Program-made: the position numbers and the translations under genes
Notes under the pieces: generated by a model
What the model was told of the DNA's origin: nothing
Database searches by the model: none
What the model saw: only the letters and a program-made list of their open reading frames with translations
In this document: positions 1-64,000 of the stretch, one piece after another
Layout: every line of letters begins with the position of its first letter
How positions within the stretch are numbered: the first letter of the stretch is position 1
NCBI RefSeq assembly: GCF_020217425.1
Contig: NZ_CP084090.1
Coordinates: 1,674,001-1,738,000 of the forward strand
Direction of reading: 5' to 3'
DNA length: 64,000 nucleotides
Source: Halomicrobium urmianum
Lineage (GTDB): Archaea > Halobacteriota > Halobacteria > Halobacteriales > Haloarculaceae

Positions 1-416
1 TCGCCGTTGGGCGGCACCGTCCACATGCCGTCCGAGACCAGCCGGATGTCCTCCCGCTGGATGGTCCGCTCGTTGGCCGGCGAGAGGTTGGCCTGTAGCT
101 CCGAGAGCTGCGCCTGCAGCCCGTAGGCGTTCAGCGGTTGCGGGCTGGTCTGCATCTCCGCGTTGTGCAGGCCCAGTTCCTTCTCGAAGCCGATCAGGTC
201 CAGCAGGCGCCGGGGCACCCGGCGCAGGGCGTCGGTCCTGTCGTCGACGGCGTACAGCTCGAACTCGAGACCGACGATGGCCTGCGTGTTGTCGAAGGTT
301 CCCTCGCGGACCTCCTCCTTGAGTCGCTCGGCCTCCTCGGCGGCCTGCGACTGGAACTCCTCACGGTCGACGGTCAGCGCGTCAGCGACGCGACTGGCCA
401 GTTCCGACGCCGACAT
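1..416 (-). CDS. GCS2-like ligase family protein (partial, N-terminal part only)
   Basis: The gene runs off the left edge of the window, so only about 138 N-terminal residues are visible. The start is the ATG at 416. The visible part has an acidic helical N terminus, then a segment with VGLEFELYAVD and, about 45 residues on, LGLHNAEMQTSPQPLNAYG. The E-x-E core followed by an N-x-E-x-x-x-x-P segment resembles the glutamate-cysteine ligase GCS2 superfamily, in which such acidic residues bind the metal-nucleotide. The catalytic C-terminal half is outside the window, so substrate and activity cannot be judged. The assignment rests on motif resemblance only; a haloarchaeal conserved protein of unknown function is the alternative. 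Confidence 0.5.
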   Translation of the reverse strand, partial: MSASELASRVADALTVDREEFQSQAAEEAERLKEEVREGTFDNTQAIVGLEFELYAVDDRTDALRRVPRRLLDLIGFEKELGLHNAEMQTSPQPLNAYGLQAQLSELQANLSPANERTIQREDIRLVSDGMWTVPPNG

Positions 417-453
417 GGTCGCGGATTCGCCGTCCGCACTCAAAAGCGTGGGG

Positions 454-828
454 TCAGCGGCCCGGCACGGGAACGACTATCACCGGCCGATCCAGGTCGG
501 AAAGCAGCGCCCGCGCGGTCGATCCGACGCCCTCGCTCTCCTCCGTCCCGCGGTTGGCACCGATCACCACCGCGTCCGGATCGCGCTCCTCGACGGCCGC
601 CAGCAGTTCTTCGGTTGGGTCGCCGTCGCGCACGTCGATCTCGGGCGCCGCGGCGGCGAGCCGCGAGCGGGCGACGTTGGCGGCGTCGTCTGCATCCCTG
701 TTCGGCACGTCGGCCTCGCGAACGCCGACGACCGCCACGCCGTCGTCCGGATCGAGCCGCCCCTGGAGGTAGTCGGCGGCCGCGGCGGTGACGTGGACCG
801 ACGAGGTAGCGACGAGGTAGTGCGTCAC
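454..828 (-). CDS. Universal stress protein (UspA) family
   Basis: The product has about 124 residues, a single Usp domain. After the N-terminal strand (HYLVATSSVHVTAAAADYL) comes the family's usual C-terminal block, DAVVIGANRGT followed by STARALLSDLDRPVIVVP, which in ATP-binding members forms the G-x2-G-x9-G-(S/T) loop. Here the loop is only partly conserved (GANRGT, GVGSTAR), so nucleotide binding is uncertain. I chose the GTG at 828 because the conserved first strand begins right after it; upstream in-frame sequence is low-complexity and overlaps the promoter of the divergent gene. The role is presumably a cytoplasmic stress or regulatory protein; no partner gene is adjacent. Confidence 0.75.
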   Translation of the reverse strand: MTHYLVATSSVHVTAAAADYLQGRLDPDDGVAVVGVREADVPNRDADDAANVARSRLAAAAPEIDVRDGDPTEELLAAVEERDPDAVVIGANRGTEESEGVGSTARALLSDLDRPVIVVPVPGR

Positions 829-954
829 GGGCGCGAGTCCGGACCGTACCGGAAAACCCGTTTCGAGCGCGGCGAATGCTGCGGGATCTCTGGCTGGCGC
901 TCCGGAGGGCGCCGACCGACTCATTTATGTCCGGTGACCGCCGCAACCCGTAGC

Positions 955-1692
955 GTGCGCGTCGAGAACAGCTTCATTCCGGTCCGGGGCGTCGGCGAGA
1001 AGACGGAGCGGTCCCTGTGGGAGGCGGGCGTCACCCACTGGGACGACTTCCGCCCGGACCCGGTGGGCGAGACGACCGCCGAACGCATCCAGTCGTTCAT
1101 CGACGAGGGGTACGACCGACTGGCCGACGGCGACGTGACCTACTTCGATCAGGCGTTCCCGAACAGCGAGCAGTGGCGGCTCTACGACACCTTCTCCGAG
1201 GACGCCTGCTTCTTCGACATCGAGACGACCGGGCTGGACCACCACCGGGACAGCGTGACGACCGTGAGCTTCCACCAGGGCGGCGAGACGGAGACGCTGG
1301 TCCAGGGCGACGACCTCAGCGCCGAGTCGCTGCGGGCGACGCTGGGCGAGGCCGACCTGCTGGTGACGTTCAACGGCAAGCGCTTCGACGTCCCCTTCCT
1401 CGAGGAGTCGTTCGGCGTCGACCTCGACTGCCCGCACCTGGACCTGATGTACACCTGCAAGAAGCTGGACCTCTCCGGCGGGCTCAAGGAGATCGAGCAG
1501 TCGATCGGGATCGAGCGGGACCGGCCCGACATCTCGGGCCGGGACGCCGTGCGCCTCTGGCGCGAGCACGAGCGGGGCGTCGACGGGTCGCTGGAGACGC
1601 TGATCGAGTACAACCGCGAGGACGCCGTCAACCTCCGGACGCTGGCCGACGAGGTGACGGCGGCGCTGGACGAGCGCGTGTTCGTCGGCTGA
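955..1692 (+). CDS. HhH plus RNase H-like (YprB/DEDD-type) exonuclease
   Basis: The product has about 245 residues. The first 35 contain a helix-hairpin-helix-like motif (VRGVGEKTERSLWEAGV). The rest is a DEDD-superfamily 3'-5' exonuclease fold of the YprB type: FFDIETTGLD (motif I, D and E), LVTFNGKRFDVPFL (motif II, N and D), and a late YNREDAVNL with the final acidic residue. The GTG at 955 is preferred over the in-frame GTG at 934 because a TATA-like CATTTATG sits at about 922-929, which would place transcription start close to 955 (leaderless). It probably acts on DNA or RNA ends in repair or RNA processing. Its substrate cannot be inferred from neighbours, which are unrelated. Confidence 0.8.
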   Translation: MRVENSFIPVRGVGEKTERSLWEAGVTHWDDFRPDPVGETTAERIQSFIDEGYDRLADGDVTYFDQAFPNSEQWRLYDTFSEDACFFDIETTGLDHHRDSVTTVSFHQGGETETLVQGDDLSAESLRATLGEADLLVTFNGKRFDVPFLEESFGVDLDCPHLDLMYTCKKLDLSGGLKEIEQSIGIERDRPDISGRDAVRLWREHERGVDGSLETLIEYNREDAVNLRTLADEVTAALDERVFVG

Positions 1693-1774
1693 TTCGGACT
1701 GTCGTCGGTCAGTGCCGGTACGACTGCCCGACGCCAGGCTGTCGAACCGATCCACAGCGACGCCGGTCCGAATC

Positions 1775-1884
1775 ACCCCTCCGTTTCGGGTGGAAACCGA
1801 CGCCGTCGGAGCGGCATCGACCACTGGACGCTGGCGGGCGGAGCGACAACGGCGCTGCGACCCCCTCGTTTCGGGTGGAGGCCG
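1775..1884 (-). repeat. Pair of ORB-like direct repeats
   Basis: Two 25-nt copies lie at 1775-1799 and 1860-1884 (21 of 25 identical). Read on the minus strand the first contains TTCCACCCGAAACGGAGGGGT. This resembles the haloarchaeal origin recognition box with its G-string. No orc/cdc6 gene is adjacent, so an active origin is doubtful. They could be Orc binding sites or a dispersed intergenic motif. Similar sequences occur at 52496-52519 and 57452-57470. Confidence 0.4.
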
Positions 1885-1901
1885 CTCGAAACAGCGCCCC
1901 G

Positions 1902-2540
1902 TCAGACCGGGCCGGCCCGGCGGCGGACCGCCGCCGGTCGCAGGACGTGGATCCGACCGGCCAGCATGCCGAGCAGGAAGCCGGAGAAGTGGGCGACCAG
2001 CGCCGCCCGCGGGCTGGCGGTGGCGAGTGTGACCGCCACGGCGACGCCGGCCAGCAGCGCCACCTGGGGGCGCGGCCCCAGCGACACGCCGCCGAGGACC
2101 TCCTCCGTCACGCCGTTGCTCGCCAGCAGGTAGCCGAACAGCGCGAACACAGCGCCGCTGGCGCCGAGGACGCTCACGCGGGCGTGCATCCCGGGGACGA
2201 ACGGACCCAGCGTCGCCGAGACGGACACCTGTGCGAGGCCCGCCAGCGCACCGCTCGCGAGGAAGAAGGCGTGGAAGCGCGTCGACGTGGTCCGCCGCTC
2301 CAGCAGCAGGCCCGCCAGCGCCAGGCCAGCGGCGTTGGCCACGAGGTGCGAGGGCGAACTGTGGGCGTAGACGGCCGTCACGACCGTCCACGGGCGGACC
2401 GTGACGGGCGCCGACAGGGTGAACAGCGACCGGGCCGCGGGCGGGCCGGCGACGAGCGTCACGACCTGCTGGAACGCGAACACGACGACGAGGACGACCA
2501 GCGTCGTCACCGTCGGGCTGTCGGCGAGGCGACGACCCAT
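1902..2540 (-). CDS. Rhomboid family intramembrane serine protease
   Basis: The product has about 212 residues and is strongly hydrophobic, with six predicted transmembrane segments. The catalytic serine motif GASGAVFALFGY (G-x-S-G) lies in the middle and the partner histidine in the late helix segment AHFSGFLLGML; an upstream SHLVANAAG matches the H-x2-x3-N element of the oxyanion region. All three rhomboid signatures are therefore present, so it should be an active membrane protease. The start is the ATG at 2540, which begins a short MGRR cytoplasmic tail. The gene stands alone, convergent with the exonuclease gene across about 210 bp. Confidence 0.88.
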   Translation of the reverse strand: MGRRLADSPTVTTLVVLVVVFAFQQVVTLVAGPPAARSLFTLSAPVTVRPWTVVTAVYAHSSPSHLVANAAGLALAGLLLERRTTSTRFHAFFLASGALAGLAQVSVSATLGPFVPGMHARVSVLGASGAVFALFGYLLASNGVTEEVLGGVSLGPRPQVALLAGVAVAVTLATASPRAALVAHFSGFLLGMLAGRIHVLRPAAVRRRAGPV

Positions 2541-2636
2541 ACCGGAACGTGGTCCCGAGACGACAAGAAAGGTCGGGTCAGCCGCGGATGCGGTCGATCC
2601 GCAACGCCTACCTGAGCCCTCGCCCAGCCGTCGCAC

Positions 2637-2927
2637 ATGAGCTTCGAGGACGCCGTCGCCGACGCGTTCGCGGACGCCAGCGCCGACGACGAGACAGCCG
2701 AAGCCGCCGCCGAGCGCATCGCCGCCTTCCGCGAGGACTGCGAGGTCGACCTGCCCGCCGAGGACGTCGCCGACCGCATCGACGCTGCTCCCTACGACGA
2801 CTTCGCGCACGCCTGCGACTGGCTGGTGGGCCACCTCGCCGCCGGCGTCGACGGCTGCACCGACTCCCGCGAGTACCGCCTGGCGGGCTTCGGCGAACTG
2901 GCCGCCGACCCCGAGCAGGGCGCGTGA
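2637..2927 (+). CDS. Conserved haloarchaeal hypothetical protein, 96 aa
   Basis: The small acidic protein starts with MSFEDAVADAFADAS and looks entirely helical. It has two Cys (FREDCEVDL, CDWLVGHL) and a DGCTDSREYRLAGFGELA tail. I do not recognise a family. The stop codon overlaps the GTG start of the next gene (GTGA), so the two are cotranscribed and probably translationally coupled. The coding frame has strong G/C third-position bias, supporting it as real. No function is proposed. Confidence 0.7.
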   Translation: MSFEDAVADAFADASADDETAEAAAERIAAFREDCEVDLPAEDVADRIDAAPYDDFAHACDWLVGHLAAGVDGCTDSREYRLAGFGELAADPEQGA

Positions 2928-3358
2928 GCGACGGCGGCACCTACACACTCCTGATCGAGCGGACCGCCGGCGACTCCCTGTCGGTCGGCGCGCTCGGCGA
3001 AATCGAGTTCCCCGCCGGCTGGTACGCCTACACCGGGAGCGCCCTCGGTCCGGGCGGCTTCTCGCGGATCGACCGCCACGAGCGCGTCGCCGCGGGCGAG
3101 CACGACGCCCGCCACTGGCACGTCGACTACCTGCTGGGCGACCCGGACAGCCGCCTCAACGGCGTCGTCCGGTCGCCCGGCGCCGACGCGGAGTGCACCG
3201 TCGCGCGGGCCGTCGACGGCGACGCGATTCCCGAGTTCGGCTGCTCGGACTGCGACTGCGACTCGCACCTCGCGTACCAAGCGGACCGCGCGGCGCTGGT
3301 GGAGTCCGTGGAGCGAGCGCACCGCGAGACCACGAGCGAAGCGAGTGGTCTCGGTTAG
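2924..3358 (+). CDS. DUF123 (GIY-YIG nuclease-like) family protein
   Basis: The product has about 144 residues. The N terminus, TYTLLIE followed by FPAGWYAYTGSALGPGGFSRIDRH, matches DUF123, a family related in fold to GIY-YIG nucleases (here Y-x-Y-x-G-S). The mid part RHWHVDYLLG and a Cys cluster (GCSDCDCDSHL) are also typical and suggest metal binding. The start is the GTG at 2924, overlapping the upstream stop. The last nine or so codons fall inside a perfect 9-bp inverted repeat (3325-3333 with 3345-3353), so the C-terminal tail RETTSEASGLG looks like a late addition from a mini-hairpin element. The biochemical role is unknown. Confidence 0.8.
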   Translation: MSDGGTYTLLIERTAGDSLSVGALGEIEFPAGWYAYTGSALGPGGFSRIDRHERVAAGEHDARHWHVDYLLGDPDSRLNGVVRSPGADAECTVARAVDGDAIPEFGCSDCDCDSHLAYQADRAALVESVERAHRETTSEASGLG

Positions 3359-3445
3359 AGCGAGCGGGAGTGACCGACGGGAACGACACGCGAGCCGCGA
3401 GGCCGAGCGCTAGCGAGGCTTCGGAACGAGCGAGCGGCAGGAACG

Positions 3446-3895
3446 CTAGCGGCCGCGCTTCTCGTCGGCGTCGGCCAGCGCCGCGTCACGGAGCTCCTCC
3501 TCTTCGGCCGTCTCGACTTCGAGGTCGGGGACCTCGGTGGGGTCGCCGTCCTCCAGCGCGACGAAGGTGAAGTGGGCGTCGGTAGTCGGTTCGCTCTCGC
3601 CGGTCAGCGGGTCCTCGCGCGCGGCGCGGACCCGGACCTTGACGCTCGAGCGGCCGTGGCCGTAGACGTAGGCCTCGATGAGCGCGTTCCCGCCGATCGG
3701 AATGGGTCGCTTGAAGTCCAGGCCGTTCATCCCGGCGGTGACGCAGGCCGCGCCGGCGAAGCGCATCGCCGACATGGCGCCGATCTCGTCCATCCACTTC
3801 ATCACGATGCCGCCGTGGGCGGACTCGTAGTTGTTGGCGTGGTTGGGCTGGACGCGATGGCGGTTCTCGATGTGGGTCTCGGAGAGCGTCGGCAT
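3446..3895 (-). CDS. Hotdog-fold acyl-CoA thioesterase (YciA/BFIT type)
   Basis: The product has about 149 residues, one hotdog domain. The N-terminal motif RVQPNHANNYESAHGGIVMKWMDEIGAM contains the family H-N-x-x-x-x-x-GG-x-x-x-x-x-x-D arrangement, where the Asp is catalytic in YciA-type enzymes. Later AFxG-like AGAACVTAG and GRSSVKVRV strands complete the fold. It should hydrolyse medium- or long-chain acyl-CoA in the cytoplasm, surprising only in that haloarchaea make isoprenoid lipids; substrates may come from fatty-acid degradation. The C terminus is a charged, acidic tail. It is monocistronic with its start at ATG 3895; the 290 bp upstream contain a cluster of GGATA half-sites near 4008-4038. 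Confidence 0.85.
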   Translation of the reverse strand: MPTLSETHIENRHRVQPNHANNYESAHGGIVMKWMDEIGAMSAMRFAGAACVTAGMNGLDFKRPIPIGGNALIEAYVYGHGRSSVKVRVRAAREDPLTGESEPTTDAHFTFVALEDGDPTEVPDLEVETAEEEELRDAALADADEKRGR

Positions 3896-4188
3896 GGTCG
3901 GTCTTGGGCCGAGCCGCGAAAAAAGTCGTCGGCGGCCTGACCCGCCACGAGTGACTCGGGTCCTCGCTGAACGCGTCCGGACTCTGCGGGCCCCGTCTGT
4001 CCACGTACTGGATAGCCGTCCTATCCGTGGATATCCAGCGTGTCCGGGGGGAGGATCGCTTGCCCCTCCCGTCCCGCTCTCCACGCTGACCGCTTCAGAG
4101 GGGCCGCGAAGCGTCCCCTGCTGGGATCGAATCCACGGTAACCGGCCGAACTGCCGCCTGCGGAGAAAAATCGAGTGCGCGCGGTCAG

Positions 4189-4464
4189 TCAGGCCTCGAT
4201 CCGTTCGACGCCGGGCTCGACCTCCTCGGTCTGGAGCTCCGTGTCCTCGTCGTCGCTTCCGCCGCGGAACTTCTTGACCGCGACGCCGACCGCGGCGACG
4301 ACGACCAGCACGGCCAGGAGCTTCGGCAGGCGGCTCTTCAGTCCGCTGGACGAGTCGGACGACTGCTCCTGCTGCTGGGAGTCGGACTTCGACGTGGACT
4401 GCTTGCCGCTGCCGGTACTGAACGGGAGGTTGTCGACGTGGACCTCGAAGAGGGTAACGTCCAT
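4189..4464 (-). CDS. Small membrane-anchored hypothetical protein
   Basis: The product has about 91 residues: a short N-terminal strand (MDVTLFEVHVDN), a Ser/Gln-rich hydrophilic linker, one transmembrane helix (LPKLLAVLVVVAAVGVAVKKF) and an acidic tail. The start at ATG 4464 is supported by a TATA box on the minus strand (CCTATAAG near 4488-4495) about 27 nt upstream, which predicts a leaderless mRNA. I do not recognise the family. It lies downstream of leuS in the same direction but has its own promoter. Confidence 0.65.
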   Translation of the reverse strand: MDVTLFEVHVDNLPFSTGSGKQSTSKSDSQQQEQSSDSSSGLKSRLPKLLAVLVVVAAVGVAVKKFRGGSDDEDTELQTEEVEPGVERIEA

Positions 4465-4555
4465 ACGTGACGTGTCGGCCCGCACGGACTTATAGGTCAG
4501 TGCCGAGAGGGGTCGTCCCCGTCGACGACGGCGTGCCCGTCCGGCGTCGGCGCCG

Positions 4556-7258
4556 TCACTCGACCTGGATCGCTGGCCTGCCGGGGCGGGCCTCGCTGGC
4601 GACCTCGTCGTCCTCGGCCCGGCGGACGGTCACGTCGGCGTCGAACTCGTCGGCCACCAGCCAGGCGGCCTCCTCCAGCACCGCGAGTTCCCGGTCGCCG
4701 TCGAGGACGGGCGCCAGCTCCGCCCCGCGCTCCCGGAGGTCGGCGGCGTAGTCGGCCGCGGCGTCGGTGTCGGGGACGCCCTCGTCGCCCAGCACGGCCT
4801 CGACGACGGTGCCCTCGGACGCGTGGCGGCTCGCGGGTCCTTCGTCCCCGCTCGCCCGTTCCGATACCGCCCGCCGGGCGGCCTCGTACGCGTCGTACTG
4901 CCACGCCGGCGCGACGGCGAGGTCGATCGCCTCGGGGTCGTCGATGCCGGCCACGTCGACGATGTCGCGGACGTCGTCGAGCGTCCGGCGGACGAGGTCC
5001 CGTTCGAGCCGGTAGTCGCCGATGTCCTGCAGCGGCGTCGGCCAGTCGGCGGCGGCCATCAGCCCCTCGCCGTCGAGGGACTGCCACAGCTCCTCGCCGA
5101 GGTAGGGCACGACGGGGGCCAGCAGCTTCGCCAGGGCGCGCAGCCCGCGCGAGTAGGCGTAGCGGTAGGGCGTCTCGTACTCGCGGTAGCGCCGCAGCAG
5201 GCGGACGAACCGCTGGAGCTCCCCCACCACCTGGTGGAAGCGGAAGCGGTCGTACTCGTCGGTGACGGCGGCGATGGTGCGGTCGATCTCCCGCTCCAGA
5301 TAGGCGTCGTGGGGACGGCTCTCTAGGCGGGCCTCGCCGGGGTCGAAGCCGGTGACGAGGCCGTACACCTCCTGCTGGAACTCGTAGGCGCCGGAGACGT
5401 CCTCGGCGGTCCACTCGAAGTCCTGCCGCGGATGCGCGGCCGAGAGGACGAACAGCCGCGTGGTCTCGGCGCCGTACTCGTGAGGCGCGACGTCGTTGCC
5501 CGCGGACTTGGACATCTTCTCGCCGCCGTGGAGGACGGTGCCCTGGTTGACCAGCCGCTCGACGGGTTCGCGGTGCTCGAGCAGGCCGAGGTCGGCGAGA
5601 GCGCGGGCGAAGAAGCGGATGTACAGCAGGTGGAGGACGGCGTGTTCCTCGCCGCCGACGTAGACGTCCACGGGGAGCCACTCGTCGGCCCGCTCGGCGT
5701 CGAAGGGGGCGGAGTCGAGGTCCGGCGAGAGGAAGCGCAGGAAGTACCACGAGGAGTCGACGAAGGTGTCCATCGTGTCCGTCTCGCGCTCGGCCGGGCC
5801 GCCACAGTCCGGGCACGTCGTCTCGACGAACGCCTCGTTCTCCTCGAGGGGATTGCCCGTCGTCTGGACGTACTCGGGCAGTTCGACGGGGAGGTCGTCG
5901 TGTGGGACGGGGACGCGGCCGCACTCCTCGCAGTGGACCATCGGGATGGGCGTCCCCCAGTAGCGCTGGCGGGAGACGAGCCAGTCCCGCAGGCGGTAGG
6001 TGGTCGCCGCCGCGACGGCCTCGTGGTCGAGCAGACGCTCGCGCGCGTCAGCGGTCTCCTGTCCCTCGTACTCGCCGCCGACGGTGAGCACGCCCTCGCC
6101 GGTGTAGGGGAGGGCGGAGCCGTCGCCTTCCGTCGGCTCGACGACCGACTCGACCGGCAGGTCCTGCGCATCGGCGAAGGCGTGGTCGCGCTCGTTGTGC
6201 GCGGGCACGCCCATCACCGCGCCGGTGCCCACGTCGTCCAGCACGTAGGCGGCGACGTAGACGGGCACGTCTTCGCCGGTCAGGGGGTTCTCCGCGCGCA
6301 GGCCGGTGTCGACGCCGGACATGCCGGCCTCCTCGCTGGCGCCCTCGACGTAGGCGGCGACGGCCTCGTCCTCGGGGGCGGCCCGCTCGGCCAGGTCGTG
6401 GCCGGGGGAGACGGCGACGTACGTCGCGCCGAACACCGTGTCGGGCCGCGCGGTGAACACGTCGAGGTCGCCGTAGCCATCGACGGCGAAGGTCACCTCG
6501 GCCCCCTCCTCGCGGCCGATCCAGTCGCGCTGGGTCTCACGGACGCCTTCGGGCCACTCGTCGAGGCCGTCCAGTGCGTCCGTCAGCTCTGCGGCGTACT
6601 CGGTGATCTTCAGGAACCACTGGTCGCGCTCGCGACGCTCGACGGGCGTCTCACAGCGCCAGCAGACGCCGCGGTGGGCGTGGTCGTCGGCCGCTGTCGC
6701 GCCGCTCTCGGCGCTTCCCTCGCCGGCCGCCGGCGAGACGCGCTCCCGGACCTGCGCGTCGGCCAGCACCGTCTCGCAGGAGGGACACCAGTTGACCGCC
6801 GCCGACTCGTAGGCGACCAGCCCCGCCTCGTGGAGGCGGGTGAACAGCCACTGGTTCCAGCGGTAGTACTCGGGGTCGCAGGTCGTTATCTCGCGGGACC
6901 AGTCGTACCCGAAACCCATCTCCTCCAGCTCTTCGCGCATGCCGGCGATGCAGGCGCGCGTCCAGGACTCGGGGTCGGTGTCGCGCTCCTCGGCGGCGTT
7001 CTCCGCGGGCAGGCCGAAGGCGTCCCACCCCATCGGGTGGAGCACGTCGTCGCCCCGCATCCGCCGGTAGCGCGCGTAAGCGTCGGTGATAGCGTAGTTC
7101 CGGACGTGGCCCATGTGGAGGGCCCCGGAGGTGTAGGGGAACATTCCCAGAACGTAGGTCGGGTCCGACGCACTGTCGGGGCACTCGTAGACCCCCTCCC
7201 GTTCCCAGACGTGCTGCCAGTACTCGCGGACCCGCGCGTGGTCGTACCGCTCCGACAT
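4556..7258 (-). CDS. leuS: Leucyl-tRNA synthetase, bacterial type
   Basis: The product has about 900 residues. It attaches leucine to tRNA-Leu in the cytoplasm. The class I signatures are ALHMGHVRN (HIGH motif, about residue 45) and [10 protein letters not shown] (KMSKS, about residue 600). Zinc sites are WCPSCETVL plus CWRCETPV, and a second CEECGRVP / CPDCGG pair. A CP1 editing domain lies between the zinc sites. The order and sequence of these blocks (for example CWRC followed by [12 protein letters not shown]) follow the bacterial LeuRS layout rather than the archaeal/eukaryal one, consistent with an old transfer from bacteria. The start ATG at 7258 gives the standard N terminus [14 protein letters not shown]. 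The divergent squalene synthase gene starts about 95 bp away. Confidence 0.96.
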
Positions 7259-7352
7259 AGGTGAACCGTCGGCGCGCGAGCACATCACTGTTCGGCCGTG
7301 CGCCGAGTCCATTGGGACGAGCTTTTTGTTCGCCGGACCGAATGAGTGTTTC

Positions 7353-8399
7353 ATGAGCGAACTGCCGCCCGGGCGAACCCGGGACGCGGACCGCGAGTGG
7401 GCCTTCGAGACGGTCCCCTCCGTCTCCCGGACGTTCACCCTGACCATCGACCTGCTCGCGGAGCCGATGGCCACCTGGACCTGTGCCGGATATCTCCTCT
7501 GTCGCGCCGCGGACACCATCGAGGACGAGTCGTCGATCCCGCCCCGTCGGCGCGCCGAGCTGCTGGAGACGCTCGACGCGGCGATGGATCCGGACGATCC
7601 CACCGAGGTCGCGGAGTTCGCGGACGCCGCCGAGGCGGAGCGACCGGCTGACGCCGGCGCGGACTGGGAGACCGTCGACGAGGTCGAGCGCACGATGCGG
7701 CTGTACCGCTCGTTCGACGAACCTGTCCGCGACACGATGCGGTCGGTGGTCCGCGAGATGGCGACCGGGATGGCCGACGTGCTCCGGCGCCACGCGGACC
7801 ACGGCGGCCTGCGGCTGAAGACCGTCGACGAACTGGAGGAGTACTGCTGGTACGTCGCCGGCACCGTGGGCGAGCTGTTCACCGGGCTGCGGGCCCACCG
7901 CGAGAGCGACGCCGACCGGCCGGACCCCGAGGACGCCCGCGCCTTCGCCATGCTCCTCCAGCAGGTCAACGTCGCCAAGGACGTCCGCGCCGACTGGGCC
8001 GAGGAGAACAACGTCTACCTCCCGGGCGAGTGGCTGGCCGAGGAGGGCCTCGACCACGAGGACGTCGCCGACCCCGAGGCGGCGCCCGGCGTGGCCCGGG
8101 TCGTCGAGCGCGTCGTCGACCGCGCGTCGGGCTACGCCGACGGCGCGCGCCGGTACCTGCGGAGCATTCCCCGGGACGACGCGGGCGCGCTGCCGGCCAT
8201 GGGGCTCCCGTACCTCCTGGCGCTGGGGACCATCCGCGAACTGCGGAACCGCACGCTCGACGCCGTCGAGCAGCCCGACGCCGTGAAGCTCTCCCGCAGC
8301 GAGGTCGAGGCGCTGTTCTCCGAGGTCAGCGGCGGGATCACCCAGGGCGAGGTCGACCACCTCGCCGCGGCCGTCCAGTCTGGTCCCTACGAGGGGTAG
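7353..8399 (+). CDS. Squalene/phytoene synthase family protein
   Basis: The product has about 348 residues. The family condenses two prenyl diphosphates head to head. Both aspartate-rich metal-binding motifs are present: AADTIEDE (near residue 55) and NVAKDVRAD (near residue 210); the N-terminal SVSRTF and the [14 protein letters not shown] block are also typical. The latter block is closer to squalene synthases than to carotenoid phytoene synthases, so I lean to farnesyl diphosphate farnesyltransferase, feeding squalene into the membrane. The start ATG at 7353 gives [16 protein letters not shown]; an in-frame TTG at 7326 is less likely. It is divergent from leuS. Confidence 0.85.
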
Positions 8400-8487
8400 G
8401 GCCCGTCCCTGCCACGAGGCGGTGCCCGGTCCGCCGGCGGAGGCCCGAACGGTCAAGGCGACGGCCGGCGTACCGCCGGCAATTGCC

Positions 8488-9822
8488 ATGGCGACCGAAA
8501 CGGGAGCCGACGGCGAGGCGGAACCCGGCGCGCTGGACACCTTCAGGCAGTTCCTCTCGCTGGAGCCGGACGTGCTGGTGCTCTCGCTGGCGATGTTCGC
8601 CTTCAGCCTCGGGTTCCAGATGACCAGTCGCTACCTCCCGGAGTACATGGCCGCCCTGGGAGCGACGCCGTTCGTCATCGGCATCTACGGCACCGTGGGC
8701 AACGTCGTCAGCGCCGTGTATCCCTACCCGGGCGGCGCCGTCTCCGACCGCGTGGGCTCGCGGTACGCGCTGACCGTCTTCGGCCTGCTGTCGACGCTGG
8801 GCTTTCTGGTGTGGCTCGTCGCGCCGCTGGTCGGTCCGATCGACCTCGGCGCCGTCGTCCTCGAACCGTGGGTCTGGATCTTCGTCGGCCTCCTGCTGGC
8901 CCAGGCCTGGAAGTCCTTTGGCCTCGGCGCCACCTTCGCCATCGTCAAGCAGGCCGTCCCGGACGACCGGCTGGCTCGTGGGTTCGCCAGCACGGAGACG
9001 TTCCGCCGGACGGCGTTCCTGATCGGTCCCGTCGGCGCTGCCGGCCTGCTCTTCCTCGCCGGCGGCGAGATCCGGCCGGGCTTCCTGTACGTCCTCGGCG
9101 TCGCCGTCGCCTTCGGCGCCGTCGCCACGGTCGCCCAGCACGTCCTCTACGACGCCAGCGAGGACACCGTCGGCAAGGCGTTCGAGGGCGTCGACCAGAT
9201 CCTGCGGGACCTCCGGGGCCTGCCCGCCGAGCTCCGGCCGCTGCTGGTCGGCGACACGCTGGTGCGCTTCGCCAACGGCATGGTGTACACCTTCTTCGTC
9301 CTCGTCGTCACGCGCTTCCTCGAAGTCGACGCGACGATCGCGGGCTACTACCTCAGTCCGGAGGTGTTCTTCGGCGTCCTGCTCGGCGTCGAGATGGTCG
9401 TCGCCCTGCTGGTGATGGCCCCCGCCGCCGCGCTGGCCGAGCGGGTCGGCCTCGTGCCCGTCGTCGGGGCCGGCTTCGCCGTCTACGCCGTCTTCCCCGT
9501 CCTGCTCATCTTCACCCCGCAGTTCGCCCCCGCGAACGCCCTCGTCGTCGCGGCGCTCTTCGCCTTCTCCGGCCTGCGCTTCGCCGGCCTGCCCTCGCAC
9601 AAGGCCCTGATCGTCGGTCCCGCCGAGCGCGACACCGGCGGCCGCGTCACCGGCGCCTACTACCTCCTGCGGAACGCGGTCGTGATCCCTTCGGCCGCCT
9701 TGGGCGGCGCGCTGTGGGACTTCGTCAGCCCCGAGGTGGCCTTCTCCGTCGCCACTGTCATCGGCCTGCTCGGGACGGGGTACTTCCTCGTCTTCGGCAG
9801 AGAGTTCGAGGCGTACGCCTAG
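8488..9822 (+). CDS. MFS permease
   Basis: The product has about 444 residues and twelve predicted transmembrane helices. The major facilitator signature between helices 2 and 3 is GGAVSDRVGSRYALTVFG (G-x-x-x-D-R-x-G-x-R). It has an acidic cytoplasmic N terminus (MATETGADGEAEPG) and a central loop (QHVLYDASEDTVGKAFEG). The substrate cannot be told from sequence; drug or sugar efflux are common assignments for this branch. The ATG at 8488 is the first Met before the hydrophobic core. It follows the squalene synthase gene after about 90 bp. Confidence 0.88.
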   Translation: MATETGADGEAEPGALDTFRQFLSLEPDVLVLSLAMFAFSLGFQMTSRYLPEYMAALGATPFVIGIYGTVGNVVSAVYPYPGGAVSDRVGSRYALTVFGLLSTLGFLVWLVAPLVGPIDLGAVVLEPWVWIFVGLLLAQAWKSFGLGATFAIVKQAVPDDRLARGFASTETFRRTAFLIGPVGAAGLLFLAGGEIRPGFLYVLGVAVAFGAVATVAQHVLYDASEDTVGKAFEGVDQILRDLRGLPAELRPLLVGDTLVRFANGMVYTFFVLVVTRFLEVDATIAGYYLSPEVFFGVLLGVEMVVALLVMAPAAALAERVGLVPVVGAGFAVYAVFPVLLIFTPQFAPANALVVAALFAFSGLRFAGLPSHKALIVGPAERDTGGRVTGAYYLLRNAVVIPSAALGGALWDFVSPEVAFSVATVIGLLGTGYFLVFGREFEAYA

Positions 9823-9917
9823 AAGAGGGCCACTTCCCACTCTCTCCGTACCGCCGACACCACGGCAGACAGGAGTGACGGCTGAACGCATTTACGCCCG
9901 CACACTGATACTCCGAC

Positions 9918-10157
9918 GTGGCGAAAACGATCCGCGTTTCAGACGGATACTACGCGTGGCTGAAGGCCCACAACAGGGAGGACGAGACGATGTTCGAGAC
10001 GCTCCGCCGCCTCACTCGCGAACCCGCGCCAGACGAGCGGTCAGGAACTCTCTCTTCGGACGAGATAGACGCAGCCCGGACGGCTTCGGAGCAGTTCGGT
10101 GGCCGGGACGTAGAGCGGTTCGAACGAGCCCGCGGGGCCTTCGAGGATGATCCGTGA
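9918..10157 (+). CDS. VapB-like antitoxin (DUF7557 type), no toxin partner
   Basis: The product has 79 residues starting at GTG 9918 (MAKTIRVSDGYYAWL). A short ribbon-helix-helix-like N terminus (TIRVSDGYYAWLKAHNREDETMFETLRRL) is followed by an acidic tail, the layout of small haloarchaeal VapB-type antitoxins. No PIN-domain gene follows: the 137 bp downstream are free of a convincing ORF. It is therefore an orphan, or it works with a toxin elsewhere. A TATA-like ACTGATACT precedes the gene. Confidence 0.6.
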   Translation: MAKTIRVSDGYYAWLKAHNREDETMFETLRRLTREPAPDERSGTLSSDEIDAARTASEQFGGRDVERFERARGAFEDDP

Positions 10158-10294
10158 TCCGTCGTACAATCTGAACGGGGGAAACGCGACTGCGAACGCG
10201 GAGGACCTTGCGCCCGCAAGCCTACCACTCACCCCGATTGGGCGATTACAGCGGCTAACCACGGCGACACCGAGCCGTCGGGGTAGATTCTCAC

Positions 10295-11440
10295 ATGGCC
10301 ACGGACTACGCGTTCACCCAGCGGGTCGAGGAGCTAGCCGAGTACCGGGCGGGCGACGACCACCTGCTGACGCTCGCGGTCCCGCCCGATGAGCCCGTGG
10401 GGGCGACGCTGGAGCACGTCGAGGAGGACGCCGCCGAGGCGGAGTATCTCGACTCCGGGTCGACCGACGAGGCCCGTCGCCGAGCGCTGGAGCGGGCGCG
10501 CCACCTCCTCCACGACTACGAGGAGTCGGGCACGCCGGAGCACGGCCTCGTGGCCTACGTGGGCGTCGTCGACGGCGACCTCGTGGAGGAGACCTTCGAC
10601 GACCTCCCGTCGCCGGTCGACGAGGCCGAGTTCGTGAGCGACAACGAGTTCGACACCGGGCCGCTGGAGCGGACGACCGGCGAGTCCCGGCACTACGGCC
10701 TGCTGGTCGTCGAACGCGGCGGCGCGGCGCTGGGCTACCTCGACGGCGACGCCGTCGAGCACGTCGAGACCGTCGAGAGCCAGGTGATGGGCAAGACGAA
10801 CGCCGGCGGCCAGTCCGCCCAGCGCTTCGAGCGCGAGCGCCGCCGCCAGAAGGAGGAGTTCTTCGACGAGGTCGGCGAGGAGGTCGGGCGGGAGTTCCTC
10901 GACGGGCGAAGCGGAGCTGACGAGGCGCGGGGCGATGCGGCGGAGTCCGGCGACGGGGACGGGGACGGACTCCCCATCGACGGCCTCCTCGTGGGCGGCA
11001 CGACGGTCACCGTCGACGACTTCCTGGACGGCGACCACCTCGACTACCGCTTGGGGGACGCGGTCGCCGGCCAGTACGCCGTCGAGTACGCCAGCGAGCG
11101 CGGGCTCCACCAGCTGGTCGAGCGCGCCAGGGACGAACTCGAGGCCGCCGAGGGCCGCCCCGCTCGCGACGCGCTGGACGACTTTTTCAGCGCGCTCGAA
11201 GACGACGGCGAGCCCGTCGCTTACGGTCCGGAGGAGACCTGCGAGGCGCTGGAGTACGGCGCCGTCGACACGGTGCTGGTCTCCGAGACGCTCCCCGCCG
11301 AGGACGTCCGCGAGTACGAACAGGCCGCCGAGGAGGAGGGCGGCGACCTCGTCGTGATCCCCACCGGGTTCGACCGCGGTGCGCGGTTCGAGTCGGCGTT
11401 CGGCGGCGTCGGCGCGCTGCTCCGGTTCAAGATCAAGTAA
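10295..11440 (+). CDS. eRF1-superfamily protein, Vms1/Ankzf1-like peptidyl-tRNA hydrolase candidate
   Basis: The product has about 381 residues. The middle holds KTNAGGQSAQRFERERRRQ, the catalytic GGQ loop of eRF1/aRF1 and the related VLRF1 domain of Vms1, which releases nascent chains from stalled ribosomal subunits. Unlike true aRF1 it lacks a recognisable NIKS stop-codon-reading domain, and the N-terminal part is shorter and different. The C terminus (EALEYGAVDTVLVSETLPAEDV, VIPTGFDRG, FGGVGALLRFKI) matches the L7Ae-like eRF1 domain 3. It probably acts in ribosome rescue rather than normal termination. It stands alone between the VapB-like gene and an aldo/keto reductase gene on the other strand. 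Confidence 0.8.
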   Translation: MATDYAFTQRVEELAEYRAGDDHLLTLAVPPDEPVGATLEHVEEDAAEAEYLDSGSTDEARRRALERARHLLHDYEESGTPEHGLVAYVGVVDGDLVEETFDDLPSPVDEAEFVSDNEFDTGPLERTTGESRHYGLLVVERGGAALGYLDGDAVEHVETVESQVMGKTNAGGQSAQRFERERRRQKEEFFDEVGEEVGREFLDGRSGADEARGDAAESGDGDGDGLPIDGLLVGGTTVTVDDFLDGDHLDYRLGDAVAGQYAVEYASERGLHQLVERARDELEAAEGRPARDALDDFFSALEDDGEPVAYGPEETCEALEYGAVDTVLVSETLPAEDVREYEQAAEEEGGDLVVIPTGFDRGARFESAFGGVGALLRFKIK

Positions 11441-11498
11441 CATCGCCCGCGGTACGACGCGGCGGCCGGCGACGACAGATTCCGACCGTAGCGCGTCG

Positions 11499-12314
11499 CT
11501 ACAGCCCGAGCGCGTCGGCGAGTCGGTCGACGAGCCCGCCGCGGCGCTCGAACAGTCGGTGCATCTCGTCGGCGCTCAGCTCGAAGTCGAACACGTCGAA
11601 GTTCTCGCGGACGTGCTCGGGACGCGAGGACATCGGGATGGCCGATACCATCGGCTGCTGGAGCAGCCACCGGAGGGCGACCTGCGCCGGAGTCTTGCCG
11701 TGGCGCTCGCCGACGTCGGCGAGGGCCTCGTCGTCCAGCAGGCCGCCCACCCCCAGCGGGCTGTAGGCGGTCAGCATCACGTCGTTCTCGACGCAGTAGG
11801 CCAGCAGGTCGTCCTGCCGATGCCGGACGTGGTACTCGACCTGGTTGGTGAGGATCGGGGCCTCGGAGAGGTCCTCGGCCTCGCGGGTCTGCTCGACGGA
11901 GAAGTTCGAGACGCCGACGTGCCGGACGAGGCCGTCGTCGCGCAGGTCGTTCATGGCGTTCAGCGTCTCCTCGTGGGAGACGCGGTCGTTCGGCGAGTGG
12001 ATCAGCAGGAGGTCGACGTACTCGGTGCCGAGCCGATCCAGGCTCGCGCGCGTCGACTCGCGGACGCGCTCCCGACTCCGGTTGCCGTTGTCCAGCTTCG
12101 TGGTGACGAACACGTCCTCGCGGTCGACGTCGCTGTCGGCGAGGGCGTCCCCGACGGCGCTCTCGCTGCCGTACATCTGCGCCGTGTCGACGTGGCGGTA
12201 GCCGACCTCCAGCGCGGTCGAGACGGCTCGGTACCGCTCCTCGTCGGTGTCCATCCGCGCCGTGCCAAACCCGAGCGCGGGCACCTCGACGTCCTTCACG
12301 GTCACGTACTCCAT
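11499..12314 (-). CDS. Aldo/keto reductase
   Basis: The product has 271 residues, the usual length of the family. The tetrad can be placed: Asp and Tyr in RHVDTAQMYGSE, Lys in FVTTKLDNGN, His in LLLIHSPND. The NADPH-binding C-terminal part (AIPMSSRPEHVRENFDVF) and the GVSNFS strand are present. It should reduce aldehydes or keto compounds with NAD(P)H in the cytoplasm; substrate unknown. The start ATG at 12314 is followed by EYVTVKDVEVPALGFGTARM, the standard first strand. Confidence 0.92.
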   Translation of the reverse strand: MEYVTVKDVEVPALGFGTARMDTDEERYRAVSTALEVGYRHVDTAQMYGSESAVGDALADSDVDREDVFVTTKLDNGNRSRERVRESTRASLDRLGTEYVDLLLIHSPNDRVSHEETLNAMNDLRDDGLVRHVGVSNFSVEQTREAEDLSEAPILTNQVEYHVRHRQDDLLAYCVENDVMLTAYSPLGVGGLLDDEALADVGERHGKTPAQVALRWLLQQPMVSAIPMSSRPEHVRENFDVFDFELSADEMHRLFERRGGLVDRLADALGL

Positions 12315-12562
12315 GCCCGCTGTACGGGCGAGTCACTGGAAAGTGTTCGGCAGACAGCGGTAAGCCACGTCAGGGAACGCCGTCCGTTGGGGTCGACGGA
12401 CGGGCGTCGCGAGTGCGTCGTCAGGAGCGGGGCCGACAACGTCGTCCGGGAGTTCTGAGCCGTGTCGCCGCAGGCCCTGACCGCTCTAACCTGAAAGTGT
12501 CCTGTCTGATCAGGCGTTCCCGGCACGAGCCGTTCGCCGTCCGGGCAGGAACATACTTTTCA

Positions 12563-12585
12563 AGTAATACTAGAAACGTATTACT
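12563..12585. promoter_or_regulatory. Palindromic operator upstream of vapBC
   Basis: AGTAATAC (12563-12570) and GTATTACT (12578-12585) form a perfect 8-bp inverted repeat with a 7-bp spacer, ending 6 nt before the antitoxin ATG. The A/T-rich core is also where the TATA box is expected, so bound protein would block transcription. This fits VapBC autorepression. An overlapping direct repeat TACTAGA is also seen. Confidence 0.6.
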
Positions 12586-12591
12586 AGACCG

Positions 12592-12864
12592 ATGCCGCGA
12601 GTCACCAGCAAGGGGCAGGTCACCATCCCCAAGGAGATCCGCGAGGAACTCGGCATCGACCCGGGAGACGAGGTCGCTTTCGAGCCGACTGACGGGGGGT
12701 ACGAGATCCGAAAGCGAGCGCCGACGACCGAGGACGGCGAGGACCCCTTCGAAGCGTATCGCGGGAGCGCCGAGAGCGACGAGTCGATGCCCGAGCGGAT
12801 GCGCCGTCTCCGGGGCGAGTATCCTCGAACGGTGTCCGACGCTGAGACGGAGGACGACGCGTGA
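12592..12864 (+). CDS. vapB: AbrB/SpoVT-type antitoxin (VapB)
   Basis: The product has 90 residues. The first 45 form a swapped-hairpin AbrB DNA-binding domain: VTSKGQVTIPKEIREELGIDPGDEVAFEP. The remainder is an acidic tail expected to wrap and inhibit the toxin. Its stop overlaps the toxin GTG start (GTGA), typical for toxin-antitoxin operons. Autoregulation is likely through the inverted repeat just upstream. Confidence 0.9.
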   Translation: MPRVTSKGQVTIPKEIREELGIDPGDEVAFEPTDGGYEIRKRAPTTEDGEDPFEAYRGSAESDESMPERMRRLRGEYPRTVSDAETEDDA

Positions 12865-13337
12865 TCACGGCGGTCGATACGAACGCGCTGCTGGCGCTTC
12901 TCTACGACGACGAACACGCCGACGCCAGCGAGCGCGCCCTGCGCGAGGCCTATCGCGAGGGCCGCCTCGTCGTCGCGCCGATCGTCTACGCCGAACTCGC
13001 AGCCGACGGTCGTTTCGAGGGCGTCGACGAACTCGACCGGTTCCTGGCGGATTTAAGCATCGCAGTCGCGGACCCCTCTGAAGCGGCGCTCTTCCGGGCC
13101 GGCGAGGCGTTCAGACGGTGCGTCGACCGCCGGCCGGACGGCCTGCAGTGTCCCGCCTGCGGGAGTGAGCGGGCAGTAGAGTGCGAGGACTGCGGCGAAT
13201 CGCTCGCGCCCCGCCAGCACGTCGTGGCCGATTTCGCGATCGGCGGCCACGCGAGCGTCGACGCCGACGCTCTGGTGAGCTTCGACGAGGCGTTTTACGA
13301 GACGTACTTCCCGTCACTGGCGGTGTACCCGAGCTGA
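12861..13337 (+). CDS. vapC: PIN-domain ribonuclease toxin (VapC) with zinc-ribbon insert
   Basis: The product has 158 residues, longer than the usual 130 or so. PIN acidic residues are VDTNALLALLYDDE (first Asp), YAELAADGRFE (Glu) and a late VVADFAIGGHA (Asp). Between the third and final acidic positions lies CPACGSERAVECEDCGE, a C-x2-C-x8-C-x2-C zinc-ribbon-like insert that explains the extra length. It should cleave RNA when free of VapB. The start is the GTG at 12861, overlapping the antitoxin stop. Confidence 0.88.
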   Translation: MITAVDTNALLALLYDDEHADASERALREAYREGRLVVAPIVYAELAADGRFEGVDELDRFLADLSIAVADPSEAALFRAGEAFRRCVDRRPDGLQCPACGSERAVECEDCGESLAPRQHVVADFAIGGHASVDADALVSFDEAFYETYFPSLAVYPS

Positions 13338-13358
13338 TCAGCCGCACGTGGCGTGCGC

Positions 13359-14195
13359 TCACTCCGGCGGCGCGTCCCACTCGTCGCCGCTGTCCTGCGG
13401 TTCGTAGCCGATGGTCTCGCGTGCGTGTTCGAGGTCGTCAAGCCACCGGCCGTCGTTGGCGCTGAGGCCGTAGAAGTGGCCCCACTCCACCGAGTCGTCC
13501 CGTAGACAGCAGTCCACCATGTGCGCCAGGTCGCGCCGGGACTGCCAGTGGCCCTTCATGCGGGCGACCTGCTCCTCGTAGGCGTCGCTCCCGCGCTCCC
13601 AGTCGCCGCGGTCGACGCCGCGCTCGGCGTCGCCGTAGGGGTGGTCGTACTCCGGATCCCGGACCGCGCCGATGCGCAGCGCGTAGAACCGGATTCCGTG
13701 GGATTCCGCGGCGAGGCGGCCGAGGTCCTCGCCGTAGGTCTTGGTCAGGCCGTACTGGGAGTCCGGTCGGTGCGGCTCGTCGTGGCCGGCGTAGGGTTCG
13801 TCGTCGAAGTAGATCCCGGGCGCGTTGCGGGCCTCGACCATGCCGACGGCGTGGTTCGACGAGGCGAAGACGATCGAGTCCAGTCCCGCGTCGACGGCGG
13901 CCTCGGTGACGTTGTGGAGCGCTTCGAGGTTGTCCGCGAGGGGTTCGGACCAGCCCAGCGAGCGGTCGTCCAAGCCGCCGGTGCCCGGGACGATGGCGAG
14001 GTGGATCACCGCGTCCTGCCCCTCGAAGTGCGGCCGGATCGCGTCGTAGTCCCGGACGTCTGCGACGACGGACTCGCCGGGGCCGTCGCCCGCCTCGACG
14101 TCGAGCAGGGTGAACTCGTAGCGGTCGTCGTCGCTCAGATGGTCCGTGATGGCGGTTCCGACGGTGCCGTGCGCTCCGGTGACGAGGACGTCCAT
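13359..14195 (-). CDS. Extended SDR NAD(P)-dependent oxidoreductase (Azf/uronate dehydrogenase-like)
   Basis: The product has 278 residues. The Rossmann motif is VTGAHGTVGTAI (G-x-x-G-x-x-G) and the catalytic tetrad shows FASSNHAVG (Ser) and YGLTKTYGE (Y-x3-K). The stretch SSNHAVGM and DSQYGLTK resembles archaeal NAD-dependent glucose-6-phosphate dehydrogenase (Azf) and uronate dehydrogenases, both sugar-oxidising extended SDRs. Which sugar is used here cannot be told, and an epimerase role is not excluded. The start ATG 14195 gives MDVLVTGAHG. The gene is convergent with vapC. Confidence 0.8.
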   Translation of the reverse strand: MDVLVTGAHGTVGTAITDHLSDDDRYEFTLLDVEAGDGPGESVVADVRDYDAIRPHFEGQDAVIHLAIVPGTGGLDDRSLGWSEPLADNLEALHNVTEAAVDAGLDSIVFASSNHAVGMVEARNAPGIYFDDEPYAGHDEPHRPDSQYGLTKTYGEDLGRLAAESHGIRFYALRIGAVRDPEYDHPYGDAERGVDRGDWERGSDAYEEQVARMKGHWQSRRDLAHMVDCCLRDDSVEWGHFYGLSANDGRWLDDLEHARETIGYEPQDSGDEWDAPPE

Positions 14196-14318
14196 ACCGT
14201 TCCGCGGGGCGTCTACGGCTTAGGTCTGCTGCCCGGGTGAGCGCGGGCCGGTTCACACTGCCTGCCCGCTCGGACCCGACGTAGCCGTTTTGCCCGCCGA
14301 GCCCCTAGCCGGGCTGAA

Positions 14319-14972
14319 ATGTCGGTCGCAGTGACCGCCGACGACCGAGAGCCGGGGGGACTCGTCGCGGTGCTTCGGGACCACTCCGACGTGGAGTCCG
14401 TCGAGGTCCGTCGGCTGGATTCGGGCGACGTCGTCTCCGGGTCAGTCGCCGTCGAGCGCAAGACGCCCGACGACTATCTCCGGTCGGCGCTGGGCCGCCG
14501 CGGATCGGACCTGGAGGCGCAGGTCCGGGCGATGAACGAGGCCTACGAGCACGCGTACGTCCTGATCGAGGGGGACCTCGCCGACGTCGAGGCGCGCTGG
14601 CCGGACGTCCCCGGCGCCGCCGTGCGGGGCTCGCTCGCGTCCATCACTGCTCGCCTGGGCGCGCCCGTCGTCCCCTGCGGCGACCGTGCCCGCCTCGTCG
14701 ACGTGGCGGTCCGCCTGGTCCGCAAGCACACCGAGTCGCCCTCCACGCGGTCGCTCCCGCCCGGCGCGGTGCCCGGCCGGGACGAGCCCACGGCCAAGCG
14801 GATGTACGGCTGCATCGACGGGGTCGGACCGGAGACGGCGGCGCGGCTCTACGAGGCGTTCCCGACCGTCGAGTCCCTCCTCTCGGCCTCCCGCGACGAC
14901 CTGGAGGCCGTCGACGGCGTCGGTCCTGGGCGGGCCGCGGCCATCGACGACGCCCTCCGGAGGGACGGCTGA
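14319..14972 (+). CDS. XPF/ERCC4-type nuclease with tandem HhH
   Basis: The product has 217 residues. The N-terminal ERCC4 nuclease domain shows VTADDREPGGL and VAVERKTPDDYL (the V-E-R-K-x-x-x-D active site). The C-terminal 60 residues form a double helix-hairpin-helix (MYGCIDGVGPETAARLYEAF and LEAVDGVGPGRAAAIDDAL). It lacks the helicase domain of the full-length haloarchaeal Hef. It should cut branched DNA structures, perhaps in repair. The ATG at 14319 fits the domain start. Confidence 0.88.
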   Translation: MSVAVTADDREPGGLVAVLRDHSDVESVEVRRLDSGDVVSGSVAVERKTPDDYLRSALGRRGSDLEAQVRAMNEAYEHAYVLIEGDLADVEARWPDVPGAAVRGSLASITARLGAPVVPCGDRARLVDVAVRLVRKHTESPSTRSLPPGAVPGRDEPTAKRMYGCIDGVGPETAARLYEAFPTVESLLSASRDDLEAVDGVGPGRAAAIDDALRRDG

Positions 14973-15010
14973 GGCGACCGTCGCCCCGCCGGACGGCGCT
15001 CGCGTCGCGA

Positions 15011-15586
15011 TCAGTCCCGGCGCTCGTCGGCGTCCTCCGCGAGGTAGACGTCGGCCTGCGGGTGCTGGTCGGGGTTCTGCTTGATGTACCCCGCGTCGTC
15101 CGCCTCCGCGATGGCGCCGGCCGCCTCGTCCCGGTCGACCCGCCCGAGCACCTGAATCATCTTCGTGAGCGTGTCCTTCGGGATGCCGATCCCCTGTCCG
15201 CCCTCCTGGAGGTCGTCGAGGTACTCCGGCGCCACGTCGCGGAAGAACCGGAGGTACCGGACCGGATCGGTTTCCCCGCCGAGTTCCGCGTGCCACGCCG
15301 CCGGGTACTGACTGATCCGGTCGCCCTCCAGCTCGTAGAAGTGATCGGTGTCCACCCAGTCCTCCTCGGCCGTGAGCTGTCCCCTGACGTCCCCGAGGAA
15401 GCCCTCGACGTCGAGCCGGTAGTCCGGCCTGTCGTCCATCGTCCTGGCGTACTCCTCGACCGCGGCCAGCGGCACCCCGGGCCGATCCTGGTGGTACCGC
15501 TCGAAGACGGTCAGCATGTCCCTGACGGACATCGCCTCGCCCTCGTGGACGATCACGTCCACTGCGTCGCTGTCGATCTCGACCAT
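15011..15586 (-). CDS. Conserved haloarchaeal hypothetical protein, 191 aa
   Basis: The acidic soluble protein starts at ATG 15586 (MVEIDSDAVDVIVHEGEAMSV). Residues 60-100 (TAEEDWVDTDHFYELEGDRI) and the C-terminal half (GIGIPKDTLTKMIQVLGRVDRDEAAGAI, DAGYIKQNPDQHP) look like mixed helices and do not match a family I know. No signal peptide or membrane segment is seen. It is the first gene after the tRNA on the same strand, about 165 bp apart, probably with its own promoter. Confidence 0.65.
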   Translation of the reverse strand: MVEIDSDAVDVIVHEGEAMSVRDMLTVFERYHQDRPGVPLAAVEEYARTMDDRPDYRLDVEGFLGDVRGQLTAEEDWVDTDHFYELEGDRISQYPAAWHAELGGETDPVRYLRFFRDVAPEYLDDLQEGGQGIGIPKDTLTKMIQVLGRVDRDEAAGAIAEADDAGYIKQNPDQHPQADVYLAEDADERRD

Positions 15587-15750
15587 GTCTGTCGTAGGGT
15601 CGTCGCGGGGAAAAACACGGTTGCGAGGTCGCTGTGACCTACTTGCTGGGTGGATACGAACCCGCTCGTGGACACGGGTCGGCGCAGACGCTGCTGGACA
15701 ATCGACGGGAAGCGACGGATGGAACTCACGGGTTCGTTCGTCGCAAAAAT

Positions 15751-15822
15751 AGTCCCACCAGGATTCGAACCTGGGTCGAAGCCCCCAGAAGGCTTCAGGA
15801 TTGGCCGCTACCCCATGGGACT
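15751..15822 (-). tRNA. tRNA-Gln (anticodon CTG)
   Basis: On the minus strand a 72-nt cloverleaf can be drawn. The acceptor stem is AGTCCCA with TGGGACT; the anticodon stem AAGCC/GGCTT encloses the loop TTCTGGG with anticodon CTG, reading CAG (Gln). The T arm is CCAGG-TTCGAAT-CCTGG. The CCA end is not encoded and no intron is visible. A box-A-like CTTACAAAC lies upstream at about 15850-15858. Confidence 0.95.
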
Positions 15823-16030
15823 GCGCGCATCGAACGGTAGAGGGTGGATGTTTGTAAGCGTTGCGCGATGGAGTTCTGCATGCCAGTAACTGACACCCAC
15901 GGTTAACGACGGGTGCCGCGGGCACTCCGTCCGGAGAAACGCCGGCCTATCACCGCCGCGCAGCGGGTACGACGGCCCTAGAGCGGTGAACGGACGCCGG
16001 AGCCATCCGTCTGCGGGACGAGGGGGGCAC

Positions 16031-16480
16031 ATGGCAATCGGATCGGCGGTCGCGCAGGCAGCGAACGGCCGCCGGCCGGCGTGGACACGGGGCATCCTCG
16101 CCGGCGCGCTCGCGGCGATCCCGGCGGGCGTCCTGCTGGGGGCGGTCGGGCCGCGCGGCGTCGCAGTTCCGGGCGTGACCGGCACCGCCGGGACCCTCGC
16201 GGGCTGGGTCGCCGCCCTCGTCCTCGGCGCGGCCGGCGGCGCGGTCTTCGGCGTCTTGGCCGAGCGCGCCGGCGGGTACGCGGACGCACTGCGCGCGCGT
16301 GTGATTCTGGGAATCACCTACGGAACGGCGCTGTGGTTCCTGCTGGAGCACGCGGTGCCGCTGGCCGCCGCTGCGACGGACTCCGGTGGCCTCGGACGAC
16401 CGCGACTGGACGCGTTCCCGCTGGCGGTCCTGCTGGTCTACGGCGTCGTGCTGGCGCTGGCGACGCGACTGCCGGAGTGA
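16031..16480 (+). CDS. Four-helix membrane protein of unknown function
   Basis: The product has about 149 residues with four predicted transmembrane helices ([79 protein letters not shown]). The layout, with a GGAVFGV helix, an AGGYAD loop and a Y-G-x-x-x-W helix, closely parallels the protein encoded at 45431-45904, so the two look like distant paralogues of a haloarchaeal membrane family. The ATG at 16031 is the best start; upstream in-frame codons overlap the intergenic region. The function is unknown. Confidence 0.7.
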
Positions 16481-16547
16481 TGCCGTCGGCCGGCACCGCG
16501 GGGCGGGAATCGACACCTACTTTCGACGGACGGGCGCACTGCCGCGC

Positions 16548-17153
16548 ATGTACGTCGGACGATTCGTCGTCGTCGGTCCTGAGGTGGGCGCCTACCGCGT
16601 CTCCTCGCGCTCGTTCCCCAACCGGAAAGCCGTCGACCGCGACGGGACGGTCACCATCGCACAGACCGAGGACGCACCGGCGACGGACAACCCCTACGTC
16701 GAGTACAACGCCGTGCAGGTCACCGACCGCGGCGTCGTGGTGGGCAACGGCTCCCACGTCGACCCCATCGCCGAGAAGCTGGCGCTGGGCCTGCCCGCGC
16801 GCGACGCCCTGGCCGAGCCGCTGCTGGCGATGGACTTCGAGAAGGACGACTACGACACGCCCCGCGTCGCGGGCGTCGTCGGCGTCCCGGGCGACGACCC
16901 CACCACGAACGCCCACGGCCGCGGGGGCGTCATCGGCACGGTCCGCCGGGACGCGCTGCTGGTCGAGGAGGTCACCGAGCCGACGCTGGTCGCCACCTAC
17001 GAGGAGGACAGCCCGACGCCGTTCGACCTCGCCGCGACGGACGCCGGGGCGGCAGCGGAGGAGGCCTACGAACACGAGTTCGAGCACGCGGTCTGCTCGG
17101 CCGGCGTGGCCGTCGACGACGACGGCGCGACGACGGCCATCTACAACGGGTAA
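16548..17153 (+). CDS. purO: Archaeal IMP cyclohydrolase PurO
   Basis: The product has 201 residues. It closes the purine ring of FAICAR to IMP, the last step of de novo purine synthesis, in the archaeal-specific PurO form. The N terminus [20 protein letters not shown] followed by RSFPNRKAV and [13 protein letters not shown] is characteristic. The ATG at 16548 is backed by a TATA-like CCTACTTTCG about 28 nt upstream, so the mRNA is probably leaderless. No other purine gene is adjacent. Confidence 0.93.
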
Positions 17154-17344
17154 TCGGGCGCGAACTGCGGTTTCCGACTCCCGCGGGAGCCCGGTGCCGC
17201 CCGTTCGCCGACAGGCTCGCGGTGCTCGCCTCTCGAGCCCGTACTCGCTGCGCTCGCGCGGACGCCGGCCGTTCCGGAAATTTAGCGAACGGTTCGGCGT
17301 GACAAACTTTATCATTATAGATAACGAAGGTCGTGTCGAGTACC

Positions 17345-17527
17345 ATGGGCATCCTTGACACGGTAGAACGATGGTTCGCCCCGCCCGTCGTCGAGCGGAC
17401 CGCGTACCGGTGTGCCGACTGCGGGAAGCGGGCCGGCGCGGAGGCCGACCTCTGTGCGGACTGCGCCGGCGAGGTCACGGCGGTCCAGGAGCCGGTCGCC
17501 TGCGCCTACTGGGGACCGCATCAGTGA
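17345..17527 (+). CDS. Small zinc-ribbon protein, 60 aa
   Basis: MGILDTVERWF begins an amphipathic helix, followed by a zinc ribbon with CADCGKR and LCADCAG (C-x2-C-x10-C-x2-C). The ATG at 17345 lies about 27 nt after a TATA-like TCATTATAG, supporting a leaderless transcript and this start over the in-frame GTG at 17333. Such tiny zinc-finger proteins are abundant in haloarchaea and mostly regulatory or unknown. An 87-bp nested palindrome follows the gene. Confidence 0.75.
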   Translation: MGILDTVERWFAPPVVERTAYRCADCGKRAGAEADLCADCAGEVTAVQEPVACAYWGPHQ

Positions 17528-17570
17528 GACTGGGCCGGGACCCGGTGGGCTCGACGGCGAGTGGCGACGC

Positions 17571-17657
17571 CTATCGTAGAAATTGAAACTATTTACACAT
17601 CGGGGGGCACCCAGAGGTGCCCCTCGAGTGTGCCATCGCATTCAATTTCTACTATAG
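17571..17657. repeat. 87-bp nested palindromic element
   Basis: CTATCGTAGAAATTGAA (17571-17587) faces TTCAATTTCTACTATAG (17641-17657), 16 of 17 complementary. Inside, GGGGCACC (17604-17611) pairs perfectly with GGTGCCCC (17616-17623) around a CAGA loop, and ACAC/GTGT add a further short pairing. It is A/T-rich at the ends, unlike its surroundings. It may be a MITE-like relic or a strong bidirectional terminator between the zinc-ribbon and phosphoesterase genes. Confidence 0.6.
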
Positions 17658-17745
17658 CTCGACGATCGGCCTAGCTGTCACTCTACTGTCCCGTACCGGC
17701 GGCTTTGCAGTTCGATTAAGTCCCGTGGGGTGGTAGCTCCGGGCA

Positions 17746-18441
17746 ATGCGACTGGGCCTCATCTCCGACGTCCACGGGAACAGGGTCGCGCTGGAGGCCG
17801 TCCTGACGGACGTGCCGCCGGTCGACGGGCTGCTCTGTGCGGGCGACGTGGTCGGGTACAACCCATGGCACGCCGAGTGCGTCGAGGCGATCCGACACCC
17901 GGGCGAGGGCCTCGTGGCGGAGCACGTCGCTGTCGACTCGATCCCGACCGTCGAGGGGAACCACGACCGCGCGGTGGCGACGGGCCACGCGCCCCACTTC
18001 AACCATATGGCGACGGCCGGCGTCGAGCAGGCGCGCGAGCAGCTCGACGGGGACCAGCTCGCGTGGCTCGACGACCTCCCGACCGAACTGACCGCTGCTG
18101 GCGGACGCGTGAAGGTCGTCCACGGCCACCCCGACGATCCGGACCACTACACCCGGCCCCACGAGTTCGGCCCCGACCTCCTGGACGACGAGGACGTCCT
18201 CGTGATGGGCCACACCCACGTCCAGCACCACGAGGTCTACGACGAGGGGATCGTCGTCAACCCCGGTAGCGTCGGTCAGCCCCGCGACGGCGATCCGGAG
18301 GCCGCCTACGCCGTCCTCGATCTGAACGAGATGACCGTCGAGGAGCGCCGCGTCGACTACGACGTCGACGCCGTCATCGCGGCCGTCGAGGAGGCCGGGC
18401 TGCCGCGCCAGATCGGGTTCCGGCTGCTCGAGGGGCGGTAG
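17746..18441 (+). CDS. YfcE/MJ0936-type metallophosphoesterase
   Basis: The product has 231 residues. All calcineurin-like phosphoesterase motifs are present in order: LISDVHGN, LCAGDVVGY, VEGNHD, VVHGHP and MGHTHVQHH, giving the dinuclear metal site. VVNPGSVGQPRDGDP is also standard for the single-domain YfcE group. It likely hydrolyses phosphodiesters in the cytoplasm; the natural substrate is unknown. The ATG at 17746 is preceded by GATTAAGTC, a possible TATA box about 30 nt upstream. Confidence 0.9.
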   Translation: MRLGLISDVHGNRVALEAVLTDVPPVDGLLCAGDVVGYNPWHAECVEAIRHPGEGLVAEHVAVDSIPTVEGNHDRAVATGHAPHFNHMATAGVEQAREQLDGDQLAWLDDLPTELTAAGGRVKVVHGHPDDPDHYTRPHEFGPDLLDDEDVLVMGHTHVQHHEVYDEGIVVNPGSVGQPRDGDPEAAYAVLDLNEMTVEERRVDYDVDAVIAAVEEAGLPRQIGFRLLEGR

Positions 18442-18497
18442 TCCCGGCAGTAGAGCGGGAAGCGAGAGCGAAAACGGAACGCGGGCGACCGGTCTTC

Positions 18498-19676
18498 TCA
18501 GAAGACGTCCTGGACCAGTTCCAGCGCCTGTTCGCGGTCCTCCCAGGGGACGAACACGGAGACGGAGGTCGCGGAGGTGATGACGTCGTAGAGGTGGATG
18601 TGAGCGTCCTCCAGCGGGTCGACGACGCGCTTGACCATGCTGGGCTGGTTGGGCATCTCGCTGCCGGTCGCCCGGACGACGGCGATGTCCTCCTCGACGG
18701 TGACCGACGAGAGGGTGTCGTCCTCGACGATCCGGTCGTGGAGGATGGCCTCGGCCGCCTCGGCGTCCTCCGCGTCGACGTAGAAGGTCAGCGAGTCCAT
18801 GCCGGAGGAGTTGCCGCTGATGTTGATCCCCTCGTCGGCCAGCGCGCCCGACAGTTCCGCGAGGATGCCGGGACTGTTGCGGATCGCGCGACCGGCGACC
18901 GTGACGCAGGCCAGCGCGTTCTCCTGGAGGTCGATGAGGTTCTCGAACTCGCCCTGAATGGAGGTGCCGCCGGCCAGGAGGTCGCCGTGCTGGTAGTGGA
19001 CGACCCGGACCCCGAGGTCGGCGTCCTTGTACGACAGCGCCGAGGGCGCGACGACCTCTGCGCCGCGGAAGGACAGCGAGCGCAGTTCGTCGACGGTGAT
19101 CTCGCCGACGTTCCGGGCACCCTCGACGACGCGCGGGTCGCCCGTCATGACGCCCTCGACGTCGGTCACGATGACGACGTCGTCGGCGTCCATGTACTTG
19201 CCGAGCATGACGGCGGTGGTGTCGGAGCCGCCCCGGCCCAGCGTCGTCACGTTGCCCTGGTGGTCCTCCGCGAGGAAGCCGGTGATGACCGGCACGACGT
19301 CGGTGAGCTGGCCGGCCAGCGCCTTCGCCCGGCGGCTGGTCTCGTCGACGTCGACCTCGCCGTACTCGTCGGTGATGATCGGCCACTCTTCGCTGCCGGG
19401 CTCGAGGAACATCGCGTCGATCCCGCGGGCCGCCAGCGCGCCCTTGAGCATGCGGACGGAGGTCCGCTCGCCCATGCTGACGATCTCGGCGCGGTCGGCG
19501 TCGTCGGCCTCGTACTCGATCTCGTCGAGCAGCTCGTCCGTCGTGTTGCCCATCGCGCTCGCGACGACGGTCACCTCGTGGCCGTGCTCGACGGCTTCGG
19601 CGATGTTGTCCGCCGCCCGGTTGATCCGGTCGCCGTTGCCCAGGCTGGTCCCACCGAACTTCGCGACTACGCGCAT
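18498..19676 (-). CDS. lysC: Aspartate kinase
   Basis: The product has 392 residues. It phosphorylates aspartate at the entry to threonine, methionine and lysine synthesis. The kinase domain starts VVAKFGGTSLGNGDRI and carries TTLGRGGSDTTAVML and DVEGVMTGDPR. The C-terminal 130 residues contain two ACT domains (VAGRAIRNSPGILAELSGALADEGINI and MPNQPSMVKRVVDPLEDAHIH), the usual allosteric site for feedback inhibition. The ATG at 19676 starts exactly at the kinase core. No other pathway gene is adjacent. Confidence 0.95.
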   Translation of the reverse strand: MRVVAKFGGTSLGNGDRINRAADNIAEAVEHGHEVTVVASAMGNTTDELLDEIEYEADDADRAEIVSMGERTSVRMLKGALAARGIDAMFLEPGSEEWPIITDEYGEVDVDETSRRAKALAGQLTDVVPVITGFLAEDHQGNVTTLGRGGSDTTAVMLGKYMDADDVVIVTDVEGVMTGDPRVVEGARNVGEITVDELRSLSFRGAEVVAPSALSYKDADLGVRVVHYQHGDLLAGGTSIQGEFENLIDLQENALACVTVAGRAIRNSPGILAELSGALADEGINISGNSSGMDSLTFYVDAEDAEAAEAILHDRIVEDDTLSSVTVEEDIAVVRATGSEMPNQPSMVKRVVDPLEDAHIHLYDVITSATSVSVFVPWEDREQALELVQDVF

Positions 19677-19860
19677 GGCATCACCTGCCCCGTGCGTGCG
19701 TGAGTCATTACCCCCCGGTTGCCAGCCTGCCGGGATAACTGCTTTCATCTTTCACGCCGCGCTCCGGGAAACGTCACGGTACACCGGCAGCGGGAGCGGC
19801 GGGGCCCCGCGGATCGACGGCGGCACACGGTTTATTTAGCTCCGCGCCGAGAGTGCGGAC

Positions 19861-20280
19861 ATGGAAATTCGGGAGGCCGTCGAGGCGGACGCTGAGCGGA
19901 TGGCGGAACTGGCCGACAGTCCCCCCGACGTGATGCGGAACCTCGTCCACGACCGCACGGTACGGATCGCGTACGAAGCGGTGGACGGCGACGAGGACGA
20001 CGAGGACGTCGTCGGCCTCGTGAGCTTCGACGCGCGGGACAGCACCGTCCACGTCACGCAGATCGCCGGGACGCCCGAGGCCTGCCGGCGCCTGCTGGAG
20101 GAGCCCGTGGGCTTCGCCCGCCGCGAGGGAATGAGCGTCGAGGTCCTCCTCCCCGAGGGCGACGAGAGCGTCCAGACGGCCATCGAGGAGACCGGCTTCG
20201 AGGCGCGCGGGTCCGGGCCCCGGTTCGAGGGCCGGGAGACGACGCGCTACCGCCTCGAACCGGGCCGAGCCGAGCAGTAA
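19861..20280 (+). CDS. GNAT-like acetyltransferase family protein
   Basis: The product has 139 residues starting MEIREAVEADAERMAELAD, the usual first strand and helix of GNAT folds. A VVGLVSFDARDSTVHVTQIAG strand pair and GFARREGMSVEVLLPEGDESVQTAIEETGFEARG follow. The acetyl-CoA loop (Q/R-x-x-G-x-G/A) is not clear, so catalysis is uncertain. A perfect TTTATTTA box at 19831-19838, 27 nt before the ATG, predicts a leaderless mRNA and fixes the start. Confidence 0.7.
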   Translation: MEIREAVEADAERMAELADSPPDVMRNLVHDRTVRIAYEAVDGDEDDEDVVGLVSFDARDSTVHVTQIAGTPEACRRLLEEPVGFARREGMSVEVLLPEGDESVQTAIEETGFEARGSGPRFEGRETTRYRLEPGRAEQ

Positions 20281-20352
20281 CTGTTCACCGGCGCGGTCGG
20301 TGCGTCCGCGGCGGCCGGCCGGCTTCGAGACGACCGCTGTTGCTCGGCCTCG

Positions 20353-23286
20353 TCACTCGTCTCGATCGCTCTCTGCGGGCAGCCTGACCGAGAACGTCGA
20401 GCCCTCACCTAGCTCTGAGTCGACCGAGATGCCGCCGCAGTGGTTCTCGGCGATCTCCTGGCACAGCGAGAGACCGATGCCGGTCCCCGTGTACTCGTCG
20501 TCGTGGTGTAACCGCTTGAACACCTCGAAGATGCGGTCGGCCTTCTCGGGGTCGATGCCGATGCCGTTGTCCGAGACGGCCAGCTCCCAGTAGTCGCCGC
20601 GCCGTTCGGCCGTGACTTCGACGCGGGGCCGATCGCTCTCGTTGTACTTGACGGCGTTCGCCACGAGGTTGCTGAACAGTTGCTCCAGTTGCTCCGCGTC
20701 GCCGCGCACCCTGGGAAGGGAGTCGACGACGACGTCGGCGTCGTTCTCCTCGATGCGGACCTGCAGGTCGTCGGTGACCCGGTCGAGGACGGCCTCGCAG
20801 TCGACGGGCTCGAACTCGCCGCCGGCCTGCTCGACGCGCGAGTACGCCAGCAGGTCCTCGACCATCGCGCGCATGCGGTCGGCGCCGTCGACCGCGAAGT
20901 CGACGTACTCGCGGGCCGTCCCGTCGAGGTCGTCGCCGTACTCGGACTCCAGCAGCTGGAGGTAGCTGGAGACCATCCGCAGCGGCTCCTGCAGGTCGTG
21001 GGAGGCGGCGTAGGCGAACTGCTTGAGCCGGTCGTTGGACTGTTCCAGCCGTTCGATCGTCTCCTCGAGGTCGATCTCGTGTTCCCGCCGTTCGATCTCG
21101 TAGCTCACGCACTGACCCAGGAGGTCGAGAAACGCCTGCTCGGCGTCGGTGAAGCCGCCACGCGGCTCCGTGTCGGCGAAGCAGACGGTGCCGTGGACGT
21201 CGCCGCCGACGGTCACCTGCGTCCCGGCGTAGCACTGCAGGTCGAACTCGTCGTAGAGGGCGTCCCCGTCCCAGCCGGCCGCCCCGGCGTCGCCGACGCT
21301 GACCGACTCGCCCGTCTCGACGACGCGCCGGCAGTAGTTGTCCGTCAGCGGCGGGGTGCGCGTCCCCTCGTCGAGGTCGGGGTGGCTCCCGTGCATGTGC
21401 TGGATCTCGAACGCCCGCTCGCGCTCGCTGGTCAGCATCCCGACGGAGAGGTCCAGCCGTTCACAGCCCGCCTCCAGCAGCCGATCGATCTTCTCTCCCG
21501 TCCCGAGGTCGGGGTCGGCCGTGATCTCGTACAGTTCCCGCTGGGCATCGCCGTACTCCCGGCGTTCGAGCTCGTAACTGACCCACTGGCCGATCAGCTC
21601 GAGGAACGTCCGCTCGGTCTCGGAGAACGGCCGTTCGCGGGGCTCCGCGCTCCCGACCCACAGGGTGCCGTACGGCGTCGATCCGCTGGTCACCTTCGTG
21701 CCGAGGTAACAGCTTAGGCCGTGCTCCCGGTGGATCTCGTCGTCCTCCCAGTCCGTGCCGCGGACGTCGGCCATCCCGACCGGCCCGTCCGAGACGACTG
21801 CCTGCCGGCAGTAACACCCTTCGCCGGGGTCGGTCCACACGCCGTCCGACGCGTCGACCACCCCGTCGCCGTCGCCGTACCCGATGGCGTACTCGTTGCG
21901 GAACGCGCCGTCCCAGTCCGGCAAGTGGGTCAGTCCGGCCGCGTCGAGGCCCATCTGATCGCGGGCGAGGTCGAGCAGTCGGTGGAGCTTCTCCTCGAAG
22001 TCGAGCGCGGGGTCCGACGTGATCTCGTAGCAGTCGCGGATGAACTGCTCGCGCCGGCGGCGGTTGAGCTCGTAGCCGATCCACTGCCCCATCAGCTCGA
22101 TGTACGCCCGATCCTGCTCGCAGAACTCCTGCTCGCAGGACTCATCGGGGACGAACGCGAGCGTCCGGTCGGCGCCGCCCGCGACCGGGACGTACGTCCC
22201 GATGTACCCGTCGACGCCGAACTCCTCGTAGACGAAGCAGTCGTCGTAACCCTCGTCGACGGGGCTCACGACGTCGACGGCCGCCTCGATGTCGACGGCC
22301 GCCTCGCAGTACGTCTCAGACAGCGGGAGCTCGTCGCCGACCTCGTAGTGGGGATGGTCGCCGCTTGCGTACTCGATCTCCAGGCGGTCGGCGGCGGGGT
22401 CGACGCGGTTCAGGAAGCCGAATCCGACGTCGAACTGCTCGCACCCGAGCTCGAACGTGGCGTCGAGCTTCTCATCGAAGGTGCGGTCCTGGCTGGCCGT
22501 GATCTCGTACAGCTCTCGGAGGAATCGCCTGTGGTCGGCCATCTCCGCTTTCGTCTCGGTCCGGTCGCGAAGCGTCCGGAGCATCCGATCGTTCTCGCGG
22601 GCGGGCGCGTCCCCGCCGAAGAACTCCTCCGGCGGCGTGTAGTAGACGTTGTGGCAGGCCGCGCCGTCGTAGATGAGGTGCGGGTGGGTCCGGACGACGT
22701 TCCGGACGACTTCCGGCTCGAACAGCTCGCGGTCGTACTGGCAGATCGCCAGCACGTCCTCGTGGTCGAACAGCTCGTTGATCTTCGACTCGTAGGCCAT
22801 GAGTTGCTCGACCGTCGCGTCGGCGGTCTCGATCCAGGACATCTCGGCGACGAGGCGCAGCGCCTCGAACTCCCGGGTCGCCTCCTCAGTGGCGTCGGCG
22901 TAGAACTGGATCATCTCGTCGGCGTCGAACTCGCCGCCCCGGAGGTAGGTCTCCTGCACGCTGTAGAACGTCAGCGCTCCGGAGGCGAGCGCGTCGTCGA
23001 CGTCGATGCCGGCCTCGCGCATCGCGGCTTTCACGTCGCTCTCGCTGCTCTGGTCGACGACGTACGCGACGCGTTCCCCGGCCTCGAGGCCGTGGCGGAC
23101 GAACGGGACGGCGGCCTCGAACTTCTCCTCGGGCGTCTCGTAGATGTGCGCAAAGTGGTCGTTACAGTCGTGTCCGTCGACCGGTTCGACCGGACCCCGG
23201 AACTCGGACCCCATCTGGAGCGCCTCGAGCCCGCTTTCGAGGCCCAGCGCTTCGCGGTGGTCGCGCTGTCCAGCGGCTTGATTCAT
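20353..23286 (-). CDS. Hybrid-sensor histidine kinase: MEDS domain, three GAF repeats, HisKA, HATPase
   Basis: The product has 977 residues and no membrane segment. Residues about 40-225 form a MEDS (DcmR-type) domain (HFAHIYETPEEKFEAAVPFVRHGLEAGE ... EMSWIE). Three homologous GAF modules follow, each opened by a repeat like RELYEIT-x3-D-x6-EK and ended by an LGQWVSYE helix. The kinase core has AASHDLQEPLRM (phospho-His near 763), an N box LFSNLVANAVKYN, G1 SDNGIGIDP and G2 GTGIGLSLC. It should sense a small ligand or redox state in the cytoplasm and phosphorylate an unlinked response regulator, since none is adjacent. The ATG at 23286 begins MNQAAGQRD. Confidence 0.92.
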   Translation of the reverse strand: MNQAAGQRDHREALGLESGLEALQMGSEFRGPVEPVDGHDCNDHFAHIYETPEEKFEAAVPFVRHGLEAGERVAYVVDQSSESDVKAAMREAGIDVDDALASGALTFYSVQETYLRGGEFDADEMIQFYADATEEATREFEALRLVAEMSWIETADATVEQLMAYESKINELFDHEDVLAICQYDRELFEPEVVRNVVRTHPHLIYDGAACHNVYYTPPEEFFGGDAPARENDRMLRTLRDRTETKAEMADHRRFLRELYEITASQDRTFDEKLDATFELGCEQFDVGFGFLNRVDPAADRLEIEYASGDHPHYEVGDELPLSETYCEAAVDIEAAVDVVSPVDEGYDDCFVYEEFGVDGYIGTYVPVAGGADRTLAFVPDESCEQEFCEQDRAYIELMGQWIGYELNRRRREQFIRDCYEITSDPALDFEEKLHRLLDLARDQMGLDAAGLTHLPDWDGAFRNEYAIGYGDGDGVVDASDGVWTDPGEGCYCRQAVVSDGPVGMADVRGTDWEDDEIHREHGLSCYLGTKVTSGSTPYGTLWVGSAEPRERPFSETERTFLELIGQWVSYELERREYGDAQRELYEITADPDLGTGEKIDRLLEAGCERLDLSVGMLTSERERAFEIQHMHGSHPDLDEGTRTPPLTDNYCRRVVETGESVSVGDAGAAGWDGDALYDEFDLQCYAGTQVTVGGDVHGTVCFADTEPRGGFTDAEQAFLDLLGQCVSYEIERREHEIDLEETIERLEQSNDRLKQFAYAASHDLQEPLRMVSSYLQLLESEYGDDLDGTAREYVDFAVDGADRMRAMVEDLLAYSRVEQAGGEFEPVDCEAVLDRVTDDLQVRIEENDADVVVDSLPRVRGDAEQLEQLFSNLVANAVKYNESDRPRVEVTAERRGDYWELAVSDNGIGIDPEKADRIFEVFKRLHHDDEYTGTGIGLSLCQEIAENHCGGISVDSELGEGSTFSVRLPAESDRDE

Positions 23287-23434
23287 CGATCCCGGTTACT
23301 CTCCTGACACGGTTAAATCTGAGCCTCGTCGGCGATGGGACGTTCCGGTTCGGGCGACGGCCGATCGCGCGCCACCGCGCTGCTCCGGACCGTACGGGCA
23401 GTAGCCTTTTCTTCGCCGGCCGACAGCCCCGGCC

Positions 23435-24118
23435 ATGCGGACTGCCATCACGCTCGACTACGAGCGGCCGGGTGCGCTGCCGGCGCCCTTCACCGACGAC
23501 GACGTGCGCACGCCGCCCGCCCTCGTCGAGCGGTTCCTCGGCGAGTACAGCGACCCCGGCGACGTCGTCCTCGACCCCTTCGCCGGGTTCGGCACGACGC
23601 TCCGCGTGGCGACGGAGATGGACCGCCGCGCCTACGGCGTTGAGTTCGAGGAGCGGCGCGTCGAGTACGTCCGCGAGCAGGGCGGCCACGGCACCGTGAT
23701 TCACGGCGACGCCCGCGACCTGGCGGCCCTGGACCTGCCCGCCGTCGACTGCGCGTACACCTCCCCGCCGTTCATGGTCGAGGGGATGCCCGCCGATCCC
23801 CTGCAGAACTACGACGGCGACACCGGCTACGCCAGTTACCTCGACGACGTCCGGGACGTCTTCGCGCAGGTCGGGGAGTTGCTCCGGTCGGCCGGGACCG
23901 TTCTGGTGGAGGTGTCCAATATGAAGTACGACGGTCAAGTGACGACGCTCGCCTGGGACCTCGCCGACGCGATCCGCGGGGAGCTCCGGTTCGAGGGCGA
24001 GGTCGTCGTCTCGTGGGAGCCCGGCGACGGGATGAACGAGTACGCCGAGGCGCAGGAGGGCGTGTTCGGCTACGGGTACGACCACAGCTACGTGCTGGTG
24101 TTCAGCGCCGAGGACTGA
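23435..24118 (+). CDS. DNA methylase-like SAM-dependent methyltransferase
   Basis: The product has 227 residues. The SAM motif DVVLDPFAGFGTTLRVATEM precedes the catalytic motif AYTSPPFMVEGMP (S-P-P-F), in the order X-I-IV. This fits small N4-cytosine or N6-adenine DNA methylases, although RNA methyltransferases of similar build exist. No target-recognition domain beyond a short insert and no restriction gene are nearby, so it is a solitary methylase if DNA is the target. The C terminus GYGYDHSYVLVFSAED is typical of the fold's last strands. The ATG is at 23435. Confidence 0.8.
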   Translation: MRTAITLDYERPGALPAPFTDDDVRTPPALVERFLGEYSDPGDVVLDPFAGFGTTLRVATEMDRRAYGVEFEERRVEYVREQGGHGTVIHGDARDLAALDLPAVDCAYTSPPFMVEGMPADPLQNYDGDTGYASYLDDVRDVFAQVGELLRSAGTVLVEVSNMKYDGQVTTLAWDLADAIRGELRFEGEVVVSWEPGDGMNEYAEAQEGVFGYGYDHSYVLVFSAED

Positions 24119-24237
24119 GGCCGTCGCCTGAAGGATCCGGCGCGGATCGGCTGCAGACGGTCGCTCGCCGGCCGGAACCGCTCCGCTTCCCGAGGCGGGA
24201 CGTATACAACGTCGCTCCCCATAGGACCGATCAGACA

Positions 24238-24771
24238 ATGGGTGTCCTCCGGAGCAAGTGGTTCTGGGCGTCTGCGCTGGGCCTGCTGGTCTCGGGCGGA
24301 CTGCTACTCGTCGCCGTCGGCTCCCTCGCGCTGGTCGTGCTCACCGGCCTGGCGGGCGGGGCGTCGCCCGTCGCGCTGCTGGTCGAGGCCGCCGTCCCCG
24401 CGCTCGCGGCCGCCGTGATCCTGGTCCCGCTGCTGGCGCTGTCGGTCGTCGGCCTGCTGTGGTCGCTGGCCAGGAACGCGTCGCTGCCCCGCAGCGACCT
24501 CGTGGCGAACGCCGCCGAGCGCCTGGAGCGGGAGTACCCGCCGCTGCGGACCGTCGGGCTGTCGGACCTGCTCGCCCCGCCGGAACCGTCGCCGGCGGAG
24601 CGCGAGGAGCGGGCCCTCGACGACCTGAAGCGCCGGTACGTGAACGGCGACCTCACCGAGGCGGAGTTCGAGCGGAAGGTCGACCGCCTCGTCGAGAACG
24701 AGACGGTCGACGAGGCCCGCGCCGCCCGCGAGCGACGGGAGGTACTCGACGAGGGGGCCGGGCGGTACTGA
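24238..24771 (+). CDS. Membrane protein with C-terminal SHOCT domain
   Basis: The product has about 177 residues. Two transmembrane helices occupy the N-terminal half (SALGLLVSGGLLLVAVGSLA, ALAAAVILVPLLALSVVGLL). The C terminus carries a SHOCT motif, ALDDLKRRYVNGDLTEAEFERKVDRL, a short oligomerisation module, followed by charged helices. The ATG at 24238 follows a TATA-like CGTATACAA at 24201-24209. The function is unknown. Confidence 0.8.
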   Translation: MGVLRSKWFWASALGLLVSGGLLLVAVGSLALVVLTGLAGGASPVALLVEAAVPALAAAVILVPLLALSVVGLLWSLARNASLPRSDLVANAAERLEREYPPLRTVGLSDLLAPPEPSPAEREERALDDLKRRYVNGDLTEAEFERKVDRLVENETVDEARAARERREVLDEGAGRY

Positions 24772-24994
24772 GCGCGTACAGGTGAACGCCGTTAGTCTCG
24801 ACCGTCTCGTATTCGACCGACCCCAGAGCGTCGCAGACGTGCGGCCCGCCTCCGATGGTGACACGGCGGAGCCCCGACAGTGGCGAGGCTCGCACATCGT
24901 AGCTTCACAGGCGCTTATCGGCGCCTCTTCGCGGCCGGCGGCCGCCGGGAGGAGGGCATTGAGGGCTGGCCGGGACCTGCGTGGACGTCTGCGG

Positions 24995-25801
24995 TCAGTC
25001 CTCTGGCGAACCGGGCAGGTCCGGGTTCGTCGGCGCGAACACGCCAGCCGGGTTCTCGGTGTGGGCCCAGGCGTGCAGCGTCCAGAGGTCCGGGTGGACG
25101 GACGACTCGACGACGACCCGCTGGTCCATCTCTGCACCGTCCTCGAAGTCCGCCATCAGTGCCGTTCCGGGCTCGAACATCGGCGATCCTGGTTCGCCGC
25201 CGGGCGCCACCTCGATCCAGTTGGTCGTGCGGAAGAGGGTCGACGTCGACGCGTCGACGGCGCTGTCCGGGACGTCCTCCGCTCCCGCCGCCGGCACGGC
25301 GAAGGCGTGCTCGGCCGCGTGGTGGACGTGCCACGCGCCACCGTCGCCGTCGAAGATGCTCGGGGGCGACTCCTCGTCGAATCCCCGGGCCCCGACCGGG
25401 ATGGCGTACTCCACGGCACCGAGGACGAGGTCGCCGTCGCAGGCGGCGCCGGTGTCCCCGTACGTGAGCAACTGGGGCTGCTCCGGGTCGAACCCGTTCT
25501 CGACCGCCGACTGGACGTGTCCCTGGTTGAGGAAGTGCCAGCCCATCCCCGGCACGAACGGGCCGAGCGGGATGTAGCCGTCGTCCATCGCCGCCTGCGG
25601 GTCGGCGTACTGCTCGGTGGCCGCCGTGACAGCGGATAGTTGGTCGTCGTTCGAGTGATCGCCGCCCGAGTGGTCGCCGTCCGAGTCCCCGTCTTCGCCC
25701 TCGTGTGCGGCGACCGGGCCGACCACGAGCGAGTGCGCCGCGGTGCCTACTGCCGCCGCGATCAGGCGCCGTCGCGTGATTCTGGGTGGTGAGTCGGTCA
25801 T
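24995..25801 (-). CDS. Tat-exported protein of unknown function
   Basis: The product has 268 residues. The N terminus TRRRLIAAAVGTAAHSLVVG is a twin-arginine signal, followed by a His/Asp-rich linker (HEGEDGDSDGDHSGGDHS). The mature part contains PGMGWHFLNQGHV, QLLTYGD, LVLGAVEYAIPVG and WHVHHAAEHAF. The GMGWHF...N / L-x-Y / GAVEY series resembles a bacterial secreted family of unknown function; several His could bind metal. It is the second gene of an operon with the upstream DUF4242-like gene (16-bp gap). Confidence 0.75.
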   Translation of the reverse strand: MTDSPPRITRRRLIAAAVGTAAHSLVVGPVAAHEGEDGDSDGDHSGGDHSNDDQLSAVTAATEQYADPQAAMDDGYIPLGPFVPGMGWHFLNQGHVQSAVENGFDPEQPQLLTYGDTGAACDGDLVLGAVEYAIPVGARGFDEESPPSIFDGDGGAWHVHHAAEHAFAVPAAGAEDVPDSAVDASTSTLFRTTNWIEVAPGGEPGSPMFEPGTALMADFEDGAEMDQRVVVESSVHPDLWTLHAWAHTENPAGVFAPTNPDLPGSPED

Positions 25802-25817
25802 GGTTGTCGGATGGTAG

Positions 25818-26132
25818 TCACTCGACGGCCTCCCGGTCGAGCTGGTCGTCCAGTCGGGTGAGCTTCGTCACCGGGAGCCCAGCGCGCTCCGAGTGCTCCT
25901 CGATGGCGTCCTGGCTCGGGGCCCGGTAGTGACAGTACGCGCAGTCGACGTCACCGTCGGGATCCTCGAGCACGTCGGTGCGCACCCACTCCACGTCGAC
26001 GTCCTCCTCCTCCGCCAGTTCCGCGATGGCCTCCTGCGAGGCCTCGAGCGCCGCCTGCTTCTCCTGCTCGTCGGTGATGTCCTCGTCCATCTCCCGCCAG
26101 ACGCTGAAGTCGATCAGGTCTCGATCTGACAT
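25818..26132 (-). CDS. DUF4242-like (nickel-binding-protein-like) small protein
   Basis: The product has 104 residues. An acidic N-terminal half is followed by VDCAYCHYRAPSQDAIEEHSERAGLPVTKLTRL. The C-x-x-C-H-Y-x-A-P-x-x-x-A-x-x-E-H block matches DUF4242, whose bacterial member SCO4226 binds nickel. It is cotranscribed with the Tat-exported, His-rich protein downstream, so a shared metal-related role is plausible but inferred. A 10-bp perfect inverted repeat lies about 50 bp upstream of its ATG. Confidence 0.7.
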   Translation of the reverse strand: MSDRDLIDFSVWREMDEDITDEQEKQAALEASQEAIAELAEEEDVDVEWVRTDVLEDPDGDVDCAYCHYRAPSQDAIEEHSERAGLPVTKLTRLDDQLDREAVE

Positions 26133-26181
26133 GGCCGGCTAATCGTTGCGTGGGAGAGCACTTTGGTGTTAGGAGAATTAC

Positions 26182-26207
26182 ACTTCACTAGAGAAAACTA
26201 GTGAAGT
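26182..26207. promoter_or_regulatory. 10-bp inverted repeat upstream of the DUF4242-like operon
   Basis: ACTTCACTAG (26182-26191) and CTAGTGAAGT (26198-26207) are perfectly complementary around AGAAAA. The element sits just upstream of a possible TATA (TGTAATTC, minus strand, near 26174-26181) for the gene starting at 26132. The position suits an activator or repressor site. It could alternatively act as terminator for nothing upstream, since the gene on its other side also reads leftward and ends at 26268 by starting further right. Confidence 0.55.
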
Positions 26208-26267
26208 CTCGTTCACCCCCTCCCCGGAACGGTGCCAGCGGCTCGTTCCACCGGCGAGGCACTGCGA

Positions 26268-27236
26268 TCAGTACGCGACCTCCACCGGCGTCGCCGCCTC
26301 GTCGAAGGTCACCGACACCGTCTCCGTCCCGCCCCGGACCGTGACGATCACGCGCAGCGGGTCCCTGTCGACGGTCGTCTCGATCCGGGAGCCGACGACC
26401 TCGACCATGTCCTCGATCGACGGCGGCAGTACGTCGACCGACCCTTCGGCGAGGTGACCGACCACGGTCGGGACGCCCATCACGCAGAACTCGATCGGCA
26501 GGTGCTTGCCGAACCGGCACGTCTCGCACTGCAGTTCGGCCCACACCGGGAACGGCGCTCCGCACGCGTCGCAGACGCCCCCGTCGCCGGTGTCGTGGTC
26601 CTCGCAGATCGACACCGAGCCGGCAACGTCGCCGGCGCACTCGCGACAGACCCCCTGCAACAGGTACGTCAGGTCCATGATGCACCGGTACAGGCTGACC
26701 GTGAGGGCTTCCCGCGGGTCCCGGCCGGCTATCCCGGCGGCCGGGAACGCCGTGTTCATGATCGCTCCCTCCGGGGCCGCGTCGCCGAACAGCCCCTCGC
26801 ACTCGGTACACCGGTACCTGAGCCACTGGTCCTCGTAGGCGGCCGCGACGGGGGCGCCACAGATCGGACACGCCAGGTCGAGGTCCGTCGTGAACTCCGA
26901 CGCCGGCCCGCCCGAGATGGCGACGACCGTCCGCGCGATCTTCTTGCCCGCCCCGCTCAGGCGGTAGCCGTCCTCGGTCTGACGGACGAAGTGGGGACGC
27001 AGCTTCGTGAGGTGGTAGTTGAACCGGCCGTTGTCCTTGAGGTCGACGGCGCGGCGGAGGTCAGAGAACGTCATCGTCCCCTCCGAGTCGTCGACGTCGT
27101 CGTACTCCCGCGCCGCCCCGGCCTCCCACAGCACCCGGACGATGGCCAGTCGCGTCTCGTCCCCCAGGACGGAGAACGCCTCCTCCGGGGAGAGCCCGTC
27201 GAGGTCGACCGACGGCGTGAGTCGAGTCTGATCCAT
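26268..27236 (-). CDS. ArsR-type HTH regulator with C-terminal zinc fingers
   Basis: The product has about 322 residues. Residues 10-100 form a winged helix (SPEEAFSVLGDETRLAIVRVLWEAG, FSDLRRAVDLKDNGRFNYHLTKL). The remainder is rich in C-x-x-C pairs: CPICGAPV, RCTECEGLF, VCRECAGDV, VCDACGAPF, CETCRFG, which would bind several zinc ions. This build is common in haloarchaeal regulators of unknown targets. A TTTATC box on the minus strand near 27261-27267 supports the ATG at 27236. It is convergent with nothing and may autoregulate. Confidence 0.88.
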   Translation of the reverse strand: MDQTRLTPSVDLDGLSPEEAFSVLGDETRLAIVRVLWEAGAAREYDDVDDSEGTMTFSDLRRAVDLKDNGRFNYHLTKLRPHFVRQTEDGYRLSGAGKKIARTVVAISGGPASEFTTDLDLACPICGAPVAAAYEDQWLRYRCTECEGLFGDAAPEGAIMNTAFPAAGIAGRDPREALTVSLYRCIMDLTYLLQGVCRECAGDVAGSVSICEDHDTGDGGVCDACGAPFPVWAELQCETCRFGKHLPIEFCVMGVPTVVGHLAEGSVDVLPPSIEDMVEVVGSRIETTVDRDPLRVIVTVRGGTETVSVTFDEAATPVEVAY

Positions 27237-27405
27237 GCTATCTCCTCCCACAGTCCGGTCGATAAATCCCCCCGATAACAAGGCCAGTCGCCTGCCAACA
27301 GGCGAGTATCGAGATGCAAGTCCCGCTTTCCGAACGACTACGCGACAGTGGCCCAGACGGTCAGCGCGCCGCCCCGACGGGGCGAGTACCGCCCGCCGCG
27401 GATGC

Positions 27406-30400
27406 TCACATGAAGTCCGCGATCCCGCTCTGCTTGTTGGTGTCGTCCTCGAAGATCCGCTCGATGGACCGCTCGAGGATCTCCAGGCGCTGTTTGGTGT
27501 ACTCCCGGCAGCCGAACTCCTCGGCGACGTGGGTGGCGGTGTCGATGTACTTCGAGACCGACCCCTCGTGGACCGTGAGGTTGACCCGGCCGCCGCATTC
27601 CCGGCAGTCGCCCGAGAGGGGCATCCGGCGGTACTTCTCGCCGCAGTCCAGACAGCGCACCTCCTGTCGGGAGAACGCCCGGAGGTTCCCGATCAGGTCC
27701 GGCAGGAAGTGGTACTCGATGATACGCTCGGCGACGTCCGTCTCGTCGACGGCCCGGAGCTTCCGCGAGAGGGCCAGCTGGGCGTCCATCTTGTCCTCCA
27801 TCGACCCCAGCGTCTTGTACGCGGAGAGGTCCGGCCCCAGCGCGATGTCGGTGGTGTCGTGGCTGTGGTCGAAGCCCGTGTACTCGCGGTCGGTCCCCAG
27901 GTTCTCCTCGGCGATGGTCATGATCTCCTCAACCTCGCCGGGGTCGGCCATCTCCCGGGTGGCCTCGTAGAACTCCAGCGGGTACTCGCGCATGACGTCC
28001 ACGTTGTGCGCCTCGTCGTCAATCTCCGAGGGATCGATCCGCGAGGACATCACGAGCGGCGCGTCCATCCGGCCGCCGCGCTGGTCGGGCAGGTACTTCC
28101 GAGAGAAGTTCAGCAGGCCGTCGAGCAAAAGCATCACGCAGTCCTCATCACCATCGCAGTTACGCCGCTTAGCGGCGTGGAAATAGGGGTGAGCGTACCC
28201 AACTGCAGCTGTCGTAAATCCTATAACTCGACCCACCGTCGCCGCGCTGGTGTGGGGCGCCATCCCGAAGACCAGTTCGCCGACGAGGTCCTCGCGGTCG
28301 TCGAAGTCGTAGAAGGAGTCCAGCCCGTAGTACTGCTCGAGCAGGTCGTCGACGAAGTCGGCCGTCTTGAGCATGTGCTCGGCGGCGCCGTCGGAGAGCA
28401 CGACGTCCTGCACCTTCAGCTCGACCAGCTGGTCCTCGTGGCGCAGCGGGTCGCCGTGTATGTCCTCCTCGTAGCCCAGCGCCCGGAGCTGGTCGACGGT
28501 GACGTCCAGTTCCGACGCTCGCACGGAGGTGACGGGCAGGTCCGTCATGTCGTAGCGGACGGTGCCGTCCTTGAACGCGGAGACGTCGTGCTTGGCCCGG
28601 AGGATCCCCTTCTCCATCGGCTCGGGGATCTTCTCCTCCGAGGAGAGCCCCTGGACGCCTTTCAGCACGTCGAAGGCGGTCTCGCGCTCGCCGACGGACT
28701 CCAGCGCGTCGCGGAACTCCTCGCCGACGTCCATCCGCTCGTACTGGGTCGGGTAGGCCAGCGTCTCGCAGTGGGCGCACTCGGCGCGACCGGACTCGTC
28801 GGGCTCGACTTCGCTCTCACAGTCCGGGCAGACGTAGACGGCCTCGGCGACGCCGTTGCAGTCGGGACAGCGGCCGCGCCACGTCTCGGTGCCGCAGTCG
28901 CGACAGCGCCGGCGGGCCACCTCCAGTTCGACGACGCCCTGCGCGTCGTTCATCTCCTCGGCGTGGGAAGCGGCGTCGGAGACGTCGCGCTGGCTGCCGC
29001 CGGCCTCGCCGATGGGAAAGAGGGTGTGGACCGCCGGCGACAGTTCGCGCTCCTCCGATTTCTCCGGACGACCCATCCGGTTGCCGATGCGGGTCGGCGC
29101 CCGCTCGCGGACGGCGAACGGGGCCACCTCGTTGACCGCCTCGACGGCGTTCTCGCCGTCGTCGTACGTGCGGGCGCGCTCCGAGAGGTCCTCGGGGGTC
29201 CACTCGCGCACCAGGTTCGAATCGAAGCCCAGCGAGCGGACCAGCGGCTCCCAGTCCGGGACGACGAGGGTGTCCTCGCGCTGGGTGTGCTCGACCAGCA
29301 GTCTCTCCAGGGCCTCGCGGACCGTGTCGGTGCGGTCGAGGACGAGATCGCCGGCCTCGCTCGTCGACGGCTCCACTGCAACGGCGCCGTCCGTCTGCGC
29401 GACCTGCGCCCCCTCGACGGCGTCGGCCAGCGCCGTCATCTCGTCGACGCTCACGTCGTGCCAGCAGTAGGTGTACGTCGGGTGCAGCGGCGCGTCGTAC
29501 GCCTCGGCCCACTCGAGGGCCTGCTCGGCGTCCGGGTCCGCCAGATCCGTGTGGACGTCGTCCTGCATCGCCCGGACGTCCGCCCCGGTCTCGGCGAACT
29601 CCTGGCGCCACCACTCGACGGTGTAGGAGGCCGGCGCCAGCGGGTGGTTGTTCTCGACGAACTCGCCGTAGTTGACGAGGTACTCGCCGAGGTCGATGAT
29701 CTTCTCGACGCCGTTCCTGACTTCGAGGGCCTCCTCGGGGTCGTCGATGTGCCGGACGTCGCCGTTGGCCAGGCGGACCGTCGGCCCCTCGATGGAGTCG
29801 ACGGGGACGACGCCGGCGGCCTTGCCGGGCCGCTCGGTCTTGATCTGGGTCCCCGTCGCGAGGAAGTCGTCGACGAGGTGCATCGTGGCGGGGTGGACGC
29901 CCGCGGTCGCGAAGCCGTGGTTGCGGGCGCGGCCGTAGCGCAGGCGGAAGCCGCCGGCCTCGGAGGGGTGGCCGAACACCGGCCGCCCGGCGATCAGGTC
30001 CCGCAGGTACTTCTTGGCGGGATCGAGGCGGGGCGGACCGGACGGGTCCTGGGTCTCCTCGCCCTCGTCGTCGGCCTCGTCCTCCCCGTCTTCAGCGTCC
30101 GCGTCCTCGTCGCCGTCGTCTTCGGCGGACTCGCCGTCGCCGTCTTCGTCCTTCCCGATGGTCCCGTCGATGAGGTCCTGGAGCCACGGCCAGTCGACCT
30201 CGTCGAGATTGCGGGTGTAGCGCTGGATCTTCGGGGCCTTCAGCGCGATGCCCTCGGCGAAGACCAGGCACATCCCGCCCCGGGCGGAGTTAGTGTCGAC
30301 CCGCTCGAGGTCGCGGTAGCCGGAGACCTCCTCGTCGCCGGTGGCCTCCCCGTCGAGCATGATCGGCATGTGCTCGGCGATGAACTTCGACTCCTTCTCC

Positions 30401-30993
30401 TTCGGGGAGTACTGGAGGCCGGTCTCCTGATCGTAGAGGTCGACCTCCTCGGCGTAGCGGCCGACCTCGTCGTCGCGGGCCTGGAACTCGTCGATGCCCA
30501 GAAGCGCCCGGGCGTAGTCGGCCACGAGGACGGACAGCGCCTGCGCGGTGCCCCCCGCGGAGCGGATCGGCCCGGCGTAGTAGATGTTGATGAACTCCGA
30601 GCCGTCGTCGTTCTCGAGGATCTCGACGCGGTCGATCCCCTCGATGGGCGCCGCGACGACGCCCTCGGTCAGCAGGGCGACGGCGGTCCGGACCGCGCCC
30701 TCGACCTTGCCGGCCTTCGAATCGTAGTCGCCGACCTCGCCCTCGACGAAGTCGTCGACGAGTTCGAGGGCGGCCTCTTCCCTGCTCATCTCGCCCTCCA
30801 GCTCGCGGACGCGCTCGGCGACGCCGTCGATGCCGAGGATGTTCTCGACGCGGTCGGCCATGTCCCGCGCGGTGGGGATCTCGACCTCCGGCCTGGGGTC
30901 ACCGCCGACCTGGCGGGCCCGCTCGGCGACGTCGAACGCGTCCTCGAGGTCGGCCTCCAGCCGCTCGAAGTAGCGCTCGTCCGCCTCTCGCAT
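27406..30993 (-). CDS. polC: DNA polymerase D large subunit DP2, intein-free
   Basis: The product has 1195 residues. It is the catalytic subunit of the replicative archaeal PolD. N-terminal KH-like and central blocks (EFINIYYAGPIRSAGGTAQALSV, ARNHGFATAGVHPATMHLV) and the active-site loop NCDGDED (residues 945-951) are all present. Zinc pairs occur at CRDCGTETW/CPDCNG/CPDCESE/CAHCET and near the C terminus (CLDCGEKY, CRECGG). An acidic linker (about 270-315) replaces the loop seen in other archaea. Many haloarchaeal DP2 genes carry inteins near the active site; none is here, but codons 921-956 have strikingly different codon use. The ATG at 30993 abuts the upstream stop. Confidence 0.96.
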   Translation of the reverse strand: MREADERYFERLEADLEDAFDVAERARQVGGDPRPEVEIPTARDMADRVENILGIDGVAERVRELEGEMSREEAALELVDDFVEGEVGDYDSKAGKVEGAVRTAVALLTEGVVAAPIEGIDRVEILENDDGSEFINIYYAGPIRSAGGTAQALSVLVADYARALLGIDEFQARDDEVGRYAEEVDLYDQETGLQYSPKEKESKFIAEHMPIMLDGEATGDEEVSGYRDLERVDTNSARGGMCLVFAEGIALKAPKIQRYTRNLDEVDWPWLQDLIDGTIGKDEDGDGESAEDDGDEDADAEDGEDEADDEGEETQDPSGPPRLDPAKKYLRDLIAGRPVFGHPSEAGGFRLRYGRARNHGFATAGVHPATMHLVDDFLATGTQIKTERPGKAAGVVPVDSIEGPTVRLANGDVRHIDDPEEALEVRNGVEKIIDLGEYLVNYGEFVENNHPLAPASYTVEWWRQEFAETGADVRAMQDDVHTDLADPDAEQALEWAEAYDAPLHPTYTYCWHDVSVDEMTALADAVEGAQVAQTDGAVAVEPSTSEAGDLVLDRTDTVREALERLLVEHTQREDTLVVPDWEPLVRSLGFDSNLVREWTPEDLSERARTYDDGENAVEAVNEVAPFAVRERAPTRIGNRMGRPEKSEERELSPAVHTLFPIGEAGGSQRDVSDAASHAEEMNDAQGVVELEVARRRCRDCGTETWRGRCPDCNGVAEAVYVCPDCESEVEPDESGRAECAHCETLAYPTQYERMDVGEEFRDALESVGERETAFDVLKGVQGLSSEEKIPEPMEKGILRAKHDVSAFKDGTVRYDMTDLPVTSVRASELDVTVDQLRALGYEEDIHGDPLRHEDQLVELKVQDVVLSDGAAEHMLKTADFVDDLLEQYYGLDSFYDFDDREDLVGELVFGMAPHTSAATVGRVIGFTTAAVGYAHPYFHAAKRRNCDGDEDCVMLLLDGLLNFSRKYLPDQRGGRMDAPLVMSSRIDPSEIDDEAHNVDVMREYPLEFYEATREMADPGEVEEIMTIAEENLGTDREYTGFDHSHDTTDIALGPDLSAYKTLGSMEDKMDAQLALSRKLRAVDETDVAERIIEYHFLPDLIGNLRAFSRQEVRCLDCGEKYRRMPLSGDCRECGGRVNLTVHEGSVSKYIDTATHVAEEFGCREYTKQRLEILERSIERIFEDDTNKQSGIADFM

Positions 30994-31416
30994 CTATAGT
31001 CCCCAGAGGTCCAGATCGGTGGTCTCGTCGTGTTCGCGCTCCAGCGTCTCGTCGAACGCCTGCACGTGCAGCTCGCCGGCGAACGTCGTCGCGGCGTTCA
31101 GGTGGCCCGCCAGCGCCTCGCCGTCGCGCCGGGAGAGCACGGCGTGCGTGTGCGCGAACGGCTCTCCCTCCAGCAGCGAAATGTTCCCGACGGCCGCGGC
31201 GACCTCCAGCGGCTCGTTGAACGTGACGCCCTCGTACTCCTGGGTGTCCTGGTCGTAGAAGTAGACCTCGGCGTCCTGGACGGCCCCCAGGCCGCGGAAG
31301 AAGGCGGCGTCGATCCCCTCGTCGGCGGCGAACTCCTCGATCTGCGCGCGCCAGTCGCGGCCGTGCTCCAGGCGACAGACGAACTCGCGAGTGGCCTCGA
31401 CTTCCCGGTAATCCAT
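30994..31416 (-). CDS. PPC/DUF296 domain protein (DNA-binding type)
   Basis: The product has 140 residues, a single PPC fold: REFVCRLEHGRDWRAQIEEFAADEGIDAAFFRGLGAVQDAEVYFYD and the later FAHTHAVLSRRDGEALAGHLNAA with conserved His. Bacterial and plant relatives bind DNA or metal as trimers. Its TAG stop is immediately followed by the polC ATG with no gap, so it is the first gene of the polC operon. A GTG start at 31425 (VSNMDY) is possible instead of ATG 31416. Whether it has any role in replication is unknown. Confidence 0.85.
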   Translation of the reverse strand: MDYREVEATREFVCRLEHGRDWRAQIEEFAADEGIDAAFFRGLGAVQDAEVYFYDQDTQEYEGVTFNEPLEVAAAVGNISLLEGEPFAHTHAVLSRRDGEALAGHLNAATTFAGELHVQAFDETLEREHDETTDLDLWGL

Positions 31417-31481
31417 GTTCGACACGCACGGCCGGTCCGCTCAAAAGGATTGCTACCACGGTCGGTGCGGGCCGGCGCTCG

Positions 31482-31558
31482 TACTGCCGGCTGTACGTTC
31501 GTGACGACACTCGCCGTCCCGGGCGGCGGATCCCTCTCGTTCGGTACAGCCGGCAGTA
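31482..31558. repeat. 77-bp nested palindrome after the 2H phosphoesterase gene
   Basis: TACTGCCGGCTGTAC (31482-31496) and GTACAGCCGGCAGTA (31544-31558) form a perfect 15-bp inverted repeat. An inner CGCCG (31512-31516) pairs with CGGCG (31524-31528). The right arm ends on the base next to the stop codon of the upstream gene. The size and nested layout recall the 87-bp element at 17571. It may terminate transcription or be a small mobile relic. Confidence 0.6.
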
Positions 31559-32059
31559 TCACCCCAGCGCGACGCGGCCGGCCTCGTTGCCGTGCTCGGC
31601 GTCGAGGAAGGACAGTTCGTCGACGACCCACTCGATCGGCTCCACGTCGCGCTCGCAGAGGCGCTTCGCGGCGGCCATGTCGCCGTCGCGGGCGAGCGTG
31701 ACGTGGGGCGTGTAGTCGTCGCCCTCGATCTTCGGAATCGGATCGAAGTACTCGCAGAGGTGCTCGTGCAGGTCGAACAGTCCGGGGCTCTCGACGGAGA
31801 GGTAGACCACCGGCGAGGAGCCGTTCGTGGCCTCCTCGAACATGTCGATCCCGTCGATGCGGACGGCGAAGGGGGGCCGGTCGGCCAGCACCTCGCGGGC
31901 GCGCGCCTCCATGACTGCCGGGGGATCCCCGTCGCCGAGGCGCTTGACGACGAGGGTGTGCTCGCCGCGGCGGCGGTCGTGAGCGCCGGGTAGCTCGCGC
32001 GCCAGGTCGGCGGCCAGCGCGGCGACCCGACCGGGAACGGGAACGTTCAGGCTGTACAC
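31559..32059 (-). CDS. 2'-5' RNA ligase/LigT-type 2H phosphoesterase
   Basis: The product has about 166 residues. The two catalytic H-x-T motifs are GEHTLVVKRLG and YTPHVTLARD, which define the 2H phosphoesterase superfamily. The second motif is in the usual context of 2'-5' RNA ligase/cyclic phosphodiesterase enzymes acting on RNA 2',3'-cyclic ends. I chose GTG 32059 (MYSLNVPVPG) because it begins the first strand; upstream in-frame codons are not conserved-looking. It is probably transcribed alone, ending at a 15-bp hairpin. Confidence 0.82.
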   Translation of the reverse strand: MYSLNVPVPGRVAALAADLARELPGAHDRRRGEHTLVVKRLGDGDPPAVMEARAREVLADRPPFAVRIDGIDMFEEATNGSSPVVYLSVESPGLFDLHEHLCEYFDPIPKIEGDDYTPHVTLARDGDMAAAKRLCERDVEPIEWVVDELSFLDAEHGNEAGRVALG

Positions 32060-32153
32060 GCGCGGGGATAGCGGGCTGGATGCCAAAAGCGCCCGGATCC
32101 GCGACGGCGCCGGCCCGAAAGCCCTATACGCCCCAATCGTAAGGCACGGGTGA

Positions 32154-33263
32154 ATGCCGGACGTCGGACGAGCCGTCGCGGTTGTCGCCGCTCTCTGCCT
32201 GCTGACGGTACCGGCGGGGGCGGCCGGCCTGGGCGGACTGACACAGGAGAGCGTCGATCCGGACGCCGTCGTGATGGACGTCGCCCTCCAGGAGAACGGG
32301 GACGCCGAGTGGACGGTGACCTACCGCGTGCGCCTCGCGGACGACAACGAGACGGCCGCCTTCGAGGACCTGCGGGACGACGTCCGCGCCAACGAGTCGG
32401 CCTACGCCGACCGCTTCGCCGACCGGATGGGCGGGACGGTCGCCGCGGCGGAGAACGCCACCGGCCGCGAGATGGCCGTCGAGAACGTCTCCGTCGACGC
32501 GGAAGTCACGGCTCTGCCCCAGGAGTACGGCGTACTCACCTACCGCTTCCGGTGGACGAACTTCTCGCGGGTCGCGGGCGACGAGCTCCGCGCCGGGGAC
32601 GCACTGGCCGGGCTGTTCCTCGACGGGGAGAGCCGGCTCCGGGTGAGCTGGCCCGAGGGCTACGAGCGGGCGAGCGCGACGCCGTCGCCCGACGCGACCG
32701 GGGAGCGGGAGGTCGCCTGGCAGGGCCCGCGGGACTTCGACGCCGACGAGCCGCGACTGGTCGTCGCCAGCGGCGGCGCGGGGACGCCGACCGAGGCGGG
32801 CCCGGGCGAGAGCGACGCCGGCGGGGCCTGGATCGTCGCCCTCTCGGCGCTCCTCGGACTGGCCGGCGTCGCGGTCGTCCTCTGGGCGAACCGGCGGTAC
32901 GGGTGGACCGACTGGACGCTCGCCGGGGCCGACGGCGACCGGAGGGACGACGACACGGCGGGCGGCGCCGCGGACGGCGACGCCGGTGTGGGAGCGGACG
33001 CCCCGCCCGTCTCGCCCGAGGGCGACGGCCCGCCGCCGGAGCTACTGAGCAACGAGGAGCGGGTCCTGACGCTGCTGGAGCGAAACGGCGGGCGGATGAA
33101 GCAACAGCAGGTCGCCGAGGACCTCGACTGGACCGCGGCCAAGACCAGTCAGGTGATCGGCGGTCTCCGGGACGACGACGAAGTGGAGACGTTCCGCATC
33201 GGTCGGGAGAACGTCGTGACGCTACCCGACGTCGACGTCGCCGGCGGCTCCGACGACTCGTGA
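32154..33263 (+). CDS. Membrane-anchored sensor-like regulator: exported DUF7345-type domain plus cytoplasmic winged helix
   Basis: The product has 369 residues. A signal peptide (AVAVVAALCLLTVPAGAA) leads to an extracellular beta-rich domain (about 30-205), one transmembrane helix (GAWIVALSALLGLAGVAVVLW), an acidic linker, and a C-terminal winged helix (LSNEERVLTLLERNGGRMKQQQVAEDLDWTAAKTSQVIGGL). The build implies signalling from outside the cell to DNA in one protein. The outer domain is homologous to the protein at 34265-34990. A CCCTATACG box about 27 nt before the ATG supports a leaderless start. It is probably functionally linked with the next two exported proteins. Confidence 0.8.
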   Translation: MPDVGRAVAVVAALCLLTVPAGAAGLGGLTQESVDPDAVVMDVALQENGDAEWTVTYRVRLADDNETAAFEDLRDDVRANESAYADRFADRMGGTVAAAENATGREMAVENVSVDAEVTALPQEYGVLTYRFRWTNFSRVAGDELRAGDALAGLFLDGESRLRVSWPEGYERASATPSPDATGEREVAWQGPRDFDADEPRLVVASGGAGTPTEAGPGESDAGGAWIVALSALLGLAGVAVVLWANRRYGWTDWTLAGADGDRRDDDTAGGAADGDAGVGADAPPVSPEGDGPPPELLSNEERVLTLLERNGGRMKQQQVAEDLDWTAAKTSQVIGGLRDDDEVETFRIGRENVVTLPDVDVAGGSDDS

Positions 33264-33421
33264 TATAGCTTTCGACGGTTCAGTCGTCGCCTTCGGTTCT
33301 GACATCCGGGAGGCCGCTGCAGTCGGGCGGTTTTAATCCGGTTTAATCGGGCTTGACCGTCCGTAATTCGGAGCCAGTACTGGGGGTTTATATGGGGATC
33401 ACGGTGCAAGGGAGAGGTACG

Positions 33422-34258
33422 ATGCGACGCACTCCAGCTATCGTGGCGGTCCTGCTGGTCGTGAGCGCCCTCGCGGCGCTCCCGATGGCCGGCGTGGCCC
33501 AGAGCACCGATACGTCGACCGAAACCGCGACCCCGACGCCGACCGAGACGCCCGACGAGAACGCGAGTAACGCGTCCGTCGCGCCCGGCGCGCAGCTCGC
33601 CGGCGTGGTGGGCGTTCAGGGGGCCGAGATCGAGGGCGACGTCCAGTCGCGCTCGTTCGGCATCCGCGTGACGCAGGCGGCGAGCAACGAGTCGCGCGCC
33701 GCCGTGGTCGCCGAGCAGCTCGGCGACGTCGAGCAGCGCCTGAGCGAACTCGAAGCGGAGCGCGAGGAGCTCCGCGAGGCGCGCGAGAACGGCTCGCTCA
33801 GCGAGGGCGAGTACCGGGCCCGCGCGGCGCGGCTCCACGCGGAGAGCCGGACGGTCCAGCGGCTCGCCAACCAGAGCGCGGACGCCGCGGCCGGCATCCC
33901 CACCGATACTCTCACGCAGAACGGCATCAACGCCACCGCGATCCAGACGCTCCGCGAGCGCGCGGGGAACCTGAGCGGGCAGGAGACCGCGGCCATCGCG
34001 CGGTCGATCGCCGGCGATCGAGTCGGCCAGCCCGCCGGTGACCGCAGTTCGGCCGGCAACGAGACGCGCGGTCAGGGCGCCGACGCCGGCGAGACCGAGC
34101 GGCCGGCCGGCAACGAGTCCGCCCCGAGCGACGGTCGGGGCGACGGGCGCGATAGCGCCGGCCAGTCCGGCGACGGTGCGGCGGCGACGACCACCGCGAC
34201 CGACGGGAGCGACGGTGACACCGACGCCGACCAGTCCGGCAGCCAGGGCGGTGCCTGA
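33422..34258 (+). CDS. Secreted coiled-coil protein with Thr/Asn-rich linkers (DUF7096-like)
   Basis: The product has 278 residues. A signal peptide (IVAVLLVVSALAALPMAGVAQS) is followed by a TETATPTPTE linker, a domain with QRLSELEAEREELREARENGSLSEGEYRARAARLHAESRTVQRL (a likely coiled coil), and a long low-complexity tail. Several N-x-S/T sites suggest N-glycosylation at the surface. TTTATAT at 33387-33393 is the promoter. The stop is 6 bp before the next gene, so both are cotranscribed. The function is unknown. Confidence 0.7.
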   Translation: MRRTPAIVAVLLVVSALAALPMAGVAQSTDTSTETATPTPTETPDENASNASVAPGAQLAGVVGVQGAEIEGDVQSRSFGIRVTQAASNESRAAVVAEQLGDVEQRLSELEAEREELREARENGSLSEGEYRARAARLHAESRTVQRLANQSADAAAGIPTDTLTQNGINATAIQTLRERAGNLSGQETAAIARSIAGDRVGQPAGDRSSAGNETRGQGADAGETERPAGNESAPSDGRGDGRDSAGQSGDGAAATTTATDGSDGDTDADQSGSQGGA

Positions 34259-34264
34259 CGCCGC

Positions 34265-34990
34265 ATGCCCAGGACAGGACGCACCCTGCTGATCGGCGCG
34301 GTCGCGCTCCTGGCCGTCGCTGCGGCCGTTCCCGCCCCCGCGACCGCACAGGACTCCGAACCGGCGTTCGTCGTCGACCTCGCGGAGAGCGGCGACGCCG
34401 TCGTGTCGGTCACGTACACGTTCGACCTGGACGGCGACGCCGAGCGACAGGCGTTCCGCGAGCTGCGGGACAACGAGAGCGCTCGCGAGGCGTTCGCGAC
34501 GCGGTTCGGCGACCGACTGCGGAGCGTCGCCGCGAACGCCGCGGACGCGAGCGGCCGCGAGATGGCCATCGAGGACGTGACGATCGACGTCCAGACGGAC
34601 GACCGGACCGGCGTCGTGACGCTGTCGGCCGACTGGCGCGGGCTGGCCGCGACGATCGACGAGGGGCTCGTCGTCACCGAACCCTTCGCCAGCGGTTTCA
34701 CCCCGGACCGGCAGTTCGTGGTCGTACTGCCGGACGGCTACGAGGCCGGCGAGGTCACGCCCGAGCCCGACGGCACCGGCGACGGCCGGCTGACGTGGTC
34801 GGCCGGCGCGGACCTCGACGGGTTCGAGCTGGTCGCCGGCGAGAGCGGCGGAAGCGGCGCTGCATCCGCGACCACCGAGGCTGCGGCCGACGGCGACCAG
34901 TCGACCGCGGCCGACGGGCCCGGATTCGACGTCGCGGGGGGACTGGCGGCCATCGTCGCCGCCGCGCTGCTGGCGCGCCGGCAGGCGTAG
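34265..34990 (+). CDS. Surface protein with PGF-CTERM-type tail, DUF7345-like
   Basis: The product has 241 residues. A signal peptide (LLIGAVALLAVAAAVPAPATAQ) precedes a domain homologous to the exported part of the 32154 protein: RQAFRELRDNESAREAFATRFGDRL then ASGREMAIEDVTID. After a Ser/Ala/Thr-rich spacer the C terminus reads GPGFDVAGGLAAIVAAALLARRQA, a P-G-F motif, hydrophobic stretch and basic end, as recognised by archaeosortase A, which would lipid-anchor the protein. It is the second gene of an operon after the coiled-coil protein gene. Confidence 0.78.
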   Translation: MPRTGRTLLIGAVALLAVAAAVPAPATAQDSEPAFVVDLAESGDAVVSVTYTFDLDGDAERQAFRELRDNESAREAFATRFGDRLRSVAANAADASGREMAIEDVTIDVQTDDRTGVVTLSADWRGLAATIDEGLVVTEPFASGFTPDRQFVVVLPDGYEAGEVTPEPDGTGDGRLTWSAGADLDGFELVAGESGGSGAASATTEAAADGDQSTAADGPGFDVAGGLAAIVAAALLARRQA

Positions 34991-35087
34991 CCGACGGACG
35001 ACCTCACCACTTCTCCGTCTGCTCCGGCGACGAGCCGCCGGTGAATCGTGTGCTAACCTGTTCCATCCCCGTGCCAATCTCGGAAAC

Positions 35088-35095
35088 TATTAATA
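35088..35095 (+). promoter_or_regulatory. TATA box for the arg leader transcript
   Basis: TATTAATA lies 26 nt before the ATG at 35121, the right distance for transcription to start on or next to that ATG. No comparable box precedes the argG ATG at 35328. The operon mRNA should therefore begin with the leader ORF and carry about 207 nt before argG. Confidence 0.65.
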
Positions 35096-35120
35096 CGGGA
35101 CTGTAGATAGGTTCTTCCAC

Positions 35121-35222
35121 ATGAGCCGGACCCGGACCGCTGGCGCGTTCGACGCGGACAGCGACGGGTCCGTCCGACCGCTTTTCGGCGACCTCCGACG
35201 ACGACGACCGGGCCGTCCCTAG
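35121..35222 (+). CDS. Arg-rich leader peptide ORF upstream of the arginine operon
   Basis: A 33-codon ORF starts at the predicted transcription start. Eight of 33 residues are Arg (MSRTRTAGAF..., LFGDLRRRRPGRP), including four tandem CGA codons at 35196-35207. Its position before argG is what attenuation by a leader peptide would need. CGGCGACCT (35186-35194), just before the CGA run, can pair with AGGTCGCCG (35267-35275), which in turn overlaps a local hairpin CCGCTC/GGGCGG (35273-35278 with 35289-35294). GGGCC/GGCCC also pair around the stop codon. The ORF itself is plain from the sequence; a regulatory role is inference, and no U-rich terminator is visible. Confidence 0.55.
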   Translation: MSRTRTAGAFDADSDGSVRPLFGDLRRRRPGRP

Positions 35223-35327
35223 GCCCACCTACACACAAACTCCTCTCCACGGTCCGTCTCGATTTCAGGTCGCCGCTCGCCGTCTGTCGGGCGGTCACTA
35301 CCCCACAGACACCAGTCAACACCACAC

Positions 35328-36638
35328 ATGCCAGACGGAAACGGAACGGTCGCGCTCGCCTTCTCCGGCGGGCTCGACACGACGGTCTGCGTACCGCTGC
35401 TGAAAGAAGAGTACGGCTACGACGAGGTCATCGGCGTCACGGTCGACGTCGGTCAGCCCGACTACGAGTTCGACGAGGCCGAGGAGACCGCCGAGGCGCT
35501 GGGGCTCGACCACTACGTCGTCGACGCCCAGGCGGAGTTCGCGGACCTCTGTCTCCAGGCCGTCAAGGCCAACGCCGACTACCAGGGCTACCCCCTGGGC
35601 ACCGCGCTCGCGCGCCCGGTCATCGCCGAAGCGATCCTCGAGGTCGCCGTCGAACAGGGCTGTGACGCCGTCGCCCACGGCTGTACGGGCAAGGGCAACG
35701 ACCAGCTGCGCTTCGAGGCCGTCTGGCGCGACTCCGACCTCGAAGTGATCGCGCCGGTCCGCGAACTCGGGCTCACCCGCGAGTGGGAGAACGAGTACGC
35801 CGAAGAGAAGGGCCTGCCCGTCGAGGGCGGCGACGGCGGCCGCTACTCCATCGACACGAACCTCTGGAGCCGCTCCATCGAGGGCTCCGAACTCGAGGAC
35901 CCCTCGACGATCCCCGAGGACGACATCTACCTCTGGACGGAGAACCCCTCCGGCAAGGAGGCCGAACTCGTCGAGATCGAGTTCGAGCAGGGCGAGGCCG
36001 TCGCCGTCGACGGCGAGGACCTGGGCTCGGTCGAACTCATCGAGCAACTCAACGAGCGCGCGGGCGCCCACGGCGTCGGCCGCACGGACATGATGGAGGA
36101 CCGCATGCTCGGACTGAAGGTCCGCGAGAACTACGAGCACCCCGCCGCGACGGTGCTTTTGACGGCCCACGAGGCGCTCGAGGGTCTGGTCCTCACGGCC
36201 GAGGAGCGCGAGTTCAAGCAGCAGGTCGACCAGCAGTGGTCCCAGAAGGGCTATCAGGGCCTCGTCGATGCACCCCTCACTGGCGCGCTGGAGGCCTTCA
36301 TCGACGAGACTAACGAGCGCGTGACCGGCACGGTCACGGTCAAGATGGAGGGCGGCCACTGCCGCGCCGTCTCCCGCGAGTCCGACTACGCCGTCTACAG
36401 CGAGTCGGCCGCCTCCTTCAACGAGGAGGACGTCACCGGCGGCATCACCCAGGAGGACGCCACGGGCGTCGCCAAGTACCACGGCTTCCAGTCGCGCCTG
36501 GCCAACCGCGTGCTCGAGGAGGCGAAGAGGGAGGAAGTCGCCACTGACGGCAGCGGCGAGGCCGCAGCGACCGACGGGAGCGAGGCCTCGGAAAGCGCGA
36601 GCGGCATCTCCGCCGCGGACGCCGACCGGGAGGAGTGA
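35328..36638 (+). CDS. argG: Argininosuccinate synthase
   Basis: The product has 436 residues. It joins citrulline and aspartate using ATP, the penultimate arginine step. The PP-loop is ALAFSGGLDTTVCVPLL near the N terminus; HGCTGKGNDQLRFE and YSIDTNLWSRSIEGSELEDP are the conserved substrate-binding blocks. The C terminus has a Ser/Ala/Asp-rich extension typical of halophiles. It is the first long gene of a nine-gene arginine operon; argH follows after 4 bp. Regulation probably involves the leader ORF 100 bp upstream. Confidence 0.97.
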   Translation: MPDGNGTVALAFSGGLDTTVCVPLLKEEYGYDEVIGVTVDVGQPDYEFDEAEETAEALGLDHYVVDAQAEFADLCLQAVKANADYQGYPLGTALARPVIAEAILEVAVEQGCDAVAHGCTGKGNDQLRFEAVWRDSDLEVIAPVRELGLTREWENEYAEEKGLPVEGGDGGRYSIDTNLWSRSIEGSELEDPSTIPEDDIYLWTENPSGKEAELVEIEFEQGEAVAVDGEDLGSVELIEQLNERAGAHGVGRTDMMEDRMLGLKVRENYEHPAATVLLTAHEALEGLVLTAEEREFKQQVDQQWSQKGYQGLVDAPLTGALEAFIDETNERVTGTVTVKMEGGHCRAVSRESDYAVYSESAASFNEEDVTGGITQEDATGVAKYHGFQSRLANRVLEEAKREEVATDGSGEAAATDGSEASESASGISAADADREE

Positions 36639-36642
36639 TCCG

Positions 36643-38145
36643 ATGAGCGAGGACGAACTCGGCGCGGGAGCGGGCGAGAGCACGGACGGCAGCGACGGCA
36701 CCGCCGTCCGCCGCGACCGCTTCAGCGGCGGTCCCGCCCGCGGGTTCATGTCCTCGCTCGCCGACGACGAGCGCATCTTCGCCGCCGACCTCGCGGTCGA
36801 CCGCGCCCACGTCGTGATGCTGGCCGAGCAGGAGATCATCGACGACGACACCGCCGGCGAGATCCTGGCGGCGCTGGACGAGGTCGAGGACGCCGGTCAC
36901 GGCGCGCTGTCCGACGGCGAGGACGTCCACGAGGCCATCGAGACGGCCGTCATCGAGCGCGTCGGGCCGGACGGCGGCCGGATGCACACGGCCCGCTCGC
37001 GCAACGACGAGGTGGCGGCCTGCATCCGCTATCGCCTGCGCGAGGACCTGCTGGAGCTGATCGAGACGGTGATCGAGGCGCGCGAGCAACTGCTGGAGGT
37101 GGCCGCCGAGCACACCGAGACGGTGATGCCGGGCTACACGCACCTCCAGCCGGCCCAGCCGACGACGGTGGCCCACTGGATCGCCTCCTACGAGCAGGCG
37201 CTTCAGCGCGATACGGCGCGGCTGCTTTCCGCCTACGAGCGGGTCGACCGCAACCCCCTCGGCGCGGCGGCGTTCGCCGGGACGCCGTTCGACGTGGACC
37301 GCGAGCGGACGGCCGAACTGCTCGGGTTCGGGGGAATCGTGGAAAATTCGATGGACGCAGCGGCCGCCCGCGACGCGCTGGTCGAGACGACCGCCGCGGC
37401 GGCGACGCTAGCGACGACTCTCTCCGGACTGGCCGAGGACGTCGTGGTCTTCGCCAATCGCGGGTTCGTGGAGCTGTCGGACGACTACGCGTCGACGTCG
37501 TCGATCATGCCCCAGAAGAAGAACCCGGACACGATGGAGCTCGTCCGGGGCCGGACCGGCGACGCGACGGCGGGCCTCCAGGGCCTGCTCACGACGCTGA
37601 AGGGGCTGCCCCGGGCGTACAACCGCGACCTGCAGCGCGCGGGCCGCCACGCCTGGGACGCGATCGACAGCGTGACCGAGAGCGTCGCGGTGGCGACCGG
37701 CGCGGTGGCGACGGCCGACTGGCCCGTCGACGACCTCGAAGCGGCGGCGGGCGAGGGCTTCTCGACGGCGACCGGCGTCGCCGACCGCCTGGCGATGGCC
37801 GGCGTCCCGTTCCGGACGGCCCACGAGGTGGTCGCGGCGGCCGCCGGCGAGGCGTACGAGGGCGACGCGCCCGACGTCGGCGCGCTGGAAGCGACAGCCG
37901 AGGACGTGCTGGGCGAGCCCCTGACCGAGTACGTCGACCGCGAGACGCTGGCGGCGACGCTCGATCCCGCGGAGAGCGTCGCGACGCGCGACTCGCGCGG
38001 CGGGCCCGCTCCGGGGGCGGTCGAGGCGCAACTGGCGACGGCCGGCGAGGCGCTGGCCGCCGACCGCGACGCGCTGACAGAGCGCCGCGAGGCCGTCGAG
38101 TCGGCCGCCGAGCGACGGAGGACGGAGGTGGACGGCTATGTCTGA
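36643..38145 (+). CDS. argH: Argininosuccinate lyase
   Basis: The product has 500 residues. It splits argininosuccinate to arginine and fumarate. The fumarase/aspartase signature is SSIMPQKKNPDTMELVRG (about residue 288), and the N-terminal RMHTARSRNDEVA and GYTHLQPAQPTTVAHW blocks hold substrate-binding residues. Each is intact, so the enzyme should be active. The start ATG at 36643 is 4 bp after argG; the first 30 residues are an acidic halophilic extension. A TCCCC-GCGA-GGGGA hairpin follows the stop. Confidence 0.96.
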   Translation: MSEDELGAGAGESTDGSDGTAVRRDRFSGGPARGFMSSLADDERIFAADLAVDRAHVVMLAEQEIIDDDTAGEILAALDEVEDAGHGALSDGEDVHEAIETAVIERVGPDGGRMHTARSRNDEVAACIRYRLREDLLELIETVIEAREQLLEVAAEHTETVMPGYTHLQPAQPTTVAHWIASYEQALQRDTARLLSAYERVDRNPLGAAAFAGTPFDVDRERTAELLGFGGIVENSMDAAAARDALVETTAAAATLATTLSGLAEDVVVFANRGFVELSDDYASTSSIMPQKKNPDTMELVRGRTGDATAGLQGLLTTLKGLPRAYNRDLQRAGRHAWDAIDSVTESVAVATGAVATADWPVDDLEAAAGEGFSTATGVADRLAMAGVPFRTAHEVVAAAAGEAYEGDAPDVGALEATAEDVLGEPLTEYVDRETLAATLDPAESVATRDSRGGPAPGAVEAQLATAGEALAADRDALTERREAVESAAERRRTEVDGYV

Positions 38146-38164
38146 GCCGCGAGGACTGCGACCA

Positions 38165-38178
38165 TCCCCGCGAGGGGA
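38165..38178 (+). terminator. Short GNRA-loop hairpin after argH
   Basis: TCCCC and GGGGA form a perfect 5-bp stem around GCGA, 20 nt after the argH stop. A weak partial terminator or RNA-processing site is possible, since a new promoter lies further on before argW. No T-run follows. Confidence 0.35.
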
Positions 38179-38286
38179 GAAGCTACCACAATTCTGATAC
38201 AGAAAACGTCGCGGTGCTTGTTTCGGGCGTTTCGTGCCGTTAGCTGCTGGTATTCTATACAAACTCGTTCTGATAGGTCCGAAGGG

Positions 38287-38293
38287 TTTAAGT
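38287..38293 (+). promoter_or_regulatory. Internal promoter before argW
   Basis: TTTAAGT sits about 30 nt before the argW ATG in a locally A/T-rich 175-bp gap. Related TTCTGATA sequences at 38192-38199 and 38268-38275 and TTCTATAC at 38253-38260 could be regulator half-sites. This would allow the carrier-linked steps (argW onwards) to be expressed apart from argGH. Confidence 0.5.
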
Positions 38294-38319
38294 GCGTACG
38301 GGCGCGAGGACGAGGTACA

Positions 38320-38484
38320 ATGGCAGAATGCGTCGAGTGCGGGGCCGAGGTGTCCCTGCACGACAACCTGGAAGTTGGAGAGATCGTCGACTGTGCGACC
38401 TGCGGCGCCGAGCTCGAGGTCGTCGACACCGACCCCGTCGAGCTCGACTCGGCCCCCGAGCTGGAAGAGGACTGGGGCGAGTAA
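38320..38484 (+). CDS. argW: Amino-group carrier protein LysW/ArgW
   Basis: The product has 54 residues. An N-terminal zinc ribbon (ECVECGAEV and [10 protein letters not shown]) is followed by an acidic body ending EEDWGE. The C-terminal Glu is where the alpha-amino group of glutamate is attached by isopeptide bond, protecting it through the ornithine branch. The first codon ATG 38320 is backed by its own TATA box. It replaces N-acetylation in this pathway. The next gene, 54 bp on, is its ligase. Confidence 0.95.
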
Positions 38485-38538
38485 TGCGCTCCCACGGGCG
38501 GGACGCGCCTGCGCCCACACTCGGGATTCGGTGATACA

Positions 38539-39435
38539 ATGAACGTAGGAATACTCTACTCGCGCATCCGCCGGGACGAGAAGCTGCTTCTCTCGGAGCT
38601 GCGCGAGCGCGACCACGAGGTCACCAAGATCGACGTCCGCAAGGAGCAGTTCAACATCGAGGACCCGCCGGAGGTCTTCGAGGACGTCGACGTCGTCGTC
38701 GACCGGTGTCTGGCGACGAGCCGATCGGTGTACGCGACCAAGTTCGTCGACGCCTACGGGATCCCGGTCGTCAACGGCCCGGAGACCGCGGAGATCTGCT
38801 CCGACAAGGTCAAGAACAGCCTGGCGCTGGTCGAGCACGGCGTCCCGACGCCGAACACGGAGGTGGCGTTCACCAAGGACGCCGCCATGGAGGCCATCGA
38901 GGAGTTCGGCTATCCATGTGTCCTCAAGCCGGTCGTCGGCTCCTGGGGCCGCCTGATGGCCAAGATCGACTCCCGCTCAGCGGCGGAGGCCATCCTCGAG
39001 CACAAGGAGACGCTGGGCCACTACGAGCACAAGGTCTTCTACGTCCAGGAGTTCGTCGACAAGCCTGGCCGGGACATCCGCGTCGTGGCGCTGGACGGCG
39101 AACCGGTCGCCGCGATGGTCCGCGAGTCGGACCACTGGCTCACCAACGCGGCGAAGGGCGCCGAGACGGACACCTTCGAGCTGGACGACCGCGCGCTCGA
39201 ACTGGTCGAGAAGGCCAGCGACGCCGTCGGCGGCGGCCTGCTGGGCATCGACCTGATGGAAGTGGGCGTAGATGAGGATTCGGACGACCCCGAGCCCGAC
39301 GACTACACCGTCCACGAGGTCAACCACACGGTGGAGTTCAAGGCGCTCAACGAGGTGACCGGCGTGGACGTGCCCGCCCGCGTCGTCGACTGGCTGGAGA
39401 CGAAGGTCGACCAGGAGTCGGAGGTGACGGCATGA
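38539..39435 (+). CDS. argX: Glutamate--[LysW] ligase ArgX
   Basis: The product has 298 residues of the ATP-grasp superfamily. It ligates glutamate to the C-terminal Glu of the carrier. The N terminus MNVGILYSRIRRDEKLL, the ATP-binding CVLKPVVGSWGRLMAKI and the metal-binding HEVNHTVEFKALN near the C terminus identify the LysX/ArgX/RimK group. The N-H-T-V-E-F-K form is the one associated with glutamate use. The stop overlaps the argC ATG (ATGA). Discrimination from a lysine-pathway LysX rests on the surrounding arginine genes. Confidence 0.93.
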   Translation: MNVGILYSRIRRDEKLLLSELRERDHEVTKIDVRKEQFNIEDPPEVFEDVDVVVDRCLATSRSVYATKFVDAYGIPVVNGPETAEICSDKVKNSLALVEHGVPTPNTEVAFTKDAAMEAIEEFGYPCVLKPVVGSWGRLMAKIDSRSAAEAILEHKETLGHYEHKVFYVQEFVDKPGRDIRVVALDGEPVAAMVRESDHWLTNAAKGAETDTFELDDRALELVEKASDAVGGGLLGIDLMEVGVDEDSDDPEPDDYTVHEVNHTVEFKALNEVTGVDVPARVVDWLETKVDQESEVTA

Positions 39436-40469
39436 CGTACTCGGCCAGCGTCGTCGGCGCCTCCGGATTCACCGGCGGCGAGCTGTTGCGCATCCTCGAC
39501 GGCCATCCCGAGTTCCGCACGATACAGGCCACCAGCCGCTCGAAGGAGAACAAGACGATCGGTCACGTCCACCCGAACCTGCGGCACACGGACCTGCGCT
39601 TCTCGGACCCGCAGGACCTGGAGAGCGTGGACGTGCTGTTCGCGGCGACGCCCCACGGCGTCACCATGGAGCGCATCGACGCGTTCCGGGAGGTCGCCGA
39701 CACGGTCGTCGACCTCTCTGCGGACTTCCGCCTCGACAGCGAGGAGCAGTACGACGAGTGGTACGACGGGCACGTCCGCCCCGACCTCCTCGCGGAGTCG
39801 GAGTACGCGCTCCCCGAACTCAACCGGGAGAACCTGCCCGGCGCGGACCTGATCGCCTCCGGCGGCTGCAACGCCACGGCGACGATCATGGGTCTGCTGC
39901 CCCTCTTCGAGCACGATATCCTCTCCGGCGACGAGCAGGTCGTCGTCGACGTGAAGGTCGGCTCCTCCGAGGGCGGGGCCGGCGGCGGGGAGGCTTCCTC
40001 CCATCCCGAGCGCTCGGGCGTCGTCCGCCCGTACGCCCCGACGGGCCACCGCCACGAGGCCGAGATCCAGCAGTTCCTTGGTCTGGACGTCTCCTTCACT
40101 GTCCACGCGGTGGACATGATCCGCGGGGCGTCGGCGACGTGTCACGTCTTCCCCGACGGCCCCGTCTCCAAGGGCGACCTGTGGGGGGCCTACCGCGGGA
40201 GCTACGAGGACGAGCCGTTCGTCCGCATGGCCTCGGGCGGTGGCGGCGTCTACCGCTACCCCGAGCCCAAGGCCGTCGCGGGCACGAACTACGCCGAGGT
40301 CGGCTTCGAGGTCGACCCCGCGAACGAGCGCCTCGTGGTCTTCTCGGCCATCGACAACATGATGAAGGGCTCGGCCGGCCAGGCGGTCCACGCCGCCAAC
40401 GTCGCGCTGGGCATCGAGGAGACCGCGGGGCTGGAGTCGACCGGGTACCACCCGGTCGGCGCGCCGTAA
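39432..40469 (+). CDS. argC: [LysW]-glutamyl-phosphate reductase
   Basis: The product has 345 residues. It reduces the carrier-bound gamma-glutamyl phosphate with NADPH. The dinucleotide loop is SVVGASGFTGGELLRI and the catalytic cysteine lies in ASGGCNATATIMGLLPL (about residue 148). His in HRHEAEIQQFLG assists. It overlaps argX by 4 nt. The length matches ArgC/LysY proteins. Confidence 0.95.
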   Translation: MTYSASVVGASGFTGGELLRILDGHPEFRTIQATSRSKENKTIGHVHPNLRHTDLRFSDPQDLESVDVLFAATPHGVTMERIDAFREVADTVVDLSADFRLDSEEQYDEWYDGHVRPDLLAESEYALPELNRENLPGADLIASGGCNATATIMGLLPLFEHDILSGDEQVVVDVKVGSSEGGAGGGEASSHPERSGVVRPYAPTGHRHEAEIQQFLGLDVSFTVHAVDMIRGASATCHVFPDGPVSKGDLWGAYRGSYEDEPFVRMASGGGGVYRYPEPKAVAGTNYAEVGFEVDPANERLVVFSAIDNMMKGSAGQAVHAANVALGIEETAGLESTGYHPVGAP

Positions 40470-40485
40470 CCGGAGGCTGTCTTCT

Positions 40486-41322
40486 ATGACCACGGTCATC
40501 AAAGTTGGTGGCGCCCGCGCCGTCGATCCCGCGGGCGCTCTGTCCGACGTCGCATCGCTGTACGAGGACGGCGAGGACCTCGTCCTCGTCCACGGCGGCT
40601 CGACCGCCGTCGACGACACCCTGGAGCGACTGGGGATGGAGCCGGAGTACGTCGAGACGCCGTCGGGCGTCGTCGGACGCTTCACCGACGAGGAGACGAT
40701 GGAGGTGTTCGAGATGGTCTTCGGCCACCTCAACACCCAGCTCGTCGCCGGCCTCCAGAGCCAGGGCGTCGACGCGGTGGGGCTGAACGGTGTGGACGGG
40801 AAGCTCCTGCACGGTCCACGGAAGTCAGCCGTCCGGGTCGTCGAGGACGGCACGAAGAAGATCAGGCGGGGCGACCACAGCGGGACGATCAAGGAGGTCA
40901 ACGCCGACCTGCTGGAGTCGCTGCTGGACGGCAGCTACGTCCCCGTCGCGAGCCCGCCGATGGCCGGCGCGGACGATGGTGACGTCACTCCCGTCAACAC
41001 GGACGCCGACCGGACGGCGGCCGCGATCGCCGCGGCGCTGGACGCTCGCCTCGTCCTGCTGACCGACGTCGAGGGCGTCTACGAGGATCCCGACGACCCC
41101 GGGACGCTCATCGAGTCCGTCGAGACGCCCGAGGAGTGGCAGGACCTCGAGGACGCCGCCGAGGGCTTCATGGGTCGCAAGGTCATGGCGGCCGAGGAAG
41201 CGCTGGACGGCGGGGCGACCGAGGTGGTCGTCGCCGACGCCAACGCCGACGAGCCCGTGCTCGCCGCGCTGGACGGAAGCGGAACGCACGTGTACGCCGA
41301 TGCCCTGGAGGGTACCCAATGA
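40486..41322 (+). CDS. argB: [LysW]-glutamate kinase (ArgB/LysZ family)
   Basis: The product has 278 residues of the amino-acid kinase family. It phosphorylates the side-chain carboxylate of the carrier-bound glutamate. The N-terminal VIKVGGARA, LVLVHGGSTAVDD and the nucleotide-binding NTDADRTAAAIAAALDARLVLLTDVEGV are intact. The ATG at 40486 starts 16 bp after argC; the stop overlaps argD (ATGA). By name alone it could be an N-acetylglutamate kinase; the LysW carrier in the operon argues for the carrier-bound substrate. Confidence 0.94.
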   Translation: MTTVIKVGGARAVDPAGALSDVASLYEDGEDLVLVHGGSTAVDDTLERLGMEPEYVETPSGVVGRFTDEETMEVFEMVFGHLNTQLVAGLQSQGVDAVGLNGVDGKLLHGPRKSAVRVVEDGTKKIRRGDHSGTIKEVNADLLESLLDGSYVPVASPPMAGADDGDVTPVNTDADRTAAAIAAALDARLVLLTDVEGVYEDPDDPGTLIESVETPEEWQDLEDAAEGFMGRKVMAAEEALDGGATEVVVADANADEPVLAALDGSGTHVYADALEGTQ

Positions 41323-42446
41323 GCGGCTTCGTCTTCAACGAGAAACCGATCCAGATCGAGCGCGGGGACGGCCCGTGGCTGTACGACACCGACGGCGATG
41401 AGTACCTCGACATGGGCGCGTCCTACGCCTGCGTCCCGCTGGGCCACGGCCACGAGGCGGTCGACGGGGCCGCCAAGGAGCAGATTGACAAGCTCACCTA
41501 CGTACAGGCGTCCTACCCCAACGAGGCCCGGACGCGCCTCTACGAGCGCCTGGCCGACAGCGCGCCCGATCCCATCGACAAGACGTGGCTCTGCAACTCC
41601 GGCACGGAGGCCAACGAGGCGGCCCTGAAGTTCGCCCGGTCGGCCACCGGAAACTCGAAGCTGATCGCGACGATGCAGGGCTTCCACGGCCGCACCATGG
41701 GGTCGCTGGCGACCACTTGGAAGGACAAGTACAAGAAGCCCTACGAGCCGCTGGCCGGCGACGTGGAGTTCGTCCCCTACGACGACCCCGACGCGATCCG
41801 CGAGGCCGTCGACGACGAGACGGCTGGCGTCATCGTCGAACCCGTGCAGGGCGAGGGCGGGATCAACCCCGCCTCGACCGAGTTCCTGCAGGCCGCCCGC
41901 GAGGCGACCGAGGACGCCGGTGCGGCGCTGATCTTCGACGAGGTCCAGACCGGCATGGGTCGGACCGGCACGCTGTGGGCCGCCGAGCAGAGCGGCGTGG
42001 TGCCCGACGTGATCACCGCGGCGAAGGGGCTGGGCAACGGCTTCCCCGTCGGCGCGACGCTGTGCCGGGAGTGGATCGCCGAGAACTACGGCTCTCACGC
42101 CTCGACGTTCTCCGGCGGTCCGGTCATCTCTGCCGCCGCGGACGCCACCGTCTCGACCATCGTCGAGGAGGACGTCCCCGCCCACGCTGCAGAGGTCGGC
42201 GAGTACCTCCAGTCGGAACTGGAGGACGCGCTGGGCGACGAGGTCCGCGAGGTCCGCGGCGAGGGCCTGATGGTCGGGATCGAGGTCAAGCGTGGCGCCA
42301 TGCGCTACCTCAAGCAGCTGGCGATGGACCAGGGCGTGCTGGCGCTGCCCGCCGGTCGGACCGTCGTGCGCCTGCTCCCGCCGCTGACCATCGAGGAGGA
42401 GCACGCCGACCACGTGGTCGACGCCGTGGCCGAGGTGATAGGATGA
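41319..42446 (+). CDS. argD: [LysW]-ornithine aminotransferase
   Basis: The product has 375 residues, class III PLP-dependent aminotransferase. The PLP lysine is in ITAAKGLGNGFPVGA; GTEANEAALKFARSATG and IFDEVQTGMGRTG bind the cofactor ring and phosphate. It converts the carrier-bound semialdehyde to ornithine using glutamate. The ATG at 41319 overlaps the argB stop, and the stop overlaps argE. Confidence 0.95.
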   Translation: MSGFVFNEKPIQIERGDGPWLYDTDGDEYLDMGASYACVPLGHGHEAVDGAAKEQIDKLTYVQASYPNEARTRLYERLADSAPDPIDKTWLCNSGTEANEAALKFARSATGNSKLIATMQGFHGRTMGSLATTWKDKYKKPYEPLAGDVEFVPYDDPDAIREAVDDETAGVIVEPVQGEGGINPASTEFLQAAREATEDAGAALIFDEVQTGMGRTGTLWAAEQSGVVPDVITAAKGLGNGFPVGATLCREWIAENYGSHASTFSGGPVISAAADATVSTIVEEDVPAHAAEVGEYLQSELEDALGDEVREVRGEGLMVGIEVKRGAMRYLKQLAMDQGVLALPAGRTVVRLLPPLTIEEEHADHVVDAVAEVIG

Positions 42447-43504
42447 GCCAGGGCGCCGCGGCCACGGTCTCCGACCAGGCGGCCCGCGACCTGCTGGAGG
42501 AGACGGTCCGCATCCCCTCCGTCACGCGCGAAGAGGGCGAGGCGGCCGAGCACCTGGTCGACTTTTTCGAGGAACACGGCCGCGAGGCCTGGATCGACGA
42601 GGTCGGTAACGTCCGCGCGCCCGCCGACGACGGCGTCCTGCTGACCTCCCACATCGACACCGTGCCGGGCGACATCCCGGTCCGGATCGAGGAGAACGAC
42701 GAGGGTGAGGCGGAGCTGTGGGGCCGCGGTGCCGTCGACGCGAAGGGGCCGCTGTGCGCCATGGCCGTCGCGGCCGTCCGGACCGGCGCCTCCTTCGTCG
42801 GCGTCGTCGGCGAGGAGGTCGACTCCCGCGGCGGGCGCTACCTCGTCGAGGACCGCGACAGCGAGCCCGGCGCCGTCGTCAACGGCGAGCCCTCCGGCTG
42901 GGAGGGCATCACGCTGGGCTACCGCGGCCTGCTGGCGGGCACCTACGTCGCCACCTCCGAGTCCGGTCACTCCTCTCGCCCGGAGAACAACGCCATCCAG
43001 GACGCCATCGACTGGTGGAGCGCCGTCGACGAGGAGTTCGAGCCCGACGAGTGGATGCCCGTCTTCGAGCGGGTCACCTGCAAGCCCGTCTCGATGGACG
43101 GCGGCATCTCCGACGACGGCCTCTCCGTCGAGGCCACTATGGACGTCCAGTTGCGCGTCCCGCCGGAGCACACGACCGAGGAGATCCGCGAGATCGCCGA
43201 CGGTCACCTGGAGAACGGCACCGTCCACTGGGACGATCAGGTCGAGCCGGTGATGCAGAACCCCCGGACGGAGGTGGCCCGCGCGTTCCGCGCCGCCATC
43301 CGTCGGGCCGGCGGCGACCCCAGCCTGCTGCGCAAGACCGGTACGAGCGACATGAACGTCTACGCGCAGGAGTGGGACTGCCCGATGGTCACTTACGGTC
43401 CCGGCGACTCCGACCTCGACCACGCGCCCGACGAACACATCGTCCTCGCGGAGTACGACCGCTCGGTCGCGGTCCTCGAGGACGTCACCGAACGCCTGCT
43501 GTAA
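42443..43504 (+). CDS. argE: [LysW]-ornithine hydrolase (ArgE/LysK family)
   Basis: The product has 353 residues of the M20 metallopeptidase family. It releases ornithine from the carrier. Zinc ligands appear in LTSHIDTVPG (His, Asp), GRGAVDAKGP (bridging Asp), VVGEEVDSRGG (Glu pair) and the late DHAPDEHI. The short lid domain spans about residues 160-270. The ATG at 42443 overlaps the argD stop, and argF begins 2 bp after this stop. Confidence 0.94.
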   Translation: MSQGAAATVSDQAARDLLEETVRIPSVTREEGEAAEHLVDFFEEHGREAWIDEVGNVRAPADDGVLLTSHIDTVPGDIPVRIEENDEGEAELWGRGAVDAKGPLCAMAVAAVRTGASFVGVVGEEVDSRGGRYLVEDRDSEPGAVVNGEPSGWEGITLGYRGLLAGTYVATSESGHSSRPENNAIQDAIDWWSAVDEEFEPDEWMPVFERVTCKPVSMDGGISDDGLSVEATMDVQLRVPPEHTTEEIREIADGHLENGTVHWDDQVEPVMQNPRTEVARAFRAAIRRAGGDPSLLRKTGTSDMNVYAQEWDCPMVTYGPGDSDLDHAPDEHIVLAEYDRSVAVLEDVTERLL

Positions 43505-43506
43505 CC

Positions 43507-44397
43507 ATGCCCACGCACCTGCTCGACGTCGACGACCTCACGCCCGACGAACTGGCGACCGTCCTCGACCGCGCCGCGACGATCAAGGCCGACGGGGACG
43601 ACAGCGACCGCCTCGCCGACCAGACGCTCGGCATGATCTTCGAGAAGCCCTCGACGCGGACTCGAATCTCCTTCGAGACGGGCATGACCCAGCTGGGCGG
43701 CCACGCCATCTTCCTGGGGCCCGACGACATCCAGCTCGGCCACGGCGAGCCCATCAAGGACACCTCCCGGGCCGTCTCCCGGTACGTCGACTTCCTGATG
43801 GCCCGCATGTTCGACCACGGCGACGTGGCGGAACTGGCCGAGTACGCCGACGTGCCCGTCGTCAACGGGCTCACCGACGACGCCCACCCCTGCCAGACGC
43901 TGGCCGACCTGCTGACCATCCGCGAGGAGTTCGGCGGGTTCGACGTCGACGTCGCGTGGGTCGGCGACGGCAACAACGTCTGCCAGTCGTTCGTCCTCGG
44001 CGCGGCGATGACCGGCATCGACCTCACGGTCGCCACGCCGCCCGACTACGGCGTCGACGGCGAGGTCATCGAGCGCGCCGAGGCGGTGGGCGACGCGCCC
44101 GAGACGACCACCGACCCCGAGGCGGCCGTCGCGGACGCCGACGTCGTCTACACCGACGTCTGGGTCAGCATGGGCCAGGAGGACGAGCGCGAGCAGAAGC
44201 TCCGGGCCTTCGAGGGGTTCCAGGTCACGCCCGAGTTCCTCGGCGACCGCACGCTGATGCACTGCCTGCCAGCCCACCGCGGCGAGGAGGTCACTGACGC
44301 CGCCATCGAGAGCGAGAATGCCGTCGTCTGGCAGCAGGCCGAGAACCGCCTGCACGCCCAGAAAGGATTGCTGGCGTGGCTGGACGAGCAGGAGTGA
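43507..44397 (+). CDS. argF: Ornithine carbamoyltransferase
   Basis: The product has 296 residues. It makes citrulline from ornithine and carbamoyl phosphate, feeding ArgG. The carbamoyl-phosphate loop is EKPSTRTRISFE, followed by HPCQTLADLL and the ornithine/carbamoyl HCLPAHRGEEV. All are standard. It is the last gene of the operon. Its final 30 bp are partly repeated at 44590-44616, after 220 bp of hairpin-rich DNA (see findings). Confidence 0.96.
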   Translation: MPTHLLDVDDLTPDELATVLDRAATIKADGDDSDRLADQTLGMIFEKPSTRTRISFETGMTQLGGHAIFLGPDDIQLGHGEPIKDTSRAVSRYVDFLMARMFDHGDVAELAEYADVPVVNGLTDDAHPCQTLADLLTIREEFGGFDVDVAWVGDGNNVCQSFVLGAAMTGIDLTVATPPDYGVDGEVIERAEAVGDAPETTTDPEAAVADADVVYTDVWVSMGQEDEREQKLRAFEGFQVTPEFLGDRTLMHCLPAHRGEEVTDAAIESENAVVWQQAENRLHAQKGLLAWLDEQE

Positions 44398-44470
44398 TAG
44401 CGTCCGCCGAGCGGAGCGAGGCGGTTCACGTCTCGCGAACGCAGTGAGCGAGAAGCGGCTTTTTCGCCAC

Positions 44471-44491
44471 CGGGAGAGCGAAGCTCTCCCG
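44471..44491. terminator. 9-bp GAA-loop hairpin downstream of argF
   Basis: CGGGAGAGC and GCTCTCCCG are perfectly complementary around GAA, about 75 bp after the argF stop and just after a run GGCTTTTTCG. It may end the arginine operon transcript. It also belongs to the family of GAA-triloop mini-hairpins seen elsewhere in the window (for example 55212-55232). Confidence 0.45.
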
Positions 44492-44589
44492 AGCCCTCCT
44501 TCGCTTCGCTCAGGAGGACCACGTTTTTCGACGAGCGGTACCGACCGAAGAGAGGTACCCGAGGAGCAAAAGGTGGATCACGGAGGGGC

Positions 44590-44616
44590 TGCTGGCGTGG
44601 CTAGACGAGCGGGAGT
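44590..44616 (+). repeat. Second copy of the 3' end of argF
   Basis: TGCTGGCGTGGCT followed by GACGAGC and GGAGT matches the terminus of argF (44369-44395) in about 25 of 28 positions, ending again in a stop (TAG). The rest of argF is absent, so this is a duplicated 3' end rather than a decayed second gene. Confidence 0.6.
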
Positions 44617-44624
44617 AGCACGGA

Positions 44625-45113
44625 TCACAACTCGACGTCTACGTCTCCCGAGAGGTATTCGACGCTTCGGCGGACGACTCGCCGGGAAAACGCGTCAGTC
44701 ACACGCCCTTGCGCTCCGGCGACCACATCGTGTTTGACTGTCGCCAGCACCCAGGGCGAACAGTAAGACGTCTCGGTCGGGTCGTTCCCGACGACCCAGT
44801 CCTCGTCTCGTAGTTCTACGTTGTTCGGGTGGTCGCTGAGCGTCAGGCCCGCGCAGAGATACTCCTCGCCGGCGTAGGGGAGGGCATCGGCGGCCAATAC
44901 GAGCCACGGGCGAGGATGGTTGCCGGCGTTGTACGGGTCCGGCGCCCAGAACACGTCGCCGGCTTCGAACCGATCACTGCTCGTCGCGATGCTCTCTCGG
45001 ATCGACCGCGTGTTCCTGCCAGTCTGCCATCGACGGCATCTCGTCGTCGGCCGCGTGCCCGACGGCGTCGTTGACGCTCCGGTCGTGATCGCTGACCCGC
45101 CAGTACTTCCCAC
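44625..45113 (-). CDS. MazF/PemK-type toxin (start uncertain)
   Basis: The conserved part is about 120 residues: RFEAGDVFWAPDPYNAGNHPRPWLVLAADAL, then LCAGLTLSDHPNNVEL and SYCSPWVLATVKHDVVAG. The G-D-V-x-W ... P-R-P-x-L-V arrangement is that of MazF/PemK endoribonucleases. No ATG, GTG or TTG exists in frame between the core and GTG 45113, which lies 140 nt inside the upstream regulator gene. So either translation starts at 45113 within that gene, or at a non-standard codon, or by frameshift from the regulator. The stop is at 44625. Confidence 0.65.
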   Translation of the reverse strand: MGSTGGSAITTGASTTPSGTRPTTRCRRWQTGRNTRSIRESIATSSDRFEAGDVFWAPDPYNAGNHPRPWLVLAADALPYAGEEYLCAGLTLSDHPNNVELRDEDWVVGNDPTETSYCSPWVLATVKHDVVAGAQGRVTDAFSRRVVRRSVEYLSGDVDVEL

Positions 45114-45324
45114 GGTGATCTACTCGCCCCCGCTCCCGCAACCGGACGAGCGTCGGTCCGACAGAGCCCGATTTCACTCCGGTCTCGTCGGCGATCTCGC
45201 TCTGCGTGAACGCCTTGTCCGGATGTTGACGGAGGAACTCGATGATTCTGTCCGCGTTGGTCCCCGGTGTCGGCCCGTCCCTGTCGTCCCCTAACTCCTC
45301 GAATCGATCAGCGCTGATCGGCAT
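44974..45324 (-). CDS. Winged-helix regulator, probable antitoxin partner
   Basis: The product has 116 residues. A winged helix lies at about 25-75: ADRIIEFLRQHPDKAFTQSEIADETGVKSGSVGPTLVRLRERGRVDHRGKYWRV. An acidic/His-rich tail follows. It overlaps the MazF-like gene downstream in a different frame, as toxin-antitoxin pairs often do. It presumably represses the pair. Candidate operator sequences (TGTAT...ATACA, 45355-45375) lie just upstream of the ATG at 45324. Confidence 0.75.
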   Translation of the reverse strand: MPISADRFEELGDDRDGPTPGTNADRIIEFLRQHPDKAFTQSEIADETGVKSGSVGPTLVRLRERGRVDHRGKYWRVSDHDRSVNDAVGHAADDEMPSMADWQEHAVDPREHRDEQ

Positions 45325-45354
45325 GTCTCCCGATTCGTACTAGACTGTATTGGA

Positions 45355-45375
45355 TGTATCGTCGTATCGAATACA
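45355..45375. promoter_or_regulatory. Imperfect palindrome upstream of the HTH/MazF pair
   Basis: TGTAT (45355-45359) and ATACA (45371-45375) flank TCGTCGTATCG-like sequence with repeated GTATCG. The position about 30-50 nt before the regulator start suits an autorepressor site overlapping the promoter. Confidence 0.4.
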
Positions 45376-45430
45376 TCGCCTGTATCACGAGCCTGACGAA
45401 GAAAGCTGAAGCAGCGTTGCCTCCCCTTCG

Positions 45431-45904
45431 TTACCGCAGCGCGGGGTACACCAGCCCCAGCGCCAGGCCGAACACGAGGTGGCCCAGCAGGCTCGTCGTG
45501 TCGAAGTTCGGGAGCGCCGGCGCCGCGGGGAACCCGACGGCGCTCAGCCACAGGGGCATCACGACGGCGGCGGCGACGACCCACACGAGGACGCCGTAAG
45601 CCAGTCCGAGGCCGGCGCTGCCGGCGTAGCCGTCGGCCCACTTGCCCAGCGCGTCCGTCGAGAGGACGGCGGCGAAGACGACGCCGAACACCGCGCCGTG
45701 GACGAGGTGCATCCCGAAGCCGACGGCCGGCGCGGGACCGCTGACGCCGTACATCGCGGGGATCGCCTGTTCGATGACCGGCCCCATCTGCGCGAGCATC
45801 GGGATCGCCATGACGGCGCTGGCGACGATGCCGCCGATCGCACCGCTCTGTATCTCCGTAGTGCCGTCGCGCACGGGGACGGCCGTCGTGGTTTCGGATG
45901 ACAT
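45431..45904 (-). CDS. Four- to five-helix membrane protein, paralogue-like of 16031-16480
   Basis: The product has 157 residues. Hydrophobic helices include SGAIGGIVASAVMAIPMLAQM, GFGMHLVHGAVFGVVFAAVL, AGLGLAYGVLVWVVAAAVVMP and LLGHLVFGLALGLVYPAL. Repeated His in H-L-V-H-G and L-G-H-L-V-F-G suggest a metal or haem site, but no family is recognised. It shares helix order and loop features with the protein at 16031-16480. The start is ATG 45904. Confidence 0.7.
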   Translation of the reverse strand: MSSETTTAVPVRDGTTEIQSGAIGGIVASAVMAIPMLAQMGPVIEQAIPAMYGVSGPAPAVGFGMHLVHGAVFGVVFAAVLSTDALGKWADGYAGSAGLGLAYGVLVWVVAAAVVMPLWLSAVGFPAAPALPNFDTTSLLGHLVFGLALGLVYPALR

Positions 45905-46074
45905 ACGAGTGGAAGCTCGGGCGGCGGGAGTGATGGTACTACCTCGGCCGGGTTCGTTCCGCTCACTAACACGATACAGTAAAGTGGATCGGTCGGCAGC
46001 TTCGCTCCACTCGGTTACCACTCGACGGAGGGCGACTGCCAACACTGAAGCAGAGGGCGTCGGTATGGCCCGTC

Positions 46075-46308
46075 ATGGACCCGCTCGTCATCGAGGCCGG
46101 GGAGCGCGACGCGGAGGAGATCATCGCCGCGCTGGAGTCCGGCCGCCGCGTCGTCGTGCGCACGGAGTTCCTCGACTCCGAGCACGAGGTGACGCTTCGG
46201 TACGACGACGGCACGTTCTACTGCGACACGCCGACGCGACTGCACCGCCACCAGGAGCGTGCCGAGATGCTGGAGTGTCTCAGGAAGCAGGGCTACGCCG
46301 CCGAGTAG
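46075..46308 (+). CDS. Conserved small haloarchaeal protein, 77 aa
   Basis: MDPLVIEAGERDAEEIIAALESGRRVVVRTEFLDSEHEV begins an alpha/beta protein that ends with RLHRHQERAEMLECLRKQGYAAE. It has the acidic composition and codon bias of a real gene. No family is recognised; the ATG at 46075 is the only reasonable start. It is 67 bp upstream of a regulator gene on the same strand. Confidence 0.7.
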   Translation: MDPLVIEAGERDAEEIIAALESGRRVVVRTEFLDSEHEVTLRYDDGTFYCDTPTRLHRHQERAEMLECLRKQGYAAE

Positions 46309-46375
46309 ACCGCTCGCGACCGCCCTGGCCGCCGAATCGTTGCCCTTTATCGGCGCCGCTAACCTTGTCGAGGGT

Positions 46376-46753
46376 ATGGACGCCGATCCGTCCCCGGAGC
46401 GGTTTCGGGAACTCATGCTCGACGACGAACCCGGGCTCGACGAGGTGATGGCCTGCGTGTTCGGTATCCAGGCCCACGAGGTGCGCACCTACGAGGCGCT
46501 ACTGGACTACCCCGAGAGCACCGTCGAGGAGCTGGCGTCGGAACTGGATCGGGACCGCTCGAACGTGAATCGATCGCTGACGACGCTGCGGGACAAGGGG
46601 CTGGCCTCCCGCCGTCGCCGTCTGCTCGACGGCGGCGGTCACGTCTACCAGTACTCCGCCACGCCGGTCGAGGAGGCCAAGGACCTCATGCACGAGACGC
46701 TCGACGAGTGGGCCGCATACGTCCACGAGCGCGTCGACGAGTTCGGGGAGTAG
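46376..46753 (+). CDS. TrmB/MarR-like HTH regulator
   Basis: The product has 125 residues. The central winged helix reads VRTYEALLDYPESTVEELASELDRDRSNVNRSLTTLRDKGLASRRRRLLDGGGHVYQY. An N-terminal helix (GLDEVMACVFGIQAHEV) and a C-terminal helix (LMHETLDEWAAYVHERVDEF) likely dimerise. This is the common single-domain haloarchaeal TrmB-like form with no sugar-binding part. A CCTTTATCGG box about 27 nt upstream of ATG 46376 supports a leaderless mRNA. The target is unknown. Confidence 0.82.
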   Translation: MDADPSPERFRELMLDDEPGLDEVMACVFGIQAHEVRTYEALLDYPESTVEELASELDRDRSNVNRSLTTLRDKGLASRRRRLLDGGGHVYQYSATPVEEAKDLMHETLDEWAAYVHERVDEFGE

Positions 46754-46800
46754 CGAGATTCCGACCGGGGCCTTTTGCCGCGGGCGCGCGAATCGGACAC

Positions 46801-47277
46801 ATGCACGTCGCAGTCGCCGGCACGTTCGGCCCCGTCCACGACGGCCACCGGGAACTGTTCAGGACCGCGCTGGAGTGGGGCGACGAGGGCGTCATCGTCG
46901 CGGTCACGAGCGACGCGCTCGCCAGGGGCCCGCGCACGCGGCCAGTGCCGTCCATCGACGAGCGGATGCGGCGGGTCCGCGAGGAGATCGAGGTCATCGA
47001 CGAGTGGGATCGCGAGGTCGAGTTCCGGTCCCTCCACGACGAGCACGGCATCGCGTCCTCGGACCCGGACCTTGACGCGCTGGTCACCTCGCCGGAGACG
47101 GCCCACGAGCTGGCCGACATCAACGAGCACCGCCGCGACCGGGGACTCGATCCGATCCGCGGGATCATCGCGCCGTACGTGGTCGCCGAGGACGGCGAGC
47201 GAATCTCCTCGACCCGGATCGTCGCCGGCGAGATCGACGAGCACGGGACCGTGCTGGACGAGGGCGAGAGCGTGTAG
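46801..47277 (+). CDS. coaD: Archaeal phosphopantetheine adenylyltransferase
   Basis: The product has 158 residues of the nucleotidyltransferase (HIGH-type) fold: VAVAGTFGPVHDGHRELF (T-x-H-x-G-H) and the late ERISSTRIVAG (I-S-S-T). It transfers AMP to 4'-phosphopantetheine in coenzyme A synthesis; archaeal members belong to this short class. It starts at ATG 46801. Its stop codon abuts, with no gap, the stop of the convergent cgi121 gene. Confidence 0.88.
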   Translation: MHVAVAGTFGPVHDGHRELFRTALEWGDEGVIVAVTSDALARGPRTRPVPSIDERMRRVREEIEVIDEWDREVEFRSLHDEHGIASSDPDLDALVTSPETAHELADINEHRRDRGLDPIRGIIAPYVVAEDGERISSTRIVAGEIDEHGTVLDEGESV

Positions 47278-47826
47278 CTACTTCTCCACCGTCAGCAGCG
47301 CCACGCGCTCCCGGACCAGGTCGGCGAGGTCGCCGTCCGTGGCCTCGAGTTCCCGCTCGGAGACGTCGAAGAAGTCCAGCACCGTCGCGCGGTCGTAGTC
47401 GCCGAGCGTGTCGGCGGAGGTGAGGAGGCCGGCCACGGCCTCGGCCGCGGCGGTCTCGTCTCCCTCGCCGTCGTAGTCGTGCACGACGGCGACCACCGGC
47501 GTCTCGCCCTCGCCGACGCCCATCTCGAGGGCGCGGTTGATCTGGCGGCGACCAGCGGCGTACAGCAGGATCTCGACGGCGCGGTCGCGGGCGATGGCGT
47601 CCTCGCGCTCGAAGGCGCGGTCGGCGAGTTCGACGGCTCGCTCGAGGTGCGCGCGGTCGACGACGTAGCGGGCGTCGAACGCCTGCACCGCGACGCCGTG
47701 CTCGTCGCCGATCTCGCCGAGCCGTTCGACGAAGGCGTCGACGTCCTCGTGAGCCTGCGAACGAGGGCTCGTCGAACTGTGTTCGACGGCGTCCCCGACG
47801 TCGGCGATCCCCTCGACGACCTCCAT
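47278..47826 (-). CDS. cgi121: KEOPS complex subunit Cgi121
   Basis: The product has 182 residues. The core VAVQAFDARYVVDRAHLERAVELADRAF and RDRAVEILLYAAGRRQINRALEMGV matches Cgi121, the tRNA-binding regulatory subunit of KEOPS, which makes t6A in tRNA. An acidic N-terminal extension of about 35 residues precedes it. The ATG overlaps the hel308 stop by one base (TGATG), so translation is coupled. Other KEOPS genes are not in the window. Confidence 0.87.
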   Translation of the reverse strand: MEVVEGIADVGDAVEHSSTSPRSQAHEDVDAFVERLGEIGDEHGVAVQAFDARYVVDRAHLERAVELADRAFEREDAIARDRAVEILLYAAGRRQINRALEMGVGEGETPVVAVVHDYDGEGDETAAAEAVAGLLTSADTLGDYDRATVLDFFDVSERELEATDGDLADLVRERVALLTVEK

Positions 47827-50231
47827 CAGAAGTCACCCAGGCTGGACTGGTCGTCGTTCTCGGCGGCCGCTTCGACCGCGCCGTCGGTGCCGTCGTCTCG
47901 GTCGCCGGTCCCGCCGCTCCCGTCGCCGCCGACGTCCTCGGCCGGTTCCACGCCCTCCATCGAGGGGTCGCGGTGGCCGGCGTTCTCCAGGACGTTCTCG
48001 GCGGTCTTCTCCCGCCCCCTGAGGGCGGCGAGGACGACGGACTTGTCGGCGTCCCGGAGGTCCGCGCGGGTCTCGATGCCGGCGTCGAACAGCCGGCGGG
48101 CGCGCTTGCGGCCGACGCCGCGGACGCCCGCGAGGTCGACCAGTTCCTCCCGGACGCCGTGCTCGACGCGGGTGCGGGCCCTGCGGACCGCCGGTGCGGT
48201 TTCGAGGCCGAGTTCGCTGGCCAGCGACTCCGCCGCGCCGAGCAGCCACTCGGCGGTCTCGACCTTGCCGCGGATGTCGCCCGGCCCGACGCCGTAGCGC
48301 TCGGTGATGGCGTCCTCGTCGACCTCGCCGGCCCAGTCCTCCAGCAGGCGGGCGGTCTTCAGCGCCGAGAGCCAGTCCTCCCAGCGGCTGTCCTCGTACT
48401 CGGAGGGCATCGGTCCGAGGAACTCCGCCTCGCGCTCGTAGGCCTCCTCCTCGTAGCGCTCGCGGTCGCCCGATCGGAGGTACAGCTCGTACATGTCCGG
48501 CGTGCGGCAGACGAGGTGGTAGAGGCCCAGCGCCGTGGGCTCGGGGACCGGTTCGTCGGTGTCGCCCTCGTCGCCTTCACCGTCCGCGAGGTCGCTGGCG
48601 GTGGTGAACCCCTCGGGCTCGGCGGCCGGCTGGCCGCTCCCGTCCTCCTGGTCCGTGGCCGCGTGCTTTTCCCAGTGCCTGAGCCCGTCCACGATCTCCG
48701 CGGCGCTCATCGGGTCGAGGTACAGGCGCGAGACGGTGTGGCCCAGCGAGGTGGCCGACAGTTCGTCGCCGTCGCGCTCGAGGAAGTCGTTCCGTTGCAG
48801 GTACCCCAGCACCTCGTCGACGACCCGCTCCAGCCGGCCGCTCTCGGTCGTCTGGAAGGCGTACAGCGTCCGCTCGAGGAACTCCAGCAGCCCCTCCCGC
48901 GAGCGTGCGAACCCGCTGGCGACGGTGGCGAGCAGGTGCGTCCGCAGCGCGGGCTCGGCGGCGAGCTTCGATCGGACCGGCTCGGGGTCGGCCCAGACGT
49001 ACCGCTCGAACAGCTCGTCCAGTTCGTCGTGGCTGGAGGCGATCAGCACGGCCTCGCCGTAGGGGTCGAGCCCGGGCCGACCGGCGCGCCCCATCATCTG
49101 GTGGACCTCCAGCACGGACAGCGGCGTCATGCCGCCGGCGCTGCCGTCGTAGCGCCGCCAGTCGCGGACCACGACGCGGCGGGCGGGCGTGTTGACCCCC
49201 GCCGCGAGCGTGGGCGTCGCGCTGACGACCTTGATGAGGCGGTCGCGGAAGGCGTCCTCGACGAGTTCGCGGTGGTTGGGGTCGAGACCAGCGTGGTGAA
49301 ACGCGGCACCGCACTCGACCGCCTCCGCGAGGTCGTCGCTCGTCTCCGTGTCGCTGACGTCCCGTATCTCGTCGGCGATCTCGGCGAGCTGGGATTCCTC
49401 CTCGTCGGTCAAATGCTTGCGCGTCGTCTGGGCCAGCCGTCGGGCCGCGGCCTCGGCGTTCCGCCGGGAGTTGACGAACACGAGCGTCGACCCGCCGGCC
49501 TGTAGCGTGTCGCGGACGACCGCGGCGGTCGGCTTCTCGTCGTTGCGGACGGGCAACTCGGACTGATTCCCGTCCTCCAGGTGCAGCGCCTGTCCGTAGT
49601 GGACGCCCTTCTGGAGCTCGATCGGCCGCCAGTCCGAGTCGACCAGTTCGGCGTCGAGCCACCCCGCAAGCTCGTCGGCGTTGCCGATGGTCGCGGAGAG
49701 GGCCACCGTCTGGAGGTCCGGGTTGATCCGCCGGAGCTTGGCCAGCGTGACCTCGAGCGTCGGCCCGCGCTCGCCGTCGTCGACGAGGTGGACCTCGTCG
49801 GCGACGACGCAGGCGAGGTCCTCCAGCCACGGCGCGTCGTTGCGGACCAGCGAGTCGACTTTCTCGCTGGTGGCGACGACGACGTCCTTCGACGCGAGCC
49901 AGCCCCCGTCTGACTCGTAGTTGCCCGTCGAGACGCCGACGTCGAGCCCGTACTGCTCGAACTGCTCGAACTCCGCCTGCTTCTCGCTGGCCAGCGCGCG
50001 CAGCGGGACGATGTAGAGGGCCTTCCCGCCGTTCTCGATTGCAGACAACATGGCCAGTTCGGCGATGAGGGTCTTTCCGCTGGCCGTGGGGATGCTCGCA
50101 ACCAGGTTCTCGCCCCGCGTGACGCCGGCCTCGACGGCCTCGCCCTGCGGGGGGTACAGTTCCTCGATGCCCTGGTCGCGCAAGTGGTCCGGCAACCAGT
50201 CGGGCACGCCCTGCAAGTCCGCGACGTCCAT
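47826..50231 (-). CDS. hel308: Hel308-type superfamily 2 DNA helicase
   Basis: The product has 801 residues. Helicase motifs: Q-motif region [11 protein letters not shown], Walker [14 protein letters not shown] ([12 protein letters not shown]), SATIGN, and motif [13 protein letters not shown] winged helix and ratchet follow, then a C-terminal HhH ([20 protein letters not shown]). The C terminus ends QSSLGDF, which looks like a PCNA-interacting (PIP) motif. It unwinds forks with 3'-5' polarity in repair. A GTTTAAAC box about 28 nt upstream supports ATG 50231 and a leaderless mRNA. It is cotranscribed with cgi121. Confidence 0.95.
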
Positions 50232-50324
50232 TACGCGCCCCTTTGCTCCTCCCGCCGTTTAAACTGTCGCCAGGCGTCGGAGGTGGTAGTGGCCCTCGCA
50301 GAATCGCCGTACAGGGCCAGAACG

Positions 50325-50572
50325 GCCAGAAAGCCCCCGCCCGCTCGACGGCTGTGACTCGCTGTGCTCCTCGCTTCGCTGCGGTGCTTGCTTCGTCTCG
50401 CTCGTCGAGCGGGCGGCCCCTTTCAGTCCCGCCCGTTCGGCTTTCCAGGTTGGGCGGGACTGAAAGGGGCGACCGGTTCGACGAAGGCGGCTGACGCAAG
50501 GACCGCAGCCGACCGGAGGGAGGCGAGGACCGCAGCGAGTCCCCCGAGTCGAATCGGTCGGGGCTTTCTGGC
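50325..50572. repeat. Cloverleaf-type nested inverted-repeat element 1
   Basis: Four helices nest with almost no gaps. Closing stem: GCCAGAAAGCCCC (50325-50337) with GGGGCTTTCTGGC (50560-50572). Arm A: 50339-50350 with 50403-50414, 12 bp perfect (GCCCGCTCGACG). Arm B: GCCCCTTTCAGTCCCGCCC (50416-50434) with 50452-50470, 19 bp perfect. Arm C: GACCGGTTCGA (50471-50481) with 50549-50559, 10 of 11. This is a four-way junction. It fills most of the 440-bp gap between hel308 and the ferredoxin gene. No ORF is supported in it. Element 2 at 55039-55518 has the same plan. Confidence 0.7.
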
Positions 50573-50673
50573 TGTTCATGGCGGTCGCAGTTGCGGTTCC
50601 AGCGACAGTTGATCCAGTGTCTATCGCCCCTAGTCCCGGAACCATAAGGAGGGCACCCGACCAAGCCCCGGAT

Positions 50674-50919
50674 ATGAAGATCGAGTACGATCGGGACACG
50701 TGCATCGGGATGTTCCAGTGCGTCGCGGAGTGGGACGCCTTCGAGAAGGACGAGGACGCGGGCAAGGCGGTCCTGGCCGACAGCGAGGAGCAAGTGGAGG
50801 ACGTCTTCGTCCGGGAGGTACCTGAGGACGCGGAACTGGACGCGAAGTTCGCGGCGCGGGCCTGTCCGGTCGAGGCGATCACCGTCTACGACGACGACGG
50901 CGAGCAACTGGTGCCCTGA
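50674..50919 (+). CDS. Ferredoxin, 3Fe-4S/4Fe-4S single-cluster type
   Basis: The product has 81 residues. MKIEYDRDTCIGMFQCVAEWD and a late AARACPVEAITVYDDDG carry the cluster cysteines: C-x5-C and a distant C-P. The spacing suits a single-cluster ferredoxin of the 3Fe-4S type rather than the plant-like 2Fe-2S ferredoxin typical of haloarchaea. It should carry electrons in the cytoplasm; the partner enzyme is unknown, though the next gene is an FAD oxidoreductase on the same strand. CCATAAGG about 30 nt upstream may be its TATA box. Confidence 0.82.
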   Translation: MKIEYDRDTCIGMFQCVAEWDAFEKDEDAGKAVLADSEEQVEDVFVREVPEDAELDAKFAARACPVEAITVYDDDGEQLVP

Positions 50920-51040
50920 GAAGCGGGCGAGCGGACGCGAGACCGCCGCTGACGCCCCGTATTCGAAACGCTCTTCCCCGGATAGACCTATTGCTGTCGT
51001 GACGGATACTGGGATAGTTCCGATTAAGTAGCTCAGGTAG

Positions 51041-51054
51041 TCAGGTATACCTGA
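51041..51054. promoter_or_regulatory. Palindromic operator before the oxidoreductase gene
   Basis: TCAGGTATACCTGA is a perfect 14-bp palindrome with an extra half-site TCAGGTA at 51033-51039. A GATTAAGTA box at about 51022-51030 would start transcription close to the palindrome, so a bound protein would block it. Alternatively the TATAC core itself is the promoter. Confidence 0.5.
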
Positions 51055-51087
51055 GTCGACTGCGACACACTCACAACCACACTATCT

Positions 51088-52473
51088 ATGGTTAACGAAT
51101 ACGACCTCGTCATCGTCGGCGGAGGCATCAGCGGCGCGTCGCTCCTGTACACGGTCGCGAAGTTCACGGACGTCGAGAGCGTCGCGCTGGTGGAGAAAGA
51201 GGAGGAGATTGCGGCGATCAACTCCCATCACACGAACAACTCCCAGACGCTGCACTTCGGGGACATCGAGACCAACTACACCCTGGAGAAGGCCGAGGAG
51301 GTCAAGGAAGGCGCCGAGATGCTGGCGGGGTACTTAGAGGACGTCGACCCCGACCGCGAGATGCACAGCAAGCGCTCGAAGATGGTGCTCGCGGTCGGCG
51401 AGGAGGAGGTCGCCGAACTCGAGGAGCGCTACTACGAGGAGGGCTTCGGCGACCTGTTCCCGAAGCTCGAACCGATCGGTCGGGAGGAGATCGCCGAGAT
51501 CGAGCCCAAGGTCGTCGAGGGCCGCGAGCCCGGCGTCGAGATGATGGCCCTGCAGACGACGGACGGCTACGTCGTCGACTACGGTATGGTCTCGAACTCG
51601 CTGGTCGAGGCCGCGAAGGAGGAGGAGGACAGCGTCGACGTCTACACCGGCACCGAGGTCCACACGATCAGGGAGACGCCCGAGGGCTTCACCTTCGACA
51701 CGGACGCCGGCCTGTTCGAGTCCGACGCCGCCGTGGTCGCCGCGGGCTCGCACAGCCTCCAGATCGCCCAGGAGATGGGCTACGGCGAGGACCTGTCGCT
51801 GCTGCCCGTCGCGGGGAGCTTCTTCCTGGCCGACGACTTCCTGAACGGCAAGGTCTACACCCTCCAGATGAAGAAGCTGCCCTTCGCGGCGGTCCACGGC
51901 GACGCCGACGTCCACGACGGGTCGATCACCCGGTTCGGGCCGACGGCGAAGGTCGTTCCGACGCTGGAGCGGGGCCGGTTCGAGACGATCTCGGACTTCA
52001 CGGACGTGTTCGGGTTCAACCTGGACTCGTTCCTCAGCTACGCCAACATCCTCGCCGACCGGATCCTGCTGCCCTACGTTGTCCGGAACCTGGTCTACGA
52101 CCTGCCGGAGGTCGGCAAGCGCGCGTTCCTGCCGAACGTCCAGAAGGTCGTCCCGACGGCGGACGTCGACGACATCGAGCGCGCGAAGGGCTACGGCGGC
52201 GTCCGGCCCCAGATCGTCGACACCAGCGAGAAGTCCCTGGACATGGGCGAGGCCAAGCTCACCGGCGACGGCGTCATCTTCAACATCACGCCCTCGCCGG
52301 GCGCCTCGACCTGCCTGAAGAACGCCATGCGGGACACCCACGAGGTCGTGGAATACCTCGAGGACTACGAGTTCGACGAGGCGGCCTTCCGCGAGGCCAC
52401 TATCGACAACTTCCCGCGCGGCGACGCGGACGACGCCGGCGAGGCCGAACCCGCGCCCGCGCAGGACGACTGA
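51088..52473 (+). CDS. FAD-dependent malate:quinone oxidoreductase-like protein
   Basis: The product has 461 residues. The FAD loop is YDLVIVGGGISGASLLYTVAKF. NSHHTNNSQTLHFGDIETNYTLEKAEEVKEGAEML and the closing GVIFNITPSPGASTCLKNAM match the Mqo group known from Helicobacter and relatives, which oxidises malate at the membrane and passes electrons to quinone. L-2-hydroxyglutarate oxidases are related, so the substrate is not certain. The ATG at 51088 follows a possible palindromic operator. The last 25 residues are a halophilic acidic tail. Confidence 0.82.
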   Translation: MVNEYDLVIVGGGISGASLLYTVAKFTDVESVALVEKEEEIAAINSHHTNNSQTLHFGDIETNYTLEKAEEVKEGAEMLAGYLEDVDPDREMHSKRSKMVLAVGEEEVAELEERYYEEGFGDLFPKLEPIGREEIAEIEPKVVEGREPGVEMMALQTTDGYVVDYGMVSNSLVEAAKEEEDSVDVYTGTEVHTIRETPEGFTFDTDAGLFESDAAVVAAGSHSLQIAQEMGYGEDLSLLPVAGSFFLADDFLNGKVYTLQMKKLPFAAVHGDADVHDGSITRFGPTAKVVPTLERGRFETISDFTDVFGFNLDSFLSYANILADRILLPYVVRNLVYDLPEVGKRAFLPNVQKVVPTADVDDIERAKGYGGVRPQIVDTSEKSLDMGEAKLTGDGVIFNITPSPGASTCLKNAMRDTHEVVEYLEDYEFDEAAFREATIDNFPRGDADDAGEAEPAPAQDD

Positions 52474-52495
52474 TCGCCGGCTGTACCCCGTTCGA

Positions 52496-52519
52496 ACACC
52501 CCTTCGTTTCAACTGGAAC
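52496..52519 (-). repeat. ORB-like motif
   Basis: On the minus strand GTTCCAGTTGAAACGAAGGGG closely resembles haloarchaeal origin recognition boxes. It is bounded by TTCGAA on both sides (52491-52496, 52520-52525). It lies between the oxidoreductase and MATE genes, not beside an orc gene. It could be an Orc site or a dispersed motif. Confidence 0.45.
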
Positions 52520-52616
52520 TTCGAACAGGTAGCGGTTCGAACAGCCGCTCTGGTGGTCGCGCGTTCGTCTACCGTCGCCGAAAGTGACAGGTACCGGGGG
52601 GCCGCAGGACCGCTAG

Positions 52617-54083
52617 ATGCTGGGCGAGTGGCCGCGCCGGATCATCGAGGGGTTCCCCGCGCTGCTGGCGCGGCTGGGGCTGGTCGACCGGGCGAAGGCG
52701 ACGGACGCGCTGGACCTGGCGGCGCCCGTGATGGTGACCGGCGCCCTGCGGATTCTGCTGCGCATCGCCGACTTCGCGATGGTCGGGCTGGCGCTGGGCG
52801 ACGACGCCGCCATCGCCGGCCTCGAGTTCGGCTTCCAGTACTACTTTCTGGGCTTCGGTCTGTCGCTGGCGGTCACCTCGGGGACGATCAGTGTCGTCTC
52901 GCGGCTGCAGGGCGCGGGCGAGCCCGGGCGGGCGAACCTCGCGGTCAAGCAGTCGCTGTGGATCGCGTTGCTCGTCTCGCTGCCGCTGACGGCGCTGTCG
53001 TGGGTCTACGCCGAGCCGATGGTCGCGCTGTTGACGAACGACGACGCGGTCGTCGACTTCGGCGCGACGTACCTCTCGATCGTGATGCTCGCGCTGACGC
53101 CGCGGTTCTGGAGCATGATCGCCGCCCGGGCGCTGGCGGGCAGCGCGGACACCCGAACCCCCATGTACGTCCGCCTGATCACGCTGCCGACCAACGTCGC
53201 CCTCAACGCGGTGCTGATCTTCGGACTCGGACCGTTTCCGCGACTGGGCATCGCCGGCGCGGCCATCGGGACGGTCGTCGCCAACGCCCTGGCGGCGGCC
53301 GTCTTCTTCGGCCTGCTCGTCTCGGGCCGGTACGCCGTCACGTTGTCCCTGCGCGGCCGCCAGGTCGACTTCGACCTGCTGACCGAGATCGTCCGAGTCG
53401 CGCTGCCGCTGGCGGGGATGCGCCTGCTGCAGACGTTCGGTCGGTTCCCCTTCCTGTTCGTGCTGGGAATCCTCGGGACGCCGGTGGTTGCCGCGTTCGC
53501 CATCGGTCGGCGGGTCATGCTGCTGGCGCTGATGCCCGCCTGGGGGTACTCGACGGCGGCGAGCACGCTCGTCGGCCAGCACGTCGGCGCCGGCGAGGCC
53601 GACGACGCGGGCGCCTACGGCTGGCAGACGCTGCGGATCGCGCTCGTGACGCAGCTGCTGATCGCCGCCGTACTCGTGGTCTTCGCCCGACCGATCGCCG
53701 CGCTGTTCGGCACCGAGTACCCCGGCCTCGCAGTCGAGTTCATCCGCGTCTTCGCGCTCGCGGTGGCCGGCTTCTCGATCTCACGGACGATGCGCGGGAG
53801 CCTGCGGGGCGCCGGCGACACGCGCTGGCCGCTGTACGGTTCTCTCCTCGGCGCCTACTGCTACCGCATCCCCGTCGCCTTCCTCGCGCTTCCGGCGAGC
53901 GCCGTCGTGACCGTCCCCCTCGTCGGCGTCTCGCTGACGCCCGGATTAGGGTGGGGCCTGCCCGCGATCTTCGCGGCCATCGTCGGCGACTACTACCTCA
54001 AGGCCGCGGTCAACACCGGCCGCTTCTGGACCGGCGGCTGGCGAGCGGTCGCCCGGGCGTCCGGAGTCGGCGCCGACGACTGA
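52617..54083 (+). CDS. MATE family efflux transporter
   Basis: The product has 488 residues with twelve predicted transmembrane segments in two homologous halves (KATDALDLAAPVMVTGALRILLRIADFAMVGL at the start; LLTEIVRVALPLAGMRLLQTFGRFPFLFVLG at the second half). R-x-x-G-x-G-D-T repeats appear as RALAGSADTRTPMYV and RGSLRGAGDTRWPLYG, typical of MATE proteins. It exports cationic compounds in exchange for Na+ or H+. The ATG at 52617 is close after a GGTACCGGGG-rich leader; it is probably monocistronic. Confidence 0.92.
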   Translation: MLGEWPRRIIEGFPALLARLGLVDRAKATDALDLAAPVMVTGALRILLRIADFAMVGLALGDDAAIAGLEFGFQYYFLGFGLSLAVTSGTISVVSRLQGAGEPGRANLAVKQSLWIALLVSLPLTALSWVYAEPMVALLTNDDAVVDFGATYLSIVMLALTPRFWSMIAARALAGSADTRTPMYVRLITLPTNVALNAVLIFGLGPFPRLGIAGAAIGTVVANALAAAVFFGLLVSGRYAVTLSLRGRQVDFDLLTEIVRVALPLAGMRLLQTFGRFPFLFVLGILGTPVVAAFAIGRRVMLLALMPAWGYSTAASTLVGQHVGAGEADDAGAYGWQTLRIALVTQLLIAAVLVVFARPIAALFGTEYPGLAVEFIRVFALAVAGFSISRTMRGSLRGAGDTRWPLYGSLLGAYCYRIPVAFLALPASAVVTVPLVGVSLTPGLGWGLPAIFAAIVGDYYLKAAVNTGRFWTGGWRAVARASGVGADD

Positions 54084-54118
54084 GAACTTTTAATGTGCGA
54101 CACCGCTCATCCCCGTCC

Positions 54119-54214
54119 ATGAGCAAGGCCACCAAGATCGTGCTCGGGACGCTCGGCGTGTCGGCGGTGCTCGCGGTCGCACTCGTCGCCAACCTGATCC
54201 TCACCGCGGTCTGA
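54119..54214 (+). CDS. 31-residue single-helix membrane protein
   Basis: MSKATKIVLGTLGVSAVLAVALVANLILTAV has a basic start and a long hydrophobic helix. TTTTAATG about 27 nt before the ATG predicts a leaderless transcript starting exactly here. The stop overlaps the next ATG (TGATG), so the two genes are translationally coupled. Such a small gene would be missed by length filters. Its role is unknown; it may anchor or regulate the neighbouring protein. Confidence 0.7.
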   Translation: MSKATKIVLGTLGVSAVLAVALVANLILTAV

Positions 54215-54999
54215 TGTTCGAGGAGCGGGCCCTCGACGGCGAGGTCGACAGCGTCCGCGACCGCCACGCGCCCGACGCCGTGGTACTCGACTGCCAGCGG
54301 GACTTCGAGACGCTGGACCCCGCCGTCGCCGAGGACCTCCTCCTGCTGACCGAGGGCCTCGACCCGCTCTCGTACCCCGACGAGTGGGTCCCGGCCGACG
54401 CGCCCGACGAGCTGCACCGCTTCGCCGGGTCGGACTTCACGATCGGCATGCCCGGCGACGGCGGCGTCGCCTGGACCCGCCAGACCGACCCCGCCGTCGT
54501 CCTCGTCAAGCCGCGACTGGCGGGGTCGCCCGACGACTTCGTCGACTTCCTGCTCGCCGAGGCGCTCGTCCAAGTCGGACTGGACCTTCCCGAACACTTC
54601 CTGGGCTTCTTCGAGGACCGCTATCCCGACTTCTCACGCGCCGTCGCCGGCCGCCTGGATCCGGCCGGGACGTATCAACTGGCCGCCGCCGCCTTCGACG
54701 CCTACGTCGGCCTGCACAGCCGCGAGGTCTTCGCCGACTGGGACGGCGACCTGCCCCGCCTGTTCGACGCCTGGCACGACGCCGGCGAACGTCTCGAACC
54801 TCGGCTCGGCGACCTCTCCGAGGAAATCGCGCTCGGACGGACCGAGTTCTCCGCCGCCGCGGAACTGGCCTGTTCGGCCGTCAAGCACGCCCTCGAACCG
54901 CCCGCCCCCTTCGCCGCGCTGGATACCAGCGCGTACCGGGAGTACGGCGCCGAGTACGCCGTCCGGTGGGCCGAGAAGACGCTGCAGGAGTCGGACTAG
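54214..54999 (+). CDS. Conserved haloarchaeal hypothetical protein, 261 aa
   Basis: The soluble acidic protein has repeated aromatic helices: DAVVLDCQRDFETLDPAVAEDLLLLTEGLDPLSYPDEWVP, PDDFVDFLLAEALVQVGLDLPEHFLGFFEDRYPDFSRAV, FDAYVGLHSREVFADWDGDLPRLF. I do not recognise a family. It is coupled to the 31-residue membrane peptide upstream by a TGATG overlap and shares its promoter. Its end is followed by the second cloverleaf element. Confidence 0.75.
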   Translation: MFEERALDGEVDSVRDRHAPDAVVLDCQRDFETLDPAVAEDLLLLTEGLDPLSYPDEWVPADAPDELHRFAGSDFTIGMPGDGGVAWTRQTDPAVVLVKPRLAGSPDDFVDFLLAEALVQVGLDLPEHFLGFFEDRYPDFSRAVAGRLDPAGTYQLAAAAFDAYVGLHSREVFADWDGDLPRLFDAWHDAGERLEPRLGDLSEEIALGRTEFSAAAELACSAVKHALEPPAPFAALDTSAYREYGAEYAVRWAEKTLQESD

Positions 55000-55038
55000 G
55001 GATGCATAGCGGCTCGTTCTTCTGAATCAGTGGCAACG

Positions 55039-55518
55039 CCCAGAAAGCCCTCGGGCCGCGCGAGCCACGCTGCGCGCTTCGCTCACTGCGTTCGCTGTAG
55101 TGCTTACGGGCTCGTGCTTCCCCGACCGGCTCTCGCCCTTTCATCCGCCGAAAGACTCGCTTCGCTCGTCTTTCGAGCCCTGTGCTCGAAAATCGAAGAT
55201 TTTCGGCATGACGAGAGAGCGAAGCTCTCTCGAACCACCTCGCTCCGCTCGGCAGGACGCCAGGTCGCAACCGCAGCCCTGCCCTTCCCCGGTCGCGGCA
55301 CGGAGGCCGCTCCCGGCCGCGGTACGGTAGGAAGCGTGTCGCGCCGCTAGGCGCGACCGGGGAGGAGTGGTGGTCTCATTCGCTCGCGCCCTCGTGGCGC
55401 GAGCAATTCCCTGGCGGATGAAAGGGCGAGGCCCGCTCGCGGTCGCTGGGCGACATATCCTCGCTACGCTCGGATAGGGGTCGCCCAGCGACCGCGAGCG
55501 GGCCGAGGGCTTTCTGGG
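55039..55518. repeat. Cloverleaf-type nested inverted-repeat element 2
   Basis: The plan equals element 1. Closing stem: CCCAGAAAGCCCTCGG (55039-55054) with 55503-55518, 16 bp perfect. Arm A: GCGCGAGCC (55058-55066) with GGCTCGTGC (55109-55117), including a G-T wobble. Arm B: CTCGCCCTTTCATCCGCC (55132-55149) with 55413-55430, 18 bp perfect, its loop enlarged by 263 nt of smaller hairpins. Arm C: 55431-55454 with 55480-55503, 24 bp perfect. Arm A's loop shares TTCGCTGYRGTGCTTRC with element 1. The 580-bp gap holds no supported gene. A near copy of the right end (21 of 22) recurs at 55547-55568. Confidence 0.7.
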
Positions 55519-55578
55519 TGTTTGCGATGCTCACGTCGACTGCAGAGAGCGGGCCGAGGGCTGTCTGGCCGTCAGCAG

Positions 55579-56171
55579 TCATTCCGGTGGTTCCTCTCGC
55601 CATTCGTCCGCCAGCAAGCCAAAGAGGACGGCGTCGACGCGCTCGCCTTCCACTTTGTAGTGCCGGCGCAGGCGGCCCTCGCGCTGGAAGCCCACCTTCT
55701 CGAGGACGCGCATCGAAGCGTCGTTACCGTCGAACACTCGCGCGAGGAGCTTCTCCAGCTGTCGATCGAGGAAGGCCCACTCACAGAGGAGGTCGACGGC
55801 CTCGGTGGCGTAGCCCTGGCCGCGCTCCTCGGCGGCGATCTAGTAGCCGATCTCGCCGTTGCCGGCGACGTCGTTCACGTTCGGAAGACGACTTTGTCGT
55901 CTTCCGCAGCCCATCAGAACGCCGAAGGCGTTCTGAGGACGTCGAACGCCCAGGCGAAGCCGACGGGCTCGTCGTCCCGACAGATCCGGGTCCCGAAGTC
56001 GAAGGTCTCGTCGTCGGACTCGCTCAGCTCGGCCTCCGTGATCGGGTCGTGGCTGTGCGCGTACCGGCGGACCGTCGGCCGGTTCCAGTGTTCGGCGAGG
56101 AAGGAGTGATCGTCTTCGGTGACGGTACGCAGGGTCACGCGGTCGCTGCTGCGGAAGGCGTGGCCGGGCAT
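55579..56171 (-). pseudogene. Broken RimJ/RimL-type GNAT acetyltransferase
   Basis: The N-terminal part (from ATG 56171: FRSSDRVTLRTVTEDDHSFLAEHWNRPTVRRYAHSHDP ... EPVGFAWAFDV) and C-terminal part (IAAEERGQGYATEAVDLLCEWAFLDRQLEKLLARVFDGNDASMRVLEKVGFQ...) clearly belong to one protein N-acetyltransferase with an intact acetyl-CoA loop. Two lesions separate them. A 71-bp insert between GACGTC repeats (55867-55872 and 55938-55943) shifts the frame and brings stops. Beyond it a TAG follows EIGY where the family usually has an aromatic residue. Active protein is unlikely unless restored. Confidence 0.8.
55873..55937. mobile_element. Two-hairpin mini-insert inside the GNAT gene
   Basis: CGGAAGACGAC/GTCGTCTTCCG (55882-55892 with 55896-55906, TTT loop) and TCAGAACGCC/GGCGTTCTGA (55914-55923 with 55927-55936, GAA loop) are both perfect. 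GACGTC flanks both ends at 71-bp spacing, like a 6-bp target duplication. Removing one repeat plus the insert rejoins FDV to AGNGEIGY in frame. This suggests a small non-autonomous mobile element. Confidence 0.55.
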
Positions 56172-56241
56172 GGGTTCGAGTGCAGCGACCAGCAGGAAAA
56201 CGGTTGCCGTCGCGTGCGAACCGTCCACACACTTCTCTCCG

Positions 56242-57378
56242 CTACTCCTCCTCAAGCCGGTCGAGGACGGCGTCGGCGTCGTACTGCAGGGTCAGCTCCC
56301 GCGACCGGCCGCGGCCGTCGACGTCGGTGTAGGTGGCCTCGACGATGCCGAGCTGGTCGAGCTTGTTGACGATCTCGGAGTAGCGGGTGTAGCCGAGGTC
56401 GGTGCGCTCGTTGAAGGCCTCGTAGATGTCGCCGGCGGTCTCGCCCTCGTGCTCGGCGACGACGCCGACGAGGGCGCTCTCGGAGTCGGACAGCTCCTGG
56501 AGGCGCCGCGAGAGGTGGACGTACTTGGACTTGTCGTAGGCCGCCTCGACGTCCGCCAGTTCGACGGTGCGGGAGGCGCGCATCTCGGCGTTCATGCCGG
56601 CCCGTCGCAGGAGGTCGATGCCCACCCGGAGGTCGCCGCCCTGCTCCTCGGTGCACTCGGCCACGCGGTCGAGCACGGGCGCGTCGACGACGCCGTCGTG
56701 GAACCCGCGGTCGACCCGCTCGCGGAGGATGTCCACGATCTCGCCCTGGTCGTACTTGTTGAAGTAGATCTCCTCGGGGCGGAAGACGCTCTGGACGCGG
56801 GTGTCCAGCGAGTCGATGACGTCGAGGTCGAGGTCCGAGGAGATGCAGATGACGCCGATCTTGGCGCCGGAGTGGGCCTCGTGGGCGCGCAGCAGCGAGT
56901 ATAGCGTGTCGGAGGCCTCCGACTCGTAGAAGAGGTAGTTGACGTCGTCGAGGGCGACCACGAGCACCTCCTCCCGATCCACGAGGCGGTCGGTGATCTG
57001 CGAGAACAGCTTCTTGAAGGAGATCCCGGAGGAGGGCGGCTCGTACTCGAAGATCTCCGCGAACAGCCGCGAGAACACGGAGTAGCGGGTCGAGTCCACC
57101 TGGCAGTTGACCCGGACGGCCTGGACGTCGGTCTGGGCCGTCAGCTCGTCGAAGAGGATCTGGGTGGCCGTGGTCTTCCCCGTTCCGGGCGGGCCGCGGG
57201 CGATGACGTTCAGCGGGCGCGAGCCCCGGACGGCCGGCCTGAGCGCGTACTTCAGGTTCTCCATCTGGGTCTCGCGGTGTTTGAACGTCTCCGGGACGTA
57301 GTCGATCTCGAAGACGTGCTCGTCCCTGAAGACGGACTCGTCCCAGGAGAGCATGCCCTCCTCGGGATCGTCGCTCAT
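56242..57378 (-). CDS. orc: Orc1/Cdc6-family replication initiator
   Basis: The product has 378 residues. The AAA+ part has Walker A GPPGTGKTTATQI and Walker B VVALDDVNYLF, sensor ICISSDLDLDVI, and DTRVQSVFRPEEIYF. The C terminus is a winged helix (YEAFNERTDLGYTRYSEIVNKLDQLGIVEATY). It binds origin recognition boxes and loads the helicase. Haloarchaea carry many paralogues and not all mark an active origin. One ORB-like sequence at 57452-57470 lies in its upstream region, enough for autoregulation or a minimal origin. The ATG at 57378 begins MSDDPEEGML. Confidence 0.94.
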   Translation of the reverse strand: MSDDPEEGMLSWDESVFRDEHVFEIDYVPETFKHRETQMENLKYALRPAVRGSRPLNVIARGPPGTGKTTATQILFDELTAQTDVQAVRVNCQVDSTRYSVFSRLFAEIFEYEPPSSGISFKKLFSQITDRLVDREEVLVVALDDVNYLFYESEASDTLYSLLRAHEAHSGAKIGVICISSDLDLDVIDSLDTRVQSVFRPEEIYFNKYDQGEIVDILRERVDRGFHDGVVDAPVLDRVAECTEEQGGDLRVGIDLLRRAGMNAEMRASRTVELADVEAAYDKSKYVHLSRRLQELSDSESALVGVVAEHEGETAGDIYEAFNERTDLGYTRYSEIVNKLDQLGIVEATYTDVDGRGRSRELTLQYDADAVLDRLEEE

Positions 57379-57451
57379 CACTTTCACCGCGGTGCTGACG
57401 GCACTTAACGATTCCCCAGCCCCGCGGCGGAAGTGTAACTGGGACGCATCT

Positions 57452-57470
57452 GGACCGGAAACGAGGGGTG
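57452..57470 (+). promoter_or_regulatory. ORB-like site upstream of orc1/cdc6
   Basis: GGACCGGAAACGAGGGGTG fits the G-string form of haloarchaeal origin recognition boxes. It is the only copy seen in the 165 bp between the orc gene and its neighbour, too few for a typical clustered origin but suited to autoregulation. Confidence 0.5.
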
Positions 57471-57543
57471 CGAATAGCTGTCCGGCCGCAGTCGAGCGGT
57501 TTCCGACCGGACGCGGGCGCCGGGATCCGCCCGGGCGTCCCCG

Positions 57544-58551
57544 CTACACCTCCACCTCGTCGACGCGCTGCTCGAAGAGTCGCTCGCCGGTATCGGCACA
57601 CGTCGCGGCTACCACGTCGTAGGACCGACAGCAGGACTCGACGGTCTCGGTGCCGAACTCGACCGCGCCGTCGCCGGTCGGACAGGTCTCGAGGAACAGG
57701 CGCAAGCCGTTCAGCAGCTGGCCCTTCTGCCGGGCCGGCAGGTCCGACCAGCCGGGGAGCCCCTCGTCCTCGAAGACGCGCGCGGCGGCGACGTCGGCCA
57801 CGAGCGCGGCCTCGGAGGGCCACTGGCCGAGCCGGCGGTCGTCCCGCCAGAGGACGCGCGCCTCGTCGTACTCCTTGATCTCGTACTCGCCGTCCTCCAG
57901 GCCGAAGGCCGCGGCGGCGTCGGGCGCCTCGACGGACTCGGCCGCGACCGACTCCATCTCGTCGGTCCACCGGTCCTCGAAGTCGTCGGTCAGACAGAGG
58001 TCGTCGCGGTCGTCACACGGCTCGAGCAGGCCCGCCTCCACGAGGAAGCGCTCGGCGTCCGGTTTCCCGTCGGCCGCCGCTGCGTCCGCCTCGGCGTCCG
58101 CGGACTCCCCGTCGGAGTGGCCCGCGTCGTCGCCGGTCGCGGTTCCGTCGCCGTTCCGGTCCGCCGCGGTGCCGTTCTGCCCCGGTGCAGCGCCGTTCCC
58201 CGTCGGTCCACCCGTGTCGAGTTCGCCGGTGGCACCCGTGGGCTCGCTTCGCTCGCCCACGCTGCCCAGCCCCGTGTACGTGGGCGGATCCGGGTCCTTG
58301 CCGAACCAGGCCAGGACCTCCCGCGGGAGGTACCGTTTCGTCAGCGTCGGCGTCCCCGGGACCAGGTAGCCCCGCAGGTAGATCAGGACCGCAGCGGCGG
58401 CGAACGCGAGCGCCCCCTTCGCTTTCGACCGCCGTCCTACCGCGACGGCGACCCCGGCCGCGATGACCAGGTTCACTACCGTGCAGGGGAGACAGCGGTT
58501 CTCCCCGATGTACTCCGGCTGCCTGAGCGCGTCGAGTGCGTCTGAACTCAT
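57544..58551 (-). CDS. Membrane-anchored conserved protein with Cys-rich N terminus
   Basis: The product has 335 residues. The N terminus has QPEYIGENRCLPCTVVNLVIAAGVAVAVG, two hydrophobic helices (about 30-65) and a long acidic linker of Gly/Asp/Ala repeats. The C-terminal domain (about 155-335) has KPDAERFLVEAGLLEPCDDRDDLCLTDDFEDRW and CCRSYDVVAATCADTGERLFEQ. Paired Cys suggest disulfides or metal. I do not recognise the family. A TTTTATTT box on the minus strand at 58577-58584 places transcription at the ATG 58551. Confidence 0.72.
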   Translation of the reverse strand: MSSDALDALRQPEYIGENRCLPCTVVNLVIAAGVAVAVGRRSKAKGALAFAAAAVLIYLRGYLVPGTPTLTKRYLPREVLAWFGKDPDPPTYTGLGSVGERSEPTGATGELDTGGPTGNGAAPGQNGTAADRNGDGTATGDDAGHSDGESADAEADAAAADGKPDAERFLVEAGLLEPCDDRDDLCLTDDFEDRWTDEMESVAAESVEAPDAAAAFGLEDGEYEIKEYDEARVLWRDDRRLGQWPSEAALVADVAAARVFEDEGLPGWSDLPARQKGQLLNGLRLFLETCPTGDGAVEFGTETVESCCRSYDVVAATCADTGERLFEQRVDEVEV

Positions 58552-58637
58552 CACGTATGTAATTGGAGTGTAACGAAATAAAACGTGCCGCTCCGGACGG
58601 CCCGGTCAGAATCGACGATCAGCACCGCCCTCCGTCG

Positions 58638-59072
58638 TCAGCCCCCGTCTTCGACCTCGATCGTCCCCGTCATGCCGCTCGTGACGTGAGGGACGCAGAC
58701 GTAGTCGTAGCTCCCGGGCACCTCGAAGGTGTGCTCGAACGTCGCGCCGACCGCCTCCGTCTCGTAGGTGCTGTCGCCCTCGTAGGACGTGAAGGGATCG
58801 GCGCCCTCGGGCAGCGCCGTCCGGGCGAGCTCGTCCGGGTCGCAGGCGACGTTGTGGTTCCGGCTCTCGAAGGACCACGTCACGGTCGTCCCCGCCGGGA
58901 CGGTCAGCGTCTCCGGCCGGAAGGCGAGGCTGTCCCGCGGGCCCGCGAGCACCTCGTTCTGCTCGCGGTCGAGTTCGGCCTCGCTACCGCTACCGAGACA
59001 CCCCGCGAGGCTCCCGACGACCGTCGCCCCCGCCGCCAGTGCCCCGCGTCGGAGCAGGTCACGCCGTCGCAT
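58638..59072 (-). CDS. Halocyanin/plastocyanin-like blue copper protein, Tat lipoprotein
   Basis: The product has 144 residues. MRRRDLLRRGALAAGATVVGSLAGCLG combines a twin-arginine signal with a lipobox (L-A-G-C), so it is exported folded and lipid-anchored outside. The cupredoxin domain has the four copper ligands: His in SRNHNVAC, then Cys, His and Met in YDYVCVPHVTSGMTG. It carries electrons at the membrane's outer face, probably to or from a quinol or oxidase complex elsewhere in the genome. The ATG is at 59072. It is monocistronic. Confidence 0.92.
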   Translation of the reverse strand: MRRRDLLRRGALAAGATVVGSLAGCLGSGSEAELDREQNEVLAGPRDSLAFRPETLTVPAGTTVTWSFESRNHNVACDPDELARTALPEGADPFTSYEGDSTYETEAVGATFEHTFEVPGSYDYVCVPHVTSGMTGTIEVEDGG

Positions 59073-59161
59073 AGCGGGGCCAGGGCCGCGCGACACAGAT
59101 AGGTTTCCGTTCGGCGCGACCGGCGGAACGATCGCGACGCGGCGGCGTCTCGCTCCGGTCC

Positions 59162-59389
59162 GTGGAGCGCGAGCGACCCCGCTCGACGGTCCGCGCCAGC
59201 GCGGCGAGCGTCGCCGGACTGCTCGCCGCTGGCGGTGCCGTCGCCGTCCTCCCCGCCCGCTCTGCTCTCGCCGGCGGTAACCCGCGCTACTGCGCGGGCG
59301 GGCCGGGATCCTCCGGCGCGATCACACTGGGGCTGGTCGCCCTCGTGGTCCGGTGGCTCACCGCTCGGCTTCTGCTTCGGCAGCGGTGA
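59162..59389 (+). CDS. Possible small membrane protein, 75 aa (weak)
   Basis: The frame from GTG 59162 encodes a basic start, a hydrophobic helix (SAASVAGLLAAGGAVAVLPA), a GGNPRYCAGGPGSSG segment and a second helix (AITLGLVALVVRWLTARLLL). Composition suits a small membrane protein, but there is no clear promoter, no recognised family, and no acidic bias. It may be spurious. Confidence 0.35.
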   Translation: MERERPRSTVRASAASVAGLLAAGGAVAVLPARSALAGGNPRYCAGGPGSSGAITLGLVALVVRWLTARLLLRQR

Positions 59390-59501
59390 TCGGGCGGTCG
59401 ACGGCACCGGTGCCCGCGCCCGACGACGGCGGCGAGCGATTTCCGCTCGTGAAACTGACGGGTATATTTAACGACGGGACTCGATATTTCCACGACGGAC
59501 T

Positions 59502-60035
59502 ATAGCGGAAAGCGGGTCGCGGGGAGCGGGCGAGCGGGCGGTCTCGTCGATCGTCGGCGTCGTCCTCCTGATAGCCATCGCCGTCGTTCTGGCTGCGGTC
59601 GTGGCGACGGTGGCGCTGGGATTCGAGTCCGAGCTCCGGGAGCCGCCACCCAGCGGGACCTTCGAGACCGACTACGTTCCGAGCGGCGAGGACAACACTG
59701 ACCACAGGCCCTACGTCACGATCACCTACCGGAGCGGGGAGACGGCAGACGCGACGAACATCTACATCGTCGACGAGGACGGCAACTCGGTCACGTGGCG
59801 GGACGTCTGGACCGGCGGGCCCGAGGTCCGCGCCGGCGAGTACGTCCACGTCGACGGCAACCAGAGCGACGGGGCGCTGAACGACCTCTGCGCGGCCGGC
59901 CAGGCCTATCGGGTCGTCTACCGCGAGGACGGGCAGTCGAACCTCGCCCTCGAGTGGACCGCACCCAGTGATCCGTCGCTCCCGTCGAGTTCCTCGTCCG
60001 ACGACGACGGCGACGGGGTCCCCGACTGGTGCTGA
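59502..60035 (+). CDS. Type IV pilin-like protein without a standard start codon
   Basis: In frame, IAESGSRGAGERAVSSIVGVVLLIAIAVVLAAVVATVALGFESEL is the class III signal and pilin helix seen in haloarchaeal pilins (R-A-V-S-x-I-V-G-V-x-L-L), cleaved by PibD. A globular beta domain and an Asp/Ser-rich tail ending DGVPDWC follow, about 177 residues in all. GTATATTTAA at 59462-59471 predicts transcription near 59493-59500. No ATG, GTG or TTG exists in frame before 59601, which is inside the helix. ATA at 59502 is the best candidate start; otherwise the start codon is mutated and the gene dead. Confidence 0.65.
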   Translation: MAESGSRGAGERAVSSIVGVVLLIAIAVVLAAVVATVALGFESELREPPPSGTFETDYVPSGEDNTDHRPYVTITYRSGETADATNIYIVDEDGNSVTWRDVWTGGPEVRAGEYVHVDGNQSDGALNDLCAAGQAYRVVYREDGQSNLALEWTAPSDPSLPSSSSSDDDGDGVPDWC

Positions 60036-60110
60036 CGGCTGCTGGTGCGGCGTCCGTCGCCGGCTTGCCTCGACCGACGGTCTAATCGGGGACCGCTCCT
60101 AGCACCGTTC

Positions 60111-61499
60111 GTGAACGGCAACGACCGAGCGATCGTCGCGCTCGTGATGGTGGGCCACGCGCTGGTGCACACCTACGAGCTGGCCGTCCCGATCTTCCTG
60201 CCGATCTGGCTGGCCGAGTTCTCGGTGATCGACCTCGGGGTCGCGCAGGTCGCGGTGACGACGGCGACGCTGGGAGCCGTGGTGACGCTCGGCTACGGCC
60301 TGTTCGGCGTCGGCGCCCTGCCGGCGGGCGTGCTCGTCGACCGGTACGGGTCGCGGCGGCTCATCGCCGGCTGTCTGGCCGGCATGGCCGTGGCGTTCGT
60401 CCTGCTCGGCCTCGCGCCGAACGTCGTCGCCATCGCCGTGGCGCTGGTGGTCTGGGGCGTCGCGGCCTCGGTCTACCACCCCGCCGGGCTGGCGCTCGTC
60501 TCCAAGGGCGTCCAGGAGCGCGGCACCGGGTTCGCGTACCACGGCGTCGCCGGCAACCTCGGCACCGGCCTCGGGCCGCTGGCGGCCGCCGTCCTCCTGC
60601 TCGTCCTCGAGTGGCGCACCGTGGCGCTGCTGCTGGCCGCGCCCGCCCTCGTCGGCGCCGCTTACGCCGTCCGCGCCAGGTTCGACGAGACGGCGGCCGT
60701 CGAACCGGAGACCGTGACCGACGGGGGCGACGACCCGGAGGCGGGCGACGCCGGCGACCACGGCCCGGGCGGTGAGGCGAGCGACGTCTCCGCGAGCCGA
60801 TCCTCGTCAGAGCGGCGCTCTGACGGCGGCGTGGACTCGCTCACCGCCTTCCTCGGCGAGTCGCGGCGGCTGTTCGCCAGCGCGTTCGCGCTCGTGTTCG
60901 TCGTCGTCGCGTGCTCCGGGCTGTACTACCGCGGCATCCTGACCTTCCTGCCGGAACTGCTGGGCGACCTGCCCGGGTTCGAGCCCGTCGCCGTCGCCGC
61001 CGTGCTGCCCGACGCCCTGTCGACCGCCGTCGGCGTCGAGGCGGGCGACGGCCGCACCCTGGAGCCGGGGCGGTACTTCTACTCGGCGCTGCTGCTGGTC
61101 GGCGTGGTCGGGCAGTACGCCGGCGGCAAACTCACCGACCGCGTCCCCGTCGAGTACGGCGTCGTCGGCGGCTTCGGCGTCCTCGCGGTCCTGGCGCTGC
61201 TGTTTGTCCCCGTCGCGAACCTCGGCGTCGGCCCGCTGCTGGCCTTCGGCGCGGTGCTCGGCGTCGCCCTGTTCGGCGTCCAGCCCGTCGAGCAGGCCAC
61301 CGTCGCCGAGTACACCCCCGCGGACACCCGCGGGCTCTCCTACGGGTTCACCTACCTCGGCGTCTTCGGCGTCGGCGCGCTGGGCGCGACCGTCGCCGGG
61401 ACCGCCCTCGCCGTCGCCGGGCCGCCGGCGCTGTTCGGGGTGCTGGCCGTCCTCGCCGCCGCCGCGGCGACGGTGGGCGTGGTTCTCCTTCGGCGGTGA
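60111..61499 (+). CDS. MFS permease with long central acidic loop
   Basis: The product has about 462 residues and twelve predicted transmembrane helices. The facilitator motif is GVLVDRYGSRRLIAGCLAG. Between helices 6 and 7 an acidic, Ser-rich loop (EPETVTDGGDDPEAGDAGDHG...) is exceptionally long for the family. VYHPAGLALVSKGVQERGTGFAYHGVAGNLG resembles fosmidomycin-resistance-type permeases. The GTG at 60111 gives MNGNDRAIVALVMVGHALVHTYELAVP, the standard first helix. The substrate is unknown. Confidence 0.86.
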   Translation: MNGNDRAIVALVMVGHALVHTYELAVPIFLPIWLAEFSVIDLGVAQVAVTTATLGAVVTLGYGLFGVGALPAGVLVDRYGSRRLIAGCLAGMAVAFVLLGLAPNVVAIAVALVVWGVAASVYHPAGLALVSKGVQERGTGFAYHGVAGNLGTGLGPLAAAVLLLVLEWRTVALLLAAPALVGAAYAVRARFDETAAVEPETVTDGGDDPEAGDAGDHGPGGEASDVSASRSSSERRSDGGVDSLTAFLGESRRLFASAFALVFVVVACSGLYYRGILTFLPELLGDLPGFEPVAVAAVLPDALSTAVGVEAGDGRTLEPGRYFYSALLLVGVVGQYAGGKLTDRVPVEYGVVGGFGVLAVLALLFVPVANLGVGPLLAFGAVLGVALFGVQPVEQATVAEYTPADTRGLSYGFTYLGVFGVGALGATVAGTALAVAGPPALFGVLAVLAAAAATVGVVLLRR

Positions 61500-61512
61500 C
61501 CGGGAGACGACC

Positions 61513-61779
61513 TCAGGCGACGGACCGCCGCGTCCGCCGCACCAGCAGCCAGTTCGCGCCGGCGGCCGAGAGCAGACCGACCGCGAGCGCTAGCGTTCCC
61601 CGTACGCGGCCGAGATCGAACGTGACGTGCGCGTAGACCACCGTACCGAAGAGCGCTTCCAGAACCCCGATCAGGGCCGCCTCGCCGTCGCGATCGGCGA
61701 CGTACGAGTCGGTCGCGATCAGGAGGCAGCCGGCGGCGCTGAGAACGAGCAGACTGCCGCCGAGACCGGCCGTCGCCAT
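61513..61779 (-). CDS. Small membrane protein, 88 aa
   Basis: Three hydrophobic helices are predicted: GLGGSLLVLSAAGCLLIATDSYV, ALIGVLEALFGTVVYAHVTF and TLALAVGLLSAAGANWLLV. It starts at ATG 61779 and ends in RRTRRSVA. It lies 44 bp downstream of the HhH-MutS gene on the same strand and may be cotranscribed. No family is recognised. Confidence 0.6.
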   Translation of the reverse strand: MATAGLGGSLLVLSAAGCLLIATDSYVADRDGEAALIGVLEALFGTVVYAHVTFDLGRVRGTLALAVGLLSAAGANWLLVRRTRRSVA

Positions 61780-61823
61780 GTGCTCACGTCGTAACAGCTC
61801 AGCGAACAGTCTCGGACCTGGGT

Positions 61824-63899
61824 TCAGAACTTCTCCAGCAGGTCCCCGTAGAACGCGGCGTCCTCGTCGCTCGCGGCGTCGCCGTCGGCGAGCTTCTCGA
61901 CGATCAGCTCCGGCGTCGAGCGGGCGAGCGTCCCCTTGACGGGCGAGCGGTTCACGCGCAGTTCGCCGTCCTCCAGCCCCTCGGCCTGGATGCCGTCCAC
62001 GGTGAGGTCGGCGTCGGCGGCGTCGATGACGTCGCCGGCGAGGTGGGAGACGAAGACGGCGGTGGCGTCGCGCTCGGCCAGCGCCTCCAGGATGCCCGCG
62101 ATGATGGTCGCCGCGGCGCCGGGCTCGGTGATGCTCTCCAGCTCGTCTACCAGCACCATCACGCCCGCGTCGCTCGCCTCCCCGCCGTCTGCCGCCGCGA
62201 CGTCGCCGCCACCCTCGCCGGCGTCGTCCACACCCGTCACCAGGTCGCCGAACTGCCGCAGCGTCGACTCGAAGGCGCCGGCGTCCAGCGTCCCCTGTGT
62301 CTTGGCGTGGTAGTGCAGCTCGCGGACGCGCTCGATGCGTGCGTCCTCGGCGGGGACGGGCAGGCCCATGTGCGCGAGCGTGGTCACCAGCCCCACCAGG
62401 TCCAGCGTGGAGGTCTTGCCGCCGCTGTTGACGCCCGAGAGCAGCGCGACCCCGTCGACGCGGTAGTCGACGGGCTCGACCTCGTCGAAGGGGACGTCCA
62501 GCAGGGGCGAGCGGCCGCCCTCGACGGCGAAGCCCTCGACGGGCTCGGCCGCCGCCTCGTCGTCGCTCACTCCGCTCACCGCCGGCATCGCGCACTCGAA
62601 GTCGCGGGCGAACCGCGAGATCGCCAGCTCCACGTCCAGTTCCAGCGCCGCGTCGACCAGCGCCTCGGCGTCCTCGCGCAGCCCGGCGAGGTCGTCGGCC
62701 AGGTCGCGTTTGAGCCGGGCCGCGCGTCGGTCGCGGGCCGTCGTCAGTTCCTCGCGGAGCCGCGAGACGACGTCTTCCTCGCGCTCGACGGGGTAGGTCG
62801 GTTCGTCGGGGAACGCCCGCCGGGCGATCGACTCCGTGTCCTCGAGTTCGAGCGCGTCGACGAGGTGGTCGCGGGCCTTCCCGACGGCGGCGGCGTACTC
62901 GTCGGACAGCTCCCGCGAGAGCAGCGAGTCGACGCCCGCGCCCCGTTCGACCAGCGACAGCAGGTCCGTCCCCTCGATGGTGACGTCCCGCTCCTCGATG
63001 GCCTCCCGGAGGTGGTCGTTGGCGACCGACTCCGCCGTGGAGACGGCCGCGTCGAGGTCGTCGACGGCCGTCGTCAGCCGGTCCAGTTCGTCGTCGTCGC
63101 GGACGCCGCCCTCCTCGTCCAGCCGCTCTAAGGCGCCCTCGAGCGTGTCGAGGTCGCAGGGCGGTTCGAGGTCGGCCGCACGATGCACTCGCGCCGCCGC
63201 CCGCAGGCGGTCACGGTTGCGCGCGAAGAAGGCCAGCGGCCGCTCCGGGACGACGTCGGCGGGGTTCTCGAGGGCGTCGGGCTCGACGCGGACGTCGCCC
63301 TCGACGTCGACCCCGGAGAACGCCTCGTCGAGGACGACCACGGTCGCGTAGCTGCGGGCCAGCTCGCCCACCTGACGCGCGTCGTCGACCACCTCGACGC
63401 TGACCTCCGGGATGGCCTCCTTCGCCTCGGCGTAGCGCTCGGCGTCGCTGGTGGCCAGACACCGGTCGCGCACGCGCACGTCGCCCGGCTCGGTCAGGGG
63501 CTCGACGTCTCCCAGCGCGTCGAGCACCGCCTCGGTGGGCTCGCGGTCCATCGCCTCGCGGGCGAACGCCCGCACCTCGCGGATGCGGCCGGGCTCGCCG
63601 CTGGGGTACAGCGTCTCCAGGCGCTTCGCGGCGTAGTCCGTGACGGTCCGCTCCTCGAGCAGGTCCAGCGCCGACCGGTATATCTCCCGGGCCCGGTCCG
63701 TGGCCGGGAAGCCGCCGGGGTCGTCGTGCTCGGCCCGGATGGCCGCCCGGGCGATGCGCGCCGCTCGCCCCTCGCTGACGCCCGGGGCCTTCGCCAGCGT
63801 CGCCACGTCGCCCTCCCGCAGGGCCCGCTCGGGCTCCTCCAGCTCCCTGAGTGCGGCGGCGGTCTTGGCTCCCACGCCCGGGACCGATTCCAACTCCAT
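61824..63899 (-). CDS. HhH plus MutS-type ATPase (haloarchaeal MutS5/MutS2-like)
   Basis: The product has 691 residues. The first 60 form a double HhH (VPGVGAKTAAALREL, APGVSEGRAARIARA). The centre is a long helical lever region (residues about 230-430). The C terminus holds a MutS ATPase: Walker A SGVNSGGKTSTLDLVGLV, Walker B VMVLVDELESITEPGAAAT, and FVSHLAGDVID. It lacks the mismatch-binding and Smr domains. Proposed roles for relatives include recombination control or ribosome-collision rescue; which applies here is unknown. The ATG at 63899 fits the first HhH. Confidence 0.88.
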   Translation of the reverse strand: MELESVPGVGAKTAAALRELEEPERALREGDVATLAKAPGVSEGRAARIARAAIRAEHDDPGGFPATDRAREIYRSALDLLEERTVTDYAAKRLETLYPSGEPGRIREVRAFAREAMDREPTEAVLDALGDVEPLTEPGDVRVRDRCLATSDAERYAEAKEAIPEVSVEVVDDARQVGELARSYATVVVLDEAFSGVDVEGDVRVEPDALENPADVVPERPLAFFARNRDRLRAAARVHRAADLEPPCDLDTLEGALERLDEEGGVRDDDELDRLTTAVDDLDAAVSTAESVANDHLREAIEERDVTIEGTDLLSLVERGAGVDSLLSRELSDEYAAAVGKARDHLVDALELEDTESIARRAFPDEPTYPVEREEDVVSRLREELTTARDRRAARLKRDLADDLAGLREDAEALVDAALELDVELAISRFARDFECAMPAVSGVSDDEAAAEPVEGFAVEGGRSPLLDVPFDEVEPVDYRVDGVALLSGVNSGGKTSTLDLVGLVTTLAHMGLPVPAEDARIERVRELHYHAKTQGTLDAGAFESTLRQFGDLVTGVDDAGEGGGDVAAADGGEASDAGVMVLVDELESITEPGAAATIIAGILEALAERDATAVFVSHLAGDVIDAADADLTVDGIQAEGLEDGELRVNRSPVKGTLARSTPELIVEKLADGDAASDEDAAFYGDLLEKF

Positions 63900-64000
63900 C
63901 GACCCCCCTTTCGTCGTCGTTCAGGAAAAACCCTCCCGCTCGCCTCGCGGCCCGCGGGCATCGCCCGGGTGTGATCCGACGGCAGGGCGACAGATTCTTC
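63900..64000. other. Right-edge intergenic segment
   Basis: This holds the upstream region of the MutS-type gene. No ORF, promoter or repeat is supported in the 101 bp visible. Confidence 0.5.

Follow-up and report, generated by a model that had tools for sequence, protein, structure and literature searches.

The DNA directly upstream of argG in Halomicrobium urmianum probably controls the arginine operon as a leader-peptide attenuator, to judge from a comparison of sequences across the haloarchaea. In the 64,000 nt stretch that was analysed (the window; all features lie on the forward strand), argG, which encodes argininosuccinate synthase and is the first gene of the arginine cluster, occupies positions 35328–36638. 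It is preceded by a 33-codon ORF containing 8 Arg codons (35121–35222), the ATG of which, at 35121, lies 33 nt downstream of a TATA box, TATTAATA (35088–35095). A direct reading of the ORF gives MSRTRTAGAFDADSDGSVRPLFGDLRRRRPGRP, ending in ...LRRRRPGRP, and places four tandem CGA codons, the presumed regulatory codons, exactly at 35196–35207. Promoter, ORF and codon run are thus as a preliminary description of this DNA had reported them. The ORF is expected to be leaderless, with its start at or adjoining the start of transcription, and because the promoter lies 5′ of it, leader and argG should share one transcript. The preliminary description had named transcription starting after 35222 as fatal to its proposal; no TATA-like element is found 48 to 20 nt upstream of the argG ATG in the window.

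An Arg-rich ORF before argG is a general feature of the haloarchaea. A scan of GTDB genomes yielded 80 haloarchaeal argG loci, to which six genus mates were added by DNA search; two loci (L023 and L034) are truncated by the end of a contig, leaving 78 with enough upstream DNA. Such an ORF is present in all 78, and also in those four genus-mate loci that were examined closely. It is 22–87 codons long, ends 85–214 nt before argG (or before the start of the argG match), and has a TATA-like element 29–36 nt upstream of its ATG in 81 of 83 loci. Arginine accounts for 23% of the residues in the leaders against 4% in ArgG, and CGA for 57% of the Arg codons in the leaders against 1.6% in argG, rising to 66% within the last 12 leader codons. 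The Arg codon run had been expected to recur in relatives if it were functional. The cluster is indeed conserved across haloarchaea but the exact run of four CGA codons is not, the relatives having 2–5 Arg codons that are at times interrupted. What is conserved are the Arg codons, the hairpins and the geometry of start and stop; the leader peptide is otherwise not.

The position of the Arg codons relative to a G/C hairpin, P2, is constant, since P2 directly follows the Arg cluster in every leader and the stop codon lies inside or just after it. In the window P2 (GGGCC gtcccta GGCCC, 35210–35226) is formed by 35210–35214 and 35222–35226, a pairing over the leader stop that was already recognised in the preliminary description, with the TAG (35220–35222) in the loop and 3′ arm. 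The stem is GGGCC/GGCCC in most loci, swapped to GGCCC/GGGCC in Haloferax and Halorubrum, and GGGGTC/GACCCC or GGGGC/GCCCC in Halorussus, variants that are compensatory between clades; where the automatic best stem picked another helix, P2 was assigned by eye. Directly 3′ of P2 follows a G-free tract (35227–35249), and in the aligned loci G makes up 0–1% of the positions +5 to +15 after P2. A third hairpin inside the leader ORF, P1, had been missed; its arms are CGGACCC (35127–35133) and GGGTCCG (35166–35172). It shows covariation, 13 of 14 pairs being altered on both sides in some sequence of the alignment, and when tested alone against shuffled sequences it reaches significance in 41 of 81 species. 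For the structure as a whole, 69.5% of the cells in the alignment are paired, compared with 21–50% when the structure is slid along it. Since RNAalifold returned no consensus fold for the 50-sequence alignment, these pairs were counted on a structure given by hand.

The Arg-codon strand itself can engage in a long-range interaction. The pairing of CGGCGACCT (35186–35194) with AGGTCGCCG (35267–35275) on which the preliminary description had relied is present in the window but not universal. It belongs to an element at 35250–35275 able to pair with the Arg-codon strand (35186–35209) and so to extend the helix around P2. In the window this long-range pairing reaches a z of −2.9 (p 0.01), and the extended helix has a predicted probability of 0.79 without a ribosome. 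Besides the window, Halomicrobium, Halorubrum and Haloarcula sensu stricto show it strongly, yet no more than 38% of species attain p<0.05; we rejected it as a universal feature and retained it for the window and several clades. Mutually exclusive pairings are present in the window and some clades but not in all.

The combination of features upstream of argG is more than chance. Strict criteria, namely the TATA spacing, a length of 20–60 codons, and at least 3 Arg and at least 2 CGA codons within the last 12, were passed by 63 of the 78 argG loci compared with 3 of 119 control loci (trpC 0/29, leuA/cimA 1/30, argS 0/30, pheS 2/30). With a hairpin at the stop as an additional demand, the figures become 61 of 78 and 1 of 119, counts that are not independent trials, as the loci share descent. 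A covariance model built from 50 leaders recovered held-out leaders at the right place with 36–67 bits, those of Halorubrum scoring lower (14–27 bits) and near noise. Across 148 genomes of the phylum, the 12 strongest matches all lie directly 5′ of argG, one per genome; weaker ones of about 20–30 bits are not separable from noise in this GC-rich DNA.

Leaders of the same kind, with other amino acids, stand before two tRNA synthetase genes. In haloarchaea pheS is preceded by a leader of the form M(A)SEP...GFGFFF and one TrpRS gene (trpS) by M.SAP..WRWR..GADSV, and both occur in the window's own genome. Their early P1 hairpin begins mostly 2–12 nt into the ORF (CCGAATCCC/GGGATTCGG; TCCGCTCCC/GGGAGCGGA), is significant in 14/19 Phe and 13/16 Trp leaders, and has compensatory variants, for example CCACTTCCC/GGGAAGTGG and CTCGAACGCG/CGCGTTCGAG. 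In H. volcanii, uORFs with mapped starts appear in a dRNA-seq table at the same two genes, pheS and a tryptophan--tRNA ligase (PMC4983044, Table 2). No leader was found before trpC, leuA or argS in haloarchaea. Together these cases suggest that haloarchaea have a series of leader peptides, each specific for one amino acid, and they make codon sensing a much stronger reading than argG alone would.

Some further details of the two synthetase leaders may be recorded. The Phe leader is found at L104, L109–L111, L115–L117, L126 and other loci, and in the window's own genome (L231) it lies 800–719 nt 5′ of the pheS match. Its hairpin covaries, the 3′ arm extending into the Phe codons, and 3′ of the leader a GAAACCG could pair with CGGTTTC. 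The Trp leader (L130–L138, L140–L142, L144, L145 and L147; L134 in the window's own genome) has its Trp codons in the loop of the TCCGCTCCC/GGGAGCGGA hairpin and precedes that TrpRS copy which has the highest score against the TIGR00233 model, while at the other TrpRS-like loci (L146, L148–L158) no Trp leader was seen.

Arg codons next to a hairpin, a peptide that is not conserved, a target gene for arginine synthesis and the Phe and Trp cases all fit the sensing of codons by a translating ribosome. Transcription would begin at or beside the leader ATG, giving a leaderless mRNA from which the leader would be translated. As long as arginine is ample, the ribosome should pass the rare CGA codons, reach the stop inside P2 and leave. 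P2 could then form ahead of the unstructured G-free tract, with added stability in those clades where the Arg-codon strand pairs with the downstream element, and most transcripts would end or be processed upstream of argG. A shortage of charged tRNA-Arg would presumably make the ribosome stall on the Arg codons that immediately precede P2, so that neither P2 nor the extended helix forms and transcription runs on into argG and the operon. We infer that the leader is translated, that ribosomes stall within it, that the response has this direction, and that transcription is the controlled step, as opposed to translation or mRNA decay. Attenuation as such, the reading offered by the preliminary description, gains from the conserved Arg codon cluster and hairpins and from the Phe and Trp parallels, with its regulatory effect as the conjectural part.

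Folding under constraint predicts P2 with a probability of 0.94 in free RNA, 0.45 with a ribosome at the Arg codons and 0.00 with one at the stop. Since a ribosome at the stop also blocks P2 in the model, the switch would depend on the timing of release. The predicted accessibility of the argG start stays at 0.55–0.56 whatever the ribosome position, and direct sequestration of that start was rejected as a mechanism. Between the leader stop and argG no run of at least six T occurs (the longest is 2–5 nt, and 1–4 nt after P2), hence there is no standard archaeal U-tract terminator. The missing terminator and the unchanged accessibility lead us to favour control at the level of transcription, which would stop prematurely after P2 as long as arginine is abundant. 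In a H. volcanii reporter a hairpin caused 59% termination (PMC7237163), FttA-dependent termination has been proposed to police transcription–translation coupling (PMC11616081), and ribosomal proteins and RNA polymerase co-purify in H. volcanii (PMC8576121). If haloarchaeal attenuation is a general system, it perhaps relies on termination that is coupled to translation and is either of the hairpin type or dependent on FttA/aCPSF1.

A further feature counts against attenuation, in addition to the missing U-tract terminator, the lack of an RNAalifold consensus, the incomplete significance of P1 and of the long-range pairing across species, and the block of P2 by a ribosome at the stop. In about 30 of 83 loci, mostly of Haloferacales and Natrialbales, a second TATA-like element lies just 5′ of argG, and a proximal promoter at this place would bypass the attenuator. 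The leader's contribution in these loci would be limited to regulated transcripts on top of a basal level. At L036, L040, L049, L051, L053 and their relatives the element is located ~31–35 nt upstream of the argG ATG; in Haloferacales and Natrialbales it replaces the region that holds P3 and the pseudoknot in Haloarculaceae.

These last structures bear on the most serious alternative, in which the leader also senses codons but acts after transcription, the position of the ribosome setting the fold of the argG 5′ UTR and thereby translation or decay. The P3 hairpin, GCCGCTCG/CGGGCGGT (35272–35295), is found in Haloarculaceae and corresponds to the competing hairpin of the preliminary description, CCGCTC (35273–35278) pairing, as claimed, with GGGCGG (35289–35294), one pair being G-U. 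In the window it overlaps the element that follows the leader and can pair with the Arg-codon strand, as such an alternative would have it. Its loop, GTCTGT (35282–35287), may in turn pair with ACAGAC (35305–35310), a candidate pseudoknot that had not been noted before. In Haloarculaceae two interleaved helices, CCGCC..GGCGG and GTCGGGT..ACCCGAC, precede argG, with matching changes in L002, L025 and L031; the variants include GCCGGGT/ACCCGGC in L031, GTCCGGT/ACCGGAC in L025 and GTCTGT/ACAGAC in the window. These aligned variants suggest a pseudoknot; tested species by species it is weak, with 8% of loci at p<0.05. Its likely presence 15–45 nt 5′ of the argG ATG, together with the lack of a U-tract terminator, is what a post-transcriptional switch might look like, and the Salmonella orf34-speF leader, which senses Arg codons, acts in part by way of mRNA decay (PMC6386406). 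Nevertheless, the predicted insensitivity of the argG start to ribosome position speaks against it, as do the clades that have a proximal promoter and no pseudoknot and yet an equally conserved leader. We consider control after transcription less likely, at perhaps a third of the weight that the favoured reading deserves.

Sensing by the nascent peptide is improbable. The leader would then resemble the fungal arginine attenuator peptide, in that its product would bind arginine within the ribosome and stall it at the stop, and endings of the type ...RRRPGR* as well as the position of the stop codon are indeed conserved, the former in many species. However, the C-termini differ (PGR, PGL, PAL, RAL, GRF, PGSP, PSGQ), the hairpin occupies differing reading phases, the Halorubrum peptides are unrelated except for Arg, the strong CGA bias indicates codons and not residues, and the Phe and Trp leaders suggest that codon sensing is a general mechanism. 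With only the Arg clusters conserved and the hairpin shifting in phase, peptide sensing was dropped as the main idea. Equally improbable is a role that has nothing to do with argG control, the ORF coding for a small basic protein with a function or the region being a small RNA in its own right. The leader does have a promoter of its own, and about one third of the loci have a proximal argG promoter; but conservation of the peptide is limited to Arg, the ORF always lies directly 5′ of argG, where the strong model matches are single, and the amino acid matches the gene, likewise at pheS and trpS. An arginine-binding riboswitch with an incidental ORF, which the structured and conserved 5′ UTR might bring to mind, is the least credible explanation, given the conserved ORF, codons and stop, the absence of a single conserved aptamer core besides P1 and P2, and an Rfam search of 34000–36000 that gave no match near a gathering score.

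Leader-peptide attenuation by stalled ribosomes is well known in bacteria. Like the bacterial attenuators (trp, his, pheST), the putative haloarchaeal one combines a short ORF enriched for the cognate amino acid, a hairpin adjoining the regulatory codons, alternative pairings in the window and some clades, and a place before the matching biosynthetic or tRNA synthetase gene. It differs in its archaeal TATA promoter, leaderless start, stop inside P2, rare CGA codons and lack of a U-tract terminator, and in the second promoter before argG of some clades. In fungi, the arginine attenuator peptide of arg-2/CPA1 is encoded by a uORF that controls an arginine-synthesis gene and senses arginine through the peptide sequence. 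The location is comparable, but haloarchaea keep codons and hairpins, not the peptide. The nearest described case is orf34-speF of Salmonella, a 34-codon leader that gauges arginine through the pausing of ribosomes at consecutive Arg codons and through alternative RNA folds (PMC6386406). Unlike the haloarchaeal leader it controls ornithine decarboxylase and not arginine synthesis, uses Rho and RNase G, and encodes a conserved peptide (DUF2618) (PMC6386406).

The open-access literature yielded no description of attenuation, leader peptides or uORFs at archaeal amino-acid genes; as the search covered open-access sources, an earlier account in a subscription journal is possible. A review of archaeal transcription–translation coupling does not mention attenuation (PMC8116511), and according to a 2021 paper no target of transcription regulation other than promoter recruitment is known in archaea (PMC8448881). 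The passages of PMC4983044 on the H. volcanii uORFs in long 5′ UTRs do not interpret them as attenuators; argG is absent from its Table 2, and the ORF products are described as having a low isoelectric point. We rate it an even chance that a general codon-sensing attenuation with leaderless leaders (Arg/argG, Phe/pheS, Trp/trpS), the first in archaea and without a bacterial-type U-tract terminator, is at work here. If so, archaea would also control genes after initiation, through the position of the ribosome on the nascent mRNA, and their transcription–translation coupling would become directly testable in the tractable model Haloferax volcanii. It would also suggest how haloarchaeal genes for amino-acid synthesis and tRNA synthetases are controlled.

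Finally, individual argG loci differ from the rest. At L050, L047, L021 and L085 the leader ORF is expanded in frame to 47–87 codons, the expansions of L047 and L050 resembling tandem hairpins with Arg codons between them. At L007 and L014 a long, near-perfect, MITE-like inverted repeat (AAGGGTCGTTGTAACC...ACAACGACCCTT in L007) is inserted between P3 and the argG start.

Follow-up and report, generated by a model that had tools for sequence, protein, structure and literature searches.

The REP, BIME and REPIN sequences of bacteria, which are connected with RAYT Y1 transposases, are intergenic hairpin units that occur singly or as inverted pairs. The element described here is likewise an intergenic palindromic unit that is found both singly and as inverted pairs, is patchily distributed between species, is kept in its structure and shows no visible target duplication. 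It differs in the size of the unit (~100 nt as opposed to 20-40 nt for REP), in its boxes GAAAGCCCC and GCCCCTTTCAGTCCC, which contain no GTAG or CGTC tag, in stems that vary with compensatory change, and in that it needs no Y1 transposase, as in genome G008, but is tied instead to a gene encoding an OB-fold protein. MITEs, which are known in Halobacterium and Haloquadratum (review PMC10969869), share with the element a short, non-coding sequence present in many copies with terminal inverted repeats. It differs from MITEs in that no target duplication was seen and no parent IS was found, in its four-way-junction anatomy and in being inverted in place. The double-hairpin elements of fungal mitochondria are also small, with variable stems, and lie in intergenic DNA, but they differ in genome, boxes and size, and we know of no four-way junction described for them. 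Invertons, which are phase-variable invertible DNA, consist of a segment bounded by inverted repeats that is found both ways round in relatives, as is the present element. In contrast to invertons, however, the element is nearly palindromic, such that flipping changes little, and in the window no recombinase gene is adjacent to it. Finally, the Frpo-type single-strand promoters of conjugative plasmids, located upstream of ssb, resemble the plasmid locus to which the new family is linked in that long structured non-coding DNA precedes a gene for a single-strand-binding protein, although the locus is archaeal and of another sequence. Searches of the open literature found no description of the element sequence or of haloarchaeal palindromic repeats like it, and the string CTTTCAGTCCC occurs in a paper on an unrelated CRISPR repeat (PMC5217627). 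The family, which is present in many haloarchaeal genomes and is found neither in Rfam nor in the papers searched, is apparently undescribed.

The element was studied in a 64,000-nt stretch of Halomicrobium urmianum DNA, referred to here as the window. An initial annotation had proposed four nested helices between positions 50325 and 50572, and a letter-by-letter check recovered all of them, with 13/13, 12/12, 19/19 and 10/11 pairs. The arms do lie within that span but the palindrome runs further, to about 50316-50582, which is the extent of the whole two-module element, an imperfect palindrome (~70% over both halves) without assigned strand. The closing helix P1 is formed by the end box GAAAGCCCC (50325-50337, plus strand) and the box GGGGCTTTC (50560-50572, plus), which pair in 13 of 13 positions; the end box shows almost no variation between copies. 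The 5' arm of the variable stem X (50338-50350, plus) pairs with the 3' arm X' (50403-50415, plus), the latter identified by covariation among paralogues. The left copy of the core, GCCCCTTTCAGTCCCGCCC (50416-50434, plus), forms helix P3 with the right copy (50452-50470, plus) in 19 of 19 positions, and the loop that separates the cores (50435-50451, plus) contains a weak TGG..CCA-type hairpin. The core occurs throughout Halobacteria. A second variable stem, Y, is formed by its 5' arm (50471-50482, plus) and 3' arm Y' (50548-50559, plus). In terms of modules, the left one (50328-50434, plus; delimited by the covariance model CM R1 and by alignment) comprises the end box, stem X, an arm, X' and the core, and the right one (50452-50570, minus; CM R1) is the same unit on the opposite strand. 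CM R1 matched them at 50318-50434 (plus) with 117.9 bits and at 50452-50579 (minus) with 127 bits, both sequences belonging to its training set.

The claim that such folding does not arise by chance was borne out, with an RNA fold energy of -178.7 kcal/mol as compared with a mean of -118.3 (sd 5.2) for dinucleotide shuffles (z -11.7), none of 200 of which was as good. The computed minimum for the window copy is nevertheless one long hairpin in which the left half pairs with the right half, and the cloverleaf of this copy is less stable by ~16 kcal/mol with RNA parameters or 10 kcal/mol with DNA parameters. The proposed four-way junction, which is not the energy minimum of the window copy, is instead backed by covariation across species, as described below. 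Several open frames, the longest of 207 aa, cross the element on both strands (window 50259-50907). They are artefacts of translating the palindrome; elsewhere, frames of this kind may be annotated as genes.

Searched as DNA, the same genome yielded 86 matches, which fall at about 25-30 places and almost exclusively on the largest contig, and CM R1 matched 45 modules. The unit of the family is a hairpin module of ~100 nt with the invariant end boxes GAAAGCCCC and GCCCCTTTCAGTCCC and a variable 12-bp stem. Its order is an outer GAACARCC-AGAAAGCCCC, stem X (~12 bp), whose sequence varies between copies, an arm carrying the boxes CTCGCTGYGSTCCTC and GYGGTSCTTRCKTCG, X', and the core GCCCCTTTCAGTCCCGCCC; in two-module elements the second half is the first-half unit on the other strand. 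The second element that had been claimed in the window, at 55042-55516 (no assigned strand; AGAAAGCCCTCGG ... GCCCTTTCATCC ... GGATGAAAGGGC ... CCGAGGGCTTTCT), proved to be a two-module element of a second, kindred subfamily, with CM matches at 55032-55138 (plus) and 55412-55525 (minus). Further examples of this subfamily (AGAAAGCCCTCGG ... GCCCTTTCATCC) are L046, L047 and L051, the last a chimera whose left half belongs to subfamily 2 and whose right half belongs to subfamily 1. Cores without a partner retain GGGNGGGACTGAAAGGGGC (GGGNGGG upstream) in 47 of 54 cases (genomes G000, G005 and G006), which indicates that the box is constrained by itself and that the functional unit is the single module. 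It is possible that the four G runs of a module form a G-quadruplex. At L106 and L144 the hairpin is gone and the boxes alone remain.

Covariation was used to determine which fold is kept by evolution. CM R1 was trained on 14 paralogous modules of the same genome, and a search with this model revealed 151 modules at 77 loci of other species. Among the 14 paralogues, both-sided changes affect 17 of the 18 pairs, with 77 double-change cells as compared with 24.5 after shuffling and at most 13 in slid controls; within stem X, they were seen in 11 of 12 pairs. The cross-species set A2 consisted of 150 of the 151 modules, none of which had been used for CM R1. In these modules 93.1% of the cells are paired, and double changes number 826 in contrast to 265 after shuffling and at most 127 when slid; the alignment was fitted to the structure and hence favours it, but the slid controls come nowhere near. 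The initial annotation had made its proposal dependent on covariation in further copies, and both-sided changes occur at all 18 pairs. Orthologues such as L108/L125 and L096/L137 show them by direct comparison. Across 108 two-module elements, stem X:X' has 11.1 of its 12 positions paired and stem Y:Y' 10.9 of 12, whereas X and Y', the partners in the long hairpin, pair at only 6.0 of 12; both module stems reach at least 10 in 92 elements and the long hairpin does so in one. The far better pairing of X:X' and Y:Y' identifies the four-way junction as the conserved fold. Evolution thus keeps the four-way junction, although the energy minimum of the window copy is the long hairpin, and the window copy, being a head-to-head pair of modules, is taken to form such a junction.

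Compensatory base-pair change, by which structured RNA families are recognised and which these modules display, is normally taken as proof of a functional RNA. In an explanation along these lines, the transcribed module would be a small RNA or a leader element, for example of the OB-fold gene, and the chromosomal copies would be paralogous RNA genes or cis-regulatory RNAs. The strong covariation agrees with such a role, as do the retention of boxes in single modules without a palindromic partner and the position of a module within the long conserved leader of a gene (see below). Arguing against it is the scarcity of G-U pairs, which account for 26 of 2594 cells (1%) in A2 as opposed to 11.5% in the stems of 14 tRNAs at these loci (stems predicted by folding; Fisher p 3e-21), so that the G-U tolerance typical of RNA stems was not seen in the modules. 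Mismatches flanked by good pairs, counted in module orientation over all pattern-found modules, comprise 55 A-C and 17 G-T (23:7 when clustered, p 0.005), which on the outward strand is a preference for G-U over A-C, but G-U on this better strand still amounts to about 2%. The strand bias, which stems in part from position 11 and carries little evidential weight, hints that the fold of one strand matters more, and RNA could also explain so mild a bias. However, the strand that is preferred runs antisense to the OB-fold gene, paired modules face opposite ways and the pairs invert, the orientation of elements to neighbouring genes is not fixed, and Rfam returned no match, either for the window at the gathering threshold or for the OB-fold loci at a relaxed threshold. 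A structured RNA, one of the options in the initial annotation, is therefore not favoured, and we regard it as rather unlikely. The rarity of G-U is read instead as pairing kept almost wholly Watson-Crick, by selection at the DNA level or by correction between arms, and the pairing seems to be kept as DNA rather than as RNA.

The core motif occurs in 21 of 40 relatives, with no matches to the reversed control, and is patchy even within the genus, in which four species lack it and two others are rich in it. In a search of 84,980 species the two-core pattern was found in 117 stretches, and all 80 among the matches listed were from Halobacteria. Plasmids carry single modules; viral contigs gave one single match and phages none. 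A crude gene caller placed no core inside a called gene, and the neighbours of the elements are divergent genes slightly more often than expected (38/95 vs 70/257). A role as 3'-UTR or terminator was dismissed, there being no bias toward convergent genes.

In the window the element occupies a 442-bp gap between the divergent genes of a hel308-like helicase (47826-50231, minus; an ORF that is syntenic in relatives) and, by sequence resemblance, a small ferredoxin-like protein (50674-50919, plus; ORF, synteny). In G001-G003 the gene order is unchanged, and a ~105-nt spacer without an element separates the two genes. Overall, the gap is an empty spacer of 84-118 nt in about 15 genomes and is occupied in four genera; strain SHR40 (L202) carries there a two-module element with quite different stems, and G008 and G020 carry single modules. 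A hel308-specific function was rejected because copies at other places lie beside different genes and the site is without an element in most relatives; the earlier suspicion that the adjacency is coincidental was correct in this respect, but the gap has nevertheless been occupied in four genera. A second pair of filled and empty sites is L129 (G005) and L268 (G006). No target-site duplication was seen by eye in the flanks or at the L129/L268 empty site, where the insertion boundary is uncertain because 40-50 nt of extra flank differ at this one clean empty site.

These observations bear on two further explanations. A classical MITE of a known insertion-sequence family would account for short, multi-copy, intergenic sequences with inverted terminal boxes, but it would be expected to leave a target-site duplication and to have a transposase gene with the same ends, neither of which was found, and it is structure rather than sequence that is conserved; this explanation is scarcely credible. 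In a non-systematic look, no gene was noticed between the modules of an element. A Y1/RAYT partner was also rejected: G008 has 37 cores and no PF01797 match, and over 40 genomes the occurrence of Y1 transposases does not follow the number of copies. The one Y1 gene found beside a copy (L034) belongs to an IS200/IS605-type element inserted into the left-module arm (L034 about 900-1560; G000:C1:1504900-1505560). Alternatively, the element might be a DNA site useful to the host: as a cruciform or four-way junction it would bind a junction or nucleoid protein of the cell and serve as an intergenic insulator or as a site of recombination or supercoil relief. Such a site would fit with a junction geometry and boxes that are conserved throughout an archaeal class, with the many positions that two species have in common, and with the slight excess between divergent genes. 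Yet this excess is weak, whole genomes of the same genus do without the element, and copies have been lost, halved or deprived of their hairpin, for which reasons we consider a host site unlikely.

Comparison of G005 (HArc-gm2) with G006, which are about 90% identical, revealed rearrangements within the elements. Most element positions are common to both genomes, which implies that recent movement is rare. All five comparable two-module elements are inverted in place with conserved flanks (L090/L260, L094/L121, L097/L264, L108/L125 and L112/L142); two of the inversions are clean, and in the other three an unrelated stem has in addition taken the place of one half. The hallmark of invertons, a locus found in both orientations, was thus observed between species only, and L196/L235, a pair from another group (Haloarculaceae), is collinear. 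Assembly errors are unlikely to have created the inversions, given how short the outer inverted repeats are and that each stem is unique. Such palindromes could also be by-products of replication that owe their origin and their perfection to template switching and arm-to-arm correction and have neither a selected function nor mobility. Near-perfect Watson-Crick arms, inversion in place, hairpin deletions and nested extra hairpins are indeed what palindrome instability would be expected to produce. This scenario does not explain, however, why the same end and core boxes occur across Halobacteria, why the core is conserved in partnerless single modules, or why the place and orientation beside the OB-fold gene are fixed, and it is very unlikely. 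A large family that covaries with almost no G-U and that also flips points to DNA-level selection or correction. Among the options named by the initial annotation, a DNA-level palindrome or transposable-like repeat fits best in view of dispersal, presence and absence at individual sites, and in-place inversion.

On six plasmids from different genera, the match to the window element precedes by 0.4-0.6 kb a gene encoding a 'DNA-binding protein' of 285-300 residues. The C-terminal part of this protein matches PF01336 below the cut-off, a partial match to replication factor A (PRK07217) has an E value of 5e-14, and the solved relative 2kbn one of 6e-7; judged by these similarities, this region is an OB fold. 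A module is located upstream of the OB-fold gene, 0.4-1.2 kb away and always in one orientation, in about two thirds of 26 loci. When loci in relatives were fetched by the protein alone, the module was upstream in 10 of 18, in the same orientation throughout, and when plasmid loci were chosen by the leader alone, it was present in 6 of 8 by the model, with pNRC100 added by eye. Distant paralogues with a module are encoded at C1:2344584 of G000 (core at 2343846) and on C6 and C10 of G011. Between module and OB-fold gene lies a conserved, hairpin-rich, non-coding leader of ~450 nt (L310 3640-4071; L333-L340) that matches 155 plasmids, including pNRC100 and pNG600, belongs to no Rfam family at the relaxed threshold applied to the OB-fold loci, and is conserved too strongly for its covariation to be judged. 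Among complete genomes, 13 have both the OB-fold gene and the core, 5 the gene alone, 2 the core alone and 9 neither (Fisher p 0.008, ignoring relatedness and with the borderline cases, a pseudogene in G002 and distant homologues in G011, assigned by hand); some genomes thus contain the OB-fold gene without a type-1 core and a few the reverse. The link to a conserved RPA-like plasmid locus extends to the tractable hosts Halobacterium salinarum (pNRC100) and Haloarcula marismortui, in which the role of the module is directly testable.

We tentatively favour the explanation that the element is a non-autonomous, intergenic dispersed repeat of Halobacteria that is based on DNA hairpins and related to the OB-fold cassette, a reading that is plausible if somewhat short of probable. 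Modules with invariant end and core boxes around a stem of free sequence, in which Watson-Crick pairing is kept, close head to head into a four-way junction, and according to this model the folded or extruded DNA strand would be what is recognised. The invariant boxes may be where recombination or template switching flips elements and exchanges their halves. The element would spread in trans with the help of a factor brought in by plasmids, and the OB-fold protein is the best candidate for a binder of the folded strand. A more far-reaching version is doubtful: a four-way-junction DNA structure of invariant boxes and arms of free sequence would be kept by compensatory evolution across an archaeal class, and a plasmid-linked OB-fold protein, whose own gene carries the same module and the 450-nt leader, would recognise it in the form of folded single-stranded DNA. 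The two together would make a new kind of genetic element that is built on hairpins and can flip and shuffle its halves.

Some copies depart from the basic plan. Small extra hairpins from a shared set (CGAGAGAGC..GCTCTCTCG, GAAAATC..GATTTTC and CGAAAGACGCC..GGCGTCTTTCG) are nested in the module arms of L033, L036, L042 and L055, where they occupy different places. At L100 (G006) and L120 (G005) modules stand back to back with their end boxes ~27 nt apart, resulting in chains of hairpins. At L290 and L277, which represent two genera, a second conserved box, GAGGGATGA ... GGYTGGGGRGGTRTGTGG, shortly precedes a single module.
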